Shown in pieces: positions 1-64,000 of a stretch of 64,000 nt of DNA (the stretch's first letter is position 1; each line of letters begins with the position of its first letter). The stretch is taken from assembly GCF_000714715.1 (NCBI RefSeq), contig NZ_JMFO01000012.1:1-64000 (forward strand). Direction: 5' to 3'. Under the pieces are notes generated by a model. That model was not told where the DNA came from and searched no databases. It worked only from the letters and a program-made list of their open reading frames with translations. The stretch comes from Candidatus Magnetobacterium casense. Its GTDB lineage: Bacteria > Nitrospirota > Thermodesulfovibrionia > Thermodesulfovibrionales > Magnetobacteriaceae. Made by a program: the position numbers and the translations under genes.

Positions 1-23
1 AAAAAAAGTAGTGGCGGTTTTTT

Positions 24-83
24 TAGCCCTCACAAATGTTTTAGAATATAGTTAGAACAAAAACCTAAAACACTGGAGGGCTA
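24..83. repeat. Foldback inverted repeat beside the ISL3 element
   Basis: The arm TAGCCCTC...TGTTTTAG at 24-44 pairs with CTAAAACA...GAGGGCTA at 65-83. A similar stretch (TGGCG, a run of T, then AGCCCTCA) occurs near 7323-7345, so this is part of a dispersed repeat. It may be the end of an older element or a leader hairpin of the short reading frame that follows. Confidence 0.55.
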
Positions 84-84
84 T

Positions 85-141
85 ATGAATAATATAACAA
101 ACATAGGAGAAGAAACAAGGGATAGACTAATCTCAGAATAA
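85..141 (+). other. Short reading frame cut by the IS, probable gene remnant
   Basis: An ATG at 85 follows a GGAGG-like site (75-80) and opens 18 codons, ending in TAA one base before the terminal repeat of the ISL3 element. The encoded peptide starts MNNITNIGEETRD. The good ribosome-binding site and the abrupt end at the IS suggest the 5' end of a gene interrupted by the insertion. No downstream continuation was recognised after 1453. Confidence 0.3.
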
Positions 142-142
142 A

Positions 143-1453
143 GGTTCCTTTTCATTTCAAGTGGGTAGCCCAATCTTAGTATAATCCAGCTTACCTGTTA
201 GCATGTAGATAATAGTCTTTATGTTTTTGAATGTTTTATAACCTCTTGCCTTTGCTTTAGCTGCCTGTACCAGACTATTAAGTCCTTCTAATATTCCATT
301 GTTTATTCTACTTTCATACCATCTCGTTACTCCTGACCAATGCCTTTTTATTGTTTTGGCTGCTTCATATATAGGCTTTAAGCGACTATGAGTTGCCCAA
401 AAATACCACTTATGTAGTTTTAATTCAAATTCTTCTTGTGTCTGTTCTGTATAAATTGATTGAAAATTTTCACGTATATGAAATGCTCTTATAGTTTGTA
501 AATTCAGATACGGCATTAATTCTATTTTCTTCAATTCTTCCTTCTGTGTTTCTGTTAATTCATCTCTATTTTTAAGAAATATATACTTTTTACCTCGAAG
601 TATAATTTGTTCCTTTACTTCATTTCTCCTTACTTCATCTACTGCATTGTTTATTATCTTCATTATGTGAAACTTGTCAAAAGTTATTTCAGCATTTGGA
701 AAAACCTCTCCTATTCCTTTTATAAATGCAGGTGACATGTCTATACTGGCATCTTTTATGTTTTCAGGTATGCCATTGTGATTTTCAAAATCTTCTTTGA
801 ATTGCTTAACTGTTTCGGCCCCTTTACCCTCAGTTACAAAAATAGTTTTTTTATCATCTAAATCCACAAATAATGTAACATAATCATGCCCTTTTTTTTG
901 GATGTTTCGTCTACTCCTATTGCTTTTACATTGGAGTAATCTTCTAATTTTCTTGCTTCTTCTGTGTAATGATGCATGAGCCTCCATAGTTTGTTGTCAT
1001 CTTCTTTTACAATTTGAGACACTTTGTTTACAGGCATTTCTCTACAAAGAATCATCATTAGAGAATCAAATAAATATGTAAAATCAGCACCACTACGAGC
1101 CCAAGGTATTTCTATCTGTAAAACTCCACATTCATTACAATCAGTCCTTGGTACTCTTGCTATTATATAACTCTCATATTCAAAAAAATTAAGATGTCGC
1201 CATTTCTTTTCAGTTGTGTCATAAGCTTTAGAATTGTTTCCACACTTACTACACTTGAATATACTACCTCTTGTAAAATCAATATGTATATCTATCACCT
1301 TTTCCACTTTCTTGAAATCTATAGATGTTACCTTCCACGGTAACTGTATATTTAGTGCTTGCTCAAATAAATTCTCCAACATTTCCATAACTCTATTCTC
1401 CTTACATGTTTTACCCTCATTGTACCATTACCCACTCACTTTGAGAAAGAGCC
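143..1453 (-). mobile_element. ISL3-family insertion sequence
   Basis: Imperfect 25-bp terminal inverted repeats lie at 143-167 and 1429-1453; both end in AGTGGGTA and begin GG(T/C)TC. The element is about 1.31 kb and is filled by one transposase read on the reverse strand. ISL3 elements normally create 8-bp target duplications, but the flanks (AGAATAAA and AAGGAAGT) do not match, so the insertion is old, rearranged or recombined. A diverged single copy of the same kind of end is at 15527-15551. Confidence 0.8.
157..1388 (-). CDS. ISL3-family transposase, split by a -1 frame change at A8
   Basis: The N-terminal frame (1388 to 858) has the ISL3 zinc-binding region, with CSKC and CNEC pairs, and the first catalytic Asp in GVDETS. 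The second frame (ending at 157) continues with KKGHDYV, the second Asp in ASIDMSPAF and the catalytic Glu in ILEGLNSL. The frames meet at eight consecutive A on the coding strand (about 892-899). Re-reading one A joins them into a protein of about 410 residues, the usual ISL3 size, with the DDE triad complete. Either one base was lost, or the element uses slippage as IS1 and some other families do. ATG at 1388 is the likely start, as the N-terminus matches the family. Confidence 0.8.
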
Positions 1454-1576
1454 AAGGAAGTTATGTGACCTAGTCCGTTCTATAGTTATTGCACAGAAAC
1501 ATAAAAGACAAAGCCGTTTATTTTTTTATGGTACACGATAATTTTTGACACATGCAGATAATAAAGTGAGATGTTA

Positions 1577-1585
1577 TGTTATAAT
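1577..1585 (+). promoter_or_regulatory. Candidate extended -10 promoter
   Basis: TGTTATAAT matches an extended -10 element about 40 bases before the DUF1844 gene. A TTGACA at 1545-1550 is too far upstream (29 bases) to act as its -35 box. It would serve the DUF1844-glgC-yjbQ-cupin group. Confidence 0.4.
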
Positions 1586-1625
1586 TCTTAGGTTAAGTTA
1601 TTATATATATTATTGAGGGGTACCG

Positions 1626-2090
1626 ATGGACAGAGACGAAGAAAAGGGCTTTGAGTTTATAGACAAACGCAAACTCAGGCAAGATGAGGCACTGAGAGAT
1701 GAACAACACATGCAGGAGGTAAGACATGAGGCTGTCTGTCATCAACACATGCACCCCTCCGAGGAGGACGCATATGCCACTGGTGGGCACACTGGCCACT
1801 GTGGAGGCGAGGCGCACGATGGCCAATGTGAGCACGATGTAATTGCGGAGGTCAGCTTTATAAACTTCGTGGCAAACATCAGCACGGATGTGATGGTTAG
1901 CTTGGGCCTGTTGCAGGACCACCAGGGACAGACCTATAAGGACATGGCAGTGGCAAAGTACCTCATCGACGTAATTGCCATGCTACAGGAAAAGACTAAG
2001 GGGAATTTGGACGACTCTGAGGCACAACATCTCTCCGACATGTTGTACCATCTGCAAATGGCGTACGTAAATATTGCCAATCAACCTTAA
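1626..2090 (+). CDS. DUF1844 domain protein with His/Cys-rich insert
   Basis: The protein has 154 residues. Residues about 80-150 match DUF1844, a small helical domain of unknown function: FINFVANISTDVMVSLGL, then EKTKGNLDDSEA and LYHLQMAYVNI. The first 30 residues are highly charged. Residues about 35-72 form an insert rich in His, Cys and Gly (CHQHMHP, GGHTGHCGG, GQCEHD), unusual for the family and suggestive of metal binding. ATG at 1626 follows GAGGGG by five bases. It lies 24 bases before glgC, so the two are probably co-transcribed. The function is unknown. Confidence 0.75.
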   Translation: MDRDEEKGFEFIDKRKLRQDEALRDEQHMQEVRHEAVCHQHMHPSEEDAYATGGHTGHCGGEAHDGQCEHDVIAEVSFINFVANISTDVMVSLGLLQDHQGQTYKDMAVAKYLIDVIAMLQEKTKGNLDDSEAQHLSDMLYHLQMAYVNIANQP

Positions 2091-2114
2091 AATAAGCAAA
2101 CAGGAGGTCTTTTT

Positions 2115-3320
2115 ATGCATCCAAAGGTTTTGACATTGATATTGGCAGGAGGTGAGGGCAGAAGGCTCTTTCCGTTGACGGCGATTCGTTCCAAGCCCTC
2201 AGTGCCCTTTGGGGGTAGGTACAGGATTATTGACTTTGCCCTGAGTAACATCATTAATTCCGGGATGTACTCTATATACATGCTGGTGCAGTACAAGTCG
2301 CAGTCGTTGATCAAGCACGTGCAGGAGAACTGGAGTCATACGTCGGTGTCGCGTGACCAGTTCATAACCATAGTGCCGCCGCAGATGCGTAAGGGTACGG
2401 AGTGGTTCCAGGGCACGTCGGATGCCGTGCTGCAAAACGTCAACCTCATTCAGCAGTTTAATCCCACCCATGTGGTTATCTTTGGTGCCGACCACATCTA
2501 CAGGATGGACGTCAGTCAGATGCTCGACTTCCATATTGCCAATGACGCAAAGGTCTCCGTGGCAGCACGCCCCGTGCCAATAGGCGAGGCTTCGGCGTTT
2601 GGGGTCATAAAGACCGCAGCAAATGGCCTGATTGAGCGCTTTGAAGAAAAACCCAAGAATCCATCCCATATGCCCGGCGATCCGACTCAGGCATATATCT
2701 CTATGGGGAACTATATATTTGACACTAACGTGCTTCTGGAGTCCCTGGCCGACGCTCAGAGAAAAAACGAGCATGACTTTGGCGGCTACATCCTGCCAAG
2801 TCTCGTTGGCAAGGTCAACCTGTTTGCGTACGATTTTTCGCTCAACAAGGTCCCGGGCACAAAGCCCTACGAAGAGGTTGCCTACTGGCGCGACGTAGGA
2901 ACCATCAAGGCGTTTATGGCATCAAACATGGACATGCTTGGCGAGTATCCGGTCTTTGACATATCCAATCCCGGTTGGCCGATACATCCGGAGTTATCCC
3001 TGGTGCCACCGGCCAAGATAATCAGCGGTTCGATCAACAACAGCTTCATTGCCGACGGCGTTTACATCAAGGGTGCTACGATCACCAATTCCATTATCCG
3101 CAGCGGTGTAATCATCGAGGAAGGTGCCGAAGTCGAAAACTGTATCATCCTGGAAAGCGTCCATATCAAAAAGGGCAGTCGCTTGAAAAACGTCATCGTG
3201 GACAAGCACAACGTCATCAAGGAGTCCGAAACCCTGGGCTTTGACCCAAACAAGGACAGGTTCAGGATGCACATCGATGAATCCGGTATTGGCATCCTCC
3301 CCAAGACGTCGTTCAGCTAG
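2115..3320 (+). CDS. glgC: Glucose-1-phosphate adenylyltransferase
   Basis: The enzyme makes ADP-glucose from ATP and glucose 1-phosphate, the committed step of bacterial glycogen synthesis. At 401 residues it is slightly shorter than the E. coli enzyme (431). The nucleotidyltransferase signature LAGGEGRRLFPLT is at residues 10-22, SKPSVPFGG follows, the substrate-binding GADHIYRMD is near 134, and the C-terminal third is a left-handed beta-helix with hexapeptide periodicity. An AGGAGG site precedes ATG 2115. No other glycogen genes are nearby. The call is firm. Confidence 0.95.
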   Translation: MHPKVLTLILAGGEGRRLFPLTAIRSKPSVPFGGRYRIIDFALSNIINSGMYSIYMLVQYKSQSLIKHVQENWSHTSVSRDQFITIVPPQMRKGTEWFQGTSDAVLQNVNLIQQFNPTHVVIFGADHIYRMDVSQMLDFHIANDAKVSVAARPVPIGEASAFGVIKTAANGLIERFEEKPKNPSHMPGDPTQAYISMGNYIFDTNVLLESLADAQRKNEHDFGGYILPSLVGKVNLFAYDFSLNKVPGTKPYEEVAYWRDVGTIKAFMASNMDMLGEYPVFDISNPGWPIHPELSLVPPAKIISGSINNSFIADGVYIKGATITNSIIRSGVIIEEGAEVENCIILESVHIKKGSRLKNVIVDKHNVIKESETLGFDPNKDRFRMHIDESGIGILPKTSFS

Positions 3321-3347
3321 ACGCCTGACAGAGTGAAGGAGTCGTTT

Positions 3348-3767
3348 ATGGAGATTATCAACGAGTATATCACCCTGAGCACCGGGGGCAATGGTGAGCT
3401 GATCGACCTCACGGGGCACTTAAAGGCCATCCTGGACAAGTCCGGTTTGGCAAAGGGCGTAATGACGGTCTTTGTGGTTGGCTCTACGGCGGCCATTACT
3501 ACGTTTGAGTACGAATCGGGGTTGATCAAAGACATGACGGAGTTGTATGAAAAGCTGGCGCCATTTGGCAAGCAGTACGCGCACAATCAGACCTGGGGGG
3601 ATGGCAACGGCTTTAGCCATGTCAGGGCAGCCCTGCAAGGACCGTCTCTGACAATACCATTTGACAACGCAACGCTGTTGCTTGGAACCTGGCAACAGGT
3701 GGTGTTGGCGGATTTTGACAACAGACGCAGAAATCGGAAGATTGCCGTCAATCTGATCGGGCAATAG
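3348..3767 (+). CDS. YjbQ/UPF0047 family protein
   Basis: This is a small single-domain protein of 139 residues, normal for UPF0047 (YjbQ). Family marks are VGSTAAITTFEYE, HVRAALQGPS and GTWQQVVLADFD, which hold the conserved His and Asp residues lining the pocket. Some members show weak thiamine-phosphate synthase activity, but the physiological role is unsettled. GTG at 3333 lies upstream, but ATG 3348 is placed seven bases after GAAGGA and starts at the conserved N-terminus, so it is preferred. It follows glgC by 27 bases, probably in one transcript. Confidence 0.88.
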   Translation: MEIINEYITLSTGGNGELIDLTGHLKAILDKSGLAKGVMTVFVVGSTAAITTFEYESGLIKDMTELYEKLAPFGKQYAHNQTWGDGNGFSHVRAALQGPSLTIPFDNATLLLGTWQQVVLADFDNRRRNRKIAVNLIGQ

Positions 3768-3792
3768 CTTAAATACACAAAGGAGACAATAC

Positions 3793-4062
3793 ATGGCAGA
3801 AATAAAGATCAAAAAACCAACCGACAAGGAACTCAGTGATATGGGTGTGAGCAAGTGGCCTATATGGGAGAAAGAGGTCTCAACGTTTGACTGGTCCTAC
3901 GACTCCACGGAGATGTGCTATCTGCTTGCCGGCAGGGTAGTGGTCAAAACCGACAGCGGTGAGGTGGAGTTTGCAAAGGGCGACTTCGTGACCTTCCCAG
4001 AGGGCCTCTCATGCACCTGGGACGTCAAAGAACCCGTCAGAAAGCACTACAAGTTCAAGTGA
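3793..4062 (+). CDS. Cupin-domain protein (DUF861/EutQ-like)
   Basis: The protein has 89 residues and is a single small beta-barrel. MCYLLAGRVVV and EVEFAKGDFVTFPEGL match the two cupin motifs of the DUF861/EutQ-like group, which end in a Trp-rich strand (CTWDVKEPVRKHYKF). Several metal-binding His positions of classical cupins are absent, as is common in this group. An AAGGAG site precedes ATG 3793. It is the last gene of the forward group starting at 1626. No substrate can be named. Confidence 0.82.
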   Translation: MAEIKIKKPTDKELSDMGVSKWPIWEKEVSTFDWSYDSTEMCYLLAGRVVVKTDSGEVEFAKGDFVTFPEGLSCTWDVKEPVRKHYKFK

Positions 4063-4077
4063 AAGCAACCTGAAAAA

Positions 4078-4150
4078 GAAAGGGGCGGTTTGTGGCATGG
4101 GTGCCAGCCCCCCTTCAGAATCCCCCAGCAAGGGGAGGGGGTAGCCCCTC
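4078..4150. repeat. GC-rich double-hairpin repeat, copy 1
   Basis: This is a diverged, reverse-oriented member of the seven-copy intergenic family (AAAGAAAGGGGCGG ... CCCCCTTCAGAA ... CAAGGGGAGGGG). It lies between the convergent cupin and hyfC-like genes and could end transcription from both sides. The rest of 4151-4325 holds no gene; AATTGCCTCATCTAAAATC at about 4230 recurs inverted at about 11892. Confidence 0.6.
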
Positions 4151-4325
4151 ACTCTACCGCATAATGCCTAAGAACTTATACAGCAAATCAAGATGTTATC
4201 ACACCTCCAAGCCAAAGTCAACCGCCCCAATTGCCTCATCTAAAATCTAAGCGAAACAACACCTGTTGTCTCAGTTGTTAAAGAATCCTTAACAACTAGG
4301 CAGGTTTGGTCTAAACGGTAACTAT

Positions 4326-5255
4326 TTACTCAAGTATGTAGAACGACAACATTCCCATGGTTGCCAGGAGGAAGCTGCTGCCGAGAAACTCCGTCAAGCG
4401 AAACAGTCGCATCTTTGCCAATCCAACCTCGATGAGTATCAACCCAACCCCTACGACTGCCAACTTGATAACCATCAGCACAAAGGTCATCAACACTGCC
4501 TTGACATCGGCTGTGTGCGCTATACCCCAAGGAAAGAACAACGACGTGGCAAGCATCACAAACAAAAAGAGCTTCATCATCTTGGCCCACTCCAGCAACG
4601 CCAGATGCCTGCCCGAGTACTCCAGGATCATCGCCTCGTGTACCATCGTGAGTTCCAGGTGTGTTGAGGGGTTGTCCACTGGAACTCGCCCCGTCTCTGC
4701 CAGGGCAACCATCACAAATGCCAAAAAGGCAAACACAATCGACGGCCTCAGCATAAACTGCGTATCAGCCACAGACTGTACCATCTGCGCAAGCGACGTT
4801 GACTTGCTTGCCAGCGAAACGGTGAAGATAGACATGAGCATGGCCGGCTCGCTCAACGATGCGATTGTCATCTCCCGGCTTGCCCCCATGCCACCAAAGG
4901 CCGTACCTATGTCCATTGCGGCAAGGGCCGTGAAGAATCGCGCTATCGTAAAAAACGCCACCAGTACAATGACATCAGCCGTGGCTGCCAGCGGGAGGTC
5001 TGCACACAGCATCGGGATTATTCCCCCCGGCAACACCGCCACGCCAAAAACGAGATACGGCGTAAAACGAAATATCCACGAGGCGTTTTCGGCAATGACG
5101 ACGTCCTTGGCAAATAGCTTCAGTATCTCCCTGTAGGGCTGCAACAGTCCTGCTGAAGAGCGCCCTTGACTCCAGCACTTGAGCATCCGAACCCAACCCA
5201 CAAATATCGGCGCCCCAACAAGCAAGATTACCAACTGCATGGCCTCTATGACCAT
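4326..5255 (-). CDS. hyfC: HyfC/HycD-like membrane subunit (NuoH family)
   Basis: This is a multi-spanning membrane protein of about 310 residues in the NuoH/HycD/HyfC family, the subunit joining the hydrophilic arm of hydrogenase-4 or formate hydrogenlyase type complexes to the proton-pumping arm. Family marks are GRSSAGLLQPYREILKL, TPYLVFGVAVLPG, AFGGMGASREM, the cytoplasmic-loop motif ETGRVPVDNPSTHLELTM and EYSGRHLALLEWAKMMKL. The open frame runs to 5360, but the first 35 residues are Cys-rich and unlike the family. Start codons at 5273, 5255 and 5240 are possible, and 5255 is a compromise. hyfB should be its neighbour but lies 2.3 kb upstream, and no other complex subunits follow. Confidence 0.85.
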   Translation of the reverse strand: MVIEAMQLVILLVGAPIFVGWVRMLKCWSQGRSSAGLLQPYREILKLFAKDVVIAENASWIFRFTPYLVFGVAVLPGGIIPMLCADLPLAATADVIVLVAFFTIARFFTALAAMDIGTAFGGMGASREMTIASLSEPAMLMSIFTVSLASKSTSLAQMVQSVADTQFMLRPSIVFAFLAFVMVALAETGRVPVDNPSTHLELTMVHEAMILEYSGRHLALLEWAKMMKLFLFVMLATSLFFPWGIAHTADVKAVLMTFVLMVIKLAVVGVGLILIEVGLAKMRLFRLTEFLGSSFLLATMGMLSFYILE

Positions 5256-5451
5256 CGGAAAAAAAAACCTCATAATATAAATTCTACAGTTAAGCAAGTG
5301 GAAAAAGCAAGACATCGAATCAGGGCAATCGCATTTATAGCGAGTTTCGATTGCGTGCAATCCCAGCCAAAAGCAGGGATATTTTCACGGTAAATCTGCT
5401 ATATACTGATCGGATTCGAGTTTTTTAGGGCATCAAACTTGCTTGCATACA

Positions 5452-5568
5452 AGAAAGAAAGGGGCGGCTCCGCTTCTTTTTCGCTCCAGGACGCTCCTGG
5501 CCCCTTCAGAACCCCCTGCAAGGGGAGGGGCGAGGCGCCCCGGCCGGAAAGAAGCCCCCTTGACCCCA
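5452..5568. repeat. GC-rich double-hairpin repeat, copy 2
   Basis: This reverse-oriented copy runs from AAGAAAGAAAGGGGCGGC to CCCCCTTGACCCC. An extra internal palindrome (CCAGGACGCTCCTGG) also occurs in the copy at 44363. It fills most of the 377-base gap between the hyfC-like gene and mntA. The remaining bases (5256-5450, 5570-5632) show only AT-rich sequence with no recognisable gene. Confidence 0.75.
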
Positions 5569-5632
5569 TTATTTCACACTCAATTATCATGCCTGAAAAA
5601 AACCGTGTCATTTTAGTATACTATATATAATC

Positions 5633-5923
5633 ATGTCTCTGAAAGATATTTTGATGACACTCGAAAATCTTAAAGATGGTATCAGACAAAGGTATAAGGC
5701 TGATATCAGGGGTGTTTTCGGTTCATATGTCCGCGGGCACCAAACTGTCGATAGCGATCTTGATGTGCTTGTCGAGTATGACAAGGGAGCAACTCTCATT
5801 GACCATGTAGGTTTATCGCTGTTTCTTGAAGAACACCTTGGAATGTCTGTGGATGTGGTTATCGAGAGTGCCATCAGAGCAGAAATAAGGGAAGAAGTTC
5901 TCATGGAAAAAGTATCTGTATGA
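5633..5923 (+). CDS. mntA: MntA-family nucleotidyltransferase antitoxin
   Basis: This is a 96-residue minimal nucleotidyltransferase. The signature GSX10DXD is complete at residues 29-43 (GSYVRGHQTVDSDLD), with a third acidic residue further on. In characterised MntA/HepT (type VII) systems the antitoxin adenylylates the toxin to silence it. No ribosome-binding site is visible; the AT-rich TATATAATC sits directly before ATG. The stop codon overlaps the ATG of hepT (ATGA), so the pair is translationally coupled. The pair sits inside the gap that separates hyfB from hyfC. Confidence 0.9.
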   Translation: MSLKDILMTLENLKDGIRQRYKADIRGVFGSYVRGHQTVDSDLDVLVEYDKGATLIDHVGLSLFLEEHLGMSVDVVIESAIRAEIREEVLMEKVSV

Positions 5924-6264
5924 GAAAGACTTCTCTGTACTTAAAGGATATGCTTGATGCAATGACAGCCATTGAGAGATTCGTCACCGGTATTGGATAC
6001 GAAGAATTCAGAGATGATGACAAAACCTCCAGTGCAGTCATAAGAAAGTTCGAGATAATAGGCGAAGCGACAAAACATATTACCCAAGAAATCAGGATAA
6101 AATACCCACAAATACCGTGGAAAGAAATGGCTGGTTTTAGGGACAAACTTATTCATTTCTATTTTGGGGTTAATTTTGAGCTTGTATGGGATACGATTAA
6201 AAATGTCATACCTGACGTTAAGTTAGCTATTGAGGCTATTTTAAGAGAAAATGAAAGCAACTGA
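5920..6264 (+). CDS. hepT: HepT-family RNase toxin (DUF86)
   Basis: This HEPN-fold toxin has 114 residues. The RX4HXY active-site motif is intact in RDKLIHFYFGV (about residues 74-84), as expected for a HEPN RNase. The family features EIIGEATKHIT and IPWKEMAGFRDKL are also present. MntA encoded just upstream is the expected partner. The gene ends at the edge of the decayed FG-GAP fragment on the other strand, which suggests the pair arrived in or beside that gene. Confidence 0.92.
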   Translation: MRKTSLYLKDMLDAMTAIERFVTGIGYEEFRDDDKTSSAVIRKFEIIGEATKHITQEIRIKYPQIPWKEMAGFRDKLIHFYFGVNFELVWDTIKNVIPDVKLAIEAILRENESN

Positions 6265-6267
6265 GTG

Positions 6268-6540
6268 ATAGAGCGCTTCAGAAGACGTGTTTTGCCAGAT
6301 GATGTCATACTTACCGTCCTTGTTAAAGTCTTCAACCTGCTTGATGTGCCAGTTGAGATCAGAGATCGTTATGGGCGACCCCATGCTTGATACGGAGATG
6401 CCGTCCATCAGTCAGATAGCGACCTGGCCGGTCCTTGAGTTTTGCCACAGGATGTCGCTCTTGCCATCCCCGTTGAAGTCGCCTACGCCCTCTATCCTCC
6501 AGTTTAAGTCTTCCACTTTCCCCGGTATACCTTGGCGGAA
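6268..6540 (-). pseudogene. FG-GAP/VCBS repeat gene fragment
   Basis: The reverse strand encodes two FG-GAP-like repeats in a single frame. The first is LNWRIEGVGDFNGDGKSDILWQN; the second is LNWHIKQVEDFNKDGKYDIIWQN. They are separated by VAI-stop-LMDGISV, where a TGA replaces the Trp expected from intact repeats (VYIWLM in the gene at 18101). There is no start, signal peptide or C-terminus. It is a remnant of a protein like the one at 18101-23317, cut by the arrival of neighbouring genes. About 180 bases before Uma2 (6541-6719) hold nothing recognisable. Confidence 0.8.
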
Positions 6541-6719
6541 AAATGGCGCAGTACACCCGCTTTTAGTTACCAATCGAAGCAGCATGAGATCGGAAAAAAC
6601 AGGGGCTTGGGAAAAAATTTTTACTAAAAGGGTGTTATATGTGAATGAGCGCAAGGGTCATGCCAAACCCCAAGCTCACAAAAATTATCGAGGTATGTAG
6701 ACGATGCAGATCACACCTC

Positions 6720-7250
6720 CTAAAAAGCGAAGTCCCCAAACACGTCGGCAATGTCTATCTCCAGCCCCTCAATGACCTTGGATTTAACCACACCCTCACC
6801 CTCGGCTATGGAAAAAAGCTCGTATGCGTCTCCTTCAATGGTAAAGACCTCGATAGTCTCCAGCTCAGGAAAGACAATCCAGTATTCAGGGACTCTAAAC
6901 CTTTCATATATCTTTTTCTTGGTTACGGTGTCTTTACCAACCGACCCCTTAGAGACGATCTCACAAACCATGTCCGGCACGCCACGTATATAGTCCTGGG
7001 CTATTGCCATATTTTCTTTCCTTACAAACAACAAGTCAGGCTGTATTTCTTGCTCGTTCTCTCTCAGGATAACGCTAAGTGGGGAAAGGTGCAACCTCCC
7101 TAACTTATTTTTTCTAACATAAGGACTTATTATGTCAGATAGATTCAGGACAATGTTCTGATGCTTCCTAAACGGACTAGGCCCCATAACTTCCACTCCA
7201 TTGATTATCTCTGTCAAGTCAAAGTCTCTGTCTAATGTCTGCGTTTCCAT
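6720..7250 (-). CDS. Uma2-family (DUF820) PD-(D/E)XK nuclease
   Basis: The protein has 176 residues, the usual size of Uma2 proteins, a nuclease-fold family common in cyanobacteria and other genomes rich in mobile DNA. The N-terminal EIINGVEVMGPSPFRKHQNIV is typical. The catalytic core is QPDLLFVRKEN, PDMVCEIVSKGS and DTVTKKKIYERFRVPEYWIVFPE, where the Asp, the Glu of the EI strand and the Lys/Tyr-rich helix are all in place. ATG 7250 has no clear ribosome-binding site. It lies in the hyfB-hyfC gap. The biological role of the family is not established. Confidence 0.88.
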   Translation of the reverse strand: METQTLDRDFDLTEIINGVEVMGPSPFRKHQNIVLNLSDIISPYVRKNKLGRLHLSPLSVILRENEQEIQPDLLFVRKENMAIAQDYIRGVPDMVCEIVSKGSVGKDTVTKKKIYERFRVPEYWIVFPELETIEVFTIEGDAYELFSIAEGEGVVKSKVIEGLEIDIADVFGDFAF

Positions 7251-7557
7251 ACTGTTTATAGTCTATACACCATATACTCAAATTGTCAAGGGCTTCGGGG
7301 TGGAGGGGTGCATAAAAAAATGGTGGCGTTTTTTTTAGCCCTCATCCAGATTAGACTGACAATCTATCCAGACTAACTGAACGAGGGGGAATATAAAAAT
7401 CTCACATCCATCTTTATTGCAGAACGTGAGGGACTATATACTATATTATAGTTTATACATAGTATGCTAAAGTTGTCGAGAGGACGAATTGCCTCATGTA
7501 AAACAATGCCTGACCGGGTGCATAAATCTTTCATGGGTAACAAGAGTCTTTATACCC
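7251..7557. other. Intergenic region with degenerate element fragments
   Basis: No gene is seen. Two diverged copies of a short unit (ATAGT(C/T)TATACA ... TTGTC(A/G)AG ... GGGTGCATAAA) lie at about 7256-7330 and 7450-7540. The first continues as TGGTGGCG, a T-run and AGCCCTCA, as at the left end of the window. The second contains CGAATTGCCTCAT, matching the ends of the foldback element at 11806-11910. These appear to be fossils of one small element family. Confidence 0.5.
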
Positions 7558-9633
7558 TCATCGCAGAAACACCAACAGCGCCAGGATGACAACAAAGGAG
7601 TAGATCAGGTAGACCTGTATGCGTCCCAGTTGCAGCATACCGACCCTCCTTGCCAGATAGAAGGCCGCATCAATCACGGGCCTGTACAGCCACACCCAAA
7701 ACAGGTCACTGATGCGCAGGTGGTAGTGAAACCTCTGCGGAAATACCTTGTTTGCGGCATGTGCGGTTAGCCTGAAGCGTTCCCTGATGCTGAAGAGGAA
7801 ACCAAAAATGCGACGTATGGGCATCGAAAATGACGTTGCGTTGTACTGCATGGAGGCGGTTAGTTTTTCGAAACCGCAGTCCCAGATTGGCACCCGTTTG
7901 AGCTTGTTGTGCCGGACGTGCAGGAGCAGATACGTTACCATGACGATGAAAAATATGCCGATAAAGACAATTGGCCCTGAGTATGACGCCCGTTGTGGTT
8001 GCAGCGGGATGAGCCACAGCCATGCCGGTGCGATGTTAAGCCAGGGGTCGCCGACCCCATTGGGCGACGACGTTGCAATCGTGGCGGAGGTCAACGCTTG
8101 CGCTACAGGGTTTAGCCATGCGATGGTAAAGGTTGGCAATACGCCGAGGACGAGACATGCCGCAGCAGTCAGTGTCATAGCTATAAGCATGGGGCGGTTT
8201 GCGTCGTGTACGTGTTCTATGTGTTGTCCACGGTAATGCCCCAAAAACGTAACCCCAAAGGCCTTTACAAAGCACGCCCCGGCTAAGGCACTGGTAAGGG
8301 CCAGGAGTGCCGCCCCCATGGGGATCAGGAGTTTCAAGAGCGTGTTGGGCAGGGATGGCGACAGCAGAAATGCCTGAAACGTAAGCCACTCCGATACAAA
8401 GCCATTTAGCGGCGGCAGTGCCGATATAGACGCACAACCCACCAGAAACACGGCAGCCGTCCAGGGCATCCTGTGTATAAGCCCGCCCATTGCATCCATG
8501 TTGCGTTGTCCGGTGCTATGCACTACAGCCCCGGCGCCCATAAACAGCAGTCCCTTAAATACGGCGTGGTTTATCGTGTGATACAGGCTTGCGATCAGGG
8601 CTATGCCGGCCAGCATGGGCAGTTGGTACGACTTAAAGATCATGGCCAACCCTATGCCAATCAGGATTATGCCTACATTTTCGACCGACGAGTATGCAAG
8701 CAACCGTTTCAGGTCCACCTGCATCACCGCATACAGCACGCCCATCACGGCCGACACCAGCCCCAGCGACAAGACGATGGCACCCCACCACCACGGAAAA
8801 TTGCCGATGAGATCAAAGGTCACACGCAATATCCCATAGATGGCCGTCTTGAGCATAACGCCGCTCATCAGCGCAGAGACGTTAGACGGTGCAACCGGAT
8901 GTGCCTCCGGCAACCAGGCGTGCAGGGGGATCACCCCGGCCTTGGCCGCAAAACCCGTAAACGCCAGAAAAAATGCCACCGCTGCCATACCGGAAGATAA
9001 TCGTGCATTACGCATTGCATCAAACGTATACACGGCAACACCGTCATATCCGGTGGCGTTGCTTGCCATGACGCCAAAAGACAGCAGAATACAGGCCGCC
9101 CCCGCCACTGCAACTATAATGTAAAGCAGAGCAGCCCGTCTGTTTTGTGGGTGTTCATCCTCAAACATCACCAGAAAGTACGAGGCAGCCGCCATCACTT
9201 CCCAGCAGATCAGGAAAAACACGGCGTCATCGGCCATCACCACAAGCGACATGCCCGCCAGGAAGAGGCAGTAAAACACCACAAGGGTCGTCACAGACCT
9301 CTGCCCCAGGTATCCCTTGACGTAACCGATGGAGTACAACGACACAAAGAAGGACAGCAATCCGATAACCGTAAGAAAAAAGCCTGCCAGCGGGTCAAGT
9401 CTCATGTGGAAGTTTAGCCCCGGTAGTCCCATCAGCAGGGTGATCTTGCCCGTTATCCCTCCGTTGACCGTCCACCACCCGGCTATCAGCAGCAGGAGTG
9501 AGGCACCTGCCGCCAGCACAAACGAGACGTTTATCAGAAGCCTCTGCCGGCGGCCCAAAGACACAGCCATCAACGCCGCCACAAGGAGCAGTTGTACCGC
9601 GGCACTGGCCGTATCAATTGGCGCAAAGGGCAC
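7558..9633 (-). CDS. hyfB: HyfB-like antiporter-type membrane subunit (NuoL/MrpD family)
   Basis: This is a 691-residue integral membrane protein of the complex I antiporter-like family (Proton_antipo_M), matching hydrogenase-4 component B/HycC in length and ends. Marks include SFFVSLYSIGYVKGYL, CWEVMAAASYFLVMFE, the central GFAAKAGVIPLHAWLPEAHPVAP with the key Lys and His, YSSVENVGII, and the C-terminal RVGMLQLGRIQVYLIY. It would move protons in a hydrogenase- or dehydrogenase-linked complex. The GTG at 9633 lacks a good ribosome-binding site, so the start is uncertain. It follows fcl by nine bases. Its usual next gene, hyfC, is 2.3 kb away past inserted genes. Confidence 0.88.
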   Translation of the reverse strand: MPFAPIDTASAAVQLLLVAALMAVSLGRRQRLLINVSFVLAAGASLLLLIAGWWTVNGGITGKITLLMGLPGLNFHMRLDPLAGFFLTVIGLLSFFVSLYSIGYVKGYLGQRSVTTLVVFYCLFLAGMSLVVMADDAVFFLICWEVMAAASYFLVMFEDEHPQNRRAALLYIIVAVAGAACILLSFGVMASNATGYDGVAVYTFDAMRNARLSSGMAAVAFFLAFTGFAAKAGVIPLHAWLPEAHPVAPSNVSALMSGVMLKTAIYGILRVTFDLIGNFPWWWGAIVLSLGLVSAVMGVLYAVMQVDLKRLLAYSSVENVGIILIGIGLAMIFKSYQLPMLAGIALIASLYHTINHAVFKGLLFMGAGAVVHSTGQRNMDAMGGLIHRMPWTAAVFLVGCASISALPPLNGFVSEWLTFQAFLLSPSLPNTLLKLLIPMGAALLALTSALAGACFVKAFGVTFLGHYRGQHIEHVHDANRPMLIAMTLTAAACLVLGVLPTFTIAWLNPVAQALTSATIATSSPNGVGDPWLNIAPAWLWLIPLQPQRASYSGPIVFIGIFFIVMVTYLLLHVRHNKLKRVPIWDCGFEKLTASMQYNATSFSMPIRRIFGFLFSIRERFRLTAHAANKVFPQRFHYHLRISDLFWVWLYRPVIDAAFYLARRVGMLQLGRIQVYLIYSFVVILALLVFLR

Positions 9634-9642
9634 TAGGGTTGC

Positions 9643-10578
9643 TTAGGAGCAGTACTTTCTGAGGTAGAAGTCATATATCTTCTTCAATCCTTCATCGAGT
9701 GAGATCGAGTGATGCCAGCCCAGTTTGTTTAGTTTGCTGACGTCCATGAGCCTCTTTGGCATACCATCCGGTATGGTGTAGTCATAGGAGATGATGCCTT
9801 TGTAGCCAACGGTTTCCTTGATCTTGACGGCCAGCTCCCTGATAGGCAGGTCTTTGCCTGTGCCAATGTTTAGGAAGGGTTTTTCGTTGTAGTTTTGCAT
9901 TATCCAGAAGATGGCGTCGGCCAGGTCGTCAACATAGATGAACTCACGTTGTGCGGAGCCTGACCCCCACAGGGTTATCTCAGGGAGGTTGTTGACCTTT
10001 GCCTCGTGCATCTTTCTGATCAGAGCAGAGATGACGTGGGAGGAGTCGGGGTCGAAGTTGTCGTTTTCACCGTATGTGTTGGTTGGCATACAGGAGATGA
10101 AGGTCTTGTGGTATTGTTCATATATTTTTTCACAGAGTTTTATGCCGGCGATCTTGGCTATAGCGTAGCCTTCGTTTGTGGGTTCGAGCTTACCCTCCAT
10201 GAGGTAGTCTTCGCTGATTGGTTGCGGGCAGAGGCGTGGATAGATACAGGCACTGCCTAAAAAGAGCAACTTCTTCACTCCGCTGAGGTGTGCCTGCCAT
10301 ATGACGTTGTTTTGTATCTGGAGATTTTCATAGGTAAAATCGGCTGAAAATGTCATGTTATGCTTGATCCCCCCGACCTTGGCGGCACACAGGATGACAA
10401 ATTCCGGCCTCTCTGCCATGAAGAAGTCCCGTACCATTTGCTGGTTGAGCAGGTCTACCTCGCCCCTGGTCTTTAGTATGAGGTTCGTGTAGCCATCACA
10501 TTGGTATCTGCGTACCACCGCCGAACCAACCAAACCGGTATGACCGGCAATATATATCTTTGAATTCTTGTTGATCAT
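9643..10578 (-). CDS. fcl: GDP-L-fucose synthase
   Basis: This 311-residue SDR-family epimerase/reductase makes GDP-L-fucose from the product of Gmd. The Rossmann motif GHTGLVGSAV is at residues 12-21. The Ser near 107 in FLGSACIYP and the YAIAKIAG motif supply the catalytic Ser-Tyr-Lys set, and CMPTNTYGENDNFDP is characteristic of Fcl. ATG 10578 is preferred because a GGGAG site lies upstream and the family starts there; a TTG at 10614 overlapping the gmd stop would add 12 residues. It forms an operon with gmd and supplies fucose for surface polysaccharide. Confidence 0.93.
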   Translation of the reverse strand: MINKNSKIYIAGHTGLVGSAVVRRYQCDGYTNLILKTRGEVDLLNQQMVRDFFMAERPEFVILCAAKVGGIKHNMTFSADFTYENLQIQNNVIWQAHLSGVKKLLFLGSACIYPRLCPQPISEDYLMEGKLEPTNEGYAIAKIAGIKLCEKIYEQYHKTFISCMPTNTYGENDNFDPDSSHVISALIRKMHEAKVNNLPEITLWGSGSAQREFIYVDDLADAIFWIMQNYNEKPFLNIGTGKDLPIRELAVKIKETVGYKGIISYDYTIPDGMPKRLMDVSKLNKLGWHHSISLDEGLKKIYDFYLRKYCS

Positions 10579-10610
10579 TACCCGTTTAAGTCTCCCTTGA
10601 TAAAGTAGAG

Positions 10611-11687
10611 TCAACCGCCTGATGAGCTATCTGCAGATGCAGTTTTTTTGATCAGGGCAATTTCCCTGTCATAGTCTGCCTGTGTCATGATCTCCACCAG
10701 TTCTTTGAATTTGACCTTTGGTTGCCAGTTTATCTTTGCCTTTGCCTTGGAGGCGTCACCTATGAGGTTATCTACATCGACGGGTCTGAAGTATCGCGGG
10801 TCTATTTCGACGACGACCTCTCCGGTGTTTCTGTCGATAGCCTTTTCATTTATGCCAACGCCTTCCCATGCGAGTCTCATATCCAGGTATTCTGCCGTAA
10901 GCTCAACGAACTCACGCACCGAATGTGTCTCACCTGTGGCAATGCAATAGTCGTCTGGTTCGTCGTGTTGCAGCATCATCCACATGGCCTCTACGTAGTC
11001 CTTGGCGTAGCCCCAGTCCCTTTTGGCATCCATGTTACCGAGGTAGAGTCTGTCTTCCAGGCCCAGTTTTATCCTGGACATGGTCCGTGTTATCTTGCGT
11101 GTTACAAAGGTTTCTCCCCGTCTGGGCGATTCGTGGTTGAACAGGATGCCGTTACAGGCAAAGAGTCCATAGCCTTCCCTGTAGTTGACCGTTATCCAGA
11201 ATGAGTAGGCCTTGGCACAGGCGTAAGGGGAGCTTGGATAAAACGGGGTCGTCTCTTTTTGTGGAACCTCAGCACCCTTGCCAAAAAGCTCGGAAGAAGA
11301 TGCCTGATAAAATTTGGCATCGAAGGCAACGGTCTTTAATGCCTCAAGGACTCGTACTGTCCCCAGGCCGGTTATATCTCCAGTGTACTCGGGTATCTCA
11401 AAGCTGACCCGCACGTGACTCTGGGCTGCAAGGTTGTAGACCTCACAGGGACCTATCTTTCTGACCAGCTTGGTTATCAGGCCACCGTCGTTGAGGTCGG
11501 CATGGTGCAGATACAGCTTCCTGTCGTATATCTTAGGATTGTCTATCAAGTGGTCTATGCGACTTGTGTTTGTGGTACTTGAACGTCTTACGAAGCCATG
11601 CACCTCGTAGCCCTTATCCAGCAACAACTCTGCCAGGTAACTGCCATCCTGTCCTGTGATACCAGTGATCAGTACCCTTCTTAGCAT
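10611..11687 (-). CDS. gmd: GDP-mannose 4,6-dehydratase
   Basis: This extended SDR enzyme of 358 residues converts GDP-D-mannose to GDP-4-keto-6-deoxymannose. The NAD(P)-binding [12 protein letters not shown] is near the N-terminus, followed by [15 protein letters not shown], the active site SSSELFGK, the Tyr-Lys pair in [13 protein letters not shown], and [16 protein letters not shown], all diagnostic of Gmd. The open frame extends to 11747, but ATG 11687 directly follows GGAAGGAG and starts at the conserved LRRVLITG. It is the first gene of the gmd-fcl-hyfB run. Confidence 0.95.
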
Positions 11688-11805
11688 ACTCCTTCCGTTT
11701 TCCGATCCCAATAAAATCTCATCGTTGTCTTGTATCTGTCTAGCCAATCTACAAACTTTAGCACTGCCTCTATTTTAACGCTACGCGGAAGATATGTCAA
11801 GTACA

Positions 11806-11910
11806 CGAATTGCCTGGGTGCATAAATTTTTGGTGGCGTCAGGTTGCATCCTTTAATGTTGTTATATGAGGTTTATATAATTTCGTATAGATTTTAGATG
11901 AGGCAATTCG
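11806..11910. repeat. Foldback (MITE-like) element, 105 bp
   Basis: Perfect 10-bp terminal inverted repeats, CGAATTGCCT at 11806-11815 and AGGCAATTCG at 11901-11910, bound a non-coding core with GGGTGCATAAA and TGGTGGCG. The same end sequence occurs at 7484 and about 4230. The element lies in the 324-base space between gmd and tpx, just upstream of the tpx promoter. No target duplication is obvious. Confidence 0.6.
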
Positions 11911-11915
11911 ACTTA

Positions 11916-11945
11916 TTGACAAAAATTAGTGACATATGATACACT
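11916..11945 (+). promoter_or_regulatory. Candidate sigma-70 promoter for tpx
   Basis: TTGACA at 11916-11921 is followed after 18 bases by TACACT at 11940-11945, a fair -10 box. Transcription would start about 60 bases before the tpx ATG. It abuts the foldback element. Confidence 0.5.
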
Positions 11946-12011
11946 AATACAATTATATTTTAAGATATAATTTGCTCTCTAAATCTTAGAAAAAAACAGG
12001 AGGCCCAAGAC

Positions 12012-12524
12012 ATGGAAAGAAAAGGTGTGATTACATTTCAAGGTAACGGATTAACCCTCGTTGGCTCCGAGGTAAAAGTGGGGGATAAGGCACCGGATTT
12101 TACAGCCCTCGATAACGGCTTAGGCCCGGTAGGACTAAAAAACTACGCTGGAAAGGTCAAGGTCATAAGCGTAACACCATCGCTTGATACTCCCGTGTGC
12201 GACATGCAACTGAGGAAGTTCAACGAGGAGGCCGCAAAGCTCTCAAAAGACGTCGTCGTCATAAACATCAGCATGGACCTGCCATTTGCAAACGCCAGAT
12301 TCTGCACACACGCCGGTATCCAAAACGCCATAACCCTTTCCGACCACAAGGACGCCTCTTTTGGTATGGCCTATGGCGTTGTCATCCAGGAGTTAAGACT
12401 GCTCAGTCGTGCAATCTTTGTAATTGACAAGACCGACACCATCAAATACGTCGAGGTAGTCCCCGAAATCACAAACCATCCGGACTACGACAAGGCCCTA
12501 GCCGCCGCTAAACAACTGGCGTAA
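12012..12524 (+). CDS. tpx: Thiol peroxidase (Tpx)
   Basis: This 170-residue atypical 2-Cys peroxiredoxin reduces hydrogen and lipid peroxides using thioredoxin. The peroxidatic Cys lies in TPSLDTPVCDMQLRKFN and the resolving Cys in LPFANARFC, the arrangement specific to the Tpx subgroup. GDKAPDFTALDNGL is the N-terminal strand region. AGGAGGCCC precedes ATG 12012. It stands alone, with a promoter upstream and a hairpin repeat downstream. Confidence 0.95.
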   Translation: MERKGVITFQGNGLTLVGSEVKVGDKAPDFTALDNGLGPVGLKNYAGKVKVISVTPSLDTPVCDMQLRKFNEEAAKLSKDVVVINISMDLPFANARFCTHAGIQNAITLSDHKDASFGMAYGVVIQELRLLSRAIFVIDKTDTIKYVEVVPEITNHPDYDKALAAAKQLA

Positions 12525-12563
12525 TAGTTCCGTGCAAGACCATGTATAATCACCCCCATGTTA

Positions 12564-12685
12564 AGAAGGGGTCAAGGGGACTTCTTCGTGGCCGGGACGG
12601 GTGCGACCCGCTGCGACAAGATTGCGCCTCGCCCCTCCCCTTGCAGGTGAGTCTAAGGGGGGGCAGAGCCGCCCCCTTCTTTCTC
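12564..12685. repeat. GC-rich double-hairpin repeat, copy 3
   Basis: This forward copy runs from AAGGGGTCAAGGGGAC through GCCCCTCCCCTTGCAGG to GGGCAGAGCCGCCCCCTTC. It lies between tpx and the glycosyltransferase. The GGC...GCC hairpin followed by TTCTTTCTCTT could act as a terminator for tpx. Confidence 0.72.
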
Positions 12686-12698
12686 TTCTGCTCTTAAC

Positions 12699-14336
12699 GT
12701 GCGGGATTACACTCGTGACATAGGGAAAGGGTATCAAATATCGCTGATATCGTTGGTTGTTATTGTACCCTTTCTCCTGACGAGATTGCCGTTTTACCTG
12801 TACTACCCCATGGTAACGCTTACCCCCGATAGCTGGACATACTCAAAGTTGGCCTTCAACATCCTTGAGGGTGTGTTGCCGCAGTTTGACCACCGCACGC
12901 CGGGATACCCGTTGTTTATTGCGCTGGTGTTTAAGCTCTTTACGGGTACGAATCTGTCGTTGGCCATGGCCCAGAGCCTGGTCTGTTTGGGGGCAATGCT
13001 GTTGTTTGTCTACGTGACCTTCAGGCATTTTGGTGCACGGACAGCCCTGTGGACAGCCCTGGCACTAATAGCCGCCTCCAATACTATCACCTTCGTATGG
13101 TCTGAGACAACGTACATGACGGAAAGCCTGTACATCAGCTTTTTAATAATGTCCCTGGCATGTCTGATACACGCACTGCACGGCAGAAATGCCCTCTGCT
13201 GGGGCATGACATCCCTCCTGATGGGCTATACCGTCTGGATACGACCAAGTGGATTGTTTTTGGTTATCCCCATGTCTTTGACTACTGCCTATATCATAAA
13301 GAACTCCTATCTCATGAGGTCGGCTCTGGCCTTTGTCACCCCCTTTGTCCTGATGATATTGTCCCTGGCCACGTACAACCTCTGCACCATTGGCTCATTT
13401 ACGCTATCCCCATTTGGGGCCAACAACATCTTTGCCGTAACGATGCCATTTATGGAGACCCCCAAGGGCCTCCCGCCGCAGGTCGGCAAGGCCTTTACCG
13501 ATAGCGTCGCACCACGGATACCTCCCAACGCCAGGGACACCATCAACAACTCCTGGAACGTCAGGGAACTGCACGACGCCTTTTTTGCCGTCTATCCACA
13601 GAACCTGGCTGTCACGCTCGAACTAAAAAACATCCTGCAACCATCCCCGGGTACCGCTACCCCACTGATGGGCCTCTATCCATACATGAACGACATTGCA
13701 CGCACTTCAATAAGGGCACACCCGCTCTTGTATGCAAAGTTTGCAGGGACTATGTTTCTATACTACTTCCTGAATGTCGGAGAGGACGAGGCCGGTCTTA
13801 CGGCCAAAGAGGACATCTACAATTCCGTGATCCGATACAATATCTATACGCTCATCTCACACTACAACACCATGAAAACGGCAACCACCTCACAAAACGC
13901 CGCCATCATCAGGCAGACCCTCAACGAGTACGCAGACCCCTTTCCACCCAAACACCCTTTCTACGCGATGCTCCTGGGCAAGCAGGGGGCCGGCGTCAAG
14001 CTCGAACTCCTCCTTGTCCGCCTCAAAGAAACGGGGTTTCAATCCCTCAGCACGTCGTATCTGAGATATCATAAGCTACTGTTTAAGAATATCGTCTGGG
14101 TGATACTGTACCTCCTTGCATTTTCCTACGGCATCTATGCCTTGTGCAAGGGCGGGTTCTCTGATGCACCGTCACTGATCGTCGTGGTGATTGGCAGTGT
14201 GCCTGTGCTTTCGGCACTGCTTGGCAGTCTGGTGTCGGTGGCCTACATACGTTACAGCTACGTGGTGGAGTTCTGCTACTACCTGACCGTGGCCCTATTG
14301 CCAACGCTGCTCATACGAAAAAAAAGAGTACAATAA
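12699..14336 (+). CDS. GT-C fold membrane glycosyltransferase (ArnT/PMT-like)
   Basis: This is a 545-residue polytopic membrane protein. The N-terminus has a first membrane helix (ISLISLVVIVPFLL), then a periplasmic loop with DSWTYSKLAFNILEG and DHRTPGYPLFIAL; the Asp and the HRTPGYP motif are typical of GT39/ArnT-like enzymes that use polyprenyl-phosphate sugars. Further helices follow, then a soluble stretch (about residues 250-440), then three C-terminal helices. The start is GTG 12699 with no strong ribosome-binding site. It stands alone between repeats. The substrate cannot be told. Confidence 0.75.
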   Translation: MRDYTRDIGKGYQISLISLVVIVPFLLTRLPFYLYYPMVTLTPDSWTYSKLAFNILEGVLPQFDHRTPGYPLFIALVFKLFTGTNLSLAMAQSLVCLGAMLLFVYVTFRHFGARTALWTALALIAASNTITFVWSETTYMTESLYISFLIMSLACLIHALHGRNALCWGMTSLLMGYTVWIRPSGLFLVIPMSLTTAYIIKNSYLMRSALAFVTPFVLMILSLATYNLCTIGSFTLSPFGANNIFAVTMPFMETPKGLPPQVGKAFTDSVAPRIPPNARDTINNSWNVRELHDAFFAVYPQNLAVTLELKNILQPSPGTATPLMGLYPYMNDIARTSIRAHPLLYAKFAGTMFLYYFLNVGEDEAGLTAKEDIYNSVIRYNIYTLISHYNTMKTATTSQNAAIIRQTLNEYADPFPPKHPFYAMLLGKQGAGVKLELLLVRLKETGFQSLSTSYLRYHKLLFKNIVWVILYLLAFSYGIYALCKGGFSDAPSLIVVVIGSVPVLSALLGSLVSVAYIRYSYVVEFCYYLTVALLPTLLIRKKRVQ

Positions 14337-14489
14337 AACTTACCCCCCTTATATTATAATTAGTCCTGCTGGTCTGATGTAATTGTTGTTTACTTAAGTT
14401 GTTGGTAATTATTATAATACAGCAGTTGTGCAATGAGTATTGCGTGCATTTGGATATAGCTTTGTAAGCATAAAATTTGGAGGTTGACA

Positions 14490-15038
14490 ATGGAAAGGGT
14501 CTTATTGCTACTGGCAGAGGGTTTTGAGGAGCTGGAAGCGGTTACGATCGTTGATGTTCTCAGACGTGCTGAGATAGATATCGTCACGGCTGGTCTTGGC
14601 GATGGTGTGGTGACAAGCGCAAGGCGCATAAAGATAGTCCCCGATATGCAACTCAAGGATGTAGACATAGAACGGTTTGATATGGTGGTGCTTCCAGGTG
14701 GTCAACCCGGCACCGATAATTTGGCCAAGGACGAACGTGTTGTGCGCATAGTCAGGGCCATGAACGAACGGGGCAAGTATATCGCCGCCATATGTGCCGC
14801 CCCCTACGTGCTGTCGGAGGCCGGTGTGCTCTCCGGTAAAAGGGCGACAAGCTATCCAACGTTCCAGGAAAGGCTGAAGGCGGCAGAGGTGGTAAAGGAC
14901 AAGCGGGTCGTCAGGGATGGCACCGTGATTACCAGTCAGGGCCCAGGGACCGCCATAGATTTTGCCCTCGAACTTGTTGAGATATTTAAGGGCAGCCAAA
15001 AGGCACAGACCATCCGACAGGCGATGCTCTGTGCGTAG
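14490..15038 (+). CDS. DJ-1/PfpI family protein (YajL-like)
   Basis: The protein has 182 residues, the length of YajL/DJ-1. LAEGFEELEAV carries the conserved Glu, and the nucleophilic Cys sits in the elbow AAICAAPYVL near residue 104; VLPGGQPGTDNL and GTVITSQGPGTAIDFAL are the other family motifs. Members are glyoxalase/deglycase-like or chaperone proteins protecting against carbonyl stress. TTG 14484 is in frame, but ATG 14490, six bases after GGAGG, is the better start. It is followed by yggT 36 bases on. Confidence 0.92.
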   Translation: MERVLLLLAEGFEELEAVTIVDVLRRAEIDIVTAGLGDGVVTSARRIKIVPDMQLKDVDIERFDMVVLPGGQPGTDNLAKDERVVRIVRAMNERGKYIAAICAAPYVLSEAGVLSGKRATSYPTFQERLKAAEVVKDKRVVRDGTVITSQGPGTAIDFALELVEIFKGSQKAQTIRQAMLCA

Positions 15039-15074
15039 GCCGGCAACGATAGCGACAACAAAGGGGAGGCTGTA

Positions 15075-15371
15075 GTGTTTGTAATGGGAAATTTATTATT
15101 AGCGGTTGCCCAGCTCCTTGATATGTTGCTGGGGGCCTACACGTGGGTTGTGATAATTTCGGCCCTGATCAGTTGGGTAAACCCCGACCCATACAATCCG
15201 GTTGTGAGGTTTCTGCGTTCGATAACAGAACCGCTCTATAGACCGATCAGGAGTAAGATAGGTCTCCTTGGCCCCATGGATGTCTCCCCCATAATTGTCC
15301 TGCTTGGTGTGCATTTCCTCAGGGTATTTCTTGTGGGGTCGCTGGCAGGGTTTGCACGTCGGATGATGTAA
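15075..15371 (+). CDS. yggT: YggT family membrane protein
   Basis: This is a 98-residue protein with two hydrophobic segments, one around LLLAVAQLLDMLLGAYTWVV and one around SPIIVLLGVHFLRVFLVG. The YggT signature ISWVNPDPYNPVVRFLRSITEPLYRPIR lies between them. The family is linked to osmotic stress and cell-division functions, but its mechanism is unknown. The start is GTG 15075 after GGGGAGG; an in-frame ATG at 15084 is an alternative. It is probably co-transcribed with the DJ-1 gene. Confidence 0.9.
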   Translation: MFVMGNLLLAVAQLLDMLLGAYTWVVIISALISWVNPDPYNPVVRFLRSITEPLYRPIRSKIGLLGPMDVSPIIVLLGVHFLRVFLVGSLAGFARRMM

Positions 15372-15410
15372 GTCTTTGCTGTATGGCCTGATATGTGACA
15401 TGGAGCAGAT

Positions 15411-15455
15411 GTCTGAACCTTGATTTAACGGATTAGAGGATTTACAGGATTTATC
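15411..15455. repeat. Dispersed repeat with GATTTACAGGAT core
   Basis: The string GTCTGAACC ... GGATTAGAGGATTTACAGGA is a diverged copy of the core of the foldback element at 56551-56758 (GTCTGAACCAGGATTACAC...GGATTTACAGG). It has no flanking terminal repeats here. Confidence 0.5.
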
Positions 15456-15526
15456 AGAGAAGGCTTTATCCCTTTTCCGTGGTAGTCCCTCCGTCCGTTT
15501 GGGGCTGGTATCGCCATCATGCTTCA

Positions 15527-15551
15527 GGCGTTTTTTTAAAGTGAATGGGTA
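15527..15551. repeat. Solo ISL3-type terminal repeat
   Basis: Twenty of 25 positions match the right end of the ISL3 element (1429-1453 read in reverse), including AAAGTGA, TGGGTA and the leading GGC. No transposase or partner end is found nearby, so it may be the scar of a lost element. A chance match is possible. Confidence 0.4.
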
Positions 15552-15624
15552 GCACTCCGGTTGCAAATATCAGCAATCTAAGATTTTTCGGTAATTTCTT
15601 CCCCGGTATAGTATAATAATAGTT

Positions 15625-16388
15625 ATGGATACACCGACAGGTCCAGGGAGCTACGACAAGCTCATGAAGGAGCTTCTTGAAAAGATCGAGCAACCCCTGA
15701 TAGAAAAGGTCTTGGGTATTAAGGCCGATAAGATCAGCAAACTCAACGTCATAACGCAACTAACGGACGAGCGGGAGGCGGATTTTGTCATCAAGGTGGA
15801 AAACCGTGATGAACCGTTCTTTATCGCACACGCTGAGATTCAGAGTATCAATGATTCGAAGATGCTAAAGAGGATGCTGCGGTACTTTGTCCATCTCTAT
15901 TCGGTGCACGAGGTCATAATAAAGCAGTACGTTGTCTTCATCGGCAAGGACAAGATGGCTATGAACAACGCCTTGGATATGCCCGGTGTCCACTACGAGT
16001 ATGAACTTATAGATATAAGGCTATCCCCTGTGAGCGATTTCTATACTCCGGCGTGCCTCAGGAGATAGCGATCTCGATATTGTGTGACAGAGGGGCTCGC
16101 AACGAGCGATCATTTGCAAGGGAGATATTAAAGGAGTTGGTGGCGAGTGTTATCGGAGGCTTGGACCTGTCAATGTATATAAAGGAAACAGAGGTCTTTT
16201 CAAAGTTGAGGGACATGCAACAGATCATAATAGAGGAGGTGGATAAAATGCCGATAGTATACGACCTGGAGACGGATATAAGGTTCATGCAAGGAGTGCA
16301 GAAGGGTATAGAAAATGGCCGGGTAGAAGGCTTGTCAGAAGGTCAGGTAAGAGGTATGCAAAATTCGATTGAGATTTTGCTAAGTAAC
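15625..16388 (+). pseudogene. Rpn-like PD-(D/E)XK nuclease gene, frameshifted and IS-interrupted
   Basis: The first frame (15625-16068, 147 residues) has a nuclease-like core, with READFVIKV and then FIAHAEIQSIN, fitting the D...ExQ pattern of Rpn/transposase-related nucleases. Near 16045-16060 the reading should shift, because the second frame continues GVPQEIAISILCD, the natural continuation in this family. That frame runs through EDVDKMPIVYDLET-like helices to a charged tail and is then cut at 16388 by the ISAzo13 element, whose first bases supply a false ending (NCP-stop). The gene is therefore dead twice over. An Rpn-family relative with intact frame is at 24517. Confidence 0.78.
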
Positions 16389-17672
16389 TGTCCATAATTA
16401 ACTTGAACAATTAGGTGCTATAGTATAATTCCATTCACCATGAAATGAAGCCTTAGTTAAATTAACTTTGTCAAATTCTTCATCAGACACCTTAATTCCC
16501 TTTGAGTAAGCAGTTGTATCCAGTTCTGCCTTGATCTTTAAACCCTTATTTGTTGTGGTGCTACCTATTAGATTTACGATTATCTCATGGCTTGTCAAAG
16601 GCTTACCACGCCAGTTCATGCTTATATGGCAGAACATTCTATGTTCTATTTTATTCCATTTGCTGGTTCCCGGTGGAAAGTAACAAACCGATATGTTTAA
16701 ACCTGTTTCGTTTGCAAAACGTTGGAGTGCAACCTTCCACAAACGGACACGATAGCCATTACTGCCCCCGCAATCAGCAGTAATGAGAAGTGTTTTAGCA
16801 TTGGGATAATGTTCACACCCCATTTTACGCCACCAGCGGCGGATACTTTCCACTGCAAACTCCGAAGTATCGTTATCTGTACCAACACTTACCCAGCCTA
16901 TATTTGCGCCTTGATCGTATACCCCATAGGGATTGACCTTACCAAGTTCCTTGTCGGCAAAGTCATGATCCCGTACCACATCGGGTTGTCCCATCGGTTG
17001 CCATTCACGTCCCGCATTTTTAAAATCACCTACAAGTTCCTTCTTTTTGGTGTCCACAGATATTACTGGTTCTTGACGCTGTTGGAAATCAACCACTTGC
17101 TCGTTTATGTATCTAAACTGAGCATCGCGGTCGGGATGGTCTGAACCCTCACGTATCTTCCGGTTCGCTTGTAAACTGTACCCCAAACCAGACAGCAGGT
17201 GGGCAACTTTTTGTCTACCAATCACATGTCCTTGGTTTTGAAGAGCAACAGCAAGATTACGAACACTCTTACAGGTCCACCGTAATGGAGACTCAGGGTC
17301 TCCTCGGGTAACCGGATCTACCAACCCCTCAATATCTACAAGCACGGATGGGTCTGTTTCAACAACCGGCTTGCGTCCACCTCCAGGTAAACGTATCTTC
17401 TTTTTCCCTTTTGAAGGTTTTTCCTTTGATTCAGCAATACGTCTAATTCCTTCATATATCGTTGTCCGCGAAAGACCAGTAGATCTGGAAACTGAAGTAA
17501 CTCCTCCTCGTCCCAATGCCTCGGCTTCCACTGCAGCCCACATTCGTCTGCCTTGTTCGTCTAAAACATCTTTGAGTACTTCAAATTTTCTTTGTATCAT
17601 AAGTTCGGTATCGCTTTGCACTTTTTGATCATAACATATTTAGACACCATTTGTACAAGTTATTTGTGGACA
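16389..17672 (-). mobile_element. ISAzo13-type insertion sequence
   Basis: Terminal inverted repeats are TGTCCATAATTAACTTGAAC at 16389 and, on the other strand, TGTCCACAAATAACTTGTAC ending at 17672; they match at about 20 of 25 positions. The element is 1.28 kb and carries one full transposase gene. It sits inside the Rpn-like pseudogene. The flanks (GTAAC and AATCC) show no clear target duplication. Confidence 0.85.
16398..17621 (-). CDS. ISAzo13-family transposase
   Basis: The 407-residue intact transposase belongs to the ISAzo13 group, related to IS630-type DDE enzymes. It has an N-terminal helix-turn-helix (TSVSRSTGLSRTTIYEGIRRI), the linker LPGGGRKPVVE, and then a catalytic domain with VISVDTKKKELVGDFKNAGREW, LLITADCGGSNGYR and FPPGTSKWNKIEHRMFCHIS, whose Asp, Asp and Glu form the DDE set. 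The stop codon lies within the left terminal repeat. No frameshift is seen, so it may still be active. Confidence 0.9.
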   Translation of the reverse strand: MQSDTELMIQRKFEVLKDVLDEQGRRMWAAVEAEALGRGGVTSVSRSTGLSRTTIYEGIRRIAESKEKPSKGKKKIRLPGGGRKPVVETDPSVLVDIEGLVDPVTRGDPESPLRWTCKSVRNLAVALQNQGHVIGRQKVAHLLSGLGYSLQANRKIREGSDHPDRDAQFRYINEQVVDFQQRQEPVISVDTKKKELVGDFKNAGREWQPMGQPDVVRDHDFADKELGKVNPYGVYDQGANIGWVSVGTDNDTSEFAVESIRRWWRKMGCEHYPNAKTLLITADCGGSNGYRVRLWKVALQRFANETGLNISVCYFPPGTSKWNKIEHRMFCHISMNWRGKPLTSHEIIVNLIGSTTTNKGLKIKAELDTTAYSKGIKVSDEEFDKVNLTKASFHGEWNYTIAPNCSS

Positions 17673-17745
17673 AATCCTAATAGGGTGAACATAGATAACG
17701 GATTCTGAAGCAATCACCCCTAAAAACCCGTGAACAAAAATTCAC

Positions 17746-17774
17746 TTGACACCATTTTCCCCTTCGATTATAAT
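17746..17774 (+). promoter_or_regulatory. Perfect consensus sigma-70 promoter
   Basis: TTGACA (17746-17751), exactly 17 bases, and TATAAT (17769-17774) give a full consensus promoter, rare in natural genes. Transcription would begin near 17781. It lies upstream of the microsatellite and the lectin/FG-GAP gene, whose ATG is about 320 bases further on. The stretch 17673-17745 after the IS shows nothing else. Confidence 0.8.
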
Positions 17775-17804
17775 AACCACATGACAATCACGAAGGGGTC
17801 AAAG

Positions 17805-17903
17805 ATGATTGAACTCAAGGCAGGGTGCCCAAGCACCACCGTGGCATCGGCCTGTCTGGCAACGTTCTTGCCACACACACACACACACACAATGCAACGC
17901 TAG
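17805..17903 (+). CDS. Short leader reading frame through a CA repeat
   Basis: ATG 17805 follows AAGGGG by six bases and opens a 32-codon frame (MIELKAGCPSTT...) that passes through the CA microsatellite as His-Thr repeats and stops at 17901-17903. ATG 17781 in the same frame, at the predicted transcription start, could give a leaderless version. One extra CA unit would move translation into a frame that stays open to 18117, overlapping the start of the lectin gene. Coding status is unproven. Confidence 0.3.
   Translation: MIELKAGCPSTTVASACLATFLPHTHTHTMQR
17872..17890. repeat. CA dinucleotide microsatellite
   Basis: Nine and a half CA units form an uninterrupted tract, unusual in a bacterial genome and prone to slipped-strand change. 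It lies between a consensus promoter and a surface-protein gene, the classic place for a phase-variable switch. Confidence 0.9.
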
Positions 17904-18100
17904 TTTTAGCTGTTTTCTTATCACCAACCCCGCGATTTCCATCATTACGTCTTCCACTATGGGGGGTGAAAATTGTCCGAGTGTCGCCTATGGATATACC
18001 CTTGATTTTAGCCATTTTACGCAATCAGCAAATAGAATAGCCCGGCCAGTTTCACTGGTCACAGAGTACAAAAGAGTCCGAATTGTTTTTGGAGGAAGTT

Positions 18101-21100
18101 ATGTTCAGGAGAGATAGCAACCGCAAAGAGAAGAGGTATCCCCAGTTCCACAGTATGAATGTTTTAAGATGGTTGTTTTTGTGTGTCATAGTTTTTACTA
18201 TGTTAGGTGGGCTGGCAATGGCTGATTCAGGCAAAATCACTAACCCTGACAATAATCACAGCTATCAAAGAATTGAGACAAGACAGACATGGGATCGCGC
18301 TAAGGCTACTTGTGAAACATTGGGTGCTCACTTAGCAACCGTAACTTCAGCCAGTGAAAATCAATTTCTTCTCGATAATCTCTGTTCTACCGGTAATATA
18401 GGAGACTATCGTTGTTGGCTTGGGGCAACGGATGCAGGTAGCGAAGGCACTTGGAAATGGGTAAATGGTGAGACGTGGAGTTTTATAGATTGGGGTTCTG
18501 GTGAACCTAATAACCAAGGAGAAATTGAGCATTGCCTGGTGTACAAAAATAACAAATGGAATGATACTGAGTGTACATCTGACTATTATCCACTTTGCGA
18601 GTGGGAGCCAACGCCATGTGTAATAGGAGACGAAGCAGGAAGGAATACACCTGAGACTTTTTATTACGATATGGGGAGTAACGCAGGGACATTTACTTTT
18701 CAATACGATACACGCACGGCAAAAGACGATATTGTTGTATCATACGAAGGTCAAACTTTATACAATACCGATTGTGTTGGAACTGAAGGTTGGAAATCTG
18801 TTGATCTTTCCTTCTCTGGAAGTTCTAGCGAAATCAAAGTTGTTGTTACTCCCAACTGTGTAGGAAATCAACCAGGTACTCTATGGTATTTTAAAATCAC
18901 CTCGGCTACCTGTCCAATAAAACGTCCAACCCTGACAGTTACAAAGTCCGGTACAGGCTCCGGGACGGTGACGAGTTCGCCATCGGGGATCAACTGCGGC
19001 TCGACGTGCTCCGCTGGCTTTGCTAAAGACACCTCCGTAACCCTGACCGCAGCGGCGGACTCCGGCTCGACCTTCACCGGCTGGAGCGGCGACTGCTCCG
19101 GGACGAGCGCAACCTGCACGGTTACGATGTCGGCGGCAAGGAGCGTAACGGCGACGTTTACGGGAGGGGGGACACAAAAATACACGCTGACCGTTACCAA
19201 ATCCGGTTCAGGCACAGGCGTTGTTACCACTTCAACCGGATCGCTCACATGGAACGGCAACACGGGTACAGCCACTTATGACCCAGGCACACCAGTTACC
19301 CTATCGGCAAATGCAAACTCAGGTTCGACCTTCACCGGCTGGACCGGATGCGATTCCATAAGTGGCAATCAGTGTACCGTCACGATGTCGGCGGCAAAGA
19401 ACGTTACGGCTACGTTTACGGGAAACACGGCTACCTGTTCAGTTACGGTAGGGAGTTTGGTGGTTAAGAGCGCCACCTGTTCAGAATCAGCATTGGGAAA
19501 ACATACGATGAGCAATTCTATAACGATTGCAAATTCATCTTCATCTAACACACCCGTATTGAAGGTTGACAGCGGCAGTGTTATCGTTGACGCTTCATCC
19601 AAGACACTTAAATCTTCGGGCAAAGAAATGCTTTATGCAAGTTTTGGTTCGGTTAGTCTAGGGCAGGGGTTTGATTTTGACGTAAGCGGCAATGAACTGA
19701 CTAACAGAGGTGACGCTTTAGATGTGCCATCAGATAGCAAACTCACGGAAAAAATCTATCGTATACAAACATATCTTAATAAGATTACTATTAAGACTGA
19801 TTCTGCGGAGGTAGAGGGAAAATTCTCATTGATAGACCACTTTTCGGATGCATTTGAAATACTTGGTAGTGGTGCAGGAAGTATTGGTTATAGTGCGAGT
19901 ATTTCTCAATCTACCGGCATTAAGATTACTGGAATGGAATTTGAGGGAGGTAAGATAGGCTTAAAAGGTACTCCTATAGTCTTAAAGGACTTAGTCTTGT
20001 CTTTCAGCAGTGATACACTTACGGCTGGTGGTGGTTTTGAGATAAAGCGCATAAAAACAGGGATAAATGGTGGTGCATTCAGTCTGACAATTAAATCTGG
20101 CAGCATAGAAGCTTTAACACTTGAGGTAGACGGTAATGTTCCAATTGGCTCCGTGTTTTTTATTAATGAATTAGAAGGTGGAGCTGAGGGATTTAAGACG
20201 CCGCCTGTAAAAGTTCATCTTCGAGGATTATTTTCTGGTGGACCAGATATAGGTGGCTTTAAGTTTGTATGTCTTGATGTAGAAGGAAAGTTAAGTTTTG
20301 ACAGCGTTTTATCGGGTTCAGCTAGTGGCGGTCTATTATGTTTTGATGAAGGCAACGATCAAGGTTTAATTAGCAAAAATGGGGCAATTGGCGCTATTGC
20401 TGAAGCATCTATTGATTGGAAAACCCCTTCTCTAACGGCTAATGGAAAGTTAAACTTCCCCTTTGATGTGTTGAAAGGTAATGCTAAATTTGCACTTGAT
20501 AGTCAAAGCATAAATGGAAATGGTGTTTTTGATATTTGTGCTCCTGATGTTGTACCCTATATTGGGGGTAAATGTGCAGCACAAACAAAGGCTATTCTTA
20601 ACATGAAAGGCGCTGGCGGAGAAATAGCTGTATGGGGTGATTGGCTGCATTTAGCATATGCCGTAGAATGGAAGATAGCACAAGCAAAGAGCTTGAAAGA
20701 TACAGCAAACTATATCCATGTAGGTACGAACTTAGACACATTGGGAGTCAAGCAGCAATCTGCATTCAGGTACGTTGAAAGGGGTTTGCAGAGCAGAGCT
20801 ATAACGACAATTTCTGTGCCTGGCGGACTTAGTGTGGTATTAATAAGACTGGACTGGCAGACAGGCTCAACGGATTTCAACGTTACAATGCCTGACGGAA
20901 CTAAGATAACACCTGCTAATGCGGCAAACAGCCAGACATATGTTTATCAAAAGCTATCGAACGAGGCATGGTATGCTATCAAGAATCCACCAGGTGGTAC
21001 GTATACCATAGAAATCGGTGATGATACCTCAGCAGCCAATGATGTTCGTTCAATAGGAACGTATCAGTTGAGTTATCACTCTTTGACCAATCCATCTACT

Positions 21101-23317
21101 ATAAAGGTAACCTCTCCAGCTACCCTTACTACGGCATCAACAAGTGTAAACATCCAGTACGATGCGCACGATAGCGATGACACAGCCAAGATATCTCTGT
21201 TCTACAGCAAGGACAATACCAGCGCAAATGGTATCCTCATCGTAGATAACCTTGTTGAGCAAGACGGATCGGGTAGTTATACATGGGATGTAAGCAACGT
21301 GCCTAATGGAACGTACTATGTCTATGCCTTGATAGACGATGGCAAAAATGCCCCCGTGGTCAGTTATAGCGCCGGAGCGGTAAAGGTTTCTCACGGCACT
21401 ACTACAGCAACACCGGCTAACCTCAAGGCCACGGTAACTGGCAATCAGGTTGATCTGAGTTGGACAGGCGTAAGCAAGGTTGCTGGTTATATAATCCACT
21501 ACACAGACGATGTTAAGCAGCTCACATATAAGGACAGGATTGCCGTTGCCAGTAATGCTACTTCGTATTCGATGAAGAACTTAAAGAGCAATACAACGTA
21601 TAGGATAACAATAACGTCATTTGATGACAATCTCATCGAAGGTGATGAGGCAACACCCGTAACAGCTTATATTGCCGCTGTAGCAACACCAACAATAGTT
21701 TTGTCAACAGACACCATAGACTTTGGAACTACCGTGGCAGGGACAACATACACAAAGAAGTTCACCATATCAAACACAGGCAGTGCAGCACTGACAATAT
21801 CAGAGATGTTTACACTTGGCACTAACTCAAGTGTCTTGACGTTAAACCCATCCAGTCTACCGATGCAGATACAGAGTAACGCAAGCGCTGAGATAACTGT
21901 TACGATGGTAGCTCCGAGTACCCAGTTAAGTGCCTCCATCGTGATAAACAGCAACGATCCTATCAATCCTTCAATGCAAATCTCTGCTACAACGGTATCA
22001 ACGCAGTCCACAACCTACGCCCTCACCGTCACGAAGACCGGCTCCGGCACGGTCACAGCCTCAACGGGCACCCTCACCTGGAGTGACAACACCGGCACGA
22101 CAACCTACAGCAGCGGGACGTCCGTTACCCTCACGGCAACTCCAACGCAGGACTCAAAGTTCGGGGGCTGGACGGGATGCGACTCCACAAGCGGCAACCA
22201 GTGTACCGTCACGATGTCGTCAAACAGGGGCGTCTCCGTCAGCTTTACACAGGGCGTCTGCCTGCTGTGCAGAATCCCCAGGATGGATTTTAATGGTAAC
22301 GGCAAGAGCGACATCCTGTGGCGCAACATGTCAAACGGCATAGTCTACACGTGGCTCATGAACGGCATCAACATAGCAAGCGGCGGTTCACTGGCAACGC
22401 TCGGCGACGAGTGGCAGATCGAAAGCATGGGCGACTTCAACGGCGACGACAACACGGACATCGTCTGGCGTAACACCTCAACCGGGATGGTCTACATCTG
22501 GCTCATGGGCGGGGCTACGGTAGCAAACAGCGGTTCACCGGCGACGCTCGGCCATGAATGGCAGATCGAAAGCATCGGCGACTTTAACGGCGACGGCAGA
22601 AGCGACATAATGTGGCGCAATACCTCAACCGGGATGGTCTACACGTGGTTCATGAATGGCGCAAACATAGCAGGCGGCGCCTCACCATCGTCGCTGTCGC
22701 AGCCATCGGCGGTTGACTCTGCCTGGCAGGTGGTAAGCTCAGGCGACTTTGACGGCGACGACACAAGCGACGTCCTGTGGATAAACACCTCAACCGGGAT
22801 GACCTACATATGGTTTATGAACGGTAAGGCTGGAGGTTCCCCGGGGACGGTTGGCACTCAGTGGCAGATTGCGTGCGTGAGCGACTTTAACGGCGATGAC
22901 ACGACCGACATCCTGTGGCGCAACATATCAACCGGCATGGTCTACATCTGGCTGATGAACGGTGCAACGATAGCGGGTAGCGGTTCACCGGCGACGGTTG
23001 GCCTGGAGTGGCAGATAGTCAACGTGGGCGATTTCAACGGTGACGGCAAGAGCGATCTCCTGTGGCGCAACACCGAAAACGACATGGTCTACACATGGTT
23101 GATGAACGGCACAACCATAACCGGCGGCGATCTGACGGCCAAGGCCGGCACTCAGTGGCAGATCATAAGCGTTGGCGATTTTAATGGCGACGGCAAAAGA
23201 GACATAGTCTGGCGTAATACCGCAACCGGAGAGATATGCATCTGGCTCATGGATGGCACGCAGTTGTCGCTTGGCGGCTTACCGGCGGTGCTTGGTACGG
23301 AGTGGCAGATTCAATAG
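18101..23317 (+). CDS. Large exported C-type lectin / FG-GAP repeat protein
   Basis: The protein has 1738 residues from ATG 18101, which follows GGAGG. A signal peptide (LRWLFLCVIVFTML...AMA) is followed by a C-type lectin domain (about 30-150) with CWLGATD, the sugar-binding-type GEPNN and KWND. Next come a beta-sandwich, two glycine-rich bacterial repeats (LTVTKSG...F.GW.G...CTVTMSA), a long beta-rich region (about 450-950), an Ig-like and a fibronectin type III domain, an HYDIN/ASPM-like domain (IDFGTTVAGT), a third bacterial repeat, and seven FG-GAP repeats (DFNGDG.SDI.WRN) that could form one calcium-binding propeller. It is probably an adhesin on the cell surface or secreted. Composition shifts between AT-rich and GC-rich blocks, so the gene looks mosaic. 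Confidence 0.85.
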   Translation: MFRRDSNRKEKRYPQFHSMNVLRWLFLCVIVFTMLGGLAMADSGKITNPDNNHSYQRIETRQTWDRAKATCETLGAHLATVTSASENQFLLDNLCSTGNIGDYRCWLGATDAGSEGTWKWVNGETWSFIDWGSGEPNNQGEIEHCLVYKNNKWNDTECTSDYYPLCEWEPTPCVIGDEAGRNTPETFYYDMGSNAGTFTFQYDTRTAKDDIVVSYEGQTLYNTDCVGTEGWKSVDLSFSGSSSEIKVVVTPNCVGNQPGTLWYFKITSATCPIKRPTLTVTKSGTGSGTVTSSPSGINCGSTCSAGFAKDTSVTLTAAADSGSTFTGWSGDCSGTSATCTVTMSAARSVTATFTGGGTQKYTLTVTKSGSGTGVVTTSTGSLTWNGNTGTATYDPGTPVTLSANANSGSTFTGWTGCDSISGNQCTVTMSAAKNVTATFTGNTATCSVTVGSLVVKSATCSESALGKHTMSNSITIANSSSSNTPVLKVDSGSVIVDASSKTLKSSGKEMLYASFGSVSLGQGFDFDVSGNELTNRGDALDVPSDSKLTEKIYRIQTYLNKITIKTDSAEVEGKFSLIDHFSDAFEILGSGAGSIGYSASISQSTGIKITGMEFEGGKIGLKGTPIVLKDLVLSFSSDTLTAGGGFEIKRIKTGINGGAFSLTIKSGSIEALTLEVDGNVPIGSVFFINELEGGAEGFKTPPVKVHLRGLFSGGPDIGGFKFVCLDVEGKLSFDSVLSGSASGGLLCFDEGNDQGLISKNGAIGAIAEASIDWKTPSLTANGKLNFPFDVLKGNAKFALDSQSINGNGVFDICAPDVVPYIGGKCAAQTKAILNMKGAGGEIAVWGDWLHLAYAVEWKIAQAKSLKDTANYIHVGTNLDTLGVKQQSAFRYVERGLQSRAITTISVPGGLSVVLIRLDWQTGSTDFNVTMPDGTKITPANAANSQTYVYQKLSNEAWYAIKNPPGGTYTIEIGDDTSAANDVRSIGTYQLSYHSLTNPSTIKVTSPATLTTASTSVNIQYDAHDSDDTAKISLFYSKDNTSANGILIVDNLVEQDGSGSYTWDVSNVPNGTYYVYALIDDGKNAPVVSYSAGAVKVSHGTTTATPANLKATVTGNQVDLSWTGVSKVAGYIIHYTDDVKQLTYKDRIAVASNATSYSMKNLKSNTTYRITITSFDDNLIEGDEATPVTAYIAAVATPTIVLSTDTIDFGTTVAGTTYTKKFTISNTGSAALTISEMFTLGTNSSVLTLNPSSLPMQIQSNASAEITVTMVAPSTQLSASIVINSNDPINPSMQISATTVSTQSTTYALTVTKTGSGTVTASTGTLTWSDNTGTTTYSSGTSVTLTATPTQDSKFGGWTGCDSTSGNQCTVTMSSNRGVSVSFTQGVCLLCRIPRMDFNGNGKSDILWRNMSNGIVYTWLMNGINIASGGSLATLGDEWQIESMGDFNGDDNTDIVWRNTSTGMVYIWLMGGATVANSGSPATLGHEWQIESIGDFNGDGRSDIMWRNTSTGMVYTWFMNGANIAGGASPSSLSQPSAVDSAWQVVSSGDFDGDDTSDVLWINTSTGMTYIWFMNGKAGGSPGTVGTQWQIACVSDFNGDDTTDILWRNISTGMVYIWLMNGATIAGSGSPATVGLEWQIVNVGDFNGDGKSDLLWRNTENDMVYTWLMNGTTITGGDLTAKAGTQWQIISVGDFNGDGKRDIVWRNTATGEICIWLMDGTQLSLGGLPAVLGTEWQIQ

Positions 23318-23396
23318 GCAACTGATTCGGTAGCACTATGGGGGTGGATATACTGCCATCCCCTCCCTTGCCGGGATGGGGGTAAGGTTGCGCAGG

Positions 23397-23466
23397 AAGG
23401 GGTCAAGGGGGCTGGCCCCCTTGCAGGGGGTTCTGAAGGGGGGCGGAGCCGCCCCTTTCTTTCTTT
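23397..23466. repeat. GC-rich double-hairpin repeat, copy 4
   Basis: This near-consensus forward copy has GGGGGCTGGCCCCC and GGCGGAGCCGCC palindromes followed by CCTTTCTTTC. It lies between the convergent lectin/FG-GAP and dgt genes and could serve as a terminator. The stretch 23318-23396 contains only further GC-rich hairpin sequence (CATCCCC...GGGGATG-like). Confidence 0.8.
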
Positions 23467-23498
23467 GTATCGCATGCAATCGAAACGCTCTATACAGT

Positions 23499-24545
23499 TC
23501 ATCGTTGTTGAAAGCCAGTCCAGCGTTGTGGGATAAATATCTGTTCGTATGTCATCAGGGCAAAGGTATCCGTCATACCTGCAATGAAGTCGCACACCAT
23601 CTGGTTGAGGTCTGAGCCGCTCTCCTGCGGGACCTGACCTACGACCAATTCAGGGTGGGCGATGTAATAATCATATAGGTTCTTGAGGATATACCTGGCC
23701 TTGTTGAACTCCGACCTCAGAAAATCACTCTCATAGACTCGCTCGTATAGAAACCCCCTCAGCAACTCAACGGCATGAAGTACCTCATCAGACATCTTCA
23801 GGCGTTGCAGGTCTACAGAAAGGGTGTTGCAGACAATGTCCCTGACCATCGTGTCTATCCTTTTGGAGTGTCTGTTGCCGAGGATGGCAACGACTTCGTG
23901 GGGGATATCAGCCTCTGTGATTGCTTCTGCCCTTAGGGCGTCATCGAGGTCGTGGTTTACGTAGGCTATGACGTCGGAGACGCGTACGATCTGGCCTTCG
24001 AGGGTTTCGGCGCCTTCGCCTGCGTCTGCCGGAAGGATGTTACCCTTGCCCTTTGAGTGCTTTATGATGCCGTTGCGCACCTCATAGGTGAGGTTGAGGC
24101 CGCTGCCATTTTTCTCAAGGAAGTCCACGACCCTCAGACTCTGAACGTAGTGGTCAAAGCCGTCCTTGTGCAGTTCCCTCAGCACGGCCTCTCCGGCGTG
24201 TCCAAAGGGGGTGTGTCCCAGGTCGTGTCCCAGGGCTACTGCTTCGGTGAGGTCTTCGTTCAGACGCAGGGCACGGGCAATGGTGCGTGATATCTGCGCT
24301 ACCTCCAGGACGTGGGTCAGGCGGGTGCGGTAGTGGTCCCCGCTCGGGGCAAGGAATACCTGCGTCTTGTGCTTGAGGCGCCGAAACGACTTCGAGTGGA
24401 TTATCCTGTCCCGGTCACGCTGGAAACACGTTCGGATATCGCCCTCGGCCTCCTGCACTCGTCTGCCCTTGCTGTTGACACTCAGGCAGGCACGGTTGTG
24501 CAGATATTGGCGCTCCCTAGCTTCTATCTCCTGCCGTATCGTCAT
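23499..24545 (-). CDS. dgt: dGTP triphosphohydrolase (HD domain)
   Basis: This 348-residue dGTPase-like enzyme cleaves dGTP, or other dNTPs, to the nucleoside and triphosphate. The N-terminal [11 protein letters not shown] and [13 protein letters not shown] carry the first metal His, and the paired HD is in [31 protein letters not shown] supplies the last Asp. It is the short, single-chain type, which usually acts on several dNTPs. Its first codons overlap the end of the upstream Rpn-like gene by 29 bases, so expression may be coupled. Confidence 0.9.
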
Positions 24546-25590
24546 TGAAGAAAAAAAATCCCCTTAGCTCATCAAGCGTTTTAGACGTCTTGAGCAACAC
24601 CTTAAACTCTTCCAGCTTTTCAACAGACCTCAACTCTTTTACATGTACCATTATCTCCAATCCGGCAGTACCGTACTTGATCTCCAACATCCCTTCTATA
24701 CCCTCGAGCAATCCCTCAAGCTTGCCTTCAGCCTTGCCTTCAGCCTTGCCTTCAGCCTTGCCTTCAGCCTTGCCTTCAGCCTTGCCTTCAGCCTTGCCTT
24801 CAGCCTTGCCTTTTATAATTCCTTTTATAATTCCTTTTATCATTCCCTGACGTTCACCTTCGAGCTGTCCTTTAATACGGGCATTCTCCTCTGCGTATTC
24901 TATGGCGCCTTTGCTAATCTGCATTTTGATCTGCCAATATTCATATACCTCGAATTCTTCTTTGTCCCACGTACTCTCGTTTGCTATCTCATAGGCATCT
25001 TTTATCTCTGCGAAATCTGCACACTTGGGTACCATATCCAGATAATTGGCATTTTTTATGAAAAACACCCACTTCTCTACTATATTCGCTACCTCATTCT
25101 CTTTCTTTTTGAACTTGGGCAGCTCTATAAAATTAAACTCAAGGTCGTCCAATTCGTTTTTATATGTCTCTGTATTTAAAATTAAATGCCTTGTTAAATA
25201 ATTATCTCCTTCAAAAATCTGAAAGTCAACTATCCCTATGTAGATAACTTTATTTAACTGGGAATAATTCTCTCCCTTACCTAACTGATTAATATATGCC
25301 TTGCTTGTATAATAAAGTACCCTTTTAGCAAAGCCCTTCTCCCTTTGAACCTGTATCTCTATTATAAACGTTACACCCCTCTTGTCTACGGCCCTTATGT
25401 CTAACACCGTGTGCTTCAGCTCATCTATCTTAGGTGCCTGATAAGGGCTAAGTATAGTTATTTCAGCAATCTCCATATTCCCGTTAAGACCTAATACGGC
25501 ATTTAAAAAAGATATGAGTATATCCTTCCTGGCTTCATTGCCAAATATCCTCTTAAAAGCGATATCGCTCTTTACATCTACAAATCTCAT
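24517..25590 (-). CDS. Rpn-family PD-(D/E)XK nuclease / putative transposase
   Basis: The protein has 357 residues. [30 protein letters not shown] is the family N-terminus; [31 protein letters not shown] gives the nuclease D...ExQ core and the following helix. These proteins (PDDEXK_2, Rpn) promote RecA-independent recombination in E. coli. The C-terminal region holds three IIKG units and seven KAEG tetrapeptides encoded by a 12-bp minisatellite, a feature of this family that lets length vary. The reading frame is intact. Confidence 0.88.
24721..24810. repeat. 12-bp minisatellite encoding KAEG repeats
   Basis: Seven near-identical copies of CTTCAGCCTTGC (reverse strand AAGGCTGAAGGC, read as KAEG) run in tandem, followed by three copies of a 12-bp TTTTATAATTCC unit read as IIKG. 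Twelve is a multiple of three, so changes in copy number keep the frame open. Confidence 0.95.
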
Positions 25591-25668
25591 AGTCTTATTT
25601 TAACATATCATCAAGACTTTGTGTGCAGGCAACTAACGGCAATAAATAAACACGCTGTTTTTACACAA

Positions 25669-25708
25669 CATTTACCGTGAAAATGCATCCTCTTAAAAAA
25701 GCATGGTA
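25669..25708. repeat. Short inverted repeat related to the 37.3-kb foldback
   Basis: ATTTACCGTG...ATGC pairs with GCATGGTAAAAT around CATCCTCTTAAAAAAG. The sequence from CATCCTCTT to GGTAAA matches the left end of the element at 37284-37454 at most positions, so both belong to one family. It sits upstream of the Rpn-like gene, next to repeat copy 5. Confidence 0.55.
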
Positions 25709-25710
25709 AA

Positions 25711-25777
25711 ATGGGGTCAAGGGGACTGGTCCCCTTGCGGGGGGTTCTGAAGGGGGGCGGAGCCGCCCCTTTCTTTA
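25711..25777. repeat. GC-rich double-hairpin repeat, copy 5
   Basis: This consensus-like forward copy has the GGGGACTGGTCCCC and GGCGGAGCCGCC palindromes. It abuts the gatC stop codon directly and lies between two reverse-strand genes. The T-rich end is on the forward strand, so it is not an ideal terminator for gatC. Confidence 0.8.
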
Positions 25778-26065
25778 TTATTCTATGATCTTTGGCACAC
25801 GGTAGAAGTCTCCGGCCCTGTCGGGGGCATTTGCCAGGGCGTCATCGAGGGCAATGGATTGCTGCAGGGTGTCGTCGCGGAAGATGTTCTGCAGGGGGAT
25901 GACGTGAGATGTGGGGGTGACATCGACGGTGTCCAGTTCGTTGAGCTTGTTTACGTACAGGAGGATGTCGTTGAGTTGATTGCCAAAGAGCTCTTTCTCT
26001 TCTTCCGTCAGACTCAGGCGAGACAGGGCTGCTATATGTTGTACGTCTTTGTGCGATATCGTCAT
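25778..26065 (-). CDS. gatC: Asp-tRNA(Asn)/Glu-tRNA(Gln) amidotransferase subunit C
   Basis: This 95-residue small subunit of the GatCAB transamidase stabilises GatA and GatB during conversion of misacylated tRNA. The N-terminal helix DVQHIAALSRLSLTEEE and the C-terminal LRDD-like IFRDDTLQQSIALDDALANAP and FYRVPKIIE are typical. The partners gatA and gatB are not in the window. It is the last gene of the reverse run that starts with yebC. Confidence 0.93.
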   Translation of the reverse strand: MTISHKDVQHIAALSRLSLTEEEKELFGNQLNDILLYVNKLNELDTVDVTPTSHVIPLQNIFRDDTLQQSIALDDALANAPDRAGDFYRVPKIIE

Positions 26066-26089
26066 GAGATGCTCCTTACATTCATAAGA

Positions 26090-28213
26090 TTATATGCGTT
26101 CGAGGTTGGCATACTTCAGGGCCAGACGCTTGATGCCAACGGTTGGGAAGCTGACGGTTACCTTTATGTCGTTTTCCTCGCCATAGCATTCACGGATGAT
26201 CCCTATGCCCCACTTGGGATGCCTGACACGGCAGCCCGTGTTATAGGGGAACTCCGTCGCTGGGGGCTTATCGATTTGAAATTTTGTGGAGATGTTTGCA
26301 GGGATTGGTTTTTTCTCTACCCAGAAGCAGCAGTCCTTGGGGATGTCGTTGAGGAATCTCGAGGGTTCCTGGTCCTGGAACTTTGTGTAGAGGCGTCTGC
26401 GTTTGGCTCCGGTCATAAACAGGATGTCCTTTGCCCTGGTCATTCCCATGTAGAACAGGCGTCTTTCTTCGTTGAGTTCCTCGGTGGTTTCGGTTGCCTT
26501 GAAGTAGGGCAGGAGGCCATCCTCCAGACCGGTTATGAACACTATCGAAAACTCAAGCCCCTTGACGTTGTGCAGGGTGGTCAGTGAGACATGCCCTCTG
26601 GTTACCACGTCGTCATTGAAGGTCGTAAGAGAGACGGTGTCAAGGAATAGCTCCAGGGGGGCCGTGCCATGCAGATACATCAGTTCCGATATGTTGTTGA
26701 GGCAGACCTCATCGAGTTTCTCTATGTAGCCGGTATGGGTGCCAATCAGCTTGATTGCATCATTGAGGGTGTTCAGTGGCGCATTTGAGATGGCCTCGAG
26801 GGTGTCTAGCAGTTTGGTGAGTCGCTCACGAGCTGTGGCACTGAGACCCTTTGAGGCAGTTAGTTGACGCATTGCCCTGTATATGCTTATGCCTTGACGT
26901 TTTGACTCGTTTTCAAGCCTGGTTATCGTGCTTAACCCTATGGCCCGTGATGACAGGCTCATTACGCGACGCATGCTTACGTTATCGTCCTTGTTGACAA
27001 TCAGCTTGAGATAGGCAATGAGGTCCTTTATTTCCTTTTTTTGATAAAAGCAGGCAGCCCCTATTATCTTAAACGGTATTCTTTCGTTTCTGAGTGCCTC
27101 CTCAAGGACACGACACTGGAGGTTTACACGGTAGAGGATGGCCATGTCTTCATATGAGCAACTGCCCTTGAGATACATGTCTTTGATGTTTTTGGCGACG
27201 TACTTGGCCTCCTCCTCCTCTGACATAAACCAGTAGTGACAGACCTTTTCGCCAATCCCCCTGTCGGTCCACAGGTCCTCTGAGGGGGGACAGTGGCTGT
27301 TGACAATGACGCTGTGTGAGACGCGGAGGATGTTTTCGGTACTCCGGTAGTTTTGTGTCAGGTTTATTATAGCGGTGGAAGGAAAGTCTGCTTCAAATTT
27401 GGTCAGGACGTTTTCATTTTCGCCACCCCTCATCTTATAGATGCTCTGGTCATAGTCACCGGCAACGAGTATGTTTGCCGCCGCACCACCCAGGAGCTTG
27501 AGAAACTGATATTGTGCAAAGTTAGTATCCTGGAACTCATCAACCAGGATGTAAGACAACTGTTGTTGATAGTGTTGCAGTACCTGGGGGTGTTCCTGGA
27601 AGAGTTTTATGGTGTATATGATCAGGTCGTCAAAGTCCATGGCGTTGGAGCGTCTCATCTCATCCTGGTAACGGACATAGACCTTGAGTAGTTTTTCGTC
27701 GAAGTCAAAGTTACTGGAACTGGAGGCCAGTTCATCGGGCAGCACCAGCGTAGACTTAAAGCACCCGATCTTTGTGACAATTCCGCGATAGAGGGCCTCG
27801 TAGAGCTTCATGTCGTTGAGGATGTGTCGGATGAGCTTACACTGGTCGTCGGCGTCGTAGATAACAAAGGTGTCTTTTAGTTCTGTAAGTTTTTGTTCCT
27901 TTCTCAGTATCCTGTTGCACAGTGAATAGAACGTACCGATCCAGGAGGCGCTGAGGTCTTGTGAAAGCAGATACGTGATTCGTTCTCTCATATCCATAGC
28001 GGCCTTGTTGTTAAAGGTCACTGCCATTATTGATCCGTATTTTTCCTTGTCTAATGAATAGAGATAAGCATACTTATAAGTCAATAGCTGTGTCTTACCA
28101 CTGCCGGCCCCGCCCAATACCAGCACAGGGGTATTGATTTGCTCCAATGCTGCCCTTTGTTGCCGATTAAGCGTATTTAACAAGAGATGTTCAGGCAAAA
28201 GATTTTCAGGCAT
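26090..28213 (-). CDS. UvrD/PcrA-type superfamily 1 DNA helicase
   Basis: The protein has 707 residues, close to PcrA/UvrD/Rep length. Motifs in order are LGGAGSGKTQLL (Walker A), MAVTFNNKAAMDMRERI, MDFDDLI, YILVDEFQDTN (Walker B), VAGDYDQSIYKMRG, INLTQNYRST, VSLTTLHNVKGLEFSIVFI and EERRLFYMGMTRAKD. The C-terminus ends in a tudor-like segment (GCRVRHPKWGIG), as in PcrA. It is likely used in nucleotide excision repair or replication restart. Walker A has the variant GGAGSGKT. It is 23 bases downstream of glmS. Confidence 0.92.
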   Translation of the reverse strand: MPENLLPEHLLLNTLNRQQRAALEQINTPVLVLGGAGSGKTQLLTYKYAYLYSLDKEKYGSIMAVTFNNKAAMDMRERITYLLSQDLSASWIGTFYSLCNRILRKEQKLTELKDTFVIYDADDQCKLIRHILNDMKLYEALYRGIVTKIGCFKSTLVLPDELASSSSNFDFDEKLLKVYVRYQDEMRRSNAMDFDDLIIYTIKLFQEHPQVLQHYQQQLSYILVDEFQDTNFAQYQFLKLLGGAAANILVAGDYDQSIYKMRGGENENVLTKFEADFPSTAIINLTQNYRSTENILRVSHSVIVNSHCPPSEDLWTDRGIGEKVCHYWFMSEEEEAKYVAKNIKDMYLKGSCSYEDMAILYRVNLQCRVLEEALRNERIPFKIIGAACFYQKKEIKDLIAYLKLIVNKDDNVSMRRVMSLSSRAIGLSTITRLENESKRQGISIYRAMRQLTASKGLSATARERLTKLLDTLEAISNAPLNTLNDAIKLIGTHTGYIEKLDEVCLNNISELMYLHGTAPLELFLDTVSLTTFNDDVVTRGHVSLTTLHNVKGLEFSIVFITGLEDGLLPYFKATETTEELNEERRLFYMGMTRAKDILFMTGAKRRRLYTKFQDQEPSRFLNDIPKDCCFWVEKKPIPANISTKFQIDKPPATEFPYNTGCRVRHPKWGIGIIRECYGEENDIKVTVSFPTVGIKRLALKYANLERI

Positions 28214-28236
28214 TACTTAACTCCTTGCATAATGGT

Positions 28237-30063
28237 TCATTCTACAGTGACGCTTTTTGCGAGATTTCTTGGCTGGTCTACGTCGCATCCCTTTATGACT
28301 GCCACGTGATAGGCCAGCAACTGCATAGGGACTGACATTATCACCGGATTAAGAAACACGTTTGAGGATGGTACCAGCAGGAACAGGTCCGCTAACTGTC
28401 TCACTGCCGGCTCATCGCTGTTTGAGACCACCACAGTCTTGCCGCCACGGGACTTAACCTCTTGTATGTTGGAGATGATCTTTTCGTATAACGCACCCTT
28501 TGATACCAGGATCACAACGGGGAGGTTTTCATCTATCAGGGCAATGGGGCCGTGTTTCATCTCTCCAGCCGGATAGCCCTCGGCATGGATGTAGGATATC
28601 TCCTTTAATTTCAGTGCCCCTTCCAGTGCTATAGGATAGAGGATACCCCTGCCCAGAAACAGGAATCCGCCTGCCTTGGATATCGTGCGTGCCATGTGTT
28701 CGATTTCGTGGTCGGACATCAGCACCTCTTCCAGGAGCGATGGCAGCGACAACAGGTCGTTTATCAGTTCAGCGGTATTGACCGCCGCCGGATTTCTGTT
28801 GCTTAGTCCCACAGCCAGCAGGTACAACGATACCAGTTGTGTGACAAAGGCCTTGGTCGATGCCACGCCGATCTCAGGGCCTGAGTGCGTGTAGAAGACG
28901 AAGTCCGCATCCCGTGCCGCTGTACTGCCAACGACGTTACAGATGGTCAGGGTTTTGGCCCCGGCTCGTTTGGCTTCTTTCATGGCGGCGAGCGTGTCTG
29001 CCGTCTCACCGGACTGCGTGATACTGATAAAGAGGGTCTTGGCGTCAACGAGCGGTTGCCGGTATCTGAACTCCGAGGCGATGTCAACCTCCACCGGGAT
29101 GCGGCAGAGTTGTTCGATCATGTACTTGCCGCAGAGGGCTGCGTGCCAGGAGGTGCCACAGGCCGTTATGCAGACCTTACTGATGCCGGATGTGAAATCC
29201 CGGTCAAAGCCGAACTCATAGAGGTTTGCCTCTGCGCGCTGGACGTTGACACGACCCGTTATCGTATCGGTGATTGCACGTGGTTGTTCGTATATTTCTT
29301 TGAGCATGAAGTGTCGGTAGCCGCCCTTTTCTGCCATCGAAGGCGACCACGTTATTGTCGTAGGTTTTTTGTATATGGCCTCCGAGCCGCTGTTGTTGAA
29401 GATCACACCTTCACGTGTCAGTATGGCCAGTTCGGAGTCGTCCATAAAGATCACATCACGGGTGTAGCTCAAAAAGGCCGGCACGTCAGAGGCAGCAAAG
29501 AACTCATCCTGACCAAGGCCAATCACAAGCGGGCTGTCCTTTTTGGCACAGATTATCTTGTCAGGTTCTTGTTTGTTAAGCACGCAGATGGCATAGGAGC
29601 CTCGTATCTGCTTGATTGCCGTGGATACGGCCTCCACAAACGGGTACCCTTCGGCGTAGTATCGGGCTATCAGGTGGCAGATAACCTCCGTGTCTGTATC
29701 GGAACTGAAGCGGACGCCTTTTTTTAACATGTCTGTCTTGAGTTCCATGAAGTTCTCTATGATCCCGTTGTGGACCAACGCTATGCCATCAACCATGTGC
29801 GGGTGTGCATTGTTTTCAGAGGGGCTGCCGTGAGTAGCCCAGCGCGTGTGACCGATGCCGGTGTTACTCTTGCCCTGGACGTCTCCTATCTTGTTGACCA
29901 GCTCGCCTATCTTGCCCTTGCAGCGCACGATGTTCAACGCCGCAGAGTCATCCATAAAAGCTATCCCCGCTGAGTCATACCCTCTGTATTCGAGTTTCTT
30001 CAGGCCATCAAGGATTAATTCTATTGCGTTGTTCCTGCCTGTGTATCCAATTATTCCACACAT
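28237..30063 (-). CDS. glmS: Glucosamine-fructose-6-phosphate aminotransferase
   Basis: The enzyme makes glucosamine 6-phosphate from fructose 6-phosphate and glutamine, the first step to UDP-GlcNAc for peptidoglycan and lipopolysaccharide. It has 608 residues, as usual. Cys2 in MCGIIGYTG is the glutaminase nucleophile, with HTRWATHG and ENAHPH nearby. Two SIS domains follow (ACGTSWHAALCGKYMIE, SQSGETADTL; GRGILYPIALEGALKLKE), and the C-terminus ends DQPRNLAKSVTVE. No glmS ribozyme was recognised upstream; only 60 bases separate it from glmU. Confidence 0.96.
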   Translation of the reverse strand: MCGIIGYTGRNNAIELILDGLKKLEYRGYDSAGIAFMDDSAALNIVRCKGKIGELVNKIGDVQGKSNTGIGHTRWATHGSPSENNAHPHMVDGIALVHNGIIENFMELKTDMLKKGVRFSSDTDTEVICHLIARYYAEGYPFVEAVSTAIKQIRGSYAICVLNKQEPDKIICAKKDSPLVIGLGQDEFFAASDVPAFLSYTRDVIFMDDSELAILTREGVIFNNSGSEAIYKKPTTITWSPSMAEKGGYRHFMLKEIYEQPRAITDTITGRVNVQRAEANLYEFGFDRDFTSGISKVCITACGTSWHAALCGKYMIEQLCRIPVEVDIASEFRYRQPLVDAKTLFISITQSGETADTLAAMKEAKRAGAKTLTICNVVGSTAARDADFVFYTHSGPEIGVASTKAFVTQLVSLYLLAVGLSNRNPAAVNTAELINDLLSLPSLLEEVLMSDHEIEHMARTISKAGGFLFLGRGILYPIALEGALKLKEISYIHAEGYPAGEMKHGPIALIDENLPVVILVSKGALYEKIISNIQEVKSRGGKTVVVSNSDEPAVRQLADLFLLVPSSNVFLNPVIMSVPMQLLAYHVAVIKGCDVDQPRNLAKSVTVE

Positions 30064-30123
30064 ATCTTCGTTCCTTTACCACTGTTATGGGTTTCTTCGG
30101 ACATCTTTCATCCTAATGATTTG

Positions 30124-31539
30124 TTAATTTATTTTTTCAACATTGGGGTGTTGCATCGCCTTTTGTTGCACAAGGTTCTTTTTGGCTGCCCACTGATGTA
30201 TGTTTTTCTGCCTGCCCCTGGCAACGGCAAGTGCATCATCCGGCACGTCGATGGTGATGGTTGAACCTGCGCCTACAAAGGCGTTTTCTCCTACCGTCAC
30301 GGGCGCCACAAGCTCTGTACCACTGCCGATAAACACGTTGTCTTTGATTACCGTCCTGTGTTTCTTTTTGCCATCATAGTTGCAGGTTATAGTCCCCGCT
30401 CCAATGTTCACGTCCCTGCCTAGCTGCGAGTCTCCGATATAGCTCAGGTGCGACACCTTGGTGTTGGCTCCGACTGTGGAGTTTTTTATCTCAACAAAGT
30501 TACCGACCTTTGCCTTGATTCCAACCACCGAACCCGGCCGTAAGTGTGCAAACGGTCCGATTGTTGCCTGTGCCTCTATCTCTGAGTTTTCAATTACGCT
30601 CGAGTTCTTTATTATAACATTATCACCGACAATCGTGTCTATAATAATCACTCCGGGATATATTGTACACCCCTGACCGATCTCCGTATGCCCCTCCAGG
30701 ATAACGTCAGGGTAGATGACCGTATCCATTCCAATGACCACATCGGGGGAAATCAGGATTGAGTCTATGTTCATCAGTGTCACCCCCTCGGCCATCCACC
30801 GTGCGGCAAGCCTCTGCTGCAGGAGCATCTGTGCCGCAAGCAGGTCTGCCCTGCTGTTGACACCAACAAACTCGGCCTCCTCTGCCATCAAGGCGGCCTC
30901 AACCCGTAAACCGGCTGAATTGCAGATGGCAACGATGTCGGTTAGGTAGAACTCGCCCTTTTTGGGGTTGCGTTCGATCTTGTCCAGGTATGACAGCGCC
31001 GTCCTTTCAAAGACGTATATGCCACTGTTTACCTCGGTGATTGTCTTTTCCTGGTCTGATGCGTCGTTTTCCTCTATTATGCCGGCTATGGTGCCATCGG
31101 GGTTTCTCTTTATCCGTCCGTATGAGCCGGGGATAGCGGCATTGAAGGTGATGAGGGTCAGGGCGTTATTGTGTGTAATGTGTTGCCCGATGAGGGCCTC
31201 CAGGGTTTCCGGCCTGATTAGTGGCACGTCTCCGGCAAGTACGAGCAGGTAGTCAAAATTCCCTCCGTTGACAATCAGAGCAGACTTAAGCGCATCTGCC
31301 GTGCCAAGTGGGGGATTTTGCCAGGCGATTGATGTTCCTGTGCCCTTGTACAGCGGCACGAGTGCCTCCGTGTGGGGGGATACCACGATGAGCGTTTTGT
31401 CTATGGCGTCTACGCCGTTTATGGCATCCGTTATGTAGTTTATTATGGGTTTACCCAGTATCTTATGGAGAACCTTGGGGGTGTTGGATTTCATTCGCTT
31501 CCCTAACCCCGCTGCCAGTACTACTGCATCAATTTTCAT
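30124..31539 (-). CDS. glmU: Bifunctional GlmU uridyltransferase/acetyltransferase
   Basis: This 471-residue enzyme acetylates glucosamine 1-phosphate and then forms UDP-GlcNAc. LAAGLGKRMKSNTPKVLH is the uridyltransferase signature, GDVPLIRPETL carries the metal Asp, and the C-terminal half is a left-handed beta-helix with GPFAHLRPGS, KVGNFVEIKNS, YIGDSQLG and NYDGKKKHRT, holding the acetyltransferase His. It is upstream of glmS in the same run, so the two enzymes of the pathway are made together. Confidence 0.96.
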   Translation of the reverse strand: MKIDAVVLAAGLGKRMKSNTPKVLHKILGKPIINYITDAINGVDAIDKTLIVVSPHTEALVPLYKGTGTSIAWQNPPLGTADALKSALIVNGGNFDYLLVLAGDVPLIRPETLEALIGQHITHNNALTLITFNAAIPGSYGRIKRNPDGTIAGIIEENDASDQEKTITEVNSGIYVFERTALSYLDKIERNPKKGEFYLTDIVAICNSAGLRVEAALMAEEAEFVGVNSRADLLAAQMLLQQRLAARWMAEGVTLMNIDSILISPDVVIGMDTVIYPDVILEGHTEIGQGCTIYPGVIIIDTIVGDNVIIKNSSVIENSEIEAQATIGPFAHLRPGSVVGIKAKVGNFVEIKNSTVGANTKVSHLSYIGDSQLGRDVNIGAGTITCNYDGKKKHRTVIKDNVFIGSGTELVAPVTVGENAFVGAGSTITIDVPDDALAVARGRQKNIHQWAAKKNLVQQKAMQHPNVEKIN

Positions 31540-31594
31540 CCTGTGCCTCTCTTTGCTGTTATGATGTCTTGGTTGCTGTAATCAAAAAGGATGT

Positions 31595-32671
31595 TTACGA
31601 CCTGAGTTCCACTTTACAATTGACCGTTATAATGCCCTTGCCCCTGAGAATTCTTATCGGTACGCTCTTACTGTTGCCGGCAGCAGACAGTGCCTTTGCT
31701 ATGTCCTGCATCGATGACACCTTGATTTCATTGACCTCGAGTATGACATCGCCTCCGAGGTAGATCACCGTGTCGCTGATCTCAACCGCCTTAAAGCCGC
31801 CCTTGATACCTGCCCTGTGTGCCGGGCTTCCCTTGATCACCTGTGAGACGAGTATGCCGTTGTCTACGGGCAGTTCCAGCGCACGAGCCAGTTTCTCCCA
31901 CAACGGTACTCCCACGATACCGATCCAGGGTTTTTTAACCTTGCCGTACTTGATGAGGTCTGGTACGAGCGCCTTGGCCGTATTGATCGGGACGGCAAAA
32001 CCGATCCCCACGCTGCCCCCCGATGGTGTAAAGATGGCGCTGTTGATACCGATCATCCTGCCGCTGGTATCGATCAGCGGACCGCCGGAGTTGCCCGGGT
32101 TGATTGGCGTATCGGTCTGGATGACGTTTTCCATGACCCTGCCACGGCCCGTAGTCAGAGGGCGACTCAGGGCGCTTATTATCCCCGTCGTCAGCGTTGA
32201 GTGTAGCCCAAAGGGGTTGCCTATGGCATAGACCCGCTGACCGACCTGGAGTTCGTCGGAGTTGCCAAGTTCCACGGCCTTAAACGATGCGGGGCTATCG
32301 CTTATGATTTTTATTACGGCAATGTCGTTATCGGGGTCTGCGCCTATGAACTTGGCGCGGTACTTCTTGCCGTCTGTCATTGTGATGTTTATTTCGGAGG
32401 CATCCTCTATGACGTGGGCGTTGGTAAGGACGTAGCCGTCGGGGCTGATGATGGAGCCGGAACCAGAACCCTTTTGAGGATAGATGGAAAAAAAGTCTTT
32501 TATTAACGTTGTTGTGGTAATATTGACAACCGAAGGGCTGTTTTGCTTGTATACTGTGACGTTGGTTTCTTCTTCCGGTGTCAGCCGACCACTGGCCTGT
32601 GATTGTTCGCATACGGACAATGTGACAAGCGGTAAAAAGATAACCGCCAACAGTATGGTTCTTACGCTCAT
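31595..32671 (-). CDS. HtrA/DegP-like periplasmic serine protease
   Basis: The protein has 358 residues, one protease and one PDZ domain. An N-terminal signal peptide (RTILLAVIFLPLVTLSVC) indicates export. The catalytic triad is His in LTNAHVIEDA, Asp in DPDNDIAVIKI and Ser in NPGNSGGPLID. A single PDZ domain (about 260-355; GILVSQVIKGSPAHRAG) makes it DegS-like rather than DegP-like in layout. It probably degrades or senses misfolded envelope proteins. It lies nine bases after yebC and 55 before glmU. Confidence 0.92.
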   Translation of the reverse strand: MSVRTILLAVIFLPLVTLSVCEQSQASGRLTPEEETNVTVYKQNSPSVVNITTTTLIKDFFSIYPQKGSGSGSIISPDGYVLTNAHVIEDASEINITMTDGKKYRAKFIGADPDNDIAVIKIISDSPASFKAVELGNSDELQVGQRVYAIGNPFGLHSTLTTGIISALSRPLTTGRGRVMENVIQTDTPINPGNSGGPLIDTSGRMIGINSAIFTPSGGSVGIGFAVPINTAKALVPDLIKYGKVKKPWIGIVGVPLWEKLARALELPVDNGILVSQVIKGSPAHRAGIKGGFKAVEISDTVIYLGGDVILEVNEIKVSSMQDIAKALSAAGNSKSVPIRILRGKGIITVNCKVELRS

Positions 32672-32680
32672 GGGTTCAAA

Positions 32681-33430
32681 CTATGCATCCGTCATCATGT
32701 CATCGGGCAGTTCGAAGTTTGCGTAGACGTTCTGCACGTCGTCGAGGTCTTCGAGGGCGTCTATGATTTTCATGTTTTGTTGCAGTGTGGCGGGATCGAC
32801 GTTTATATACGTGTTTGGGATCATGGTGATCTCACCGGAGGCGATTTTGATCCTGGCTTGTTCAAGGGCGGTTCTGACCTGCGCAAAGTCCTCTATGTGG
32901 GTGATGACGCCGTAGTGTTCTTCCTTTGGGTCATTTTTGACGTCGTCCACGCCGGCGTCAAGGACGATGCCCAGGAGTGAGTCTTCGCTGATTAGCTTTT
33001 TTTCGACCTCTATGTAGCCCCTCTTTTTGAACATCCACGCCACGCATCCGGACTCTCCGAGCGTGCCGCCGTTTTTCGTCAGGATGTGTCTGATCTCTCC
33101 GACGACCATGTTTTTATTGTCGGTGAGGACCTCGATTAGTATGGCAACCCCGCCGGGACCATAGCCCTCGTAGATGATGTCCTCGTAGTTTTGTCCGGAC
33201 AACTCCCCCGCGCCCTTTTGGATGGCACGCTTGACGTTATCCACGGGCATGTTTGCCATCTTTGCCTTTTCAACTGCGGTGCGCAGTCTGGCGTTGCCGT
33301 CAGGGTCTGGGCCACCCATCTTGGCCGCTATGGATATCTCCTTGACTATCTTGGAGAATACCTTCCCACGCTTTGAGTCCGTCGTTGCCTTTTTACGCTT
33401 TATTTGTGCCCACTTTGAATGCCCTGCCAT
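32681..33430 (-). CDS. yebC: YebC/PmpR/TACO1 family protein
   Basis: The protein has 249 residues, the standard size. The N-terminal [23 protein letters not shown] is the family signature, followed by [24 protein letters not shown] and [19 protein letters not shown]. Members were described as DNA-binding regulators, and more recent work links some to translation of proline-rich stretches. It is first in the reverse run yebC-htrA-glmU-glmS-uvrD-gatC, and upstream 33431-33618 is likely to hold its promoter. Confidence 0.94.
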
Positions 33431-33618
33431 TGCAAATCCCCCCGTCCTAATGCCTGTAAATATTTAACCGGCTATAATTACCCAATCGCCTATAAAAAAT
33501 GTTCATCCTGTATTTTATCACACCACCCAAAAAAAATAAAGGGCACAAAGAAGAAAGGACGCATCCGAATCAGTATATATCTTTTTAATAAAAGCCAATA
33601 TGGTATAATACAAGTATA

Positions 33619-36600
33619 ATGGAAGCAACAGCAGAGGAACTGTTTGAGCTGGCAGCCAGTGGTATAGCCATAGTTGGGTTGGATGGCCGATGGCAGAGGG
33701 TCAATCGGAGCCTGTGCCGGATGCTTGGCTATACATCGCAGGAGATGCTCGCTATGAACTTCCAGAGCATCACCCACCCCGACGATATGGAGGTTTCACT
33801 GGAGTATGCAAAGTGCGTCTTTGACGAGAGCGTACATACCATCAACTTTGAAAAGAGATACGTCCACAAGGATGGCCATGCCATCTGGGTTGAGCTAAAC
33901 ATCGCTGTAGTCAGGGATGCACAGAACCAACCCTCTTACTTTATAACCCAGGTACAGGATATCACCAGGCACAAGATGGCAAGAGAGGCGCTTTCAGAGA
34001 GCGAAAGGCGCTACCGCCAATTGGTGGAGATATCCCCCGACGCCATTGTTGTCCAGTGCAGTGGTATTATCGAGTTTGTCAATCCTGCCGGTATACAACT
34101 GCTTGGGGCTGCGCACGTTAACGTGTTTATCGGACAATCCCTCATGGACTTCGTCTATCCGCAATACAAGGAAGCGCTCCGTCAGCAGTTGCAGGAGGTC
34201 AACCAATGCCTCCGGCAGACTCTGCCGGTACAACTGCGCCTGATCAAGTTAGACGGTACCACCCTGTACGTTGAGGCCACATCTGCAGCCTTTCAGTACA
34301 ACGATAGCTCTTGTACGCTTACCGTTATGCACGACATCACTCAACACAAATATGCCGAAATGGCCACGCGCAGGTCCGAAGAACTCTATCGCACAATGGT
34401 GAGCAACTTCCCAAACGGTGCCGTCCTGCTCTTTGACAAACAGATGACCCTTAGCGTTGTCGATGGTCTGGGATTAAAGGACATGGGATATTCAAAAGAG
34501 AGCATGGAGGGTAAAAGCATCTGGGATGTCTTCCCTACCGATATATCCACCAGGTTGATGCCTAACTTTCGTGCTGCCCTGACAGGCAGGCCATCGCTCT
34601 CTGAACTGAACATCGGACAGCGCGTGTATCAGGTACGCACAATCCCCGTGAGAAACGAGTCAGGTGAAATCTACGCCGGTACGGCCGTGGCACAGGACAT
34701 CACCGATCGCAAGAAAATGGAGGAGTCCCTCAGAAAGGCACACGAAGAACTCGAAATAAAGGTCAAAGAACGCACGGCAGACCTGTTGTTTGCAAACGTT
34801 GCCCTCAAAAAAGAGATACAGGAGCGCAAACAGGTACAGGAGGCACTCGATGCGGAACGCAAGAGACTTTTCGGCGTACTTGACCTCCTGCCGGTCATCG
34901 TCTCATTGCACGGGCATGACTACAAGATACACTTTGCCAACAGGTATTTTAAGGAACACTTCGGAGACCCACAGACAGGGGCATGTTATCAGGTGATCCG
35001 ACAGCAGGAGGAAGTATGTCATGAGTGTATCCCCATGTGGGTATTAAAGACCAATGTCCCTGAACAGTGGCAGTGGACCAGACCCGGCACGGCCAGGGTA
35101 TACAATATGTACAACTATCCCTTCACAGATGTCGATGGCTCCCCGCTGGTGCTTAAGCTCGGCGTTGACATAACGGACATACACATGGCCGAAGAGCAGA
35201 TATCACGTCTGAATCGTGTCTATCACGTACTGAGCAGCATAAACGAGGCCATAGTACGTATCAGGGACAGGGATGCGTTATTTCATCAGACATGCAAAAT
35301 TGCCGTTGACCATGGAGCCTTCAGACTGGTGTGGATTGGACTGTTTGACCAACAGCACAGCAATATCACACCCGTTGCCTGTTTTGGCACCTCCTGCATT
35401 GACATGGAACGGATCAAGATGACAAACAAAAACATCATGCGCGGATGCAATATCCTCTGGCAGAACATCCTGGCAGGTATGAACTTCATCTGCAACGATA
35501 TACAGAACAACGAGTGTGTTCGCATACAGAAGTACGAGGCCATTGAGCGTGGGTACAATTCCATGGCGGCATTTCCGCTTAAAATTGAGGGCAATATAAC
35601 AGGGGCCATCATGCTGTACTCAAGCGAACGCCAATTTTTCAAGGACAAGGAGGTTCAACTGCTTTCTCAACTGGCTGAGGACATCTCCTTTGCCCTGGAG
35701 TTCATGGACAAGGAGCAACGCAACAGGGAGGCCAATGAGGTTATACGCAAACTGTCTCAGGCCGTACAGCAAAGCCCCATCACCGTCATTATCACGGACA
35801 CGCATGGGATCATAGAGTACGTAAATTCGAAGTTTACCGAAACCACAGGCTATACATCAGCGGAGGTTATAGGCCGGGAGGCAGACATTTTCCTGGGCAC
35901 TCCCATGTATGAGCGTGGCTTCGTCTGGGCCACCATAGAGGCCGGCGGACAGTGGCATGGGGTCTTGCACAACAGGCGTAAGAATGGCGACGTCTTCTAT
36001 GAACAGGCCACCATCACTTCCATAAAGGACCACGAGGGGGACATAACCCACTTTCTTGCCGTAAAAGAGGACATCACTGAGCACAAAAAACTGGAAGAAC
36101 AACTCCGTCAATCACAAAAAATGGAGGCCATAGGGCAACTGGCTGGTGGTGTTGCACATGACTTCAATAACATACTCTCTGCCATTATCGGTTACGGGTA
36201 TGTGCTGCAGTTGAAGCTCAAGGATAACGACCCCATACGGGCGTATGCCGACCAGATACTGACCGCGGCAGAGCGTGCCGTCAAGTTGATCAAGAGCCTG
36301 CTGACCTTCAGCCGCAAGGAGCACTTGCAGACCGAACCCGTGGATATTAACGAGGTGATCAGGGCATCTCATAAGATGCTCTCCAGGCTGATAGGTGAGG
36401 ACGTGGAGTTTGTGACGCGGCTCTTTGATGAGGAGCTTGTCATCATGGCCGATACCAATCAGTTGACGCAGGTCCTTATGAACTTTGCCACAAACGCCAG
36501 GGATGCCATGCCGCACGGGGGGATGTTCACCATAAGCACTGATATTGCAGAACTGGATAAGGCATTCTTCAACTCACATGGCTATGGCAGCGCGGGCAGG

Positions 36601-37266
36601 TATGCGCTAATGACCGTCTCGGACACCGGCTCGGGGATGAGTGATGAGGTCAAGGACAAGCTGTTTGAGCCGTTTTTTACAACCAAGCCACCCGGCAAGG
36701 GTACGGGGCTGGGGCTTTCCATCGTCTATGGCATAGTGAAGCAGCACGGGGGGTACATAACCGTATATTCTCATCCCTCTATGGGGGTTACGTTCAAGGT
36801 GTATTTTCCGCTGGTTGAGGCCTGTATTGCAAGTCATCAGAGGGCTGTTGAGCAGTTTCCGGTAAAAGCTCGGGGGTATCAGGAAGCAGGAAAGACCATG
36901 GAGACGATACTCGTTGCCGAGGACGATGCAGAGTTCAGGCGAATATTAAGGGAAATCCTACAGGACGTCAGCTACAACGTGATTGAGGCCATAGACGGCA
37001 CAGATGCCGTAGAGAAGTTCACGACAACCAAGGGCGATATCGATCTGCTCATATTTGATGTCATCATGCCACGGAAAAACGGCATAAGTGCATACGAGGA
37101 GATAAGTGCGCTAAGACCCGATATAAAGGCCCTATTTCTCAGCGGTTACACCTACGACGTTATATTACAAAAGGGCATCATAGACAAGACCCACCACTTC
37201 ATATCAAAGCCCGTCTCCCCCAAAGACCTGCTGAAAAAGGTCAGAGAAGTACTAGATTCCCCCTGA
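33619..37266 (+). CDS. Hybrid sensor histidine kinase, multi-PAS/GAF with receiver
   Basis: This 1215-residue soluble kinase has no membrane segment. Domains in order: PAS (about 5-120), PAS (125-245), PAS (255-365), a coiled coil (375-420), PAS (420-520), GAF (535-690), PAS (705-825), HisKA with the phospho-acceptor His in [14 protein letters not shown] (near 846), HATPase with [26 protein letters not shown] and [15 protein letters not shown], and a C-terminal receiver with Asp in [12 protein letters not shown] (near 1148). The PAS/GAF row suggests cytoplasmic signals such as redox, ligands or light. No output partner is adjacent, although the REC-GGDEF protein at 56831 is a possible one elsewhere. 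Confidence 0.92.
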
Positions 37267-37283
37267 AGAACAACAAGGAAGGC

Positions 37284-37454
37284 ACGTATCCTCTTTAAAA
37301 AGTACGGTAAATTAACTTCATGGCTTAAAGACATGGATTCCTGCTTTCGCAGGAATGACAGTTACAGCCGTTTTCCAAGTGTGTCATTCCTGGCTTGACC
37401 AGGAATCCAGGATGCGTAAAAGTATAGTCACCGTGAAATATAAAGAGGATACGT
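37284..37454. repeat. Foldback (MITE-like) element with BIME-like hairpins, 171 bp
   Basis: Perfect 14-bp terminal inverted repeats, ACGTATCCTCTTTA at 37284-37297 and TAAAGAGGATACGT at 37441-37454, enclose two palindromes in mirror orientation: ATTCCTGC...GCAGGAAT (37337-37356) and ATTCCTGG...CCAGGAAT (37386-37406). The left end resembles the repeat at 25669-25708. It fills most of the 282-base gap between the kinase and the sugar transferase. No target duplication was found. Confidence 0.7.
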
Positions 37455-37548
37455 TAAAATACAGTTTACAACATTCTTGTATCTATGTTATTATTAGGAA
37501 TGGTATTTTTCATAGCTGTTAGAGTACAACCGTACAATTAAGATAAAC

Positions 37549-38142
37549 TTGAAACAAGGAGCCATAAAGGCAATCATTGACAGGGTGTTAAGCCTGCTGT
37601 TGGTATTTCTATTGTTTCCCTTAATGCTGATAATCGGAATTATGGTCAAGCTGGACTCCCGTGGGCCTGTGTTTTTCTTGCAGAGGCGCTGTGGCCTTGG
37701 GGGAGAGGAGTTTTTGATGTACAAGTTCCGCACGATGGTCCAGGGTGCGGATGACTTCAAGGATGCACTCTCAAGTGAGACAGACGGCCCCGTGTTCAAG
37801 ATCAAAAAGGACCCCCGGGTGACACGCATCGGACGAATCTTGAGACGCTGGAGCCTTGATGAACTGCCTCAGTTGCTAAACGTACTCAGTGGACAGATGT
37901 CCCTTGTCGGGCCGCGTCCCCTTGAGAATGTCGAAATGCAGGGTAACGACCACTGGCGGACGGTAAGACTTTCGGTCAAACCCGGCATAACCGGACTGTG
38001 GCAGATACATGGCAGGGATAGTTGCAAGTTCAGTGATTGGGTCAAATACGACGTAGAGTACGTACAGAATATGTCCCTGTGGCTGGATATCAGAATCCTG
38101 CTGGCAACCACGACGGCCATTATAAGAAAAAAAGGCACTTGA
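37549..38142 (+). CDS. Bacterial sugar transferase (polyprenyl-phosphate glycosyl-1-phosphate transferase)
   Basis: The protein has 197 residues and is the catalytic domain only (PF02397). A single hydrophobic re-entrant segment (SLLLVFLLFPLMLIIGIMV) precedes FLQRRCGLGGEEFLMYKFRTM, SLDELPQLLNVLSGQMSLVGPRPL with the catalytic Asp-Glu, and KPGITGLWQIHGR. It starts exopolysaccharide or O-antigen repeat units by moving a sugar phosphate to undecaprenyl phosphate. The start is TTG 37549, judged by the family N-terminus. Its stop overlaps the start of the next gene. Confidence 0.9.
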   Translation: MKQGAIKAIIDRVLSLLLVFLLFPLMLIIGIMVKLDSRGPVFFLQRRCGLGGEEFLMYKFRTMVQGADDFKDALSSETDGPVFKIKKDPRVTRIGRILRRWSLDELPQLLNVLSGQMSLVGPRPLENVEMQGNDHWRTVRLSVKPGITGLWQIHGRDSCKFSDWVKYDVEYVQNMSLWLDIRILLATTTAIIRKKGT

Positions 38143-39680
38143 TAACCGATACAACAGACAGGCCGCCTGCTACCACAGATGCAGGCAATACCGTCATAAG
38201 CGTCCTGGAGGCGCTGTATGACAACGTCCTGAGACGCCCCCAACACAACTTTATCCGTTACCACAACATGGTGTTGACGTATGAGGAGTTCTACGGACGG
38301 TGTTGTGGATTTACGCAGTTTCTGATGGCATCGGGGCTTAGGGCCGGCGACAGGGTCTGTTTGATCATGCCGCGAGTGCCGGAGTTGTTGCTGGCGTTTT
38401 TTTCGGTGGTAATGGCCGGGGGACTGCCGGTGCCAGTTAATTACATGATGGAGGGTACTTCACGCAATGTATTTATACACTCCCTTTCACCGGCGTTTAT
38501 CGTGGTACATGAGAAGTACCTTTACACCCTGGATGACAACATCAAAGGAGGCATCGTCCTGGTTGGTAAACAACGGCGTGGGCTTATTGACTTTGACGGC
38601 GTAAGTCAACCAATCAAGGCCGGGCCACTACGACGCCCCGATGACTCCATCGCAGGTGACAAGCCCCTGTACCTCAACTACACAACAGGTTCAACGGGTA
38701 CCCCAAAAGGGGCACTGGCCACTAATGACAACATCGCCGTCAACACCCTTGCAGCCATTGAGGCCATGGGTTTTAGGGCTGACGACGTTCACCTGTGCAT
38801 GTTTGCCTCGTTTGCGCATCCGCATGAGCTATTTGCGCGTGCCCTGTACACCGGGGCATCCGTGGTACTCCTGGAGGAGATCAACCCGCGCACCATCGCC
38901 GCCACAATCGCAAGGCACTCCGTAACTGCCATGATGGGGCTGACTCCGATGTATGAGATGCTCCTGGCGCACTGCAAGGGGGCTAAACTGGACAGTCTCA
39001 GGGTGGCAGAGAGCGGTGGGATGTACACCCCTGCGGCGACCATCGCGGCGTTTAAACATACCTTTGGCGTTCCGATCCTTAGCGTCTGGGGCAGCACGGA
39101 GACCTCCGGCATTGCCATTGCCAACACCCCGCAGCACTACCGCATGGATGGCTCTATGGGCAGGGTCTGTCCGCATTACGTCGTGCGGTGTCTGCGTCAG
39201 GATGGCTCCGATGCCGAAATCGGTGAGGTTGGGGAGATGGTCTTTGAGGGACGGGGGGTTATCGCCGGCTTTTACGAAGACTCTCCACGCCATGAGTTAA
39301 ATCCGCACACCGCCAAAAGTACGTTCCACAGCGGAGACCTCGCATACAGAGACGCTGAAGGCTACTTGTACTTCGTCGAACGACGCAGCGGACTTATCAA
39401 GGTGGCAGGGATCAAGGTCTATCCGTTGCAGATAGAGATAGCCCTGCGACAACACCCGGACATTGCCGAAGTCGCCGTGATCGGAATCGACGATAAGCTC
39501 AGGGGAATGGTGCCAAAGGCTTTTGTGGTCTTGCGTCAGGGCGCATTGTTAAGTGAGGCTGACATCCTGGCCTTCTGCAAGGAGACAATGGCCGCCACCA
39601 TGATCCCAAAACAGATAGAACTCCGCTCCGAACTGCCCAGGATTGGTAGTGGCAAGGTCGATAAAAAGGCCCTCAGATGA
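38139..39680 (+). CDS. AMP-forming acyl/aryl-CoA ligase family protein
   Basis: This adenylate-forming enzyme has about 514 residues. The P-loop-like LNYTTGSTGTPKGAL, VWGSTETSG, YLYFVERRSGLIKVAGIKVYPLQIE and the catalytic Lys in RIGSGKVDKKALR are all present, so it should activate a carboxylic acid. The open frame extends to 38037, but that part lies inside the sugar transferase gene. TTG 38139 overlaps the preceding TGA by four bases, fitting translational coupling. Pairing with a sugar transferase suggests an acyl modification in polysaccharide or lipid assembly; the substrate is unknown. Similar ligases occur in exosortase-associated loci. Confidence 0.82.
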   Translation: MITDTTDRPPATTDAGNTVISVLEALYDNVLRRPQHNFIRYHNMVLTYEEFYGRCCGFTQFLMASGLRAGDRVCLIMPRVPELLLAFFSVVMAGGLPVPVNYMMEGTSRNVFIHSLSPAFIVVHEKYLYTLDDNIKGGIVLVGKQRRGLIDFDGVSQPIKAGPLRRPDDSIAGDKPLYLNYTTGSTGTPKGALATNDNIAVNTLAAIEAMGFRADDVHLCMFASFAHPHELFARALYTGASVVLLEEINPRTIAATIARHSVTAMMGLTPMYEMLLAHCKGAKLDSLRVAESGGMYTPAATIAAFKHTFGVPILSVWGSTETSGIAIANTPQHYRMDGSMGRVCPHYVVRCLRQDGSDAEIGEVGEMVFEGRGVIAGFYEDSPRHELNPHTAKSTFHSGDLAYRDAEGYLYFVERRSGLIKVAGIKVYPLQIEIALRQHPDIAEVAVIGIDDKLRGMVPKAFVVLRQGALLSEADILAFCKETMAATMIPKQIELRSELPRIGSGKVDKKALR

Positions 39681-39904
39681 TATACGGCAGCGCTCCGATC
39701 CGGCGTGGTCACATCGCTTAAGCACAGTAACAATGTCATAAGCAGAAGAGTATAAGTAGCTTGACCCCATTTATTCTTAACCCTAATGTTCTAAACATTT
39801 ATGCTCCGTTATTTACTACGAAAATATAAAAGTGCCTTAAATGCCGACAACCACGGTTGATTGTGGTGCTACCGCTATATATACCCTGCCCTTATTTTTT
39901 GTGC

Positions 39905-39934
39905 TTGCATAAAGTGGACAGTTTATCTTATAAT
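39905..39934 (+). promoter_or_regulatory. Candidate sigma-70 promoter of the rnf operon
   Basis: TTGCAT (39905-39910), 18 bases, TATAAT (39929-39934), about 35 bases before the rnfC ATG. The gap 39681-39904 holds no other recognisable feature. Confidence 0.5.
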
Positions 39935-39968
39935 GGGCAATATCATTTTATGGAGGCATAGATTTAAG

Positions 39969-41282
39969 ATGGGTCTTACAACATTTGAATTAGGGGGCAT
40001 ACACCCGCCGGATCACAAGGAACTGGCCTCAGGTGCCCCTATTGAGGTTTGTAAGGGACCGGTAAAGGCAATCATCCCGTTAAGTCAGCACATAGGGGCG
40101 CCGTGCAAGTCGTTGGTAGAGGTCGGTCAGGCGCTCCATATTGGTCAACAGATAGGTAATCCGGAGGGTTTTGTATCCGCCCCCGTGCATAGCTCGGTAT
40201 CGGGCAAGGTCTCTGCCATAGACACCTGTACGGTGGCCACGGGCAGGGTGATCCCAGCCATCATCGTCGATAACGACAAGTCCGAGCAGTGGACACCCCT
40301 GGAGGATGACCCGGGTTATCTCGAAAAGCCGCCTGAAACCTTGATGAAACGAATCAAGGCAGCGGGCATTGTGGGCATGGGCGGGGCCACCTTCCCTACG
40401 CACGTAAAGCTCTCCCCGCCAAAGGAAAAGACCATCGATGCTGTCATAATCAACGGAGCCGAGTGTGAGCCGTACCTTACATCCGATCACAGAGTCATGG
40501 TTGAGCGTCCTAAGGACGTTGTCAACGGACTGAGAATACTAATGCGTGTGCTGGGGGTCAACACCGGTCACATAGGGATCGAAAGCAACAAACCCGACGC
40601 CATAGCCGCAATCATAGCGGCATCCGCAGATTACCCCGAAATTCAAGTCTGGACTCTGGAAGTCAAGTACCCCCAGGGGGCGGAGAAGATGCTCATCAAG
40701 GCGGTACTTGGCAGGGAGGTTCCCGCCGGGGGATTGCCGATGGACGTCGGTGCAGTCGTCCAGAACGTTGGCACGGCACTGGCAATATATGAGGCGTGCA
40801 GGTCTGGCAAGCCGCTCGTTGAGAGGGTCGTCAGCGTCACCGGCAACGGCATCAAGACCCCCAAAAATCTAATGACACGCATCGGGACACCCATTTCGCA
40901 GTTGATAGCAGAGTGCGGGGGGCTTAAGGGCGGGGCGGCCAAGATCATCTCAGGGGGGCCGATGATGGGCTTTGCGGTCTTCAGCACGGACGTCCCCGTG
41001 ATGAAAGGCACCTCCGGGATTGTCGTGATGCTTGCGCAGGAGACCTCCTACGGCGATAGGTACGGCAACTGTATCAGGTGTGGCCGGTGTGTGGATGCCT
41101 GCCCGATGGGGCTGATGCCGCTGATGTTGAGTCTGTTCTCCGAAAGGGGGCACTTCGAAGACGCCAAGAGCTATAACCTGTTTGATTGCTTTGAGTGCGG
41201 ATGCTGCACATACGTCTGCCCGGCAAAACGGCCAATAGTTCAGCAGATACGGTTTGCCAAGACTCAGGTGAAGCCCGGATGA
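39969..41282 (+). CDS. rnfC: Rnf complex subunit C
   Basis: This 437-residue peripheral subunit takes NADH electrons (FMN/NAD-binding core) in the ion-translocating ferredoxin:NAD oxidoreductase. The N-terminus GLTTFELGGIHPPDHKE is typical; GMGGATFPTHVKLSPP and INGAECEPYLTSDHRVM form the nucleotide- and flavin-binding fold. Two 4Fe-4S motifs close the protein: CIRCGRCVDACP and CFECGCCTYVCP. The open frame reaches 39861, but ATG 39969 matches the family start and has GGAGG upstream. It is first in the order C-D-G-E-A-B, as in Acetobacterium-type operons. Confidence 0.95.
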   Translation: MGLTTFELGGIHPPDHKELASGAPIEVCKGPVKAIIPLSQHIGAPCKSLVEVGQALHIGQQIGNPEGFVSAPVHSSVSGKVSAIDTCTVATGRVIPAIIVDNDKSEQWTPLEDDPGYLEKPPETLMKRIKAAGIVGMGGATFPTHVKLSPPKEKTIDAVIINGAECEPYLTSDHRVMVERPKDVVNGLRILMRVLGVNTGHIGIESNKPDAIAAIIAASADYPEIQVWTLEVKYPQGAEKMLIKAVLGREVPAGGLPMDVGAVVQNVGTALAIYEACRSGKPLVERVVSVTGNGIKTPKNLMTRIGTPISQLIAECGGLKGGAAKIISGGPMMGFAVFSTDVPVMKGTSGIVVMLAQETSYGDRYGNCIRCGRCVDACPMGLMPLMLSLFSERGHFEDAKSYNLFDCFECGCCTYVCPAKRPIVQQIRFAKTQVKPG

Positions 41283-41348
41283 AGATAACAACGGCAAGAC
41301 AACAGCTCCGGGGCAACAAGGCTACTATGGTAAATATAGAGAGGTTGC

Positions 41349-42389
41349 ATGCAAGAAGAATCTAACAAGGGCCAAAAACCCAAAGAACAGGTCATTAATA
41401 CGCAGGGATTGGTCGTCTCCGTAAGTCCGCACATACGCAGCGAGGAGACGGTCAACAAGATCATGTGGACGGTGAGCGTGAGCCTCAGTCCTGCATTTGT
41501 AATGGGGGTGTACTTTTTCGGCCCCAAGGCCATTGTGGTAACGGCCCTGTGCATCCTGGGCAGTTTGTTAAGCGAAGTGCTCATTCAGAGGCTTGCCGGT
41601 AAGGAGATCGCCATAAAGGATGGCAGCGCATTTTTAACCGGGCTGCTGCTTGGATTGAACATGCCGGTTACGGTGCCGTTTTACATCCCGCTGATAAGCT
41701 CATTCATAGCGGTTGGGATAACCAAGCAGTTGTTTGGCGGCCTGGGGTACAACATATTTAACCCCGCCCTGATGGGCCGGGCCTTTGCCCTGATCACGTG
41801 GCCGCGGGCAATGACAACATGGGCAGTGCCAACGCTGTCCTTTGCCGGCCTCGACGGCAAGACTACGGCCACACCCCTGGGAATACTAAAGGAAGAGGGA
41901 TTGGTCAGGTTGCTTGAGGTCTTTGGAGACAAGATGCTCCTGTACAAGCAGTTGCTGGTTGGCTACAGGGCCGGCTCCCTGGGTGAGACGTCGGTTATAG
42001 CGCTGCTGATTGGGGCGGCATTTCTATTTTATTTCCGGTACATCTCCTGGCAAATACCGGTGAGCTTTCTGGCAACGGTGGCGGTTGGGGCGTGGATTTT
42101 TGGCGGTAAGGCAGGGTTGTTCTCCGGAGAGCCGATTATACACCTCCTAAGCGGCGGACTTATGCTGGGGGCCTTTTACATGGCCACAGACTACGTCACC
42201 TGTCCTGCCGTCAAGAAGGGGCAGATAATCTTTGGCATTGGTTGTGGCGCCCTGACGTTGCTGATCAGACTCAAGGCTGGATACCCCGAAGGCGTCATGT
42301 TTGCCATACTCATTATGAACTGCTTAACCCCACTGATAGACAGAAGCGTCAGGACAAAGGTGTTTGGGGCAAGAGGGGAAAAGACGTGA
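41349..42389 (+). CDS. rnfD: Rnf complex subunit D
   Basis: This 346-residue integral membrane subunit has about nine helices and covalently bound FMN. SPHIRSEETVNKIMW is the family N-terminus. KTTATPLGILK holds the Thr expected to carry FMN in this subunit, and FNPALMGRAFALITWP and YMATDYVTCP are conserved loops. ATG 41349 follows GAGAGG. Its stop overlaps the GTG of rnfG (GTGA), so the two are coupled. Confidence 0.95.
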   Translation: MQEESNKGQKPKEQVINTQGLVVSVSPHIRSEETVNKIMWTVSVSLSPAFVMGVYFFGPKAIVVTALCILGSLLSEVLIQRLAGKEIAIKDGSAFLTGLLLGLNMPVTVPFYIPLISSFIAVGITKQLFGGLGYNIFNPALMGRAFALITWPRAMTTWAVPTLSFAGLDGKTTATPLGILKEEGLVRLLEVFGDKMLLYKQLLVGYRAGSLGETSVIALLIGAAFLFYFRYISWQIPVSFLATVAVGAWIFGGKAGLFSGEPIIHLLSGGLMLGAFYMATDYVTCPAVKKGQIIFGIGCGALTLLIRLKAGYPEGVMFAILIMNCLTPLIDRSVRTKVFGARGEKT

Positions 42390-43021
42390 ACGCAAAGGAC
42401 ATATTTAAAATAACGGTAAACCTGGTCGTGATCTATGTAGTTGGGGGCGTGCTGCTTGCCGCCCTGTACGCAAAGACATCACCCATCATCTTCAAGGCCA
42501 ACCAGAAGGAAAAAGAAGAGGCCCTCCAAAAGATGATCCCCAGTGCCGACAAGATAGAGAAACTGGGCGATTGGTACCCCCACGAAAAACACTGCGAATA
42601 CTACAAGGCACAAAAAGGCGGCGAGGTCGTAGGCTACATAGTCCAGTCAATGGGCAAGGGCTACTCAAGCTACATCGATCTCCTCTTCGCCGTCGATAAG
42701 GACATGAAAATACAAAAGATGGAGATACTCAAACAGGGTGAGACCCCCGGCCTGGGAGACGAAATCATGGCCGACAGCTTTAAGGGACTGTTTCCAGGCA
42801 AGGACCTCAATCACCTCAAGGTAGTCAAGACCGAAACGACTGAGTACATACAGGCATTAACGGGAGCAACCATATCCTCACGGGCCGTCACCGAGGACGC
42901 CGTGAAAAGTGGCTTGAAGTTCTTACAGGAAAAACTGAGCAACTCATCAGGCAACAACCAGGTTGACCAAAAAGACGACAACCACCAGTTAAAAGGAGGC
43001 AATGCAGATGGGAGCCATTGA
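42386..43021 (+). CDS. rnfG: Rnf complex subunit G
   Basis: This 211-residue protein has one N-terminal membrane helix (LVVIYVVGGVLLAALYA) and a periplasmic FMN-binding domain. The FMN-attachment motif is ALTGATISSRAV near residue 160, with Thr as carrier, and KQGETPGLGDEI is conserved. The start is GTG 42386 inside the rnfD stop; an upstream extension to 42242 would lie in rnfD. A hydrophilic tail rich in Asn, Gln and Lys is unusual and probably unstructured. The end overlaps rnfE. Confidence 0.93.
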   Translation: MNAKDIFKITVNLVVIYVVGGVLLAALYAKTSPIIFKANQKEKEEALQKMIPSADKIEKLGDWYPHEKHCEYYKAQKGGEVVGYIVQSMGKGYSSYIDLLFAVDKDMKIQKMEILKQGETPGLGDEIMADSFKGLFPGKDLNHLKVVKTETTEYIQALTGATISSRAVTEDAVKSGLKFLQEKLSNSSGNNQVDQKDDNHQLKGGNADGSH

Positions 43022-43658
43022 GGCAACGGCTGGGAGGCCAAACTCCTTACAGTTAATAATCAGCGGAATCTTTAAAGATAACGCAATATTTCGGATGGCC
43101 ATAAGCCTGTGTCCGGCCATAGCGGTGACCACGGGACTAAAGACCGGCTTCTTAATGGGCGTGGCCGTGATATTTGTAAACGCCATGGTCAACGTAACGG
43201 TGTCGCTGATGAGAAAGGTGATACATCCGCGGATAAGAATGCCCATCTACATGCTGATTATATCGGGGTGGGTGACGGTGGCCGACCTGACGCTTGCGGC
43301 ATTCTCCCGTGAGGCCTACAAGCAGATGGGACTGTACATCCAGCTTATTGTGGCCTTTGCATCCATACTGACACGTGCGGAGAACTTTGCAAGCAAAAAC
43401 AAGGTGGTGCCATCCTTCTTTGACGGTATCGGCATCGGAGCGGGGTTCTTCTTTGCGCTGGTGGTTATCAGCTTCTTCCGTGAGCTGCTAGGAAAGGGGG
43501 CGCTGTGGGGGGTTGACATCATTCATGCCAAACCCCTGTTAATAGCCCTGTTGCCAACCGGCGGATTCTTCGCAACCGGCCTGCTCATGGGCTTCTTCAA
43601 CTGGATAGACATACGCTTCTATGGCGGCAAGGGTGCCGGCGGGGCCGGTGGCCATTGA
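43008..43658 (+). CDS. rnfE: Rnf complex subunit E
   Basis: This integral membrane subunit has about 216 residues and belongs to the RnfA/RnfE pair of inverted-topology proteins that hold an iron-sulfur centre in the membrane. Conserved segments are GIFKDNAIFRMAISLCPAIAVTTGLKTG, with the cluster Cys, and CxxxE-like RAENFASKN and FFRELLGKGALWG. Of two in-frame ATGs, 43008 is eight bases from AGGAGG and 43002 only two, so 43008 is chosen. It overlaps the last codons of rnfG. Confidence 0.93.
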   Translation: MGAIEATAGRPNSLQLIISGIFKDNAIFRMAISLCPAIAVTTGLKTGFLMGVAVIFVNAMVNVTVSLMRKVIHPRIRMPIYMLIISGWVTVADLTLAAFSREAYKQMGLYIQLIVAFASILTRAENFASKNKVVPSFFDGIGIGAGFFFALVVISFFRELLGKGALWGVDIIHAKPLLIALLPTGGFFATGLLMGFFNWIDIRFYGGKGAGGAGGH

Positions 43659-43705
43659 CTTTTATAACGTGGAAAATCCACAATATAAGGAGGTACTAAC
43701 AGGAC

Positions 43706-44299
43706 ATGGACAGAGAACTTACTAAGCTGTTTGAAATATTTGTGGCCTCAGCCGTGATAAACAACTTTGTCTTTACAAGGTTCCTGGGGCTGTGCATATT
43801 CTTTGGAGTGACCAAAAAGGTGGAAACAGCCGTGGGCATGAGCATAACCTTCACCGCCGTTATGATGATTTCGGCTGCATTGAGCTGGGTCGTCTTTACC
43901 GCTGTGATGGTGCCGCTGGATATCACGTTTCTGAAGATCGTAATATTCATCGGAATCATCGCCTCATTCGTGCAAGCCTCTGACACGATCATGAGAAAGG
44001 TCTCCCCGGGGCTGTACTACAAGTTGGGCGTGTACCTGGCGCTGATATCCACCAACTGCATCATGGTGGCCGTGCCGCTTATAAATGCCGGCGACCACTA
44101 CGGCTTCATAGAAAGTATCACCCTGGGACTTGGCTCCGGCATGGGATTTGCCATGGCATTGATTATAATGGCAAGCATACGCGAAAAACTCGAACTTGCA
44201 GATGTACCGGTCCCGTTTCGTGGCCTGCCCATAGCCTTTGTGACAACCGGCCTGATAGCCCTTGCCTTCACAGGCTTTGCCGGCATCATAACAATGTAG
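43706..44299 (+). CDS. rnfA: Rnf complex subunit A
   Basis: This 197-residue membrane subunit pairs with RnfE. Marks are NNFVFTRFLGLCIFFGVTKK with the conserved Cys, and LISTNCIMVAVPL with the second Cys, which together with RnfE hold the membrane 2Fe-2S cluster. AAGGAGG precedes ATG 43706. After it the operon continues with rnfB, past a repeat of about 100 bases. Confidence 0.95.
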   Translation: MDRELTKLFEIFVASAVINNFVFTRFLGLCIFFGVTKKVETAVGMSITFTAVMMISAALSWVVFTAVMVPLDITFLKIVIFIGIIASFVQASDTIMRKVSPGLYYKLGVYLALISTNCIMVAVPLINAGDHYGFIESITLGLGSGMGFAMALIIMASIREKLELADVPVPFRGLPIAFVTTGLIALAFTGFAGIITM

Positions 44300-44362
44300 G
44301 GAAGATAAAGGTAAATATCGTGTGTATAGGAAATAAAATGGCACGTCAAGTGGTGCCGCAAG

Positions 44363-44460
44363 AAGGGGTCAAGGGGACTGGTCCCCTTGCGAGGGGGTTT
44401 TAAAGGGGGGCCAGGAGCGTCCTGGAGCGCCAAGAAGCGGCAGCCGCCCCTTTCTTCTCC
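44363..44460. repeat. GC-rich double-hairpin repeat, copy 6, inside the rnf operon
   Basis: Forward copy with GGGGACTGGTCCCC and an added palindrome CCAGGAGCGTCCTGG, ending CCGCCCCTTTCTTC. It separates rnfA from rnfB, in contrast to the other copies, which lie at gene-group ends. It could weaken transcription into rnfB and pha genes or stabilise the upstream mRNA. Confidence 0.78.
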
Positions 44461-44500
44461 CTCCCTTATAGAGTTAAACGCTTATGACAAGGATGACACA

Positions 44501-45688
44501 ATGGCAGACATTTTGACAGTAAACGGTTTTTTTGACATTATACATCTGATCGACAGTGTGATCAACAGCATACCGCTGCCCTCTGTTGGTGTAGGTGGCG
44601 GTATGGAAGCCAAAGAGAGCGTGAACATGGGTGCAACCATCAAGTTTACGCTTCTGTTTGTTGGCGGCATCGGGGCACTGTTTGGGCTGGGCCTGGCCTT
44701 TGCGGCCAAGAGGTTTTCGGTAGAGGTAGACCCCAAGGTGGAAGAAGTCCGCGACGTGCTTGCCGGTGCGCAGTGCGGTGCGTGCGGCTTTGCCGGTTGC
44801 CAGCAATACGCAGAGGCGGTCGTACAAAAGAGCAATGTATCCCCCAACCTGTGTTCCCCAGGAGGATCGACTGTGTCCGAGCTGGTCGCCCTGATTACCG
44901 GCAAGAAGGCCTCTGCCAGAGAACCTCAGTACTCCCGGATTCTGTGCCAGGGAGACCGGGCAAGGTCAACAAAGAGATTCAAATACGAAGGCGTGAAGGA
45001 TTGCAGGGCGGCAGTGCTTGCCGGTGGAGGAGACAAGTCTTGCGTCTACGGTTGCCTGGGCTATGGCACGTGTAAGAGCGTGTGTACCTTTGGTGCCATT
45101 GAAATGAGCGAACAGTCCCTGCCGGTTGTCAATACTAAGAAATGCACCGGCTGTGGGGCGTGTGCCAGGGCCTGCCCCAAAAAGGTGATTGAAATCCTGC
45201 CCTCCTCAAAGGCAGTGCTGGTGGCATGTCATTCCAAGTACAAGGGTGCTGATACCCGCAAAAATTGCCAGATCGGATGCATCGCCTGTGGCATGTGCGT
45301 CAAGGTCTGCCCCTATGAGGCTCCAAGCATAGCAAACAACGTCTCAACCATAAACATAGACAAGTGCAGGACGTGTGGCCTTTGCGCAATAAAATGCCCC
45401 ACAAAGGCAATCGTAGACCTGCTCCTGCCCCGGTCAAAGGCCTTTATCACGGAAAGTAAGTGCATCGGCTGTAACATGTGCATGAAGGTCTGCCCCGTCA
45501 ACGCAGCGTGCGGAGAACTCAAGAAGCCCCATACAATAGACAGCTCCCTGTGCATAGGATGTGGCATATGTACGGCCAAGTGCCCCGTACAGGCCATAGA
45601 CGGTACGTTTAATGCACCAGAGGTGTTTGCAAAGGCCCTGGAAAAAAAGAGCGGGAAAAAAGACACTGAAAAAGAAAATGCTGCATAA
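44501..45688 (+). CDS. rnfB: Rnf complex subunit B, ferredoxin-type with extra clusters
   Basis: The protein has 395 residues, longer than typical RnfB (about 190-330). After one membrane helix (FTLLFVGGIGALFGLGLAFAA) comes the Fe-S domain CGACGFAGC with its downstream Cys, then CVYGCLGYGTCKSVC, then five ferredoxin motifs: CTGCGACARACP, CIACGMCVKVCP, CRTCGLCAIKCP, CIGCNMCMKVCP and CIGCGICTAKCP. RnfB accepts electrons from ferredoxin and passes them into the complex; the two last motifs look like an added double-cluster module. ATG 44501 has AAGGA upstream; the frame opening at 44387 lies in the repeat and is not used. Confidence 0.93.
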   Translation: MADILTVNGFFDIIHLIDSVINSIPLPSVGVGGGMEAKESVNMGATIKFTLLFVGGIGALFGLGLAFAAKRFSVEVDPKVEEVRDVLAGAQCGACGFAGCQQYAEAVVQKSNVSPNLCSPGGSTVSELVALITGKKASAREPQYSRILCQGDRARSTKRFKYEGVKDCRAAVLAGGGDKSCVYGCLGYGTCKSVCTFGAIEMSEQSLPVVNTKKCTGCGACARACPKKVIEILPSSKAVLVACHSKYKGADTRKNCQIGCIACGMCVKVCPYEAPSIANNVSTINIDKCRTCGLCAIKCPTKAIVDLLLPRSKAFITESKCIGCNMCMKVCPVNAACGELKKPHTIDSSLCIGCGICTAKCPVQAIDGTFNAPEVFAKALEKKSGKKDTEKENAA

Positions 45689-45708
45689 ACTATTGGGAGG
45701 TGACAACC

Positions 45709-46131
45709 ATGGGCGATGATTTTTTGAAACACCTGATGGGGCTGTACAGCAGCCCGACGTTTAAGAATGCCTTTTCGGAGTTTCTCATGAAGATGCAGGA
45801 AGAGGGGCTGGATGCCGCCAAGAAATCATGGGAAATGTCGTTGCACAGGGGCGCAGTCAAGGGCAGCGGCACAGACCTGTTTGAGAAGATGATAGACTTC
45901 TACTCTGACATGGGCTTTGTATCCAAGAAAAAACACGAGGCCGTCCTGAAGGAAAACGAAGAACTCAAGAAGGAAAACGCCTTCCTGCGGGGAATCGTCC
46001 AGAATATGAACATGAGGGTATTTGAAGACGGCAGCAAAAACATCCAGGAAACCTGGAAAGATACGGTAGAAAAACAGATGGAGTTAAGCAAAGACATAGC
46101 AAAAAACTTCTTTGACTTGTTTAAGAAATAA
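45709..46131 (+). CDS. Small coiled-coil protein of the PHA locus (phasin/PhaR-like)
   Basis: The protein has 140 residues and is all helical. The N-terminal half is amphipathic (FLKHLMGLYSSPTFKNAFSEFL), followed by a strong heptad coiled coil (KHEAVLKENEELKKENAFLR) and a final amphipathic helix. Such composition fits phasins or PhaR-type partners that bind PHA granules or the synthase. No family motif was recognised, so the role is inferred from position just before phaE and phaC. ATG 45709 follows GGGAGG by eight bases; it begins 20 bases after rnfB. Confidence 0.6.
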   Translation: MGDDFLKHLMGLYSSPTFKNAFSEFLMKMQEEGLDAAKKSWEMSLHRGAVKGSGTDLFEKMIDFYSDMGFVSKKKHEAVLKENEELKKENAFLRGIVQNMNMRVFEDGSKNIQETWKDTVEKQMELSKDIAKNFFDLFKK

Positions 46132-46200
46132 TAGATGACGGCAAGACAAGGCTGCATTAAGCGGCCATAGATATCTAAATTAATGAGGAGGATTGGACAG

Positions 46201-47301
46201 ATGGATGAAAAGGCGTCTTTTATTGATTCGCTTATGAAGAAGCAAAAAGAATTCATCGACAACTGGTTGCATACGACAAGTAATATGCAGAAAGCCTTTT
46301 TTTCATACGGACTGCCTAAAGAGGGCGCAACCGGCGCTGCAAGCGGTATAATGAACCTATACAATTCATGGTTAAAGACGGTGGGTACCTCTTATGACGA
46401 ACTGATGAAGATGTACCCCTCTGCAACAGGTAAAGACACACTTGGCAAGTTATTCAGGAGCTTTGACTCCTACGTCAAGGTCTTTGAGTTCTGGTCTCCG
46501 GTGCTCAATGCCATGCAGGAAAATGCATTAAATACCGAAGGATATCAGGATATGTTTGACCCTGAAAAGTTCAAGGCACTGACGGAGTCCATATACGGTC
46601 TTATGGGGCCGGAGTCGGCCTCAGAGATACTCAAACAGACCTCCGAACTCGTTGAGACCTGGGGTAAGGCAGCAACCAACCTGGTCAACCCCTGGGTAGA
46701 GGCATATCAGAAAAACATCGATATAGCAATGGATGCCTCATCGGCGGCAGACCCCAATGCGAGCATGAACATGTTCCACACCGTCTATAGGGCATTTGAA
46801 AAGACCTTCGGTAAAACCTTCAAGACCCCGCAAGTAGGAAAAGACCGTGAAAAACTCGAACTGATCCTCAAGACCATGGACATGTATTCGGTCTACACGG
46901 CAAGCTCGGCAGAGTTTCAACACAAGATGTTCGTAGCCGGCGAAAAGGCCATGAAAAAAGTCATAGATAAAGTTGGCGCAATGATTAAGGCCGGTGAGCA
47001 AATCAAAAGCTACAACGATTTCTACAAACTCTGGACGGAGATAACCGAAAACGAATACTTTGAGCTGTTTAACACGGAGGATTTCTCAAGGGTTCAGGGG
47101 CAGTTGCTGGATTCAGCCCTGGAATTCCGTAAGTACTATCACAAACTGATAGAACTCTACCTGGTAGACCTCCCTATCCCTGTACGGACCGAAATGGATG
47201 ACGTCTACAAGACCATCCACGACCTCAAGAGGAGGGTCCGCACCCTCGAAAAACTCGCAAAAAAGGCTGAAGCAAAGAACGAAAAGGAGAATGAAATATG
47301 A
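46201..47301 (+). CDS. phaE: Class III PHA synthase subunit PhaE
   Basis: The protein has 366 residues, typical of PhaE, the non-catalytic partner of PhaC in class III polyhydroxyalkanoate synthases. It is largely helical; the C-terminus has the family segment VDLPIPVRTEMDDVYKTIHDLKRRV followed by a coiled coil (LEKLAKKAEAKNEKE). ATG 46201 follows GAGGAGG by nine bases; an ATG at 46183 contains that site and is rejected. The stop overlaps the ATG of phaC (ATGA). Confidence 0.88.
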   Translation: MDEKASFIDSLMKKQKEFIDNWLHTTSNMQKAFFSYGLPKEGATGAASGIMNLYNSWLKTVGTSYDELMKMYPSATGKDTLGKLFRSFDSYVKVFEFWSPVLNAMQENALNTEGYQDMFDPEKFKALTESIYGLMGPESASEILKQTSELVETWGKAATNLVNPWVEAYQKNIDIAMDASSAADPNASMNMFHTVYRAFEKTFGKTFKTPQVGKDREKLELILKTMDMYSVYTASSAEFQHKMFVAGEKAMKKVIDKVGAMIKAGEQIKSYNDFYKLWTEITENEYFELFNTEDFSRVQGQLLDSALEFRKYYHKLIELYLVDLPIPVRTEMDDVYKTIHDLKRRVRTLEKLAKKAEAKNEKENEI

Positions 47302-48389
47302 AGACACCTTTTTTGACTTTTGATACGAAAAATATCGCAAAAGAAATGGTAGACATGACCCAAAAAATGGTAAAAGGCTCGGAGACCTTCATGAATATCG
47401 AAGATATCGATGTAGGCATCTCGCCCAAAGAGCTTGTTTATCAGCAGGACAAAATGAAGCTCTACCACTACAAGAACGAAGGCAACGTAACATGCAAGGT
47501 GCCCGTTCTGATAGTCTACGCTCTTGTCAACAAGGAGTACATGCTCGACCTGCAACCGGACAGAAGCATCGTCAGAAACCTCCTAAACCACGGCGTAGAC
47601 CTCTACATAATTGACTGGGGATACCCCACCAGGGCAGACAGATACGTCTCTCTGGATGACTACATCAATGTGTACCTCAACGACGCCGTTGACTTCATCA
47701 GGGAGTCTAGCAATAATGACAAGATCAACCTCATGGGCATCTGTCAGGGTGGCACGTTCTCTACGATGTTCAGCGCCATCTACCCGGAAAAGGTAAAAAA
47801 CCTGATTACGCTCGTTACCCCCATCGACTTCTCAATCAAGAAGGGATTACTCTTTAACTGGTCCCGCAACATAAACGCAGATACCCTGATTGACACCTAT
47901 GGTGTGATTCCCGGTGATTTCCTCAACAGCGGCTTTCTCATGCTCATGCCCATCACCCTCAACGTAGGTAAGTACATCGGAATGCTCGACGTCGTAGAGA
48001 GTAAGGAAAAACTGTTAAACTTCCTCAGAATGGAGAAGTGGATATTTGACAGCCCCGACCAGGCCGGTGAGTGCCTCAAGCAGTTCATCAAGGACATGTA
48101 TCAGGAAAACAAACTCGTCAAGGGTACCCTAAAGATCGGCGACAAGGACGTTGACCTCAAAAACATATCCATGCCCCTGTTGAACATATACGCCAATGCC
48201 GACCACATCGTCCCACCGGACGCCACCAAACCTCTCAATGACCTCGTAAGCAGCACCGACAAGGAACTCTACGAGTTCAAGGGCGGACACATCGGCGTCT
48301 TTGTAGGCGGCAAGTCGCAAAAGGAACTGGCCCCGGCAATTTCGGCCTGGCTGCATAAACGAGCCGACTCTAACGGGCAAAGGTACTAG
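47298..48389 (+). CDS. phaC: Class III poly(3-hydroxyalkanoate) synthase catalytic subunit
   Basis: The 363-residue alpha/beta-hydrolase-type polymerase joins 3-hydroxyacyl-CoA units. The lipase-like box has Cys in place of Ser (GICQGGTFS, Cys near 149); the Asp lies in ANADHIVPPD and the His in FKGGHIGVFVGG. VYALVNKEYMLDLQPDRS and LYIIDWGYPTRADRY are conserved in PhaC. The length and PhaE pairing place it in class III. No phaA or phaB genes are nearby, so the monomer supply is encoded elsewhere. Confidence 0.95.
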   Translation: MKTPFLTFDTKNIAKEMVDMTQKMVKGSETFMNIEDIDVGISPKELVYQQDKMKLYHYKNEGNVTCKVPVLIVYALVNKEYMLDLQPDRSIVRNLLNHGVDLYIIDWGYPTRADRYVSLDDYINVYLNDAVDFIRESSNNDKINLMGICQGGTFSTMFSAIYPEKVKNLITLVTPIDFSIKKGLLFNWSRNINADTLIDTYGVIPGDFLNSGFLMLMPITLNVGKYIGMLDVVESKEKLLNFLRMEKWIFDSPDQAGECLKQFIKDMYQENKLVKGTLKIGDKDVDLKNISMPLLNIYANADHIVPPDATKPLNDLVSSTDKELYEFKGGHIGVFVGGKSQKELAPAISAWLHKRADSNGQRY

Positions 48390-48404
48390 TCTTAACATTA
48401 CCCC

Positions 48405-48435
48405 CCACCCCCCTCTCCCGTCAAAGGGGGGGTGG
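48405..48435 (+). terminator. Possible hairpin terminator after phaC
   Basis: CCACCCCCCT and AGGGGGGGTGG form a strong stem 16 bases after the phaC stop, followed by TTAAAAG but no long T-run. It would close the rnf-pha transcript. Confidence 0.45.
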
Positions 48436-48580
48436 TTAAAAGTAGGTAGTTCCGTAACTCATAACATTCTCCAAGTGCAATTGCCCTGTACACCTGAGTT
48501 TTGCTCTTGACTATTGCGGATGGTTGTGTCAACATAAAAGGTGAGTTACATACTATGAATCGGGTATTTTGCATGTAATT

Positions 48581-51500
48581 ATGAAAGCAACAGAGTGGAC
48601 TGTTGGTGATGTGTTGTTGGACCTCTATGAAATACGTGAGGTCTACAAGAGTGGCGGTATGGGGGTGGTCTACCGGATATTTCACAGGGGCTGGAATGTG
48701 GAATTAGCCATGAAAAGCCCGCGCCCCGAGTACTTTCAAAAGGAAGAGGACAAACGCAATTTTGAACGTGAAGCCGAAACGTGGATGGACCTCGGGCTGC
48801 ATCCCAACATCGTCAGTTGCTACTACATAAGACGTATTGATGACATTCCCCGTGTCTTTGCCGAATACCTTGGCGGAGGCAATCTGAGGGACCACATACG
48901 CAAACGTAAATTAACTACCCTGGAGGGTATCTTAGACATAGCAATCCAGTTTGCCACCGGTCTGCACTATGCCCACGAAAATGGCCTGGTGCATCAGGAC
49001 GTCAAACCGGCCAATGTCATGTTGTCCTATGACGGGATAGTCAAGGTGACGGACTTTGGACTTGCCAAGGCCAGGGCACTCACCGACACCAAGGCCATCG
49101 ATCAGGGCATCAACCGGGGGATGCTGGTCAGCTATGGCGGCATGACACCGGCCTACTGCTCCCCAGAGCAGGCAAGCTCCGCAGAGAGGTCAATGCCCAC
49201 ACTGTCACGGTCTGCACTGCCAAACCCTGCACAACAAACCATCGTTACGCCCACGACAAGTTCCTTACTGTTGGCGACCGACAAATCCCTGTCCACAAAG
49301 ACAGACATATGGTCATGGGGGGTGTCCATACTGGAGATATTCGTAGGGGGCATAAACTGGATGACCGGTAGCATTGCCGATATCGCACTGGATAACTACC
49401 TCCAGAATGGTCCCATGGACGATATCATACCCCGTATGCCCACGGAAATCGTAAGTCTGCTCAAACGCTGTCTCCAAAAGATGCCTGAAGATCGCCCCGC
49501 CTCCATGCTTGAGATCGTGGAGGAGTTAAGGCGCATATATCGTGATATCACCGGCAAGGCATATCCGCGTACCCAGTACCTGGCCGGTCGGGCAACCGCC
49601 GATGGTATCAACAACAGGGCAATCTCACTGCTTGACCTCAAAAAAACCAGCGGGATTGATGCCCTCTGGAAGGAGGCATTGAAGACCGACCCCCTGCACT
49701 TTGAATCCACATACAACCTGGCTCTGTATGAGTGGAAAAACGGCATGATTACGGAAAAAGATATCATTCGCAGGATAAAGGCGATAACGATCAAGCGTCA
49801 TATGAACTGGCGGGAGTGTCACATGTTGGGCAACCTGTACATGTTTTCGGGCAACTACTCAAAGGCGGTAGAGGAGCTGTGGAAGGCCGTAGAGTCGGAG
49901 CATCCCTCCGCCGCAGAGATAAAGGACCTGGTGTTGGCCCTCTGTGCAGAGGGCAGGGCCTTTACCGCAACGGCCAGTAGTAAGGTCCCCGCTGCCATTA
50001 CCCTGTGGAAGGATGTGGAGAGACAATGCCGCAGTATTATAGAGGACGTCCCCACTGGAACCGAAAAGACGCAGGAGCATCCCGAAACCGAAAAAACTAA
50101 GGAGCGTCCCGTAGCGGTAAAGAGCGCAGACCCCTACATAGTATCTGCCTGTACGCTGGCCCTGACCAGACAGGGCAGACAGAAGGAGGCCTATGAGTTT
50201 TATACCTCCTACAGAGAGAAATCACCGGGGATGCCTTCCTCTGCAGCGGAGGCGTTTCATCGCTATCTGCCCGGATTTGAGACCCTGCATACCATAGAGG
50301 AACACAACGGCATGGTCAGCTCCATTGCAATCACCCCCGATAGCAAGAGGGCAATCTCTGCCGGCAGCGATGACAAGACGGTGCGCGTATGGGACATCGA
50401 AGAGGGCAAATGCCTGACCACACTGTATGGACACACCGATTGGGTCACATGCGTGTGCGTAAGCTCCGATGGCAGATTTGCAGTATCGGGCAGCAACGAC
50501 AAGACCCTGCGGCTGTGGGATATCGGCTACAGTGTTGAAGGTACCACGGGCAGATGCGTGCGGGTTATCAGCAACTCTGCAAGGAATGGCTCATCAGAGG
50601 GTAACGACCCCGCAAGCAGGATAACGGCGGTGGCCGTTACACCCGACAGCAAGTACATCCTGGCCGGATTCAACGACGGGGCTTTGTTGTTGTTTAGCTT
50701 GATATCCGGTGTAAAACTGAGGAGTTACGATGGCCACAGGGGCAGGATTACATCCGTGGCAATTACCCCCGATGGCCTCTATGCCGTAAGCGGAAGCGCC
50801 GATACGACAGTGTCTCTGTACAACATCGTTACGGGCAAACTGCTGCGTACCTTCACCGGACATAGGGGTGGCGTGACTTCGGTTGCCATAAGCCCTTCAG
50901 GGACACTGCTCCTGACCGGCAGCGAGGACAAGGCCATGCGTCTGTACAATCTCGCAACGGCCCAGTGTGTGCATACCTTCAGAGGACACACGGGGGAGGT
51001 CTTATGTGTGGCATTCTCTGACGATCAGACCTTGGCCGTCTCCGGAAGCAAGGATGAGACCTTATGTCTGTGGGATATAAGAAGCCGTCAGCGGGTCTTT
51101 TTATTCAGGAGGTTTGAGGGGCCTGCCCTGGCAATCACGCCATCGGGCAGACGGGCGGTCTATAGCATATGGAATGGCATCAGGATCGTTGAGATCGCCA
51201 ATCACTATCCCCTATCATATGCCATCGCCATACCGGTTTCGTCGGTGGAGTCAGAGGAGCGCGAGGCGGCCTTCCGGAAAGAAATACAACGCGCAAGGGA
51301 CCTCATCAGGGCCAACAATATAAGAGAAGTCCCTGAAATTATTAAAAGGGCTCGTGATATAAAGGGCTATGAAAAAGACAGAGATGCCCTTGAGATAAAG
51401 GAACAGTTGGCGGCCTACTTCCCAAAAATGGAGCTGCTTGGCGCCTGGCAGCTTAACACCTGGGAACTCAACAATCCTGCCGGTCATACCGGTGGTGTCA

Positions 51501-54500
51501 ATGCCGTAGCGGTTACGCCCGATGACAGGTATGTCATTGCCGGGGCAGAGGATGGCTGCCTGTATATGTGGGAGCTTGACTCCGGCGAACTCAGCGGGGT
51601 GTTGGAGGGCCATAAGGACAGCGTTACAACGTTGGATATCAGTGCTAACGGCAGATATGTCATCTCCGGCTCCAAAGACAAGACGGTGCGCCTGTGGGAG
51701 CTACCGACGGGGCAGAATACTATTGCTCAGACGTTTTATGGCCATACGCTCTATGGTCATTCCGGCAGCATTAGTAAGGTGGTCTTTGGTACGGACCCTC
51801 ACTATGCACTCTCTCAGGACTATAAAGGCGTGCTACTGTTCTGGGACCTGGTCAACAGGGAGGCTGTACGGACATTATACGATAAAGAGGGTTGTACCGT
51901 AGCGGCCCTGCACCCTGACCTCAGATACGCAATCTCCGGAAGGGCTGACGGTGTCATCACCATATGGGATATCGCACTTGAGGAGCGGTATCGTACCTTT
52001 AAGATGTTAAACAAGAGCGTAACGGCTGTGGCAGTGAGCTCCGATGGCAGATTCATTCTGACGGGGGCACTCTACGACGGCACTCTCCAGTTGTGGGATT
52101 TCAGAAGTGGCAGGAACCTTCGCAGTTTTACCGGCCACACGGGCGGAATAACCACCGTCTGCTTCAGTGCCGATGTCAGGTACATATTGTCGGTGGGCGC
52201 TGATAAGACCATCCGCATCTGGGATATAGAGACGAGCAGGGAGGTGCGCAAGTTTACCTTGCACGGTGAAGACATAAACACGGCGGTGTTAAGTCCAAAC
52301 GGCTGGTTGGTTGTTACCGGCAGTAAGGACAGGACGTTAAGCTCGTTTTACCTGGACTGGGACATTGTCGCCCTCAACTATGAAGACTGGGACGACAGGG
52401 CGTTGCCTTATCTTGAGACCTTTTTGACCATGCATACGCCGCTTTCACAAAACACCCTGCTGCGACGGGGAATGCCACAGTACAGCGAAGAGGACTTTGA
52501 CTCACTGCTGAGGCAATTGAGCCTCAAAGGTTTTGGCTGGCTCACTCCGGAGGGGATCAGACAAAAGCTCGACTACCTCCGGAAAAACGCCGCCGATAAG
52601 TCCACCGAGTCAGAGAGAACATATAAAATGCTCATAGGTCTCAGTCTGGCCCTCATCCGGGAGGGCATTAAGGAAGGCGCCACTGACCACGACTCCAAGG
52701 TGGTGAGTGCACTGGAGACGATTAAAAAGGCACGTTCTATAAATGGCTATGCCAGAGATGAACAACTGTTGAGGATATATGACAAGATATCGGCCGTATT
52801 TCCGAAGAAGGACATTTCGGCGGCATGGAAGGTCAGATATTTTAAGAGCCACGAGGCGGCCATTAACACGCTGGCCGTCAGCCCCAACGGCAAGTATGCC
52901 ATCTCAGGCGGGGATGACAGAAACGTCTGTCTGTGGGATATAGCGTCCAGGACGCTTGTGAGGGGGTTTGCGGGACACACGGCAGAGGTCATGGCTGTGG
53001 CATTTATAGACGACAACCGTTTCCTTTCAGGCGGTGCAGACAAGACCCTCCGGATGTGGGATATCAAAAGCGGACAATGTTTGAGGGTCTTTAGTGAGCA
53101 CACGGAGGCAATATGCTCGCTCTGGGCAGACGGGGTCGGGCTGATAGCGGTCTGTGGCTGTATTGATGGCTCGGTCCGTGTGTGGGACATCGACGGTGGG
53201 GATATATTACGTATATACAAAAACCCCCCGGGTAGCGTAAACGCACTGGCAGTAAGCTCTAACCTCAAGATTATGCTAACGGGGGGCAAAGACAGAAAGC
53301 TCACCCTGTGGCAGTTGAGCACGGGAAAGCCTTTATGCGTTATGCAGGGACACTCTGATGCGATAACTGCCCTGGCCATAGCCCCCAACGGGATGTTTGC
53401 CGTATCGGGCAGCGAAGACAGGTCAGTGCGGAGCTGGAACCTCTCCACGGGTGAGGCAATGGACACATACGAAGGCCATAAATCCGGGGTAACTGCCGTC
53501 GATATAAGCCCCGATGGTACCTTTGTGGTATCGGCTGGAAGGGACAACAGGCTTTGTCTCTGGAGGCTGTCAAGCCAGGGACGCCCGGCAGCGGAAAAGA
53601 GCCGGGAGCATCCGGCAGCGGGAAGTAAGGATGAGTTTCGCACGCTCAAGGGGCACGATGACGCAGTGCTGGCTGTAAGGTTTACCCCTGATGCCTCTCA
53701 TCTTGTGTCGGCGGCAGTGGACAGGACGCTCTGTCTGTGGCATCTGCAGTGGCAGGAGGCCCTACAATCGATTAATGGGCCTGCCGATGCCGAGCAACAG
53801 TGCGGGAAATACATAGAAGACTTTCTCCTTCGCTACCGGCCACTGATGAAGGACTCTCTCACCAGAAAGGGCAAACCCCAGTGGGGTAAGGACGCCCTCA
53901 ACGGGTTTGTCATGGAGTTACGTTACCGGGGGCTTGGCTTGATACCGGTGCAGCAGGTTACGCAACGGCTGATGCGCCTTAGTGACGAGCAGGGACGCAA
54001 TGCCGGGGCGCTTGAAGCCGCATTTACGCAGTACATAGAGGGGGCGGGAGTATCGCTCAAGGACAGGGCTTATGCAAGGAGCCTGGGATTTGTATCAAAG
54101 GCCGTCGGCATCGAAGGGTACGCCAGGGACCCCAGGGCACTCAGTGCGATAGCAGAGTTGGCGGTTACACAACCCCGAAACAAGCTCAACTCGTTGTGGA
54201 AGCACAAGACCCTTCCGGTAAAGGGGGCAAGGGTCAGCGTGTTTATGTTCATGCCCCCGGGGGCATCCGGCAGCGGTAAAGAGCCGGGGCGTTATGCCCT
54301 GTGCACCGTTGCGGGCAGTGACAACACGACTGCGGTATACGATTTGCGGACTTGGCAGCCGCTGGTGGTGTTCAAGGGACATCAGGATACCGTAACTTCT
54401 GTGGGGGTTTCCTACGATGGCACGGTGGCCGTATCGGGCAGCAAGGACAAGACTCTGCGTCTGTGGGACGTTGCCACGGGGCAGTGTAGGGGCGTCCTTG

Positions 54501-55393
54501 AAGGGCACACGGGGGGGGTTAATGCCGTGGCCGTCACGGCAGATGGCAAGTACGTTGTCTCCGGCGGCGATGATGCCACTCTCAGACTGTGGGATGCCGC
54601 CGCAATGTCAAAGGTCAAGGTCTTTAAGAACAACGACCTCGCTGTCAAGGCCCTGAAGATAAGCCCCGATGAGTTGTATATTTTCTGTGGAAACTCAGAC
54701 GGCACGCTCAACTTTATGGATATAGCGTTAGGGCGCCTCATACACGCCTTCAGGGGACACGAGGGGGCTATAACGTCGCTCAGTGTCTCCCCCGGTGGTC
54801 GCCATGTGATCTCCGGTGGAACCGATGCCACAATCCGGTTGTGGGACATTCCAACGGGTGAGTGTTTTCGCACCTTTACCGGGCATGTCGGGGCCGTTAC
54901 GACGGTGGCCGTCACACCTAATGGCCGATATCTGATCTCAGGCGGTGTTGACAAGACCGTGCGGATATGGGACATACCCTCTGCCCAAGTCTTTGACACC
55001 ATACAGTGGCATGCCGCAGAGGTGTGCTGTGTTGCCGTCAGTGGGGATGGCACGTATATGTTTTCCGGGGGGCAGGACCCCTTTGCATACCTGTGGTACC
55101 TCAACTGGCACCTGATGCTCAGACCCATTACCCAATGGGACGATGGCGCCAGGGCATTTCTGGAGGCATTTATCTGTATGCGCACGGCAAAGCTTGGCAC
55201 CCACTCCGTCTTTGCCAGGAAGCCGCAGTGGTCGGAGGATGACTTCAACGCCCTCCTGCAGACCCTCGCACACGCAGGCTACGGATGGCTGGCACCACAG
55301 GGCATAAGAGACAAACTCCAGGAAATGGCCGATAAATGGAAAACCGTCCTGGCAGGAAAAAAGAAGTTCTTTGAAAAACAGTTCAGGTCATAG
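48581..55393 (+). CDS. Giant Ser/Thr protein kinase with four seven-bladed WD40 propellers
   Basis: The protein has 2270 residues. A Hanks-type kinase (about 10-310) shows the Gly loop SGGMGVVYR, Lys in LAMKSPRP, the catalytic loop HQDVKPANV (Gln in place of the Arg of HRD), DFG near 161 and TPAYCSPEQ. A helical stretch (about 310-560) follows. Then come four WD40 blocks of seven blades each (about 50278-51210, 51480-52360, 52850-53750, 54210-55110), with typical GH...V..SPDG...SGS.D.T.RLWD units. Blocks 2-4 are each preceded by a helical unit with the motif GYxRD and followed by a unit ending near GFGWL/GYGWL. No membrane segment is seen; it is a cytoplasmic scaffold kinase. ATG 48581 is chosen over TTG 48569; neither has a clear ribosome-binding site. 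Confidence 0.92.
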   Translation: MKATEWTVGDVLLDLYEIREVYKSGGMGVVYRIFHRGWNVELAMKSPRPEYFQKEEDKRNFEREAETWMDLGLHPNIVSCYYIRRIDDIPRVFAEYLGGGNLRDHIRKRKLTTLEGILDIAIQFATGLHYAHENGLVHQDVKPANVMLSYDGIVKVTDFGLAKARALTDTKAIDQGINRGMLVSYGGMTPAYCSPEQASSAERSMPTLSRSALPNPAQQTIVTPTTSSLLLATDKSLSTKTDIWSWGVSILEIFVGGINWMTGSIADIALDNYLQNGPMDDIIPRMPTEIVSLLKRCLQKMPEDRPASMLEIVEELRRIYRDITGKAYPRTQYLAGRATADGINNRAISLLDLKKTSGIDALWKEALKTDPLHFESTYNLALYEWKNGMITEKDIIRRIKAITIKRHMNWRECHMLGNLYMFSGNYSKAVEELWKAVESEHPSAAEIKDLVLALCAEGRAFTATASSKVPAAITLWKDVERQCRSIIEDVPTGTEKTQEHPETEKTKERPVAVKSADPYIVSACTLALTRQGRQKEAYEFYTSYREKSPGMPSSAAEAFHRYLPGFETLHTIEEHNGMVSSIAITPDSKRAISAGSDDKTVRVWDIEEGKCLTTLYGHTDWVTCVCVSSDGRFAVSGSNDKTLRLWDIGYSVEGTTGRCVRVISNSARNGSSEGNDPASRITAVAVTPDSKYILAGFNDGALLLFSLISGVKLRSYDGHRGRITSVAITPDGLYAVSGSADTTVSLYNIVTGKLLRTFTGHRGGVTSVAISPSGTLLLTGSEDKAMRLYNLATAQCVHTFRGHTGEVLCVAFSDDQTLAVSGSKDETLCLWDIRSRQRVFLFRRFEGPALAITPSGRRAVYSIWNGIRIVEIANHYPLSYAIAIPVSSVESEEREAAFRKEIQRARDLIRANNIREVPEIIKRARDIKGYEKDRDALEIKEQLAAYFPKMELLGAWQLNTWELNNPAGHTGGVNAVAVTPDDRYVIAGAEDGCLYMWELDSGELSGVLEGHKDSVTTLDISANGRYVISGSKDKTVRLWELPTGQNTIAQTFYGHTLYGHSGSISKVVFGTDPHYALSQDYKGVLLFWDLVNREAVRTLYDKEGCTVAALHPDLRYAISGRADGVITIWDIALEERYRTFKMLNKSVTAVAVSSDGRFILTGALYDGTLQLWDFRSGRNLRSFTGHTGGITTVCFSADVRYILSVGADKTIRIWDIETSREVRKFTLHGEDINTAVLSPNGWLVVTGSKDRTLSSFYLDWDIVALNYEDWDDRALPYLETFLTMHTPLSQNTLLRRGMPQYSEEDFDSLLRQLSLKGFGWLTPEGIRQKLDYLRKNAADKSTESERTYKMLIGLSLALIREGIKEGATDHDSKVVSALETIKKARSINGYARDEQLLRIYDKISAVFPKKDISAAWKVRYFKSHEAAINTLAVSPNGKYAISGGDDRNVCLWDIASRTLVRGFAGHTAEVMAVAFIDDNRFLSGGADKTLRMWDIKSGQCLRVFSEHTEAICSLWADGVGLIAVCGCIDGSVRVWDIDGGDILRIYKNPPGSVNALAVSSNLKIMLTGGKDRKLTLWQLSTGKPLCVMQGHSDAITALAIAPNGMFAVSGSEDRSVRSWNLSTGEAMDTYEGHKSGVTAVDISPDGTFVVSAGRDNRLCLWRLSSQGRPAAEKSREHPAAGSKDEFRTLKGHDDAVLAVRFTPDASHLVSAAVDRTLCLWHLQWQEALQSINGPADAEQQCGKYIEDFLLRYRPLMKDSLTRKGKPQWGKDALNGFVMELRYRGLGLIPVQQVTQRLMRLSDEQGRNAGALEAAFTQYIEGAGVSLKDRAYARSLGFVSKAVGIEGYARDPRALSAIAELAVTQPRNKLNSLWKHKTLPVKGARVSVFMFMPPGASGSGKEPGRYALCTVAGSDNTTAVYDLRTWQPLVVFKGHQDTVTSVGVSYDGTVAVSGSKDKTLRLWDVATGQCRGVLEGHTGGVNAVAVTADGKYVVSGGDDATLRLWDAAAMSKVKVFKNNDLAVKALKISPDELYIFCGNSDGTLNFMDIALGRLIHAFRGHEGAITSLSVSPGGRHVISGGTDATIRLWDIPTGECFRTFTGHVGAVTTVAVTPNGRYLISGGVDKTVRIWDIPSAQVFDTIQWHAAEVCCVAVSGDGTYMFSGGQDPFAYLWYLNWHLMLRPITQWDDGARAFLEAFICMRTAKLGTHSVFARKPQWSEDDFNALLQTLAHAGYGWLAPQGIRDKLQEMADKWKTVLAGKKKFFEKQFRS

Positions 55394-55417
55394 CCAAGAA
55401 AAAAAGACAAAATCACT

Positions 55418-55663
55418 TTACCGCAATTCTAAAAGCAACTTTATCTCGTCATCTGTAAATCCAAGCTGTCGCATTATTCGCAGAGTATAATAAGGAGAAA
55501 GTTCTTTAGCACCCATATCTATCAGAACAACTCTTTTTCCTCCCTTAAAATAGCGAACATAAATACTATGGTCTCCTTTACCTTCCCTATAATAAGCACA
55601 TCCACCTCTTTCTAAAATACGGATTAGTTCTCTTGGCTTAAGTGATGGGAAATTCTTAAGCAT
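55418..55663 (-). CDS. hicA: HicA-family mRNA interferase toxin
   Basis: The protein has 81 residues, double-stranded RNA-binding-like fold. SLKPRELIRILERGGC and YYREGKGDHSIYVRY carry the core; the catalytic His is in GDHSIY (usually GSHHIY). The tail RQLGFTDDEIKLLLELR is longer than in many HicA proteins. It overlaps its hicB by 40 bases and is downstream of it, an arrangement opposite to the classical hicA-hicB order but common. Confidence 0.85.
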   Translation of the reverse strand: MLKNFPSLKPRELIRILERGGCAYYREGKGDHSIYVRYFKGGKRVVLIDMGAKELSPYYTLRIMRQLGFTDDEIKLLLELR

Positions 55664-55923
55664 ATACCTTTTTTTAATTCATATGCTTCTTCGATAACTG
55701 TATCAGTTTCAAAAGATAGAAACTCATGTAGTTCACTTATATGTAAAGGCTCATTATAGATATATTGTTCGGATTTTAAGATATCGTCAAATGACTCGAC
55801 CGCCTCTTTAAGCTTCTCTAAAGCAGTATCTTTAGTATTCCCCTGTCCTACTAGTCCATTTTCAAGACAAAGAGCTACCCAATAATTTCCGCTTTTTCGT
55901 AAAACTGCTGTGTAAAAATCCAT
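55624..55923 (-). CDS. hicB: HicB-family antitoxin
   Basis: The 99-residue protein has the partial RNase H-like HicB fold: FYTAVLRKSGNYWVALCLENGLVGQGNTKDTALEKLKEAVE. This variant has no clear C-terminal ribbon-helix-helix or HTH domain, so DNA binding would need a partner or the HicA complex. ATG 55923 is eight bases from AGGAGG; GTG 55932 lies in that site. It faces the second HicAB pair across a shared region. Confidence 0.82.
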   Translation of the reverse strand: MDFYTAVLRKSGNYWVALCLENGLVGQGNTKDTALEKLKEAVESFDDILKSEQYIYNEPLHISELHEFLSFETDTVIEEAYELKKGICLRISHHLSQEN

Positions 55924-56014
55924 TAATCTCACCTCCTATGCATGATACAAACAGTATGGAATGTTTACTCCCTTTTGTGTCCATAAAAAAATACTCCCGT
56001 TATGTTATGATAAG

Positions 56015-56031
56015 GGTAAAAGTATTTTACC
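56015..56031. promoter_or_regulatory. Palindromic operator between two divergent hic pairs
   Basis: GGTAAAA-GTA-TTTTACC, seven-base perfect arms and a three-base centre, followed by another half-site TTTTAC at 56035. It lies between the two divergent hic operons, where an autoregulating antitoxin would bind. Confidence 0.55.
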
Positions 56032-56082
56032 ATATTTTACTATTTTCTTGCGTAATATGAGTTAATAAGGAGTAAGCAGAGT

Positions 56083-56307
56083 ATGGCACGGATATTTAAA
56101 GTGATCATTATGTATGATCATGAATATGAGGGATATGTTGTAGATGTCCCTGAGCTTGTAGGGTGTATGAGTCAGGGCAAGACTATGGATGAAGCCCTGG
56201 CCAATATAAAGGATGCTATCAGGGGATGGTTGTATGTAGAAGAAAGTCATGGAAGGTTGGATATTCCAGAAAGAACAGAGGTGTTTTTAGGGGAAGTAAC
56301 GATCTGA
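56083..56307 (+). CDS. hicB: HicB-family antitoxin, second pair
   Basis: This 74-residue short HicB has only the RNase H-like domain: IFKVIIMYDHEYEGYVVDVPELVGCMSQGKTMDEALANIKDAI. AAGGAG precedes ATG 56083. It ends five bases before its hicA. It is not closely similar to the hicB at 55624, so the pairs are of separate origin. Confidence 0.87.
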   Translation: MARIFKVIIMYDHEYEGYVVDVPELVGCMSQGKTMDEALANIKDAIRGWLYVEESHGRLDIPERTEVFLGEVTI

Positions 56308-56312
56308 AAGAT

Positions 56313-56531
56313 ATGGGAATACTTTCCAACATGTCGGGCAGAGATATTGTTAAGGTCTTTAAGGAGTTTGGGTATACAGAGGATCATCAAACCGGAAGCC
56401 ATGTGATACTATACCATGACACAAGGGCAACATTATCAGTTCCAAATCATAGAGAAATAGCGCCAGGTTTACTGAGGGGATTAATAAGAAAAAGCGGAAT
56501 AAGTGTTGATGATTTTATGAAGGCCAGGTAA
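56313..56531 (+). CDS. hicA: HicA-family toxin, second pair
   Basis: The 72-residue HicA has the complete core: SGRDIVKVFKEFGYTEDHQTGSHVILYH with catalytic His in GSHVIL, VPNHREIAPGLLRGLIRKSGISVDDF. The open frame reaches 56226, but ATG 56313 is the normal start. The order hicB-hicA matches the facing pair. Confidence 0.88.
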   Translation: MGILSNMSGRDIVKVFKEFGYTEDHQTGSHVILYHDTRATLSVPNHREIAPGLLRGLIRKSGISVDDFMKAR

Positions 56532-56550
56532 GCACTAAGAAGACCGTAAC

Positions 56551-56758
56551 TTGACAATGTCACATTATAAGTAAAACAAGGGATTGTCTGAACCAGGATT
56601 ACACAGATTAAAGGATTTACAGGAAAAAGGGATAAGACCTTTTTTTTTAACAAAATCCTGATAATCCCCGATAATCAAATCGCTCCTTACAGTCGCCAGG
56701 CCGTTAAATCGTGGTTCAGACATCTTTGGTTGCAGAAATTGGAATGTGACATTGTCAA
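56551..56758. repeat. Foldback (MITE-like) element, 208 bp
   Basis: Perfect 16-bp terminal inverted repeats, TTGACAATGTCACATT at 56551-56566 and AATGTGACATTGTCAA at 56743-56758. Inside, GTCTGAACCA (56586) pairs with TGGTTCAGAC (56711), and the core carries GATTACACAGATTAAAGGAT, a motif seen diverged at 15411. No gene is present. It fills the space between hicA and the diguanylate cyclase. Confidence 0.8.
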
Positions 56759-56830
56759 ACTACATATCAGGGTAAAACTGCATTTCAATTTTTTTACTTT
56801 TTCTGACGGTTTTTGTTAATATATTCTAAC

Positions 56831-58183
56831 ATGACGGATATAAAAAAGCAGGCAATCGAGGAGAAGATGAAGGACCTCTACCTTGACAGTACGACGATAC
56901 TGTACGTGGAGGATGAGGAAATTATACGGACCAACGTAGCCCGTTTTCTCAAAAGACGCATAAAAGAACTTTACCTGGCCACAAACGGCAAAGAGGGCAT
57001 TGATCTCTTCAGGCTGAAGAACCCCGACATTGTGGTAACCGACATCCGTATGCCTGTCATGAATGGCCTGGACATGGCCGGCGAGATAAAGGCCATCAAC
57101 GACGACTGTCCCGTCATTATCACTACGGCCTACAATGACGAGGAGTATTTCCTCAAGGCCATCGATATCGGCGTAGACAAGTACATTAAAAAGCCCATAA
57201 ACAATAAAGAACTGCTGCACGTCCTGTTAAAAACCGCACGGATAGTCATACAGCAGAGGGATATTGATGCCAAAAACGAATTCATAAGGACGATCCTCGA
57301 CAACAATCCGACCTTTATCATGATCACGGACGGTGAGAACATCACCTTTCTCAACAAGTCTTTCCTGAACTACCTGGGATTTGCTACCATCGAGGAGTTT
57401 CAGTATAAGTGCAAGACCCTAAACCGGTTTCTTGTGTTAAAGGAGGAGTCTTTCTATAAGGGGAAGTCGTTTCAGGAGTGGTTGGGGATTATCGTAAGCG
57501 GCAACAGCAAGGATTACATCGTACATCTTTCGGGCAAGGGTGAGTTAAAGAGCGAGGCAAGGGCCTACCTGTTACATGCCAGCGAAATCCCCGGACATAA
57601 CAAGGGGGGAAGGTATCTCGTCTCCTTTACGGACGTCTCACACATAGAGATGGACCGCAAGAAGTACCAGAACCTCGCATGTAAGGACCCGTTGACGAGT
57701 ATCTATAACAGGAAGAAGTTCGAGGATGAGCTGACTAAGGAAATTGAGCGTGTAGTGCGGTATAAAAGTAACCTGGCTATCATTATCTTTGACATAGACC
57801 ACTTTAAGCACATAAACGACAACTATGGCCATCAGGTTGGAGACTACGTCTTGCAGGAGTTAACGGCCCTGGTGGATGTGCATATCAGGGCTACGGACAT
57901 ATTTGCGCGTTACGGTGGTGAGGAATTTATCATCCTGACCCCCGAAACCACCATAGAGGGGGCAAGGGAGCTGGCCGAAAAGCTCCGGGAGACCATTGAC
58001 GGCTACGCCTTTAACCACGTAGGGCATGTGACATGCAGCTTTGGGGTCTCCGAGTATGTGAAGGAGGAGTCTGCATACATATTTATAAAAAAGGCTGATT
58101 ATGCCCTGTACATAGCCAAAAACAAAGGACGCAACAGGGTCAGTATCATCGAAAAGGAACATTCACTTGTCTTTAACGTATAG
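56831..58183 (+). CDS. REC-PAS-GGDEF diguanylate cyclase
   Basis: The 450-residue response regulator makes cyclic di-GMP. A receiver (about 20-135) has the acidic pair in YVEDEE, phospho-acceptor Asp in IVVTDIRMPVMNG and Lys in YIKKPIN. A PAS-like segment (about 145-280) follows, then a GGDEF domain with DPLTSIYNRKKFEDEL, DIDHFKHINDNYGHQVGD and the active GGEEF near residue 362. An RATD sequence five residues before it is the inhibitory I-site. ATG 56831 is preferred over TTG 56813. It is likely regulated by a histidine kinase, perhaps the one at 33619. Confidence 0.92.
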   Translation: MTDIKKQAIEEKMKDLYLDSTTILYVEDEEIIRTNVARFLKRRIKELYLATNGKEGIDLFRLKNPDIVVTDIRMPVMNGLDMAGEIKAINDDCPVIITTAYNDEEYFLKAIDIGVDKYIKKPINNKELLHVLLKTARIVIQQRDIDAKNEFIRTILDNNPTFIMITDGENITFLNKSFLNYLGFATIEEFQYKCKTLNRFLVLKEESFYKGKSFQEWLGIIVSGNSKDYIVHLSGKGELKSEARAYLLHASEIPGHNKGGRYLVSFTDVSHIEMDRKKYQNLACKDPLTSIYNRKKFEDELTKEIERVVRYKSNLAIIIFDIDHFKHINDNYGHQVGDYVLQELTALVDVHIRATDIFARYGGEEFIILTPETTIEGARELAEKLRETIDGYAFNHVGHVTCSFGVSEYVKEESAYIFIKKADYALYIAKNKGRNRVSIIEKEHSLVFNV

Positions 58184-58304
58184 CCCCCTTGGATGTTGCA
58201 AGTCCATATGGCAGCGATGTCTTTTTAGGCTGGATTGACAAACTATATGACTGATATGTTATCATTGCATCCAGCAATGTAAGAAAAAAACAAACGGAGG
58301 TAAG

Positions 58305-59984
58305 ATGTTTAAGAATCTAAAGATAGGCGTAAGGCTGTACATGCTTGTGGCATTTATGGCAATCCTGGTAATAGGGATCGGGTTGCTGGGCATACATGAA
58401 ATCAAGCAGGCAAACAGCGTAATCAAGAGCGTGTATGAAGACAGGCTGGTACCTCTTGGGCAGGTTGCTGATATAGGAAGGCTGAACCTCAGAAATCGGA
58501 TAGAAATACTGCAAGCCCTGCAAGACCCCAAGCCAGATGTAATCAGCAAGCGCATTGCAACAATGGAAGAAAACATCAATAAGATAGGCGATCTATGGAA
58601 GGCGTATGCAGCGTCCTACATGACCCCCGAGGAAAAGGCCCTTGCGGATAAATTTGTTGCAGATAGGGCAAAGCTCCGGGAAGAGGGGTTTAAACCGGTA
58701 ATGGAGGCCCTCAATGCCGGAAAAATTGAAGAGGCCGCAAAGCTCAATGAAGACCGCGTAAGACCGATGGCAGCTCCTGTAGCACAAGGCATAGATGCAC
58801 TGAAGCAGCTCCAGGTGGATGAGGCAGACAAACTCTATAAGCAATCGGTAAAGGAATACGAATCCTCGCGCAACATGGCAATAGCGGCAATGGTTATCGG
58901 TCTGATATTAGCGATTATCGTGGCATGGTGGATCATAAGCAGCATCGTGAAGCCGTTAAACGAGGGCGTGAGCATTGCCACTAGCCTGGCCGAGGGTGAC
59001 CTCACCGTGCGAATTGACACCTCCAGCAAGGATGAGACCGGGCAGCTCCTTACGGCAATGAAGAACATGGTCGAACGGCTCAAGGAGGTCGTCAGCAACG
59101 TGCAGAATGCAGCGGACCAGGTTGCCTCAGGCAGCAACGAACTAAGCTCAAGCGCACAACAGATATCGGAGGGCGCCACGGAGCAGGCGGCATCGATTGA
59201 GGAGACTTCGTCGTCGATGGAGGAGATGTCGGCCAACATCCGACAGAACTCGGACAACGCCGCCCAGACGGACAAGATCGCCGTAAAATCGGCGCAGGAT
59301 GCCAAGGTGACAGGCCAATCCGTCAGCGAGGCCGTCAGCGCCATGAGAGAGATAGCCAGCAAGATCAACATCATAGAAGAGATCGCCAGACAGACCAACC
59401 TACTTGCGCTTAACGCGGCAATTGAGGCAGCCCGTGCCGGTGAACATGGCAAGGGTTTTGCGGTTGTGGCCTCCGAGGTCAGGAAGTTGGCCGAGCGTTC
59501 ACAGAAGGCCGCCGGGGAGATCACCGAGCTGTCCGGGACAAGCGTTCAGGTTGCCGAAAACGCCGGGAGCATGCTCCTCAAGCTCGTCCCCGACATCCAG
59601 CGGACGGCAGAGTTGATCCAGGAGATCAGTGCGGCAAGCAACGAGCAAAATGCCGGAGCCGAGCAGATCAACAAGGCCCTCCAGCAACTGGACAACGTCA
59701 TCCAGCAGAACGCCTCCGCCGCCGAAGAACTGGCCTCCACCTCCGAGGAGCTTAGTGCGCAGGCAGGAATGCTGCAAGAGGCGATATCGTTCTTCAAGAT
59801 CGGCGACGGCGGCAAGAGAAGGTCCACAGCAAAGCCCGCTGCCAAAAAGGCCCAGATAGCCCACATGCCCGCCCATGCACCCGCCCCTAAAAAGGCAGCT
59901 CCCCCACCAGCCCCCAGGCAAGAGGCAAGGACAAACCTCAACCTCGCTGAAAAACACAGCGACGACGAGTTCGAACACTATTAA
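58305..59984 (+). CDS. Methyl-accepting chemotaxis protein
   Basis: This transmembrane receptor has 559 residues. The first helix ([20 protein letters not shown]) and a second ([20 protein letters not shown]) bound a periplasmic four-helix bundle (4HB_MCP type). A HAMP domain (about 210-265) leads to the signalling hairpin with the conserved tip [41 protein letters not shown]. The C-terminus has a Pro/Ala-rich linker and ends DDEFEHY, without the NWETF tether. GGAGG precedes ATG 58305. It confirms a motile cell. Confidence 0.95.
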
Positions 59985-59999
59985 GAAAAAACATAAAAG

Positions 60000-60080
60000 G
60001 GAGGGCTTTGCCTATATGCCAGGGGTCGCCGACCCCCTCCCTCAGACCCACCCACAAGGGGACCAGTCCCCTTGACCCCG
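60000..60080. repeat. GC-rich double-hairpin repeat, copy 7
   Basis: Reverse-oriented copy ending GGGGACCAGTCCCCTTGACCCC, with GGGAGGG...CCCTCCC and GGGGTCGCCGACCCC palindromes. It follows the chemoreceptor gene directly. Confidence 0.72.
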
Positions 60081-60138
60081 TAAAGGGTTATAGATTTTTT
60101 CGAGGGTATTTCTTAAGGTTAAAAGGAGGATTAAGTCT

Positions 60139-60363
60139 GTGACAACAATAAGAGCAAGATACTCACATGGGGTCTTTGAACCTCTGGAGGGGATCGAATT
60201 AGAGGAAGGTCAGGAGTTAGAGATCGAGGTCAGGGATAAACGTGAGAAGGCTACCCTTGCAATTAACGAACGGATAAAGGTATTTGCGGAGTTGATAAAA
60301 AAAATCGGTGATATATCACCTGGTGGAGACAGTGTTGATGACATAAGAAGAGAGAGAGAATGA
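60139..60363 (+). CDS. DUF104 (AF2212-like) antitoxin
   Basis: The 74-residue protein has an N-terminal AbrB-like strand segment, TTIRARYSHGVFEPLEGIELEEGQELEIEV, diagnostic of DUF104 antitoxins that pair with PIN-domain toxins. The C-terminal half is a helix that would bind the toxin. The start is GTG 60139, ten bases after AAGGAGG. Its stop overlaps the ATG of the truncated PIN gene (ATGA), confirming the pair. Confidence 0.87.
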   Translation: MTTIRARYSHGVFEPLEGIELEEGQELEIEVRDKREKATLAINERIKVFAELIKKIGDISPGGDSVDDIRRERE

Positions 60364-60455
60364 GGTATGTAGCAATTGATAGCAATATCTTTGTCAGCAG
60401 TCTTGATCCAAGAGATGTCTTTCATTCGGCTGAATGTGAAAAGGTGATAGAGTAA
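60360..60455 (+). pseudogene. Truncated PIN-domain toxin gene
   Basis: ATG 60360 overlaps the DUF104 stop. The 31-residue frame reads MRYVAIDSNIFVSSLDPRD and ends at TAA 60453-60455. The first active-site Asp of the PIN fold (AIDSNIFV) is present, but the remaining three acidic residues and about 100 residues are missing. A gene on the other strand starts at the next base, so a junction has removed the rest. It cannot be an active nuclease. Confidence 0.8.
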
Positions 60456-60647
60456 TTACCCAAGGAGTTTTCTCTTTTGCATCAGCCTCTTCTTAACCAC
60501 TGCAATGGTTTCCCTCGGTTCGTCCTTGCGTTCAGATGCCGTGAGGGTGTCATAGAAATCTTCCCACACATTGCCATATTGCTTAAGATCTATTACAACG
60601 GCTGTTCTATCTCCATTATCGTCTGTCATGTACTGTATGCCCTTCAT
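60456..60647 (-). CDS. Small Phd/YefM-like antitoxin, orphan
   Basis: The 63-residue protein reads GIQYMTDDNGDRTAVVIDLKQYGNVWEDFYDTL and ends in a basic helix (KKRLMQKRKLLG). The pattern MxDxxGxxTAVVIDLxxYxxLWEDFYD is that of small antitoxins of RelE/ParE-type pairs. AAAGGAGG lies six bases before ATG 60647. The expected toxin gene is absent downstream; the gene ends against the truncated PIN gene. Confidence 0.68.
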   Translation of the reverse strand: MKGIQYMTDDNGDRTAVVIDLKQYGNVWEDFYDTLTASERKDEPRETIAVVKKRLMQKRKLLG

Positions 60648-60722
60648 ATGTCACCTCCTTTTGCAGCATCGTCTATACAATTTTCACTCATCTCTATGAA
60701 GGGTGCTGTCCCTTTTTGTGAT

Positions 60723-60743
60723 GGAGGGGCGCTGCCCCCCTCC
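60723..60743 (-). terminator. Possible hairpin after the NifU-type gene
   Basis: GGAGGGG and CCCCTCC form a short GC stem downstream of the reverse-strand gene ending at 60792. In reverse it is followed by ATCACAAAAAGG, without a T-run, so a terminator role is weak. Confidence 0.3.
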
Positions 60744-60791
60744 CAACTACGGCAAGGGCAGCGCAATCACATCTGAACTGTTTCCCTGGTC

Positions 60792-61019
60792 TCAGACGGC
60801 CTCAACTGCCTTGATGCCGGGGATGTCGCTCTTGAGTTTGACCTCTATACCTCCCTTTAGCGTCATGATTGACATCGGGCAACTGCCGCAGGCGCCAATG
60901 AGCTTGACCTTCACGATACCGTCAGCCGTGATGTCAACAAGTTCCACATCCCCGCCATCGCGTCTGAGGGCCGGCCTGATTTGATTCAATGCACTCTCTA
61001 CTTCTGCTCTGTCTACCAT
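60792..61019 (-). CDS. NifU C-terminal domain Fe-S scaffold (Nfu type)
   Basis: This 75-residue single-domain Nfu protein delivers iron-sulfur clusters to apo-proteins. [21 protein letters not shown] and [22 protein letters not shown] are the family marks, with the cluster-binding CxxC in CGSCPM. AAGGAGA lies nine bases before ATG 61019. The many Fe-S motifs of the Rnf proteins and radical SAM enzyme nearby would need such scaffolds, but no linkage is shown. Confidence 0.93.
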
Positions 61020-61066
61020 TTAAAAAATCTCCTTTTCTTTTATTGTTAATGTCAGTAATCTCTGCA

Positions 61067-61309
61067 TCATGTCCGATAGAGGTTATATATCTCCTTTCTG
61101 ACGGGACAGTTGCACACAAAGGTATCAGCAAACGGCAGCCGGTAACTGCAGTAGTTGGCGTCAATACAACGCACGAACAACACGTTATCGTTGACAAAAA
61201 TATCCACCTTGCAGAGCCACTCGACCCTGTTTTTCAGACACTGCTGCTCTTTCCTGCAATCTGCCGCTTCCTTAAGTACTTCGTCTCTTATGTTCAACAG
61301 CTCGTTCAC
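61067..61309 (-). CDS. Cys-containing small protein of unknown function
   Basis: The 80-residue protein starts with GTG 61309, seven bases after AAGGAGG, a strong site. The first half is a charged helix (MNELLNIRDEVLKEAADCRKEQ); the second half has several Cys and aromatic residues (FVRCIDANYCSYRLPFADTFVCNCPVRKEIY). Cys positions suggest metal or cluster binding. It lies 47 bases upstream of the NifU-type gene in the same direction. I do not recognise a family. Confidence 0.65.
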   Translation of the reverse strand: MNELLNIRDEVLKEAADCRKEQQCLKNRVEWLCKVDIFVNDNVLFVRCIDANYCSYRLPFADTFVCNCPVRKEIYNLYRT

Positions 61310-61351
61310 TTTACATCCTCCTTTTCAATAAGATATATTATAACTTAATCT

Positions 61352-62023
61352 ATGCAAGATGTAAAACTATCGGAAAATTTACGGCAGGCAAGACATACCC
61401 AACTGGCCCTTGCCCAACAGGTGCGGATAGAGGCGCTTGGCGTGCAACCGTGCCTTGTTGCCGGCGTGGATGCGGCATTTTCTGACAACAAGGTCATAGG
61501 CAGCGCCTGCCTCTTTGACTACAACACCCTGCACAAGGTGCATGAGGTTTCGGTGGTACAAGAGGTGGAGTTTCCGTATGTACCGGGGTTTCTCTCCTTC
61601 CGTGAGGCGCCGGTGATTATCGGGGCAATAAAGTTGCTACAGACCCCACCCGACCTTATAATCGTCGATGGTCAGGGGATCGCACACCCGCGTCGCATAG
61701 GGCTGGCCTCCCACATTGGGGTGCTCCTGGGCATACCGACTGTCGGATGTGCCAAGTCCAGGCTGATTGGCATCTATCAGGAGCCGGGTCCGCACAAAGG
61801 CAACTGGCAGTACCTCTACGACAAGGAGCAACAGATCGGAGCCGTCCTCAGAAGCCGTGACAACGTAAGCCCGCTGTACATCTCTCCGGGGCACCTCATC
61901 GATATCAGCGGCTGCCTCGACGTCATCCTGCACACCACCACGCGCTACAGACTGCCGGAGCCTATCCGCTGTGCCCACAACCTGTCGGCGCAAAATAAAC
62001 GCCTGGTGACATGGCAAACATAG
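61352..62023 (+). CDS. nfi: Endonuclease V
   Basis: This 223-residue repair enzyme nicks DNA next to deoxyinosine. The catalytic residues sit in VAGVDAAF (Asp), PYVPGFLSFREAP (Glu) and LIIVDGQGIAHPRRIGLASH (Asp, His), as in the family. ATG 61352 has no ribosome-binding site; TATTAT ends ten bases before it, so the mRNA may be nearly leaderless. It overlaps the radical SAM gene by 13 bases. Confidence 0.95.
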   Translation: MQDVKLSENLRQARHTQLALAQQVRIEALGVQPCLVAGVDAAFSDNKVIGSACLFDYNTLHKVHEVSVVQEVEFPYVPGFLSFREAPVIIGAIKLLQTPPDLIIVDGQGIAHPRRIGLASHIGVLLGIPTVGCAKSRLIGIYQEPGPHKGNWQYLYDKEQQIGAVLRSRDNVSPLYISPGHLIDISGCLDVILHTTTRYRLPEPIRCAHNLSAQNKRLVTWQT

Positions 62024-63537
62024 CACTCATATCACCCTACCCTGACATCACGGTGTTTGGACTGAGGACTATCTCTGCCTGGCTCAAGGTGCATGGGCAC
62101 AACAGCAGGATGGTCTTTCTGCCCGACCCCCATGCCGATGCCCCACTGCCAGACCGTAAAAGACATACCAGGCAGATATACAGTGAACAGGTGCTCAATC
62201 AACTTATATCCCTCTGTGCCGGAGCAGACCTGATTGGCATCACGCTTATGACAAACTACTTTGAACACGCCGTTGAGTTGACAACGGCCCTCAGGGACTC
62301 CCTTCAGGTGCCCATAATCTGGGGTGGGGTGCATCCGACAATCAGGCCGGAGGAGTGCATCAAACATGCCGATATCGTCTGCGTGGGCGAGGGCGAGGAG
62401 GCAATCCTTGAGCTGGCCAACAAGATTGCCTCCGGCTCGGACTACCTCTCAACACCAAACCTCTGGCTCAGAACGGCAGATGGTATCGTCAAAAACCCCC
62501 TCGCACCCCTCAACCGCAACCTCGATATCTACCCGATCCCCGATTACAGCTTCCAGGACCACTACGTCTTACATGAGGGGTGTATCCCCCCCCTGGACTA
62601 CGAAATGACCCGGGAGTTTTTAAGGCGTGGAACGGTGTCGGCCTATCTCAATAAGGTTGGTTATCAGACGATGACCGGTCGGGGCTGTCCACATGCCTGC
62701 ACCTACTGCATAAACGATACACTCAAGGGCCTTTACAGTGGCAAGGGTGGTTATTTGCGGTGGCGTTCCGTGGGCAACGTCATGGAGGAGTTGTCGTGGG
62801 TCAAGGCCAATATGCCCTTTGTGGGGTACATATGGATATCCGATGACGCCTTCTTTGCCAGGGGGACAAAGGCCATTGCGGAGTTCTGTCAGAGCTACAA
62901 GCGGGAGATCGGGTTGCCATTCAGCGCCCTGGCCAGTCCCCTGACCGTGACCGAGGAAAAGATGGCGCTGTTGGTGGATGCCGGTTTGTGTTACATCCAG
63001 ATGGGCATCGAAAGCGCCAGCGACAAAACCCAACGTCTCTTTAACAGGCAAAACATGTCAAACGACGTCACAATGAAGGCCATCCGGATAATCAACAAGT
63101 ACAAGGGCAGGATGTATCCCCCAAGCTATGACTTCATCCTGGACGTCCCCTATGAAACGGACGAGGACAGGATACAGACGCTGAGGTTTATATCGGAGAT
63201 ACCCAAGCCCTATCAGCTTCAGCCGTTTTCCCTGGTACTCTACCCCCAGACCAGGCTCTATCAGATGGCCAAGGCCGACGGCTTCATCACGGATGAGCAC
63301 AGGGACATCTACGACAAGTCCTACACGATGCGGCAGCCAAGCTATCTCAACCTTCTGATGGCATTGTGTCGGAGGGGGAGGTTTCCCGCACCGTTGCTGA
63401 GGCTTCTCATTGCACCTTCTGTAGTGCGGCTATTTAGCAGCGGCCCCCTGAAGCAGCCATTCAGCAAGGTCTACCAGGGACTGCATCGCCTGTATCGGCT
63501 CGTTAAACGGCAAAGGGTAGGCAGGGGGAAATTGTGA
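62011..63537 (+). CDS. B12-binding-domain radical SAM protein
   Basis: The protein has 508 residues. The N-terminal cobalamin-binding fold (about 1-170) is of the type found in BchE/HpnR-like enzymes, with FGLRTISAWLKVHGH and IIWGGVHPTIRPEEC. The radical SAM core has the cluster motif GRGCPHACTYCIND near 226-233, and FVGYIWISDDAFFA, CYIQMGIESASD and LDVPYETDEDR follow. Such enzymes do methylations, ring changes or other radical reactions. The substrate is not evident; no biosynthetic partners adjoin it apart from nfi. Confidence 0.88.
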   Translation: MANIALISPYPDITVFGLRTISAWLKVHGHNSRMVFLPDPHADAPLPDRKRHTRQIYSEQVLNQLISLCAGADLIGITLMTNYFEHAVELTTALRDSLQVPIIWGGVHPTIRPEECIKHADIVCVGEGEEAILELANKIASGSDYLSTPNLWLRTADGIVKNPLAPLNRNLDIYPIPDYSFQDHYVLHEGCIPPLDYEMTREFLRRGTVSAYLNKVGYQTMTGRGCPHACTYCINDTLKGLYSGKGGYLRWRSVGNVMEELSWVKANMPFVGYIWISDDAFFARGTKAIAEFCQSYKREIGLPFSALASPLTVTEEKMALLVDAGLCYIQMGIESASDKTQRLFNRQNMSNDVTMKAIRIINKYKGRMYPPSYDFILDVPYETDEDRIQTLRFISEIPKPYQLQPFSLVLYPQTRLYQMAKADGFITDEHRDIYDKSYTMRQPSYLNLLMALCRRGRFPAPLLRLLIAPSVVRLFSSGPLKQPFSKVYQGLHRLYRLVKRQRVGRGKL

Positions 63538-63575
63538 ATATATCTGTTGTAAAAGTACCCACTATTAACGATGAG

Positions 63576-63592
63576 CTATCAGACTTTGATAG
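63576..63592. promoter_or_regulatory. Inverted repeat operator at the DUF4325 operon
   Basis: CTATCA-GACTT-TGATAG, six-base arms with a five-base centre, lies directly before the -35 box. A further TGATAG occurs at 63627-63632 in the leader. This spacing around a promoter suggests binding of a repressor. Confidence 0.5.
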
Positions 63593-63621
63593 TTGACGTA
63601 TTTAGCTGCAAATGTTATACT
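63593..63621 (+). promoter_or_regulatory. Sigma-70 promoter of the DUF4325 operon
   Basis: TTGACG (63593-63598), exactly 17 bases, TATACT (63616-63621); a strong promoter about 28 bases before the ATG at 63649. Confidence 0.7.
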
Positions 63622-63648
63622 ACAATTGATAGACTACAGGAGAAATAC

Positions 63649-63777
63649 ATGAACAGAGCTACATTCTTTGAAGGTACGATTGTGAATATTGTTCTGCGCT
63701 GTGATGCATTGTATTATCAATTTTCTAATGAAACTCCAGGTGAGTCGATTTTTTTGAGGATGGTGAATATAGTATGA
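63649..63777 (+). CDS. 42-residue protein coupled to a DUF4325 gene
   Basis: ATG 63649 follows AGGAG by six bases and encodes MNRATFFEGTIVNIVLRCD..., ending in a TGA that overlaps the next ATG (ATGA). The clear promoter, ribosome-binding site and coupling argue that it is real. No family was recognised. The frame opens upstream at 63571, but that part contains the promoter. Confidence 0.6.
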   Translation: MNRATFFEGTIVNIVLRCDALYYQFSNETPGESIFLRMVNIV

Positions 63778-64000
63778 AAACAGACATATATAAGGAAATA
63801 GGCGAAATCTGCATTACAATGCAAGATGGTCAAAAGATATTTGATCAGATATATCCCATATTGTTGGCCGGCAACACGGTTGAGCTTAATTTTGAGAAAG
63901 TTACATTATTTACGTCACTATTTTTTAATGCCGCCATTGGGCATCTGCTGAAAGATATAAAACCGGAGGACCTAAACCGTCTTATCAAGATAACAAACAT
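63774..64000 (+). CDS. STAS-like DUF4325 protein, partial
   Basis: The gene runs off the window end after 75 codons. GEICITMQDGQKIFDQIYPILLAGNTVELNFEKVTLFTSLFFNAAIGHLL matches the STAS-like domain DUF4325, which usually has about 90-110 residues and often stands beside an ATPase or signalling partner. The start at 63774 overlaps the small upstream gene. No function is established for the family. Confidence 0.82.
   Translation, partial: MKTDIYKEIGEICITMQDGQKIFDQIYPILLAGNTVELNFEKVTLFTSLFFNAAIGHLLKDIKPEDLNRLIKITN

Follow-up and report, generated by a model that had tools for sequence, protein, structure and literature searches.

A predicted four-propeller WD40 kinase of Candidatus Magnetobacterium casense, most likely enlarged by an old tripling of one propeller cassette

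How did a bacterial protein kinase come to carry four WD40 propellers, and what might it use them for? The question is raised by one gene in the window, that is, the whole 64,000-nucleotide stretch of Candidatus Magnetobacterium casense contig NZ_JMFO01000012.1 that was analysed. Its reading frame is open on the forward strand from a TTG at 48569 to 55393 and encodes 2274 residues from that codon, or 2270 from the ATG at 48581, the likely start of the gene (48581–55393, about 2270 residues by ORF reading); all residue numbers of this protein are counted from TTG 48569. The protein begins with a Hanks-type Ser/Thr kinase domain (aa 13–330, 48605–49558), followed by a TPR-like helical region (aa 331–570, 49559–50278) and then by 28 WD40 units in four blocks of seven. 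Writing K for the kinase, P for a propeller, H for a helical unit and E for an end unit, its formula is K-P-(H-P-E)x3.

Using an iterated WD40 profile, we obtained exactly 28 units (blocks 1–7, 8–14, 15–21 and 22–28), in agreement with the preliminary description, which had counted seven blades in each of four blocks; Pfam WD40 alone finds 23. The profile was seeded with the strong units of this protein and rerun on the same protein, a lenient way of recruiting, and the lowest-scoring units are no. 7 (aa 853–864, 2.0 bits) and no. 22 (aa 1907–1925, 7.2 bits), so we took structure models, as had been proposed earlier, as an independent test. Two AlphaFold2 models cover aa 558–1345 (36 sequences, pLDDT 88.9, pTM 0.60) and aa 1255–2262 (8 sequences, pLDDT 81.7, pTM 0.61). 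As counted from the strands listed for the models, and excluding a short strand before P4 and another after it, 28 strands are found in each of P1 (units 1–7, aa 571–875, 50279–51193), P2 (units 8–14, aa 963–1262, 51455–52354), P3 (units 15–21, aa 1424–1726, 52838–53746) and P4 (units 22–28, aa 1881–2178, 54209–55102). In all four the first strand is drawn from residues immediately ahead of the first full WD40 unit (velcro closure), and for P2 this strand is supplied by the tail of H2; the first blade of P4 includes a low-confidence loop. The models thus predict four closed seven-bladed propellers of four-stranded blades, while the relative placement of the domains is uncertain in both at these pTM values.

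P2, P3 and P4 are each preceded by a helical unit and followed by an end unit, all of them delimited by leave-one-out profiles together with the models. The helical units are H2 (aa 892–962, 51242–51454), H3 (aa 1346–1423, 52604–52837) and H4 (aa 1809–1880, 53993–54208), and the end units are E2 (aa 1263–1345, 52355–52603), E3 (aa 1727–1808, 53747–53992) and E4 (aa 2179–2256, 55103–55336). The positions proposed for them in the preliminary description hold; its motifs hold in part. The GYxRD motif that it gave for the helical units is found as GYARD in H3 and H4, but H2 reads GYEKD, and the GFGWL/GYGWL motif of the end units is present in E2 (GFGWL) and E4 (GYGWL), but not in the diverged E3, which reads GLGLI. 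When a profile was made from two copies and the third was searched for in the window protein, it was found at 50.4, 21.9 and 45.1 bits for E and at 28.5, 34.3 and 11.8 bits for H. These profiles confirm, at the level of sequence, that the three E copies are homologous to one another and the three H copies likewise, as a duplicated cassette would have it. The earlier view that neither linker matches a nameable domain stands for E, which has no match in Pfam or in PDB chains and none in NCBIfam apart from one chance hit; it does not quite stand for H, which is weakly TPR-like (best E-values 0.014 in Pfam and 0.0045 in PDB).

The models give E three helices, and H a helical hairpin with one further helix. 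In the second model the helix that ends E2 is continuous with the first helix of H3 (aa 1327–1367), and the one that ends E3 with the first helix of H4 (aa 1794–1831), so each E-H pair would form a helical coupling between successive propellers. There is no end unit behind P1, and the cassette is accordingly read as H-propeller-E.

We then asked how widely these units occur. According to searches of public genomes, E-bearing proteins are found in Chloroflexota, Cyanobacteriota, Planctomycetota, Verrucomicrobiota, Hydrogenedentota, Lentisphaerota, Actinomycetota, Myxococcota, Acidobacteriota, Elusimicrobiota, Ignavibacteriota, Thermodesulfobacteriota and Nitrospirota, with phyla taken from tree labels or record titles and many of the records being MAGs. 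E lies directly behind a WD40 blade in 95 of 99 E units (at a spacing of 3 residues in 62 of those 95), and H lies directly ahead of a blade in 80 units, mostly 3–7 residues away. E is a small conserved cap domain of ~75 residues that is absent from Pfam and NCBIfam, and H and E belong to the regular equipment of a widespread kinase family, not to the window protein in particular. The commonest complete architecture is K-P-H-P-E (kinase, seven blades, H, seven blades, E; about 1250 aa), which spans at least 12 bacterial phyla. E is sparse when whole phyla are sampled: it was found in 8 of 296 sampled Nitrospirota genomes, all within the family of the window's genome, and in few members of the phyla to which a Ktedonobacter genome (2/201), a Moorena genome (4/292) and a planctomycete genome (8/294) belong. 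Six cyanobacterial E-bearing proteins (L064, L069, L067, L071, L075 and L082) carry, behind the end unit, another kinase-like domain that is degenerate; with the catalytic HRD and DFG motifs altered in most of the six, this domain could be a pseudokinase.

The window protein shares with the K-P-H-P-E kinases the kinase type, an HQD motif, the H and E units and the order of propellers, each cassette having H directly ahead of its propeller's first blade and E directly behind the last. It differs in having three cassettes and 28 blades instead of one cassette and 14 blades, and we therefore class it as a variant of this family. The one-cassette form is also present in the same genome, as a paralogue of 1277 aa and 14 blades on contig C3. 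One-cassette paralogues of the Nitrospirota family (L010, L024–L026) have an N-terminal CxxC...CxxC zinc-ribbon-like segment, which the three-cassette protein lacks. Elsewhere in the genome (C7:64000-79000, L011), two more WD40 proteins of 672 and 1102 aa, with 13 and 15 units, are encoded close together.

A two-cassette protein of 1871 aa was found in a planctomycete (kinase - 7 - H - 7 - E - H - 6 detected blades - E), and the three-cassette form was seen in one Nitrospirota family only (Magnetobacteriaceae, the magnetotactic group), in four of its seven genera. Same-genus and same-family orthologues of the window protein are from 'Nitrospirae bacterium nDJH13bin1', Candidatus Magnetominusculus xianensis and Candidatus Magnetomicrobium cryptolimnococcus; the three-cassette form was found neither in the four genomes sampled from a fifth genus, of which one is a single-contig assembly, nor in the one genome sampled from each of two more genera. 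Two orthologues, L033 (genome G001) and L037 (genome G013), are broken into two or three frames, either because the draft assemblies contain frameshifts or because the genes have decayed.

In the kinase tree the three-cassette proteins fall into a single clade (100). When their cassettes are numbered C2–C4 after the propellers P2–P4, the C2 cassettes form one clade (97), seven of eight C4 cassettes form another (99), and the C3 cassettes are split without strong support, all values being SH-aLRT supports from quick tree searches. With one kinase clade and cassettes grouping largely by position, the triplication is most likely older than the split between the three-cassette genera. The cassettes of the window protein are 27–33% identical to each other, which together with the grouping by position led us to reject a recent duplication. 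An origin from the family's own short paralogue is unsupported, since the cassettes and kinases of the three-cassette proteins group apart from it. The cassette duplication suggested in the preliminary description is thus backed by the homology of the linkers, by the one- and two-cassette forms and by a tree that sorts cassettes mainly by position. The ancestral form was probably kinase - TPR-like region - propeller - H - propeller - E, and the four seven-bladed propellers would result from tripling of the H-propeller-E block of this widespread design before the family diversified.

What the enlarged protein does can be outlined as follows. Our main reading, to which we give a rough probability of 0.6, is that cassette tripling enlarged the C-terminal docking platform of a soluble Hanks-type Ser/Thr kinase. 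Hydropathy analysis of the window protein finds no segment resembling a membrane helix (the top 19-residue mean is 1.89, within a propeller), and the kinase is presumably soluble and cytosolic. H leads into the first blade of a propeller and E caps its last blade; in the ancestor of the Nitrospirota family this block was most likely tripled, after which the copies diverged, each in its own position. The four propellers may bind protein partners or substrates, with the E-H couplings fixing their spacing, and binding may deliver substrates to the N-terminal kinase or lift its inhibition. Identity to proteins of other genera is 61–63% for the kinase, 37–46% for P1 and 24–37% for P2–P4, so the outer propellers are the least conserved, as expected if P2–P4 bind changing partners; we infer activity, partners and regulation alike. 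A broader proposal, which we put forward tentatively and at slightly less than even odds, is that E and H make up a dedicated and as yet unnamed coupling set that serves the WD40 propellers of bacterial kinases: E would cap the last blade, its final helix would fuse with the next H, and cassettes would be added like beads to give rigid multi-propeller signalling scaffolds, which would have happened at least twice (two-cassette Planctomycetota and three-cassette magnetotactic-type Nitrospirota).

The fast divergence of the propellers would also suit ligand sensors, and an autoinhibited, Apaf-1-like sensor is the alternative that survives best, although we consider it rather unlikely. Here the propellers would clamp the kinase until a ligand bound between them freed it to signal, possibly by oligomerising. 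Apaf-1 is among the best solved Foldseek matches of the P1-H-P2-E model, and the window kinase is non-RD; non-RD kinases are often controlled by other means. However, such matches (TM 0.42, rmsd 10 A) come with any tandem WD40 protein, the top solved structures for our models being tandem WD40 proteins generally (2YMU, SSU-processome propellers, Apaf-1), and the window protein has no oligomerisation NTPase.

The genomic neighborhood bears on a signalling role and on a second alternative, defence. Upstream of the kinase gene are PhaE and PhaC; downstream are two HicA-bearing pairs identified with Pfam HicA_toxin (window positions 55418–55932 on the reverse strand, and 56083–56531 on the forward strand, the latter including a HicB-like antitoxin), and beyond these a GGDEF response regulator and a chemoreceptor. 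The kinase gene of the same-genus orthologue is flanked on one side by a histidine kinase/response regulator pair and on the other, after about 72 bases, by this GGDEF regulator, and a hybrid histidine kinase adjoins the kinase gene in three other orthologues. A conserved gene cluster was rejected, as the neighbors vary from one orthologue to the next and the two-component genes, though frequent, include no constant partner. The one-cassette paralogue is found in two genomes (L044:3905-11022 and L051:5704-12747) behind genes for an FHA-kinase and a PP2C-FHA phosphatase, a setting that supports a signalling role for the family. The adjacent HicA pairs, together with matches of PADLOC profiles of kinase defence proteins, would fit a defence or conflict system, with the propellers recognising an invader and the kinase raising the alarm. 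We find this highly improbable: the PADLOC matches cover no more than the generic portions (kinase and WD40), HicAB pairs are common as mobile genes and missing at the same-genus orthologue's locus, and searches for E found none in phages and hardly any in plasmids. Comparison with known anti-phage systems gave neither a full-length match nor conserved defence neighbors.

The kinase domain was identified by its Pfam Pkinase match (1e-36) and a residue check; the glycine loop, the VAIK Lys (Lys49), the alpha-C Glu (Glu68), Asp144, Lys146, Asn149 and the DFG Asp (Asp162) are all present. HQD replaces HRD (Q143), so the Gln noted earlier at this position was read correctly, and it is the usual state of the family: 37 of 52 family kinases have Gln in place of the HRD Arg and 10 of 52 have Arg, as compared to an HRD Arg in 73.8% of cyanobacterial kinases overall (PMC2176072). 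We found no account of an HQD motif in bacterial kinases in the literature searched. With HQD usual in the family and the catalytic residues intact, the motif is no sign of a pseudokinase; it suggests an activity independent of the usual activation-loop phosphorylation. An in-frame 34-aa insert (aa 206–239, 49184–49285, forward strand) lies between the SPE motif and helix F; it is missing from all relatives compared, is private to the window copy and could impair the kinase. A mobile repeat was rejected, with no second copy of the insert among four genomes of the genus. A catalytically dead scaffold with the propellers as a mere platform, to which the Gln and the insert near the activation segment might point, is the least probable of the alternatives given the intact residues and the commonness of HQD.

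Kinase-WD40 fusions and 14-repeat WD40 proteins are already known in bacteria (PMC5587647, PMC6113231, PMC2176072, PMC11032199), the latter being frequent in prokaryotes (PMC5587647). PkwA of Thermomonospora curvata (PDB 5yzv, PMC6113231) matches in sequence and shares the N-terminal Hanks-type kinase and a C-terminal seven-bladed WD40 propeller, but has one propeller instead of four. Npun_R6612 (PDB 2YMU), the best Foldseek and phmmer match, has two seven-bladed propellers per chain; its blades are highly repetitive, whereas the blades and cassettes of the window protein are strongly diverged. WD40 kinases of Cyanobacteria and Planctomycetota (PMC2176072, PMC11032199) likewise combine a Hanks-type kinase with tandem WD40 units in lineage-specific expansions. 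Those of Uabimicrobium are mostly membrane-spanning, with periplasmic repeats in arrays of up to 19 units, whereas the window protein has 28 units in four propellers and no evident membrane segment; hydropathy gives no sign in it of the transmembrane helix that separates kinase and WD40 part in the planctomycete membrane-spanning type. No description of the E units, the H units or the 28-blade form, and no relevant account of magnetotactic WD40 kinases, was found in the literature searched, most subscription papers being outside its reach.

The series of one, two and three cassettes illustrates step-wise growth of a scaffold in which a whole propeller is duplicated together with its fittings, instead of single blades, and it uncovers the cap domain E in kinases of many phyla. 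HQD as the usual state marks a set of bacterial kinases in which control may be exerted by propeller binding and not by phosphorylation of the activation loop. The magnetotactic-type Nitrospirota gain a protein not described in the literature searched, namely a conserved large signalling protein.
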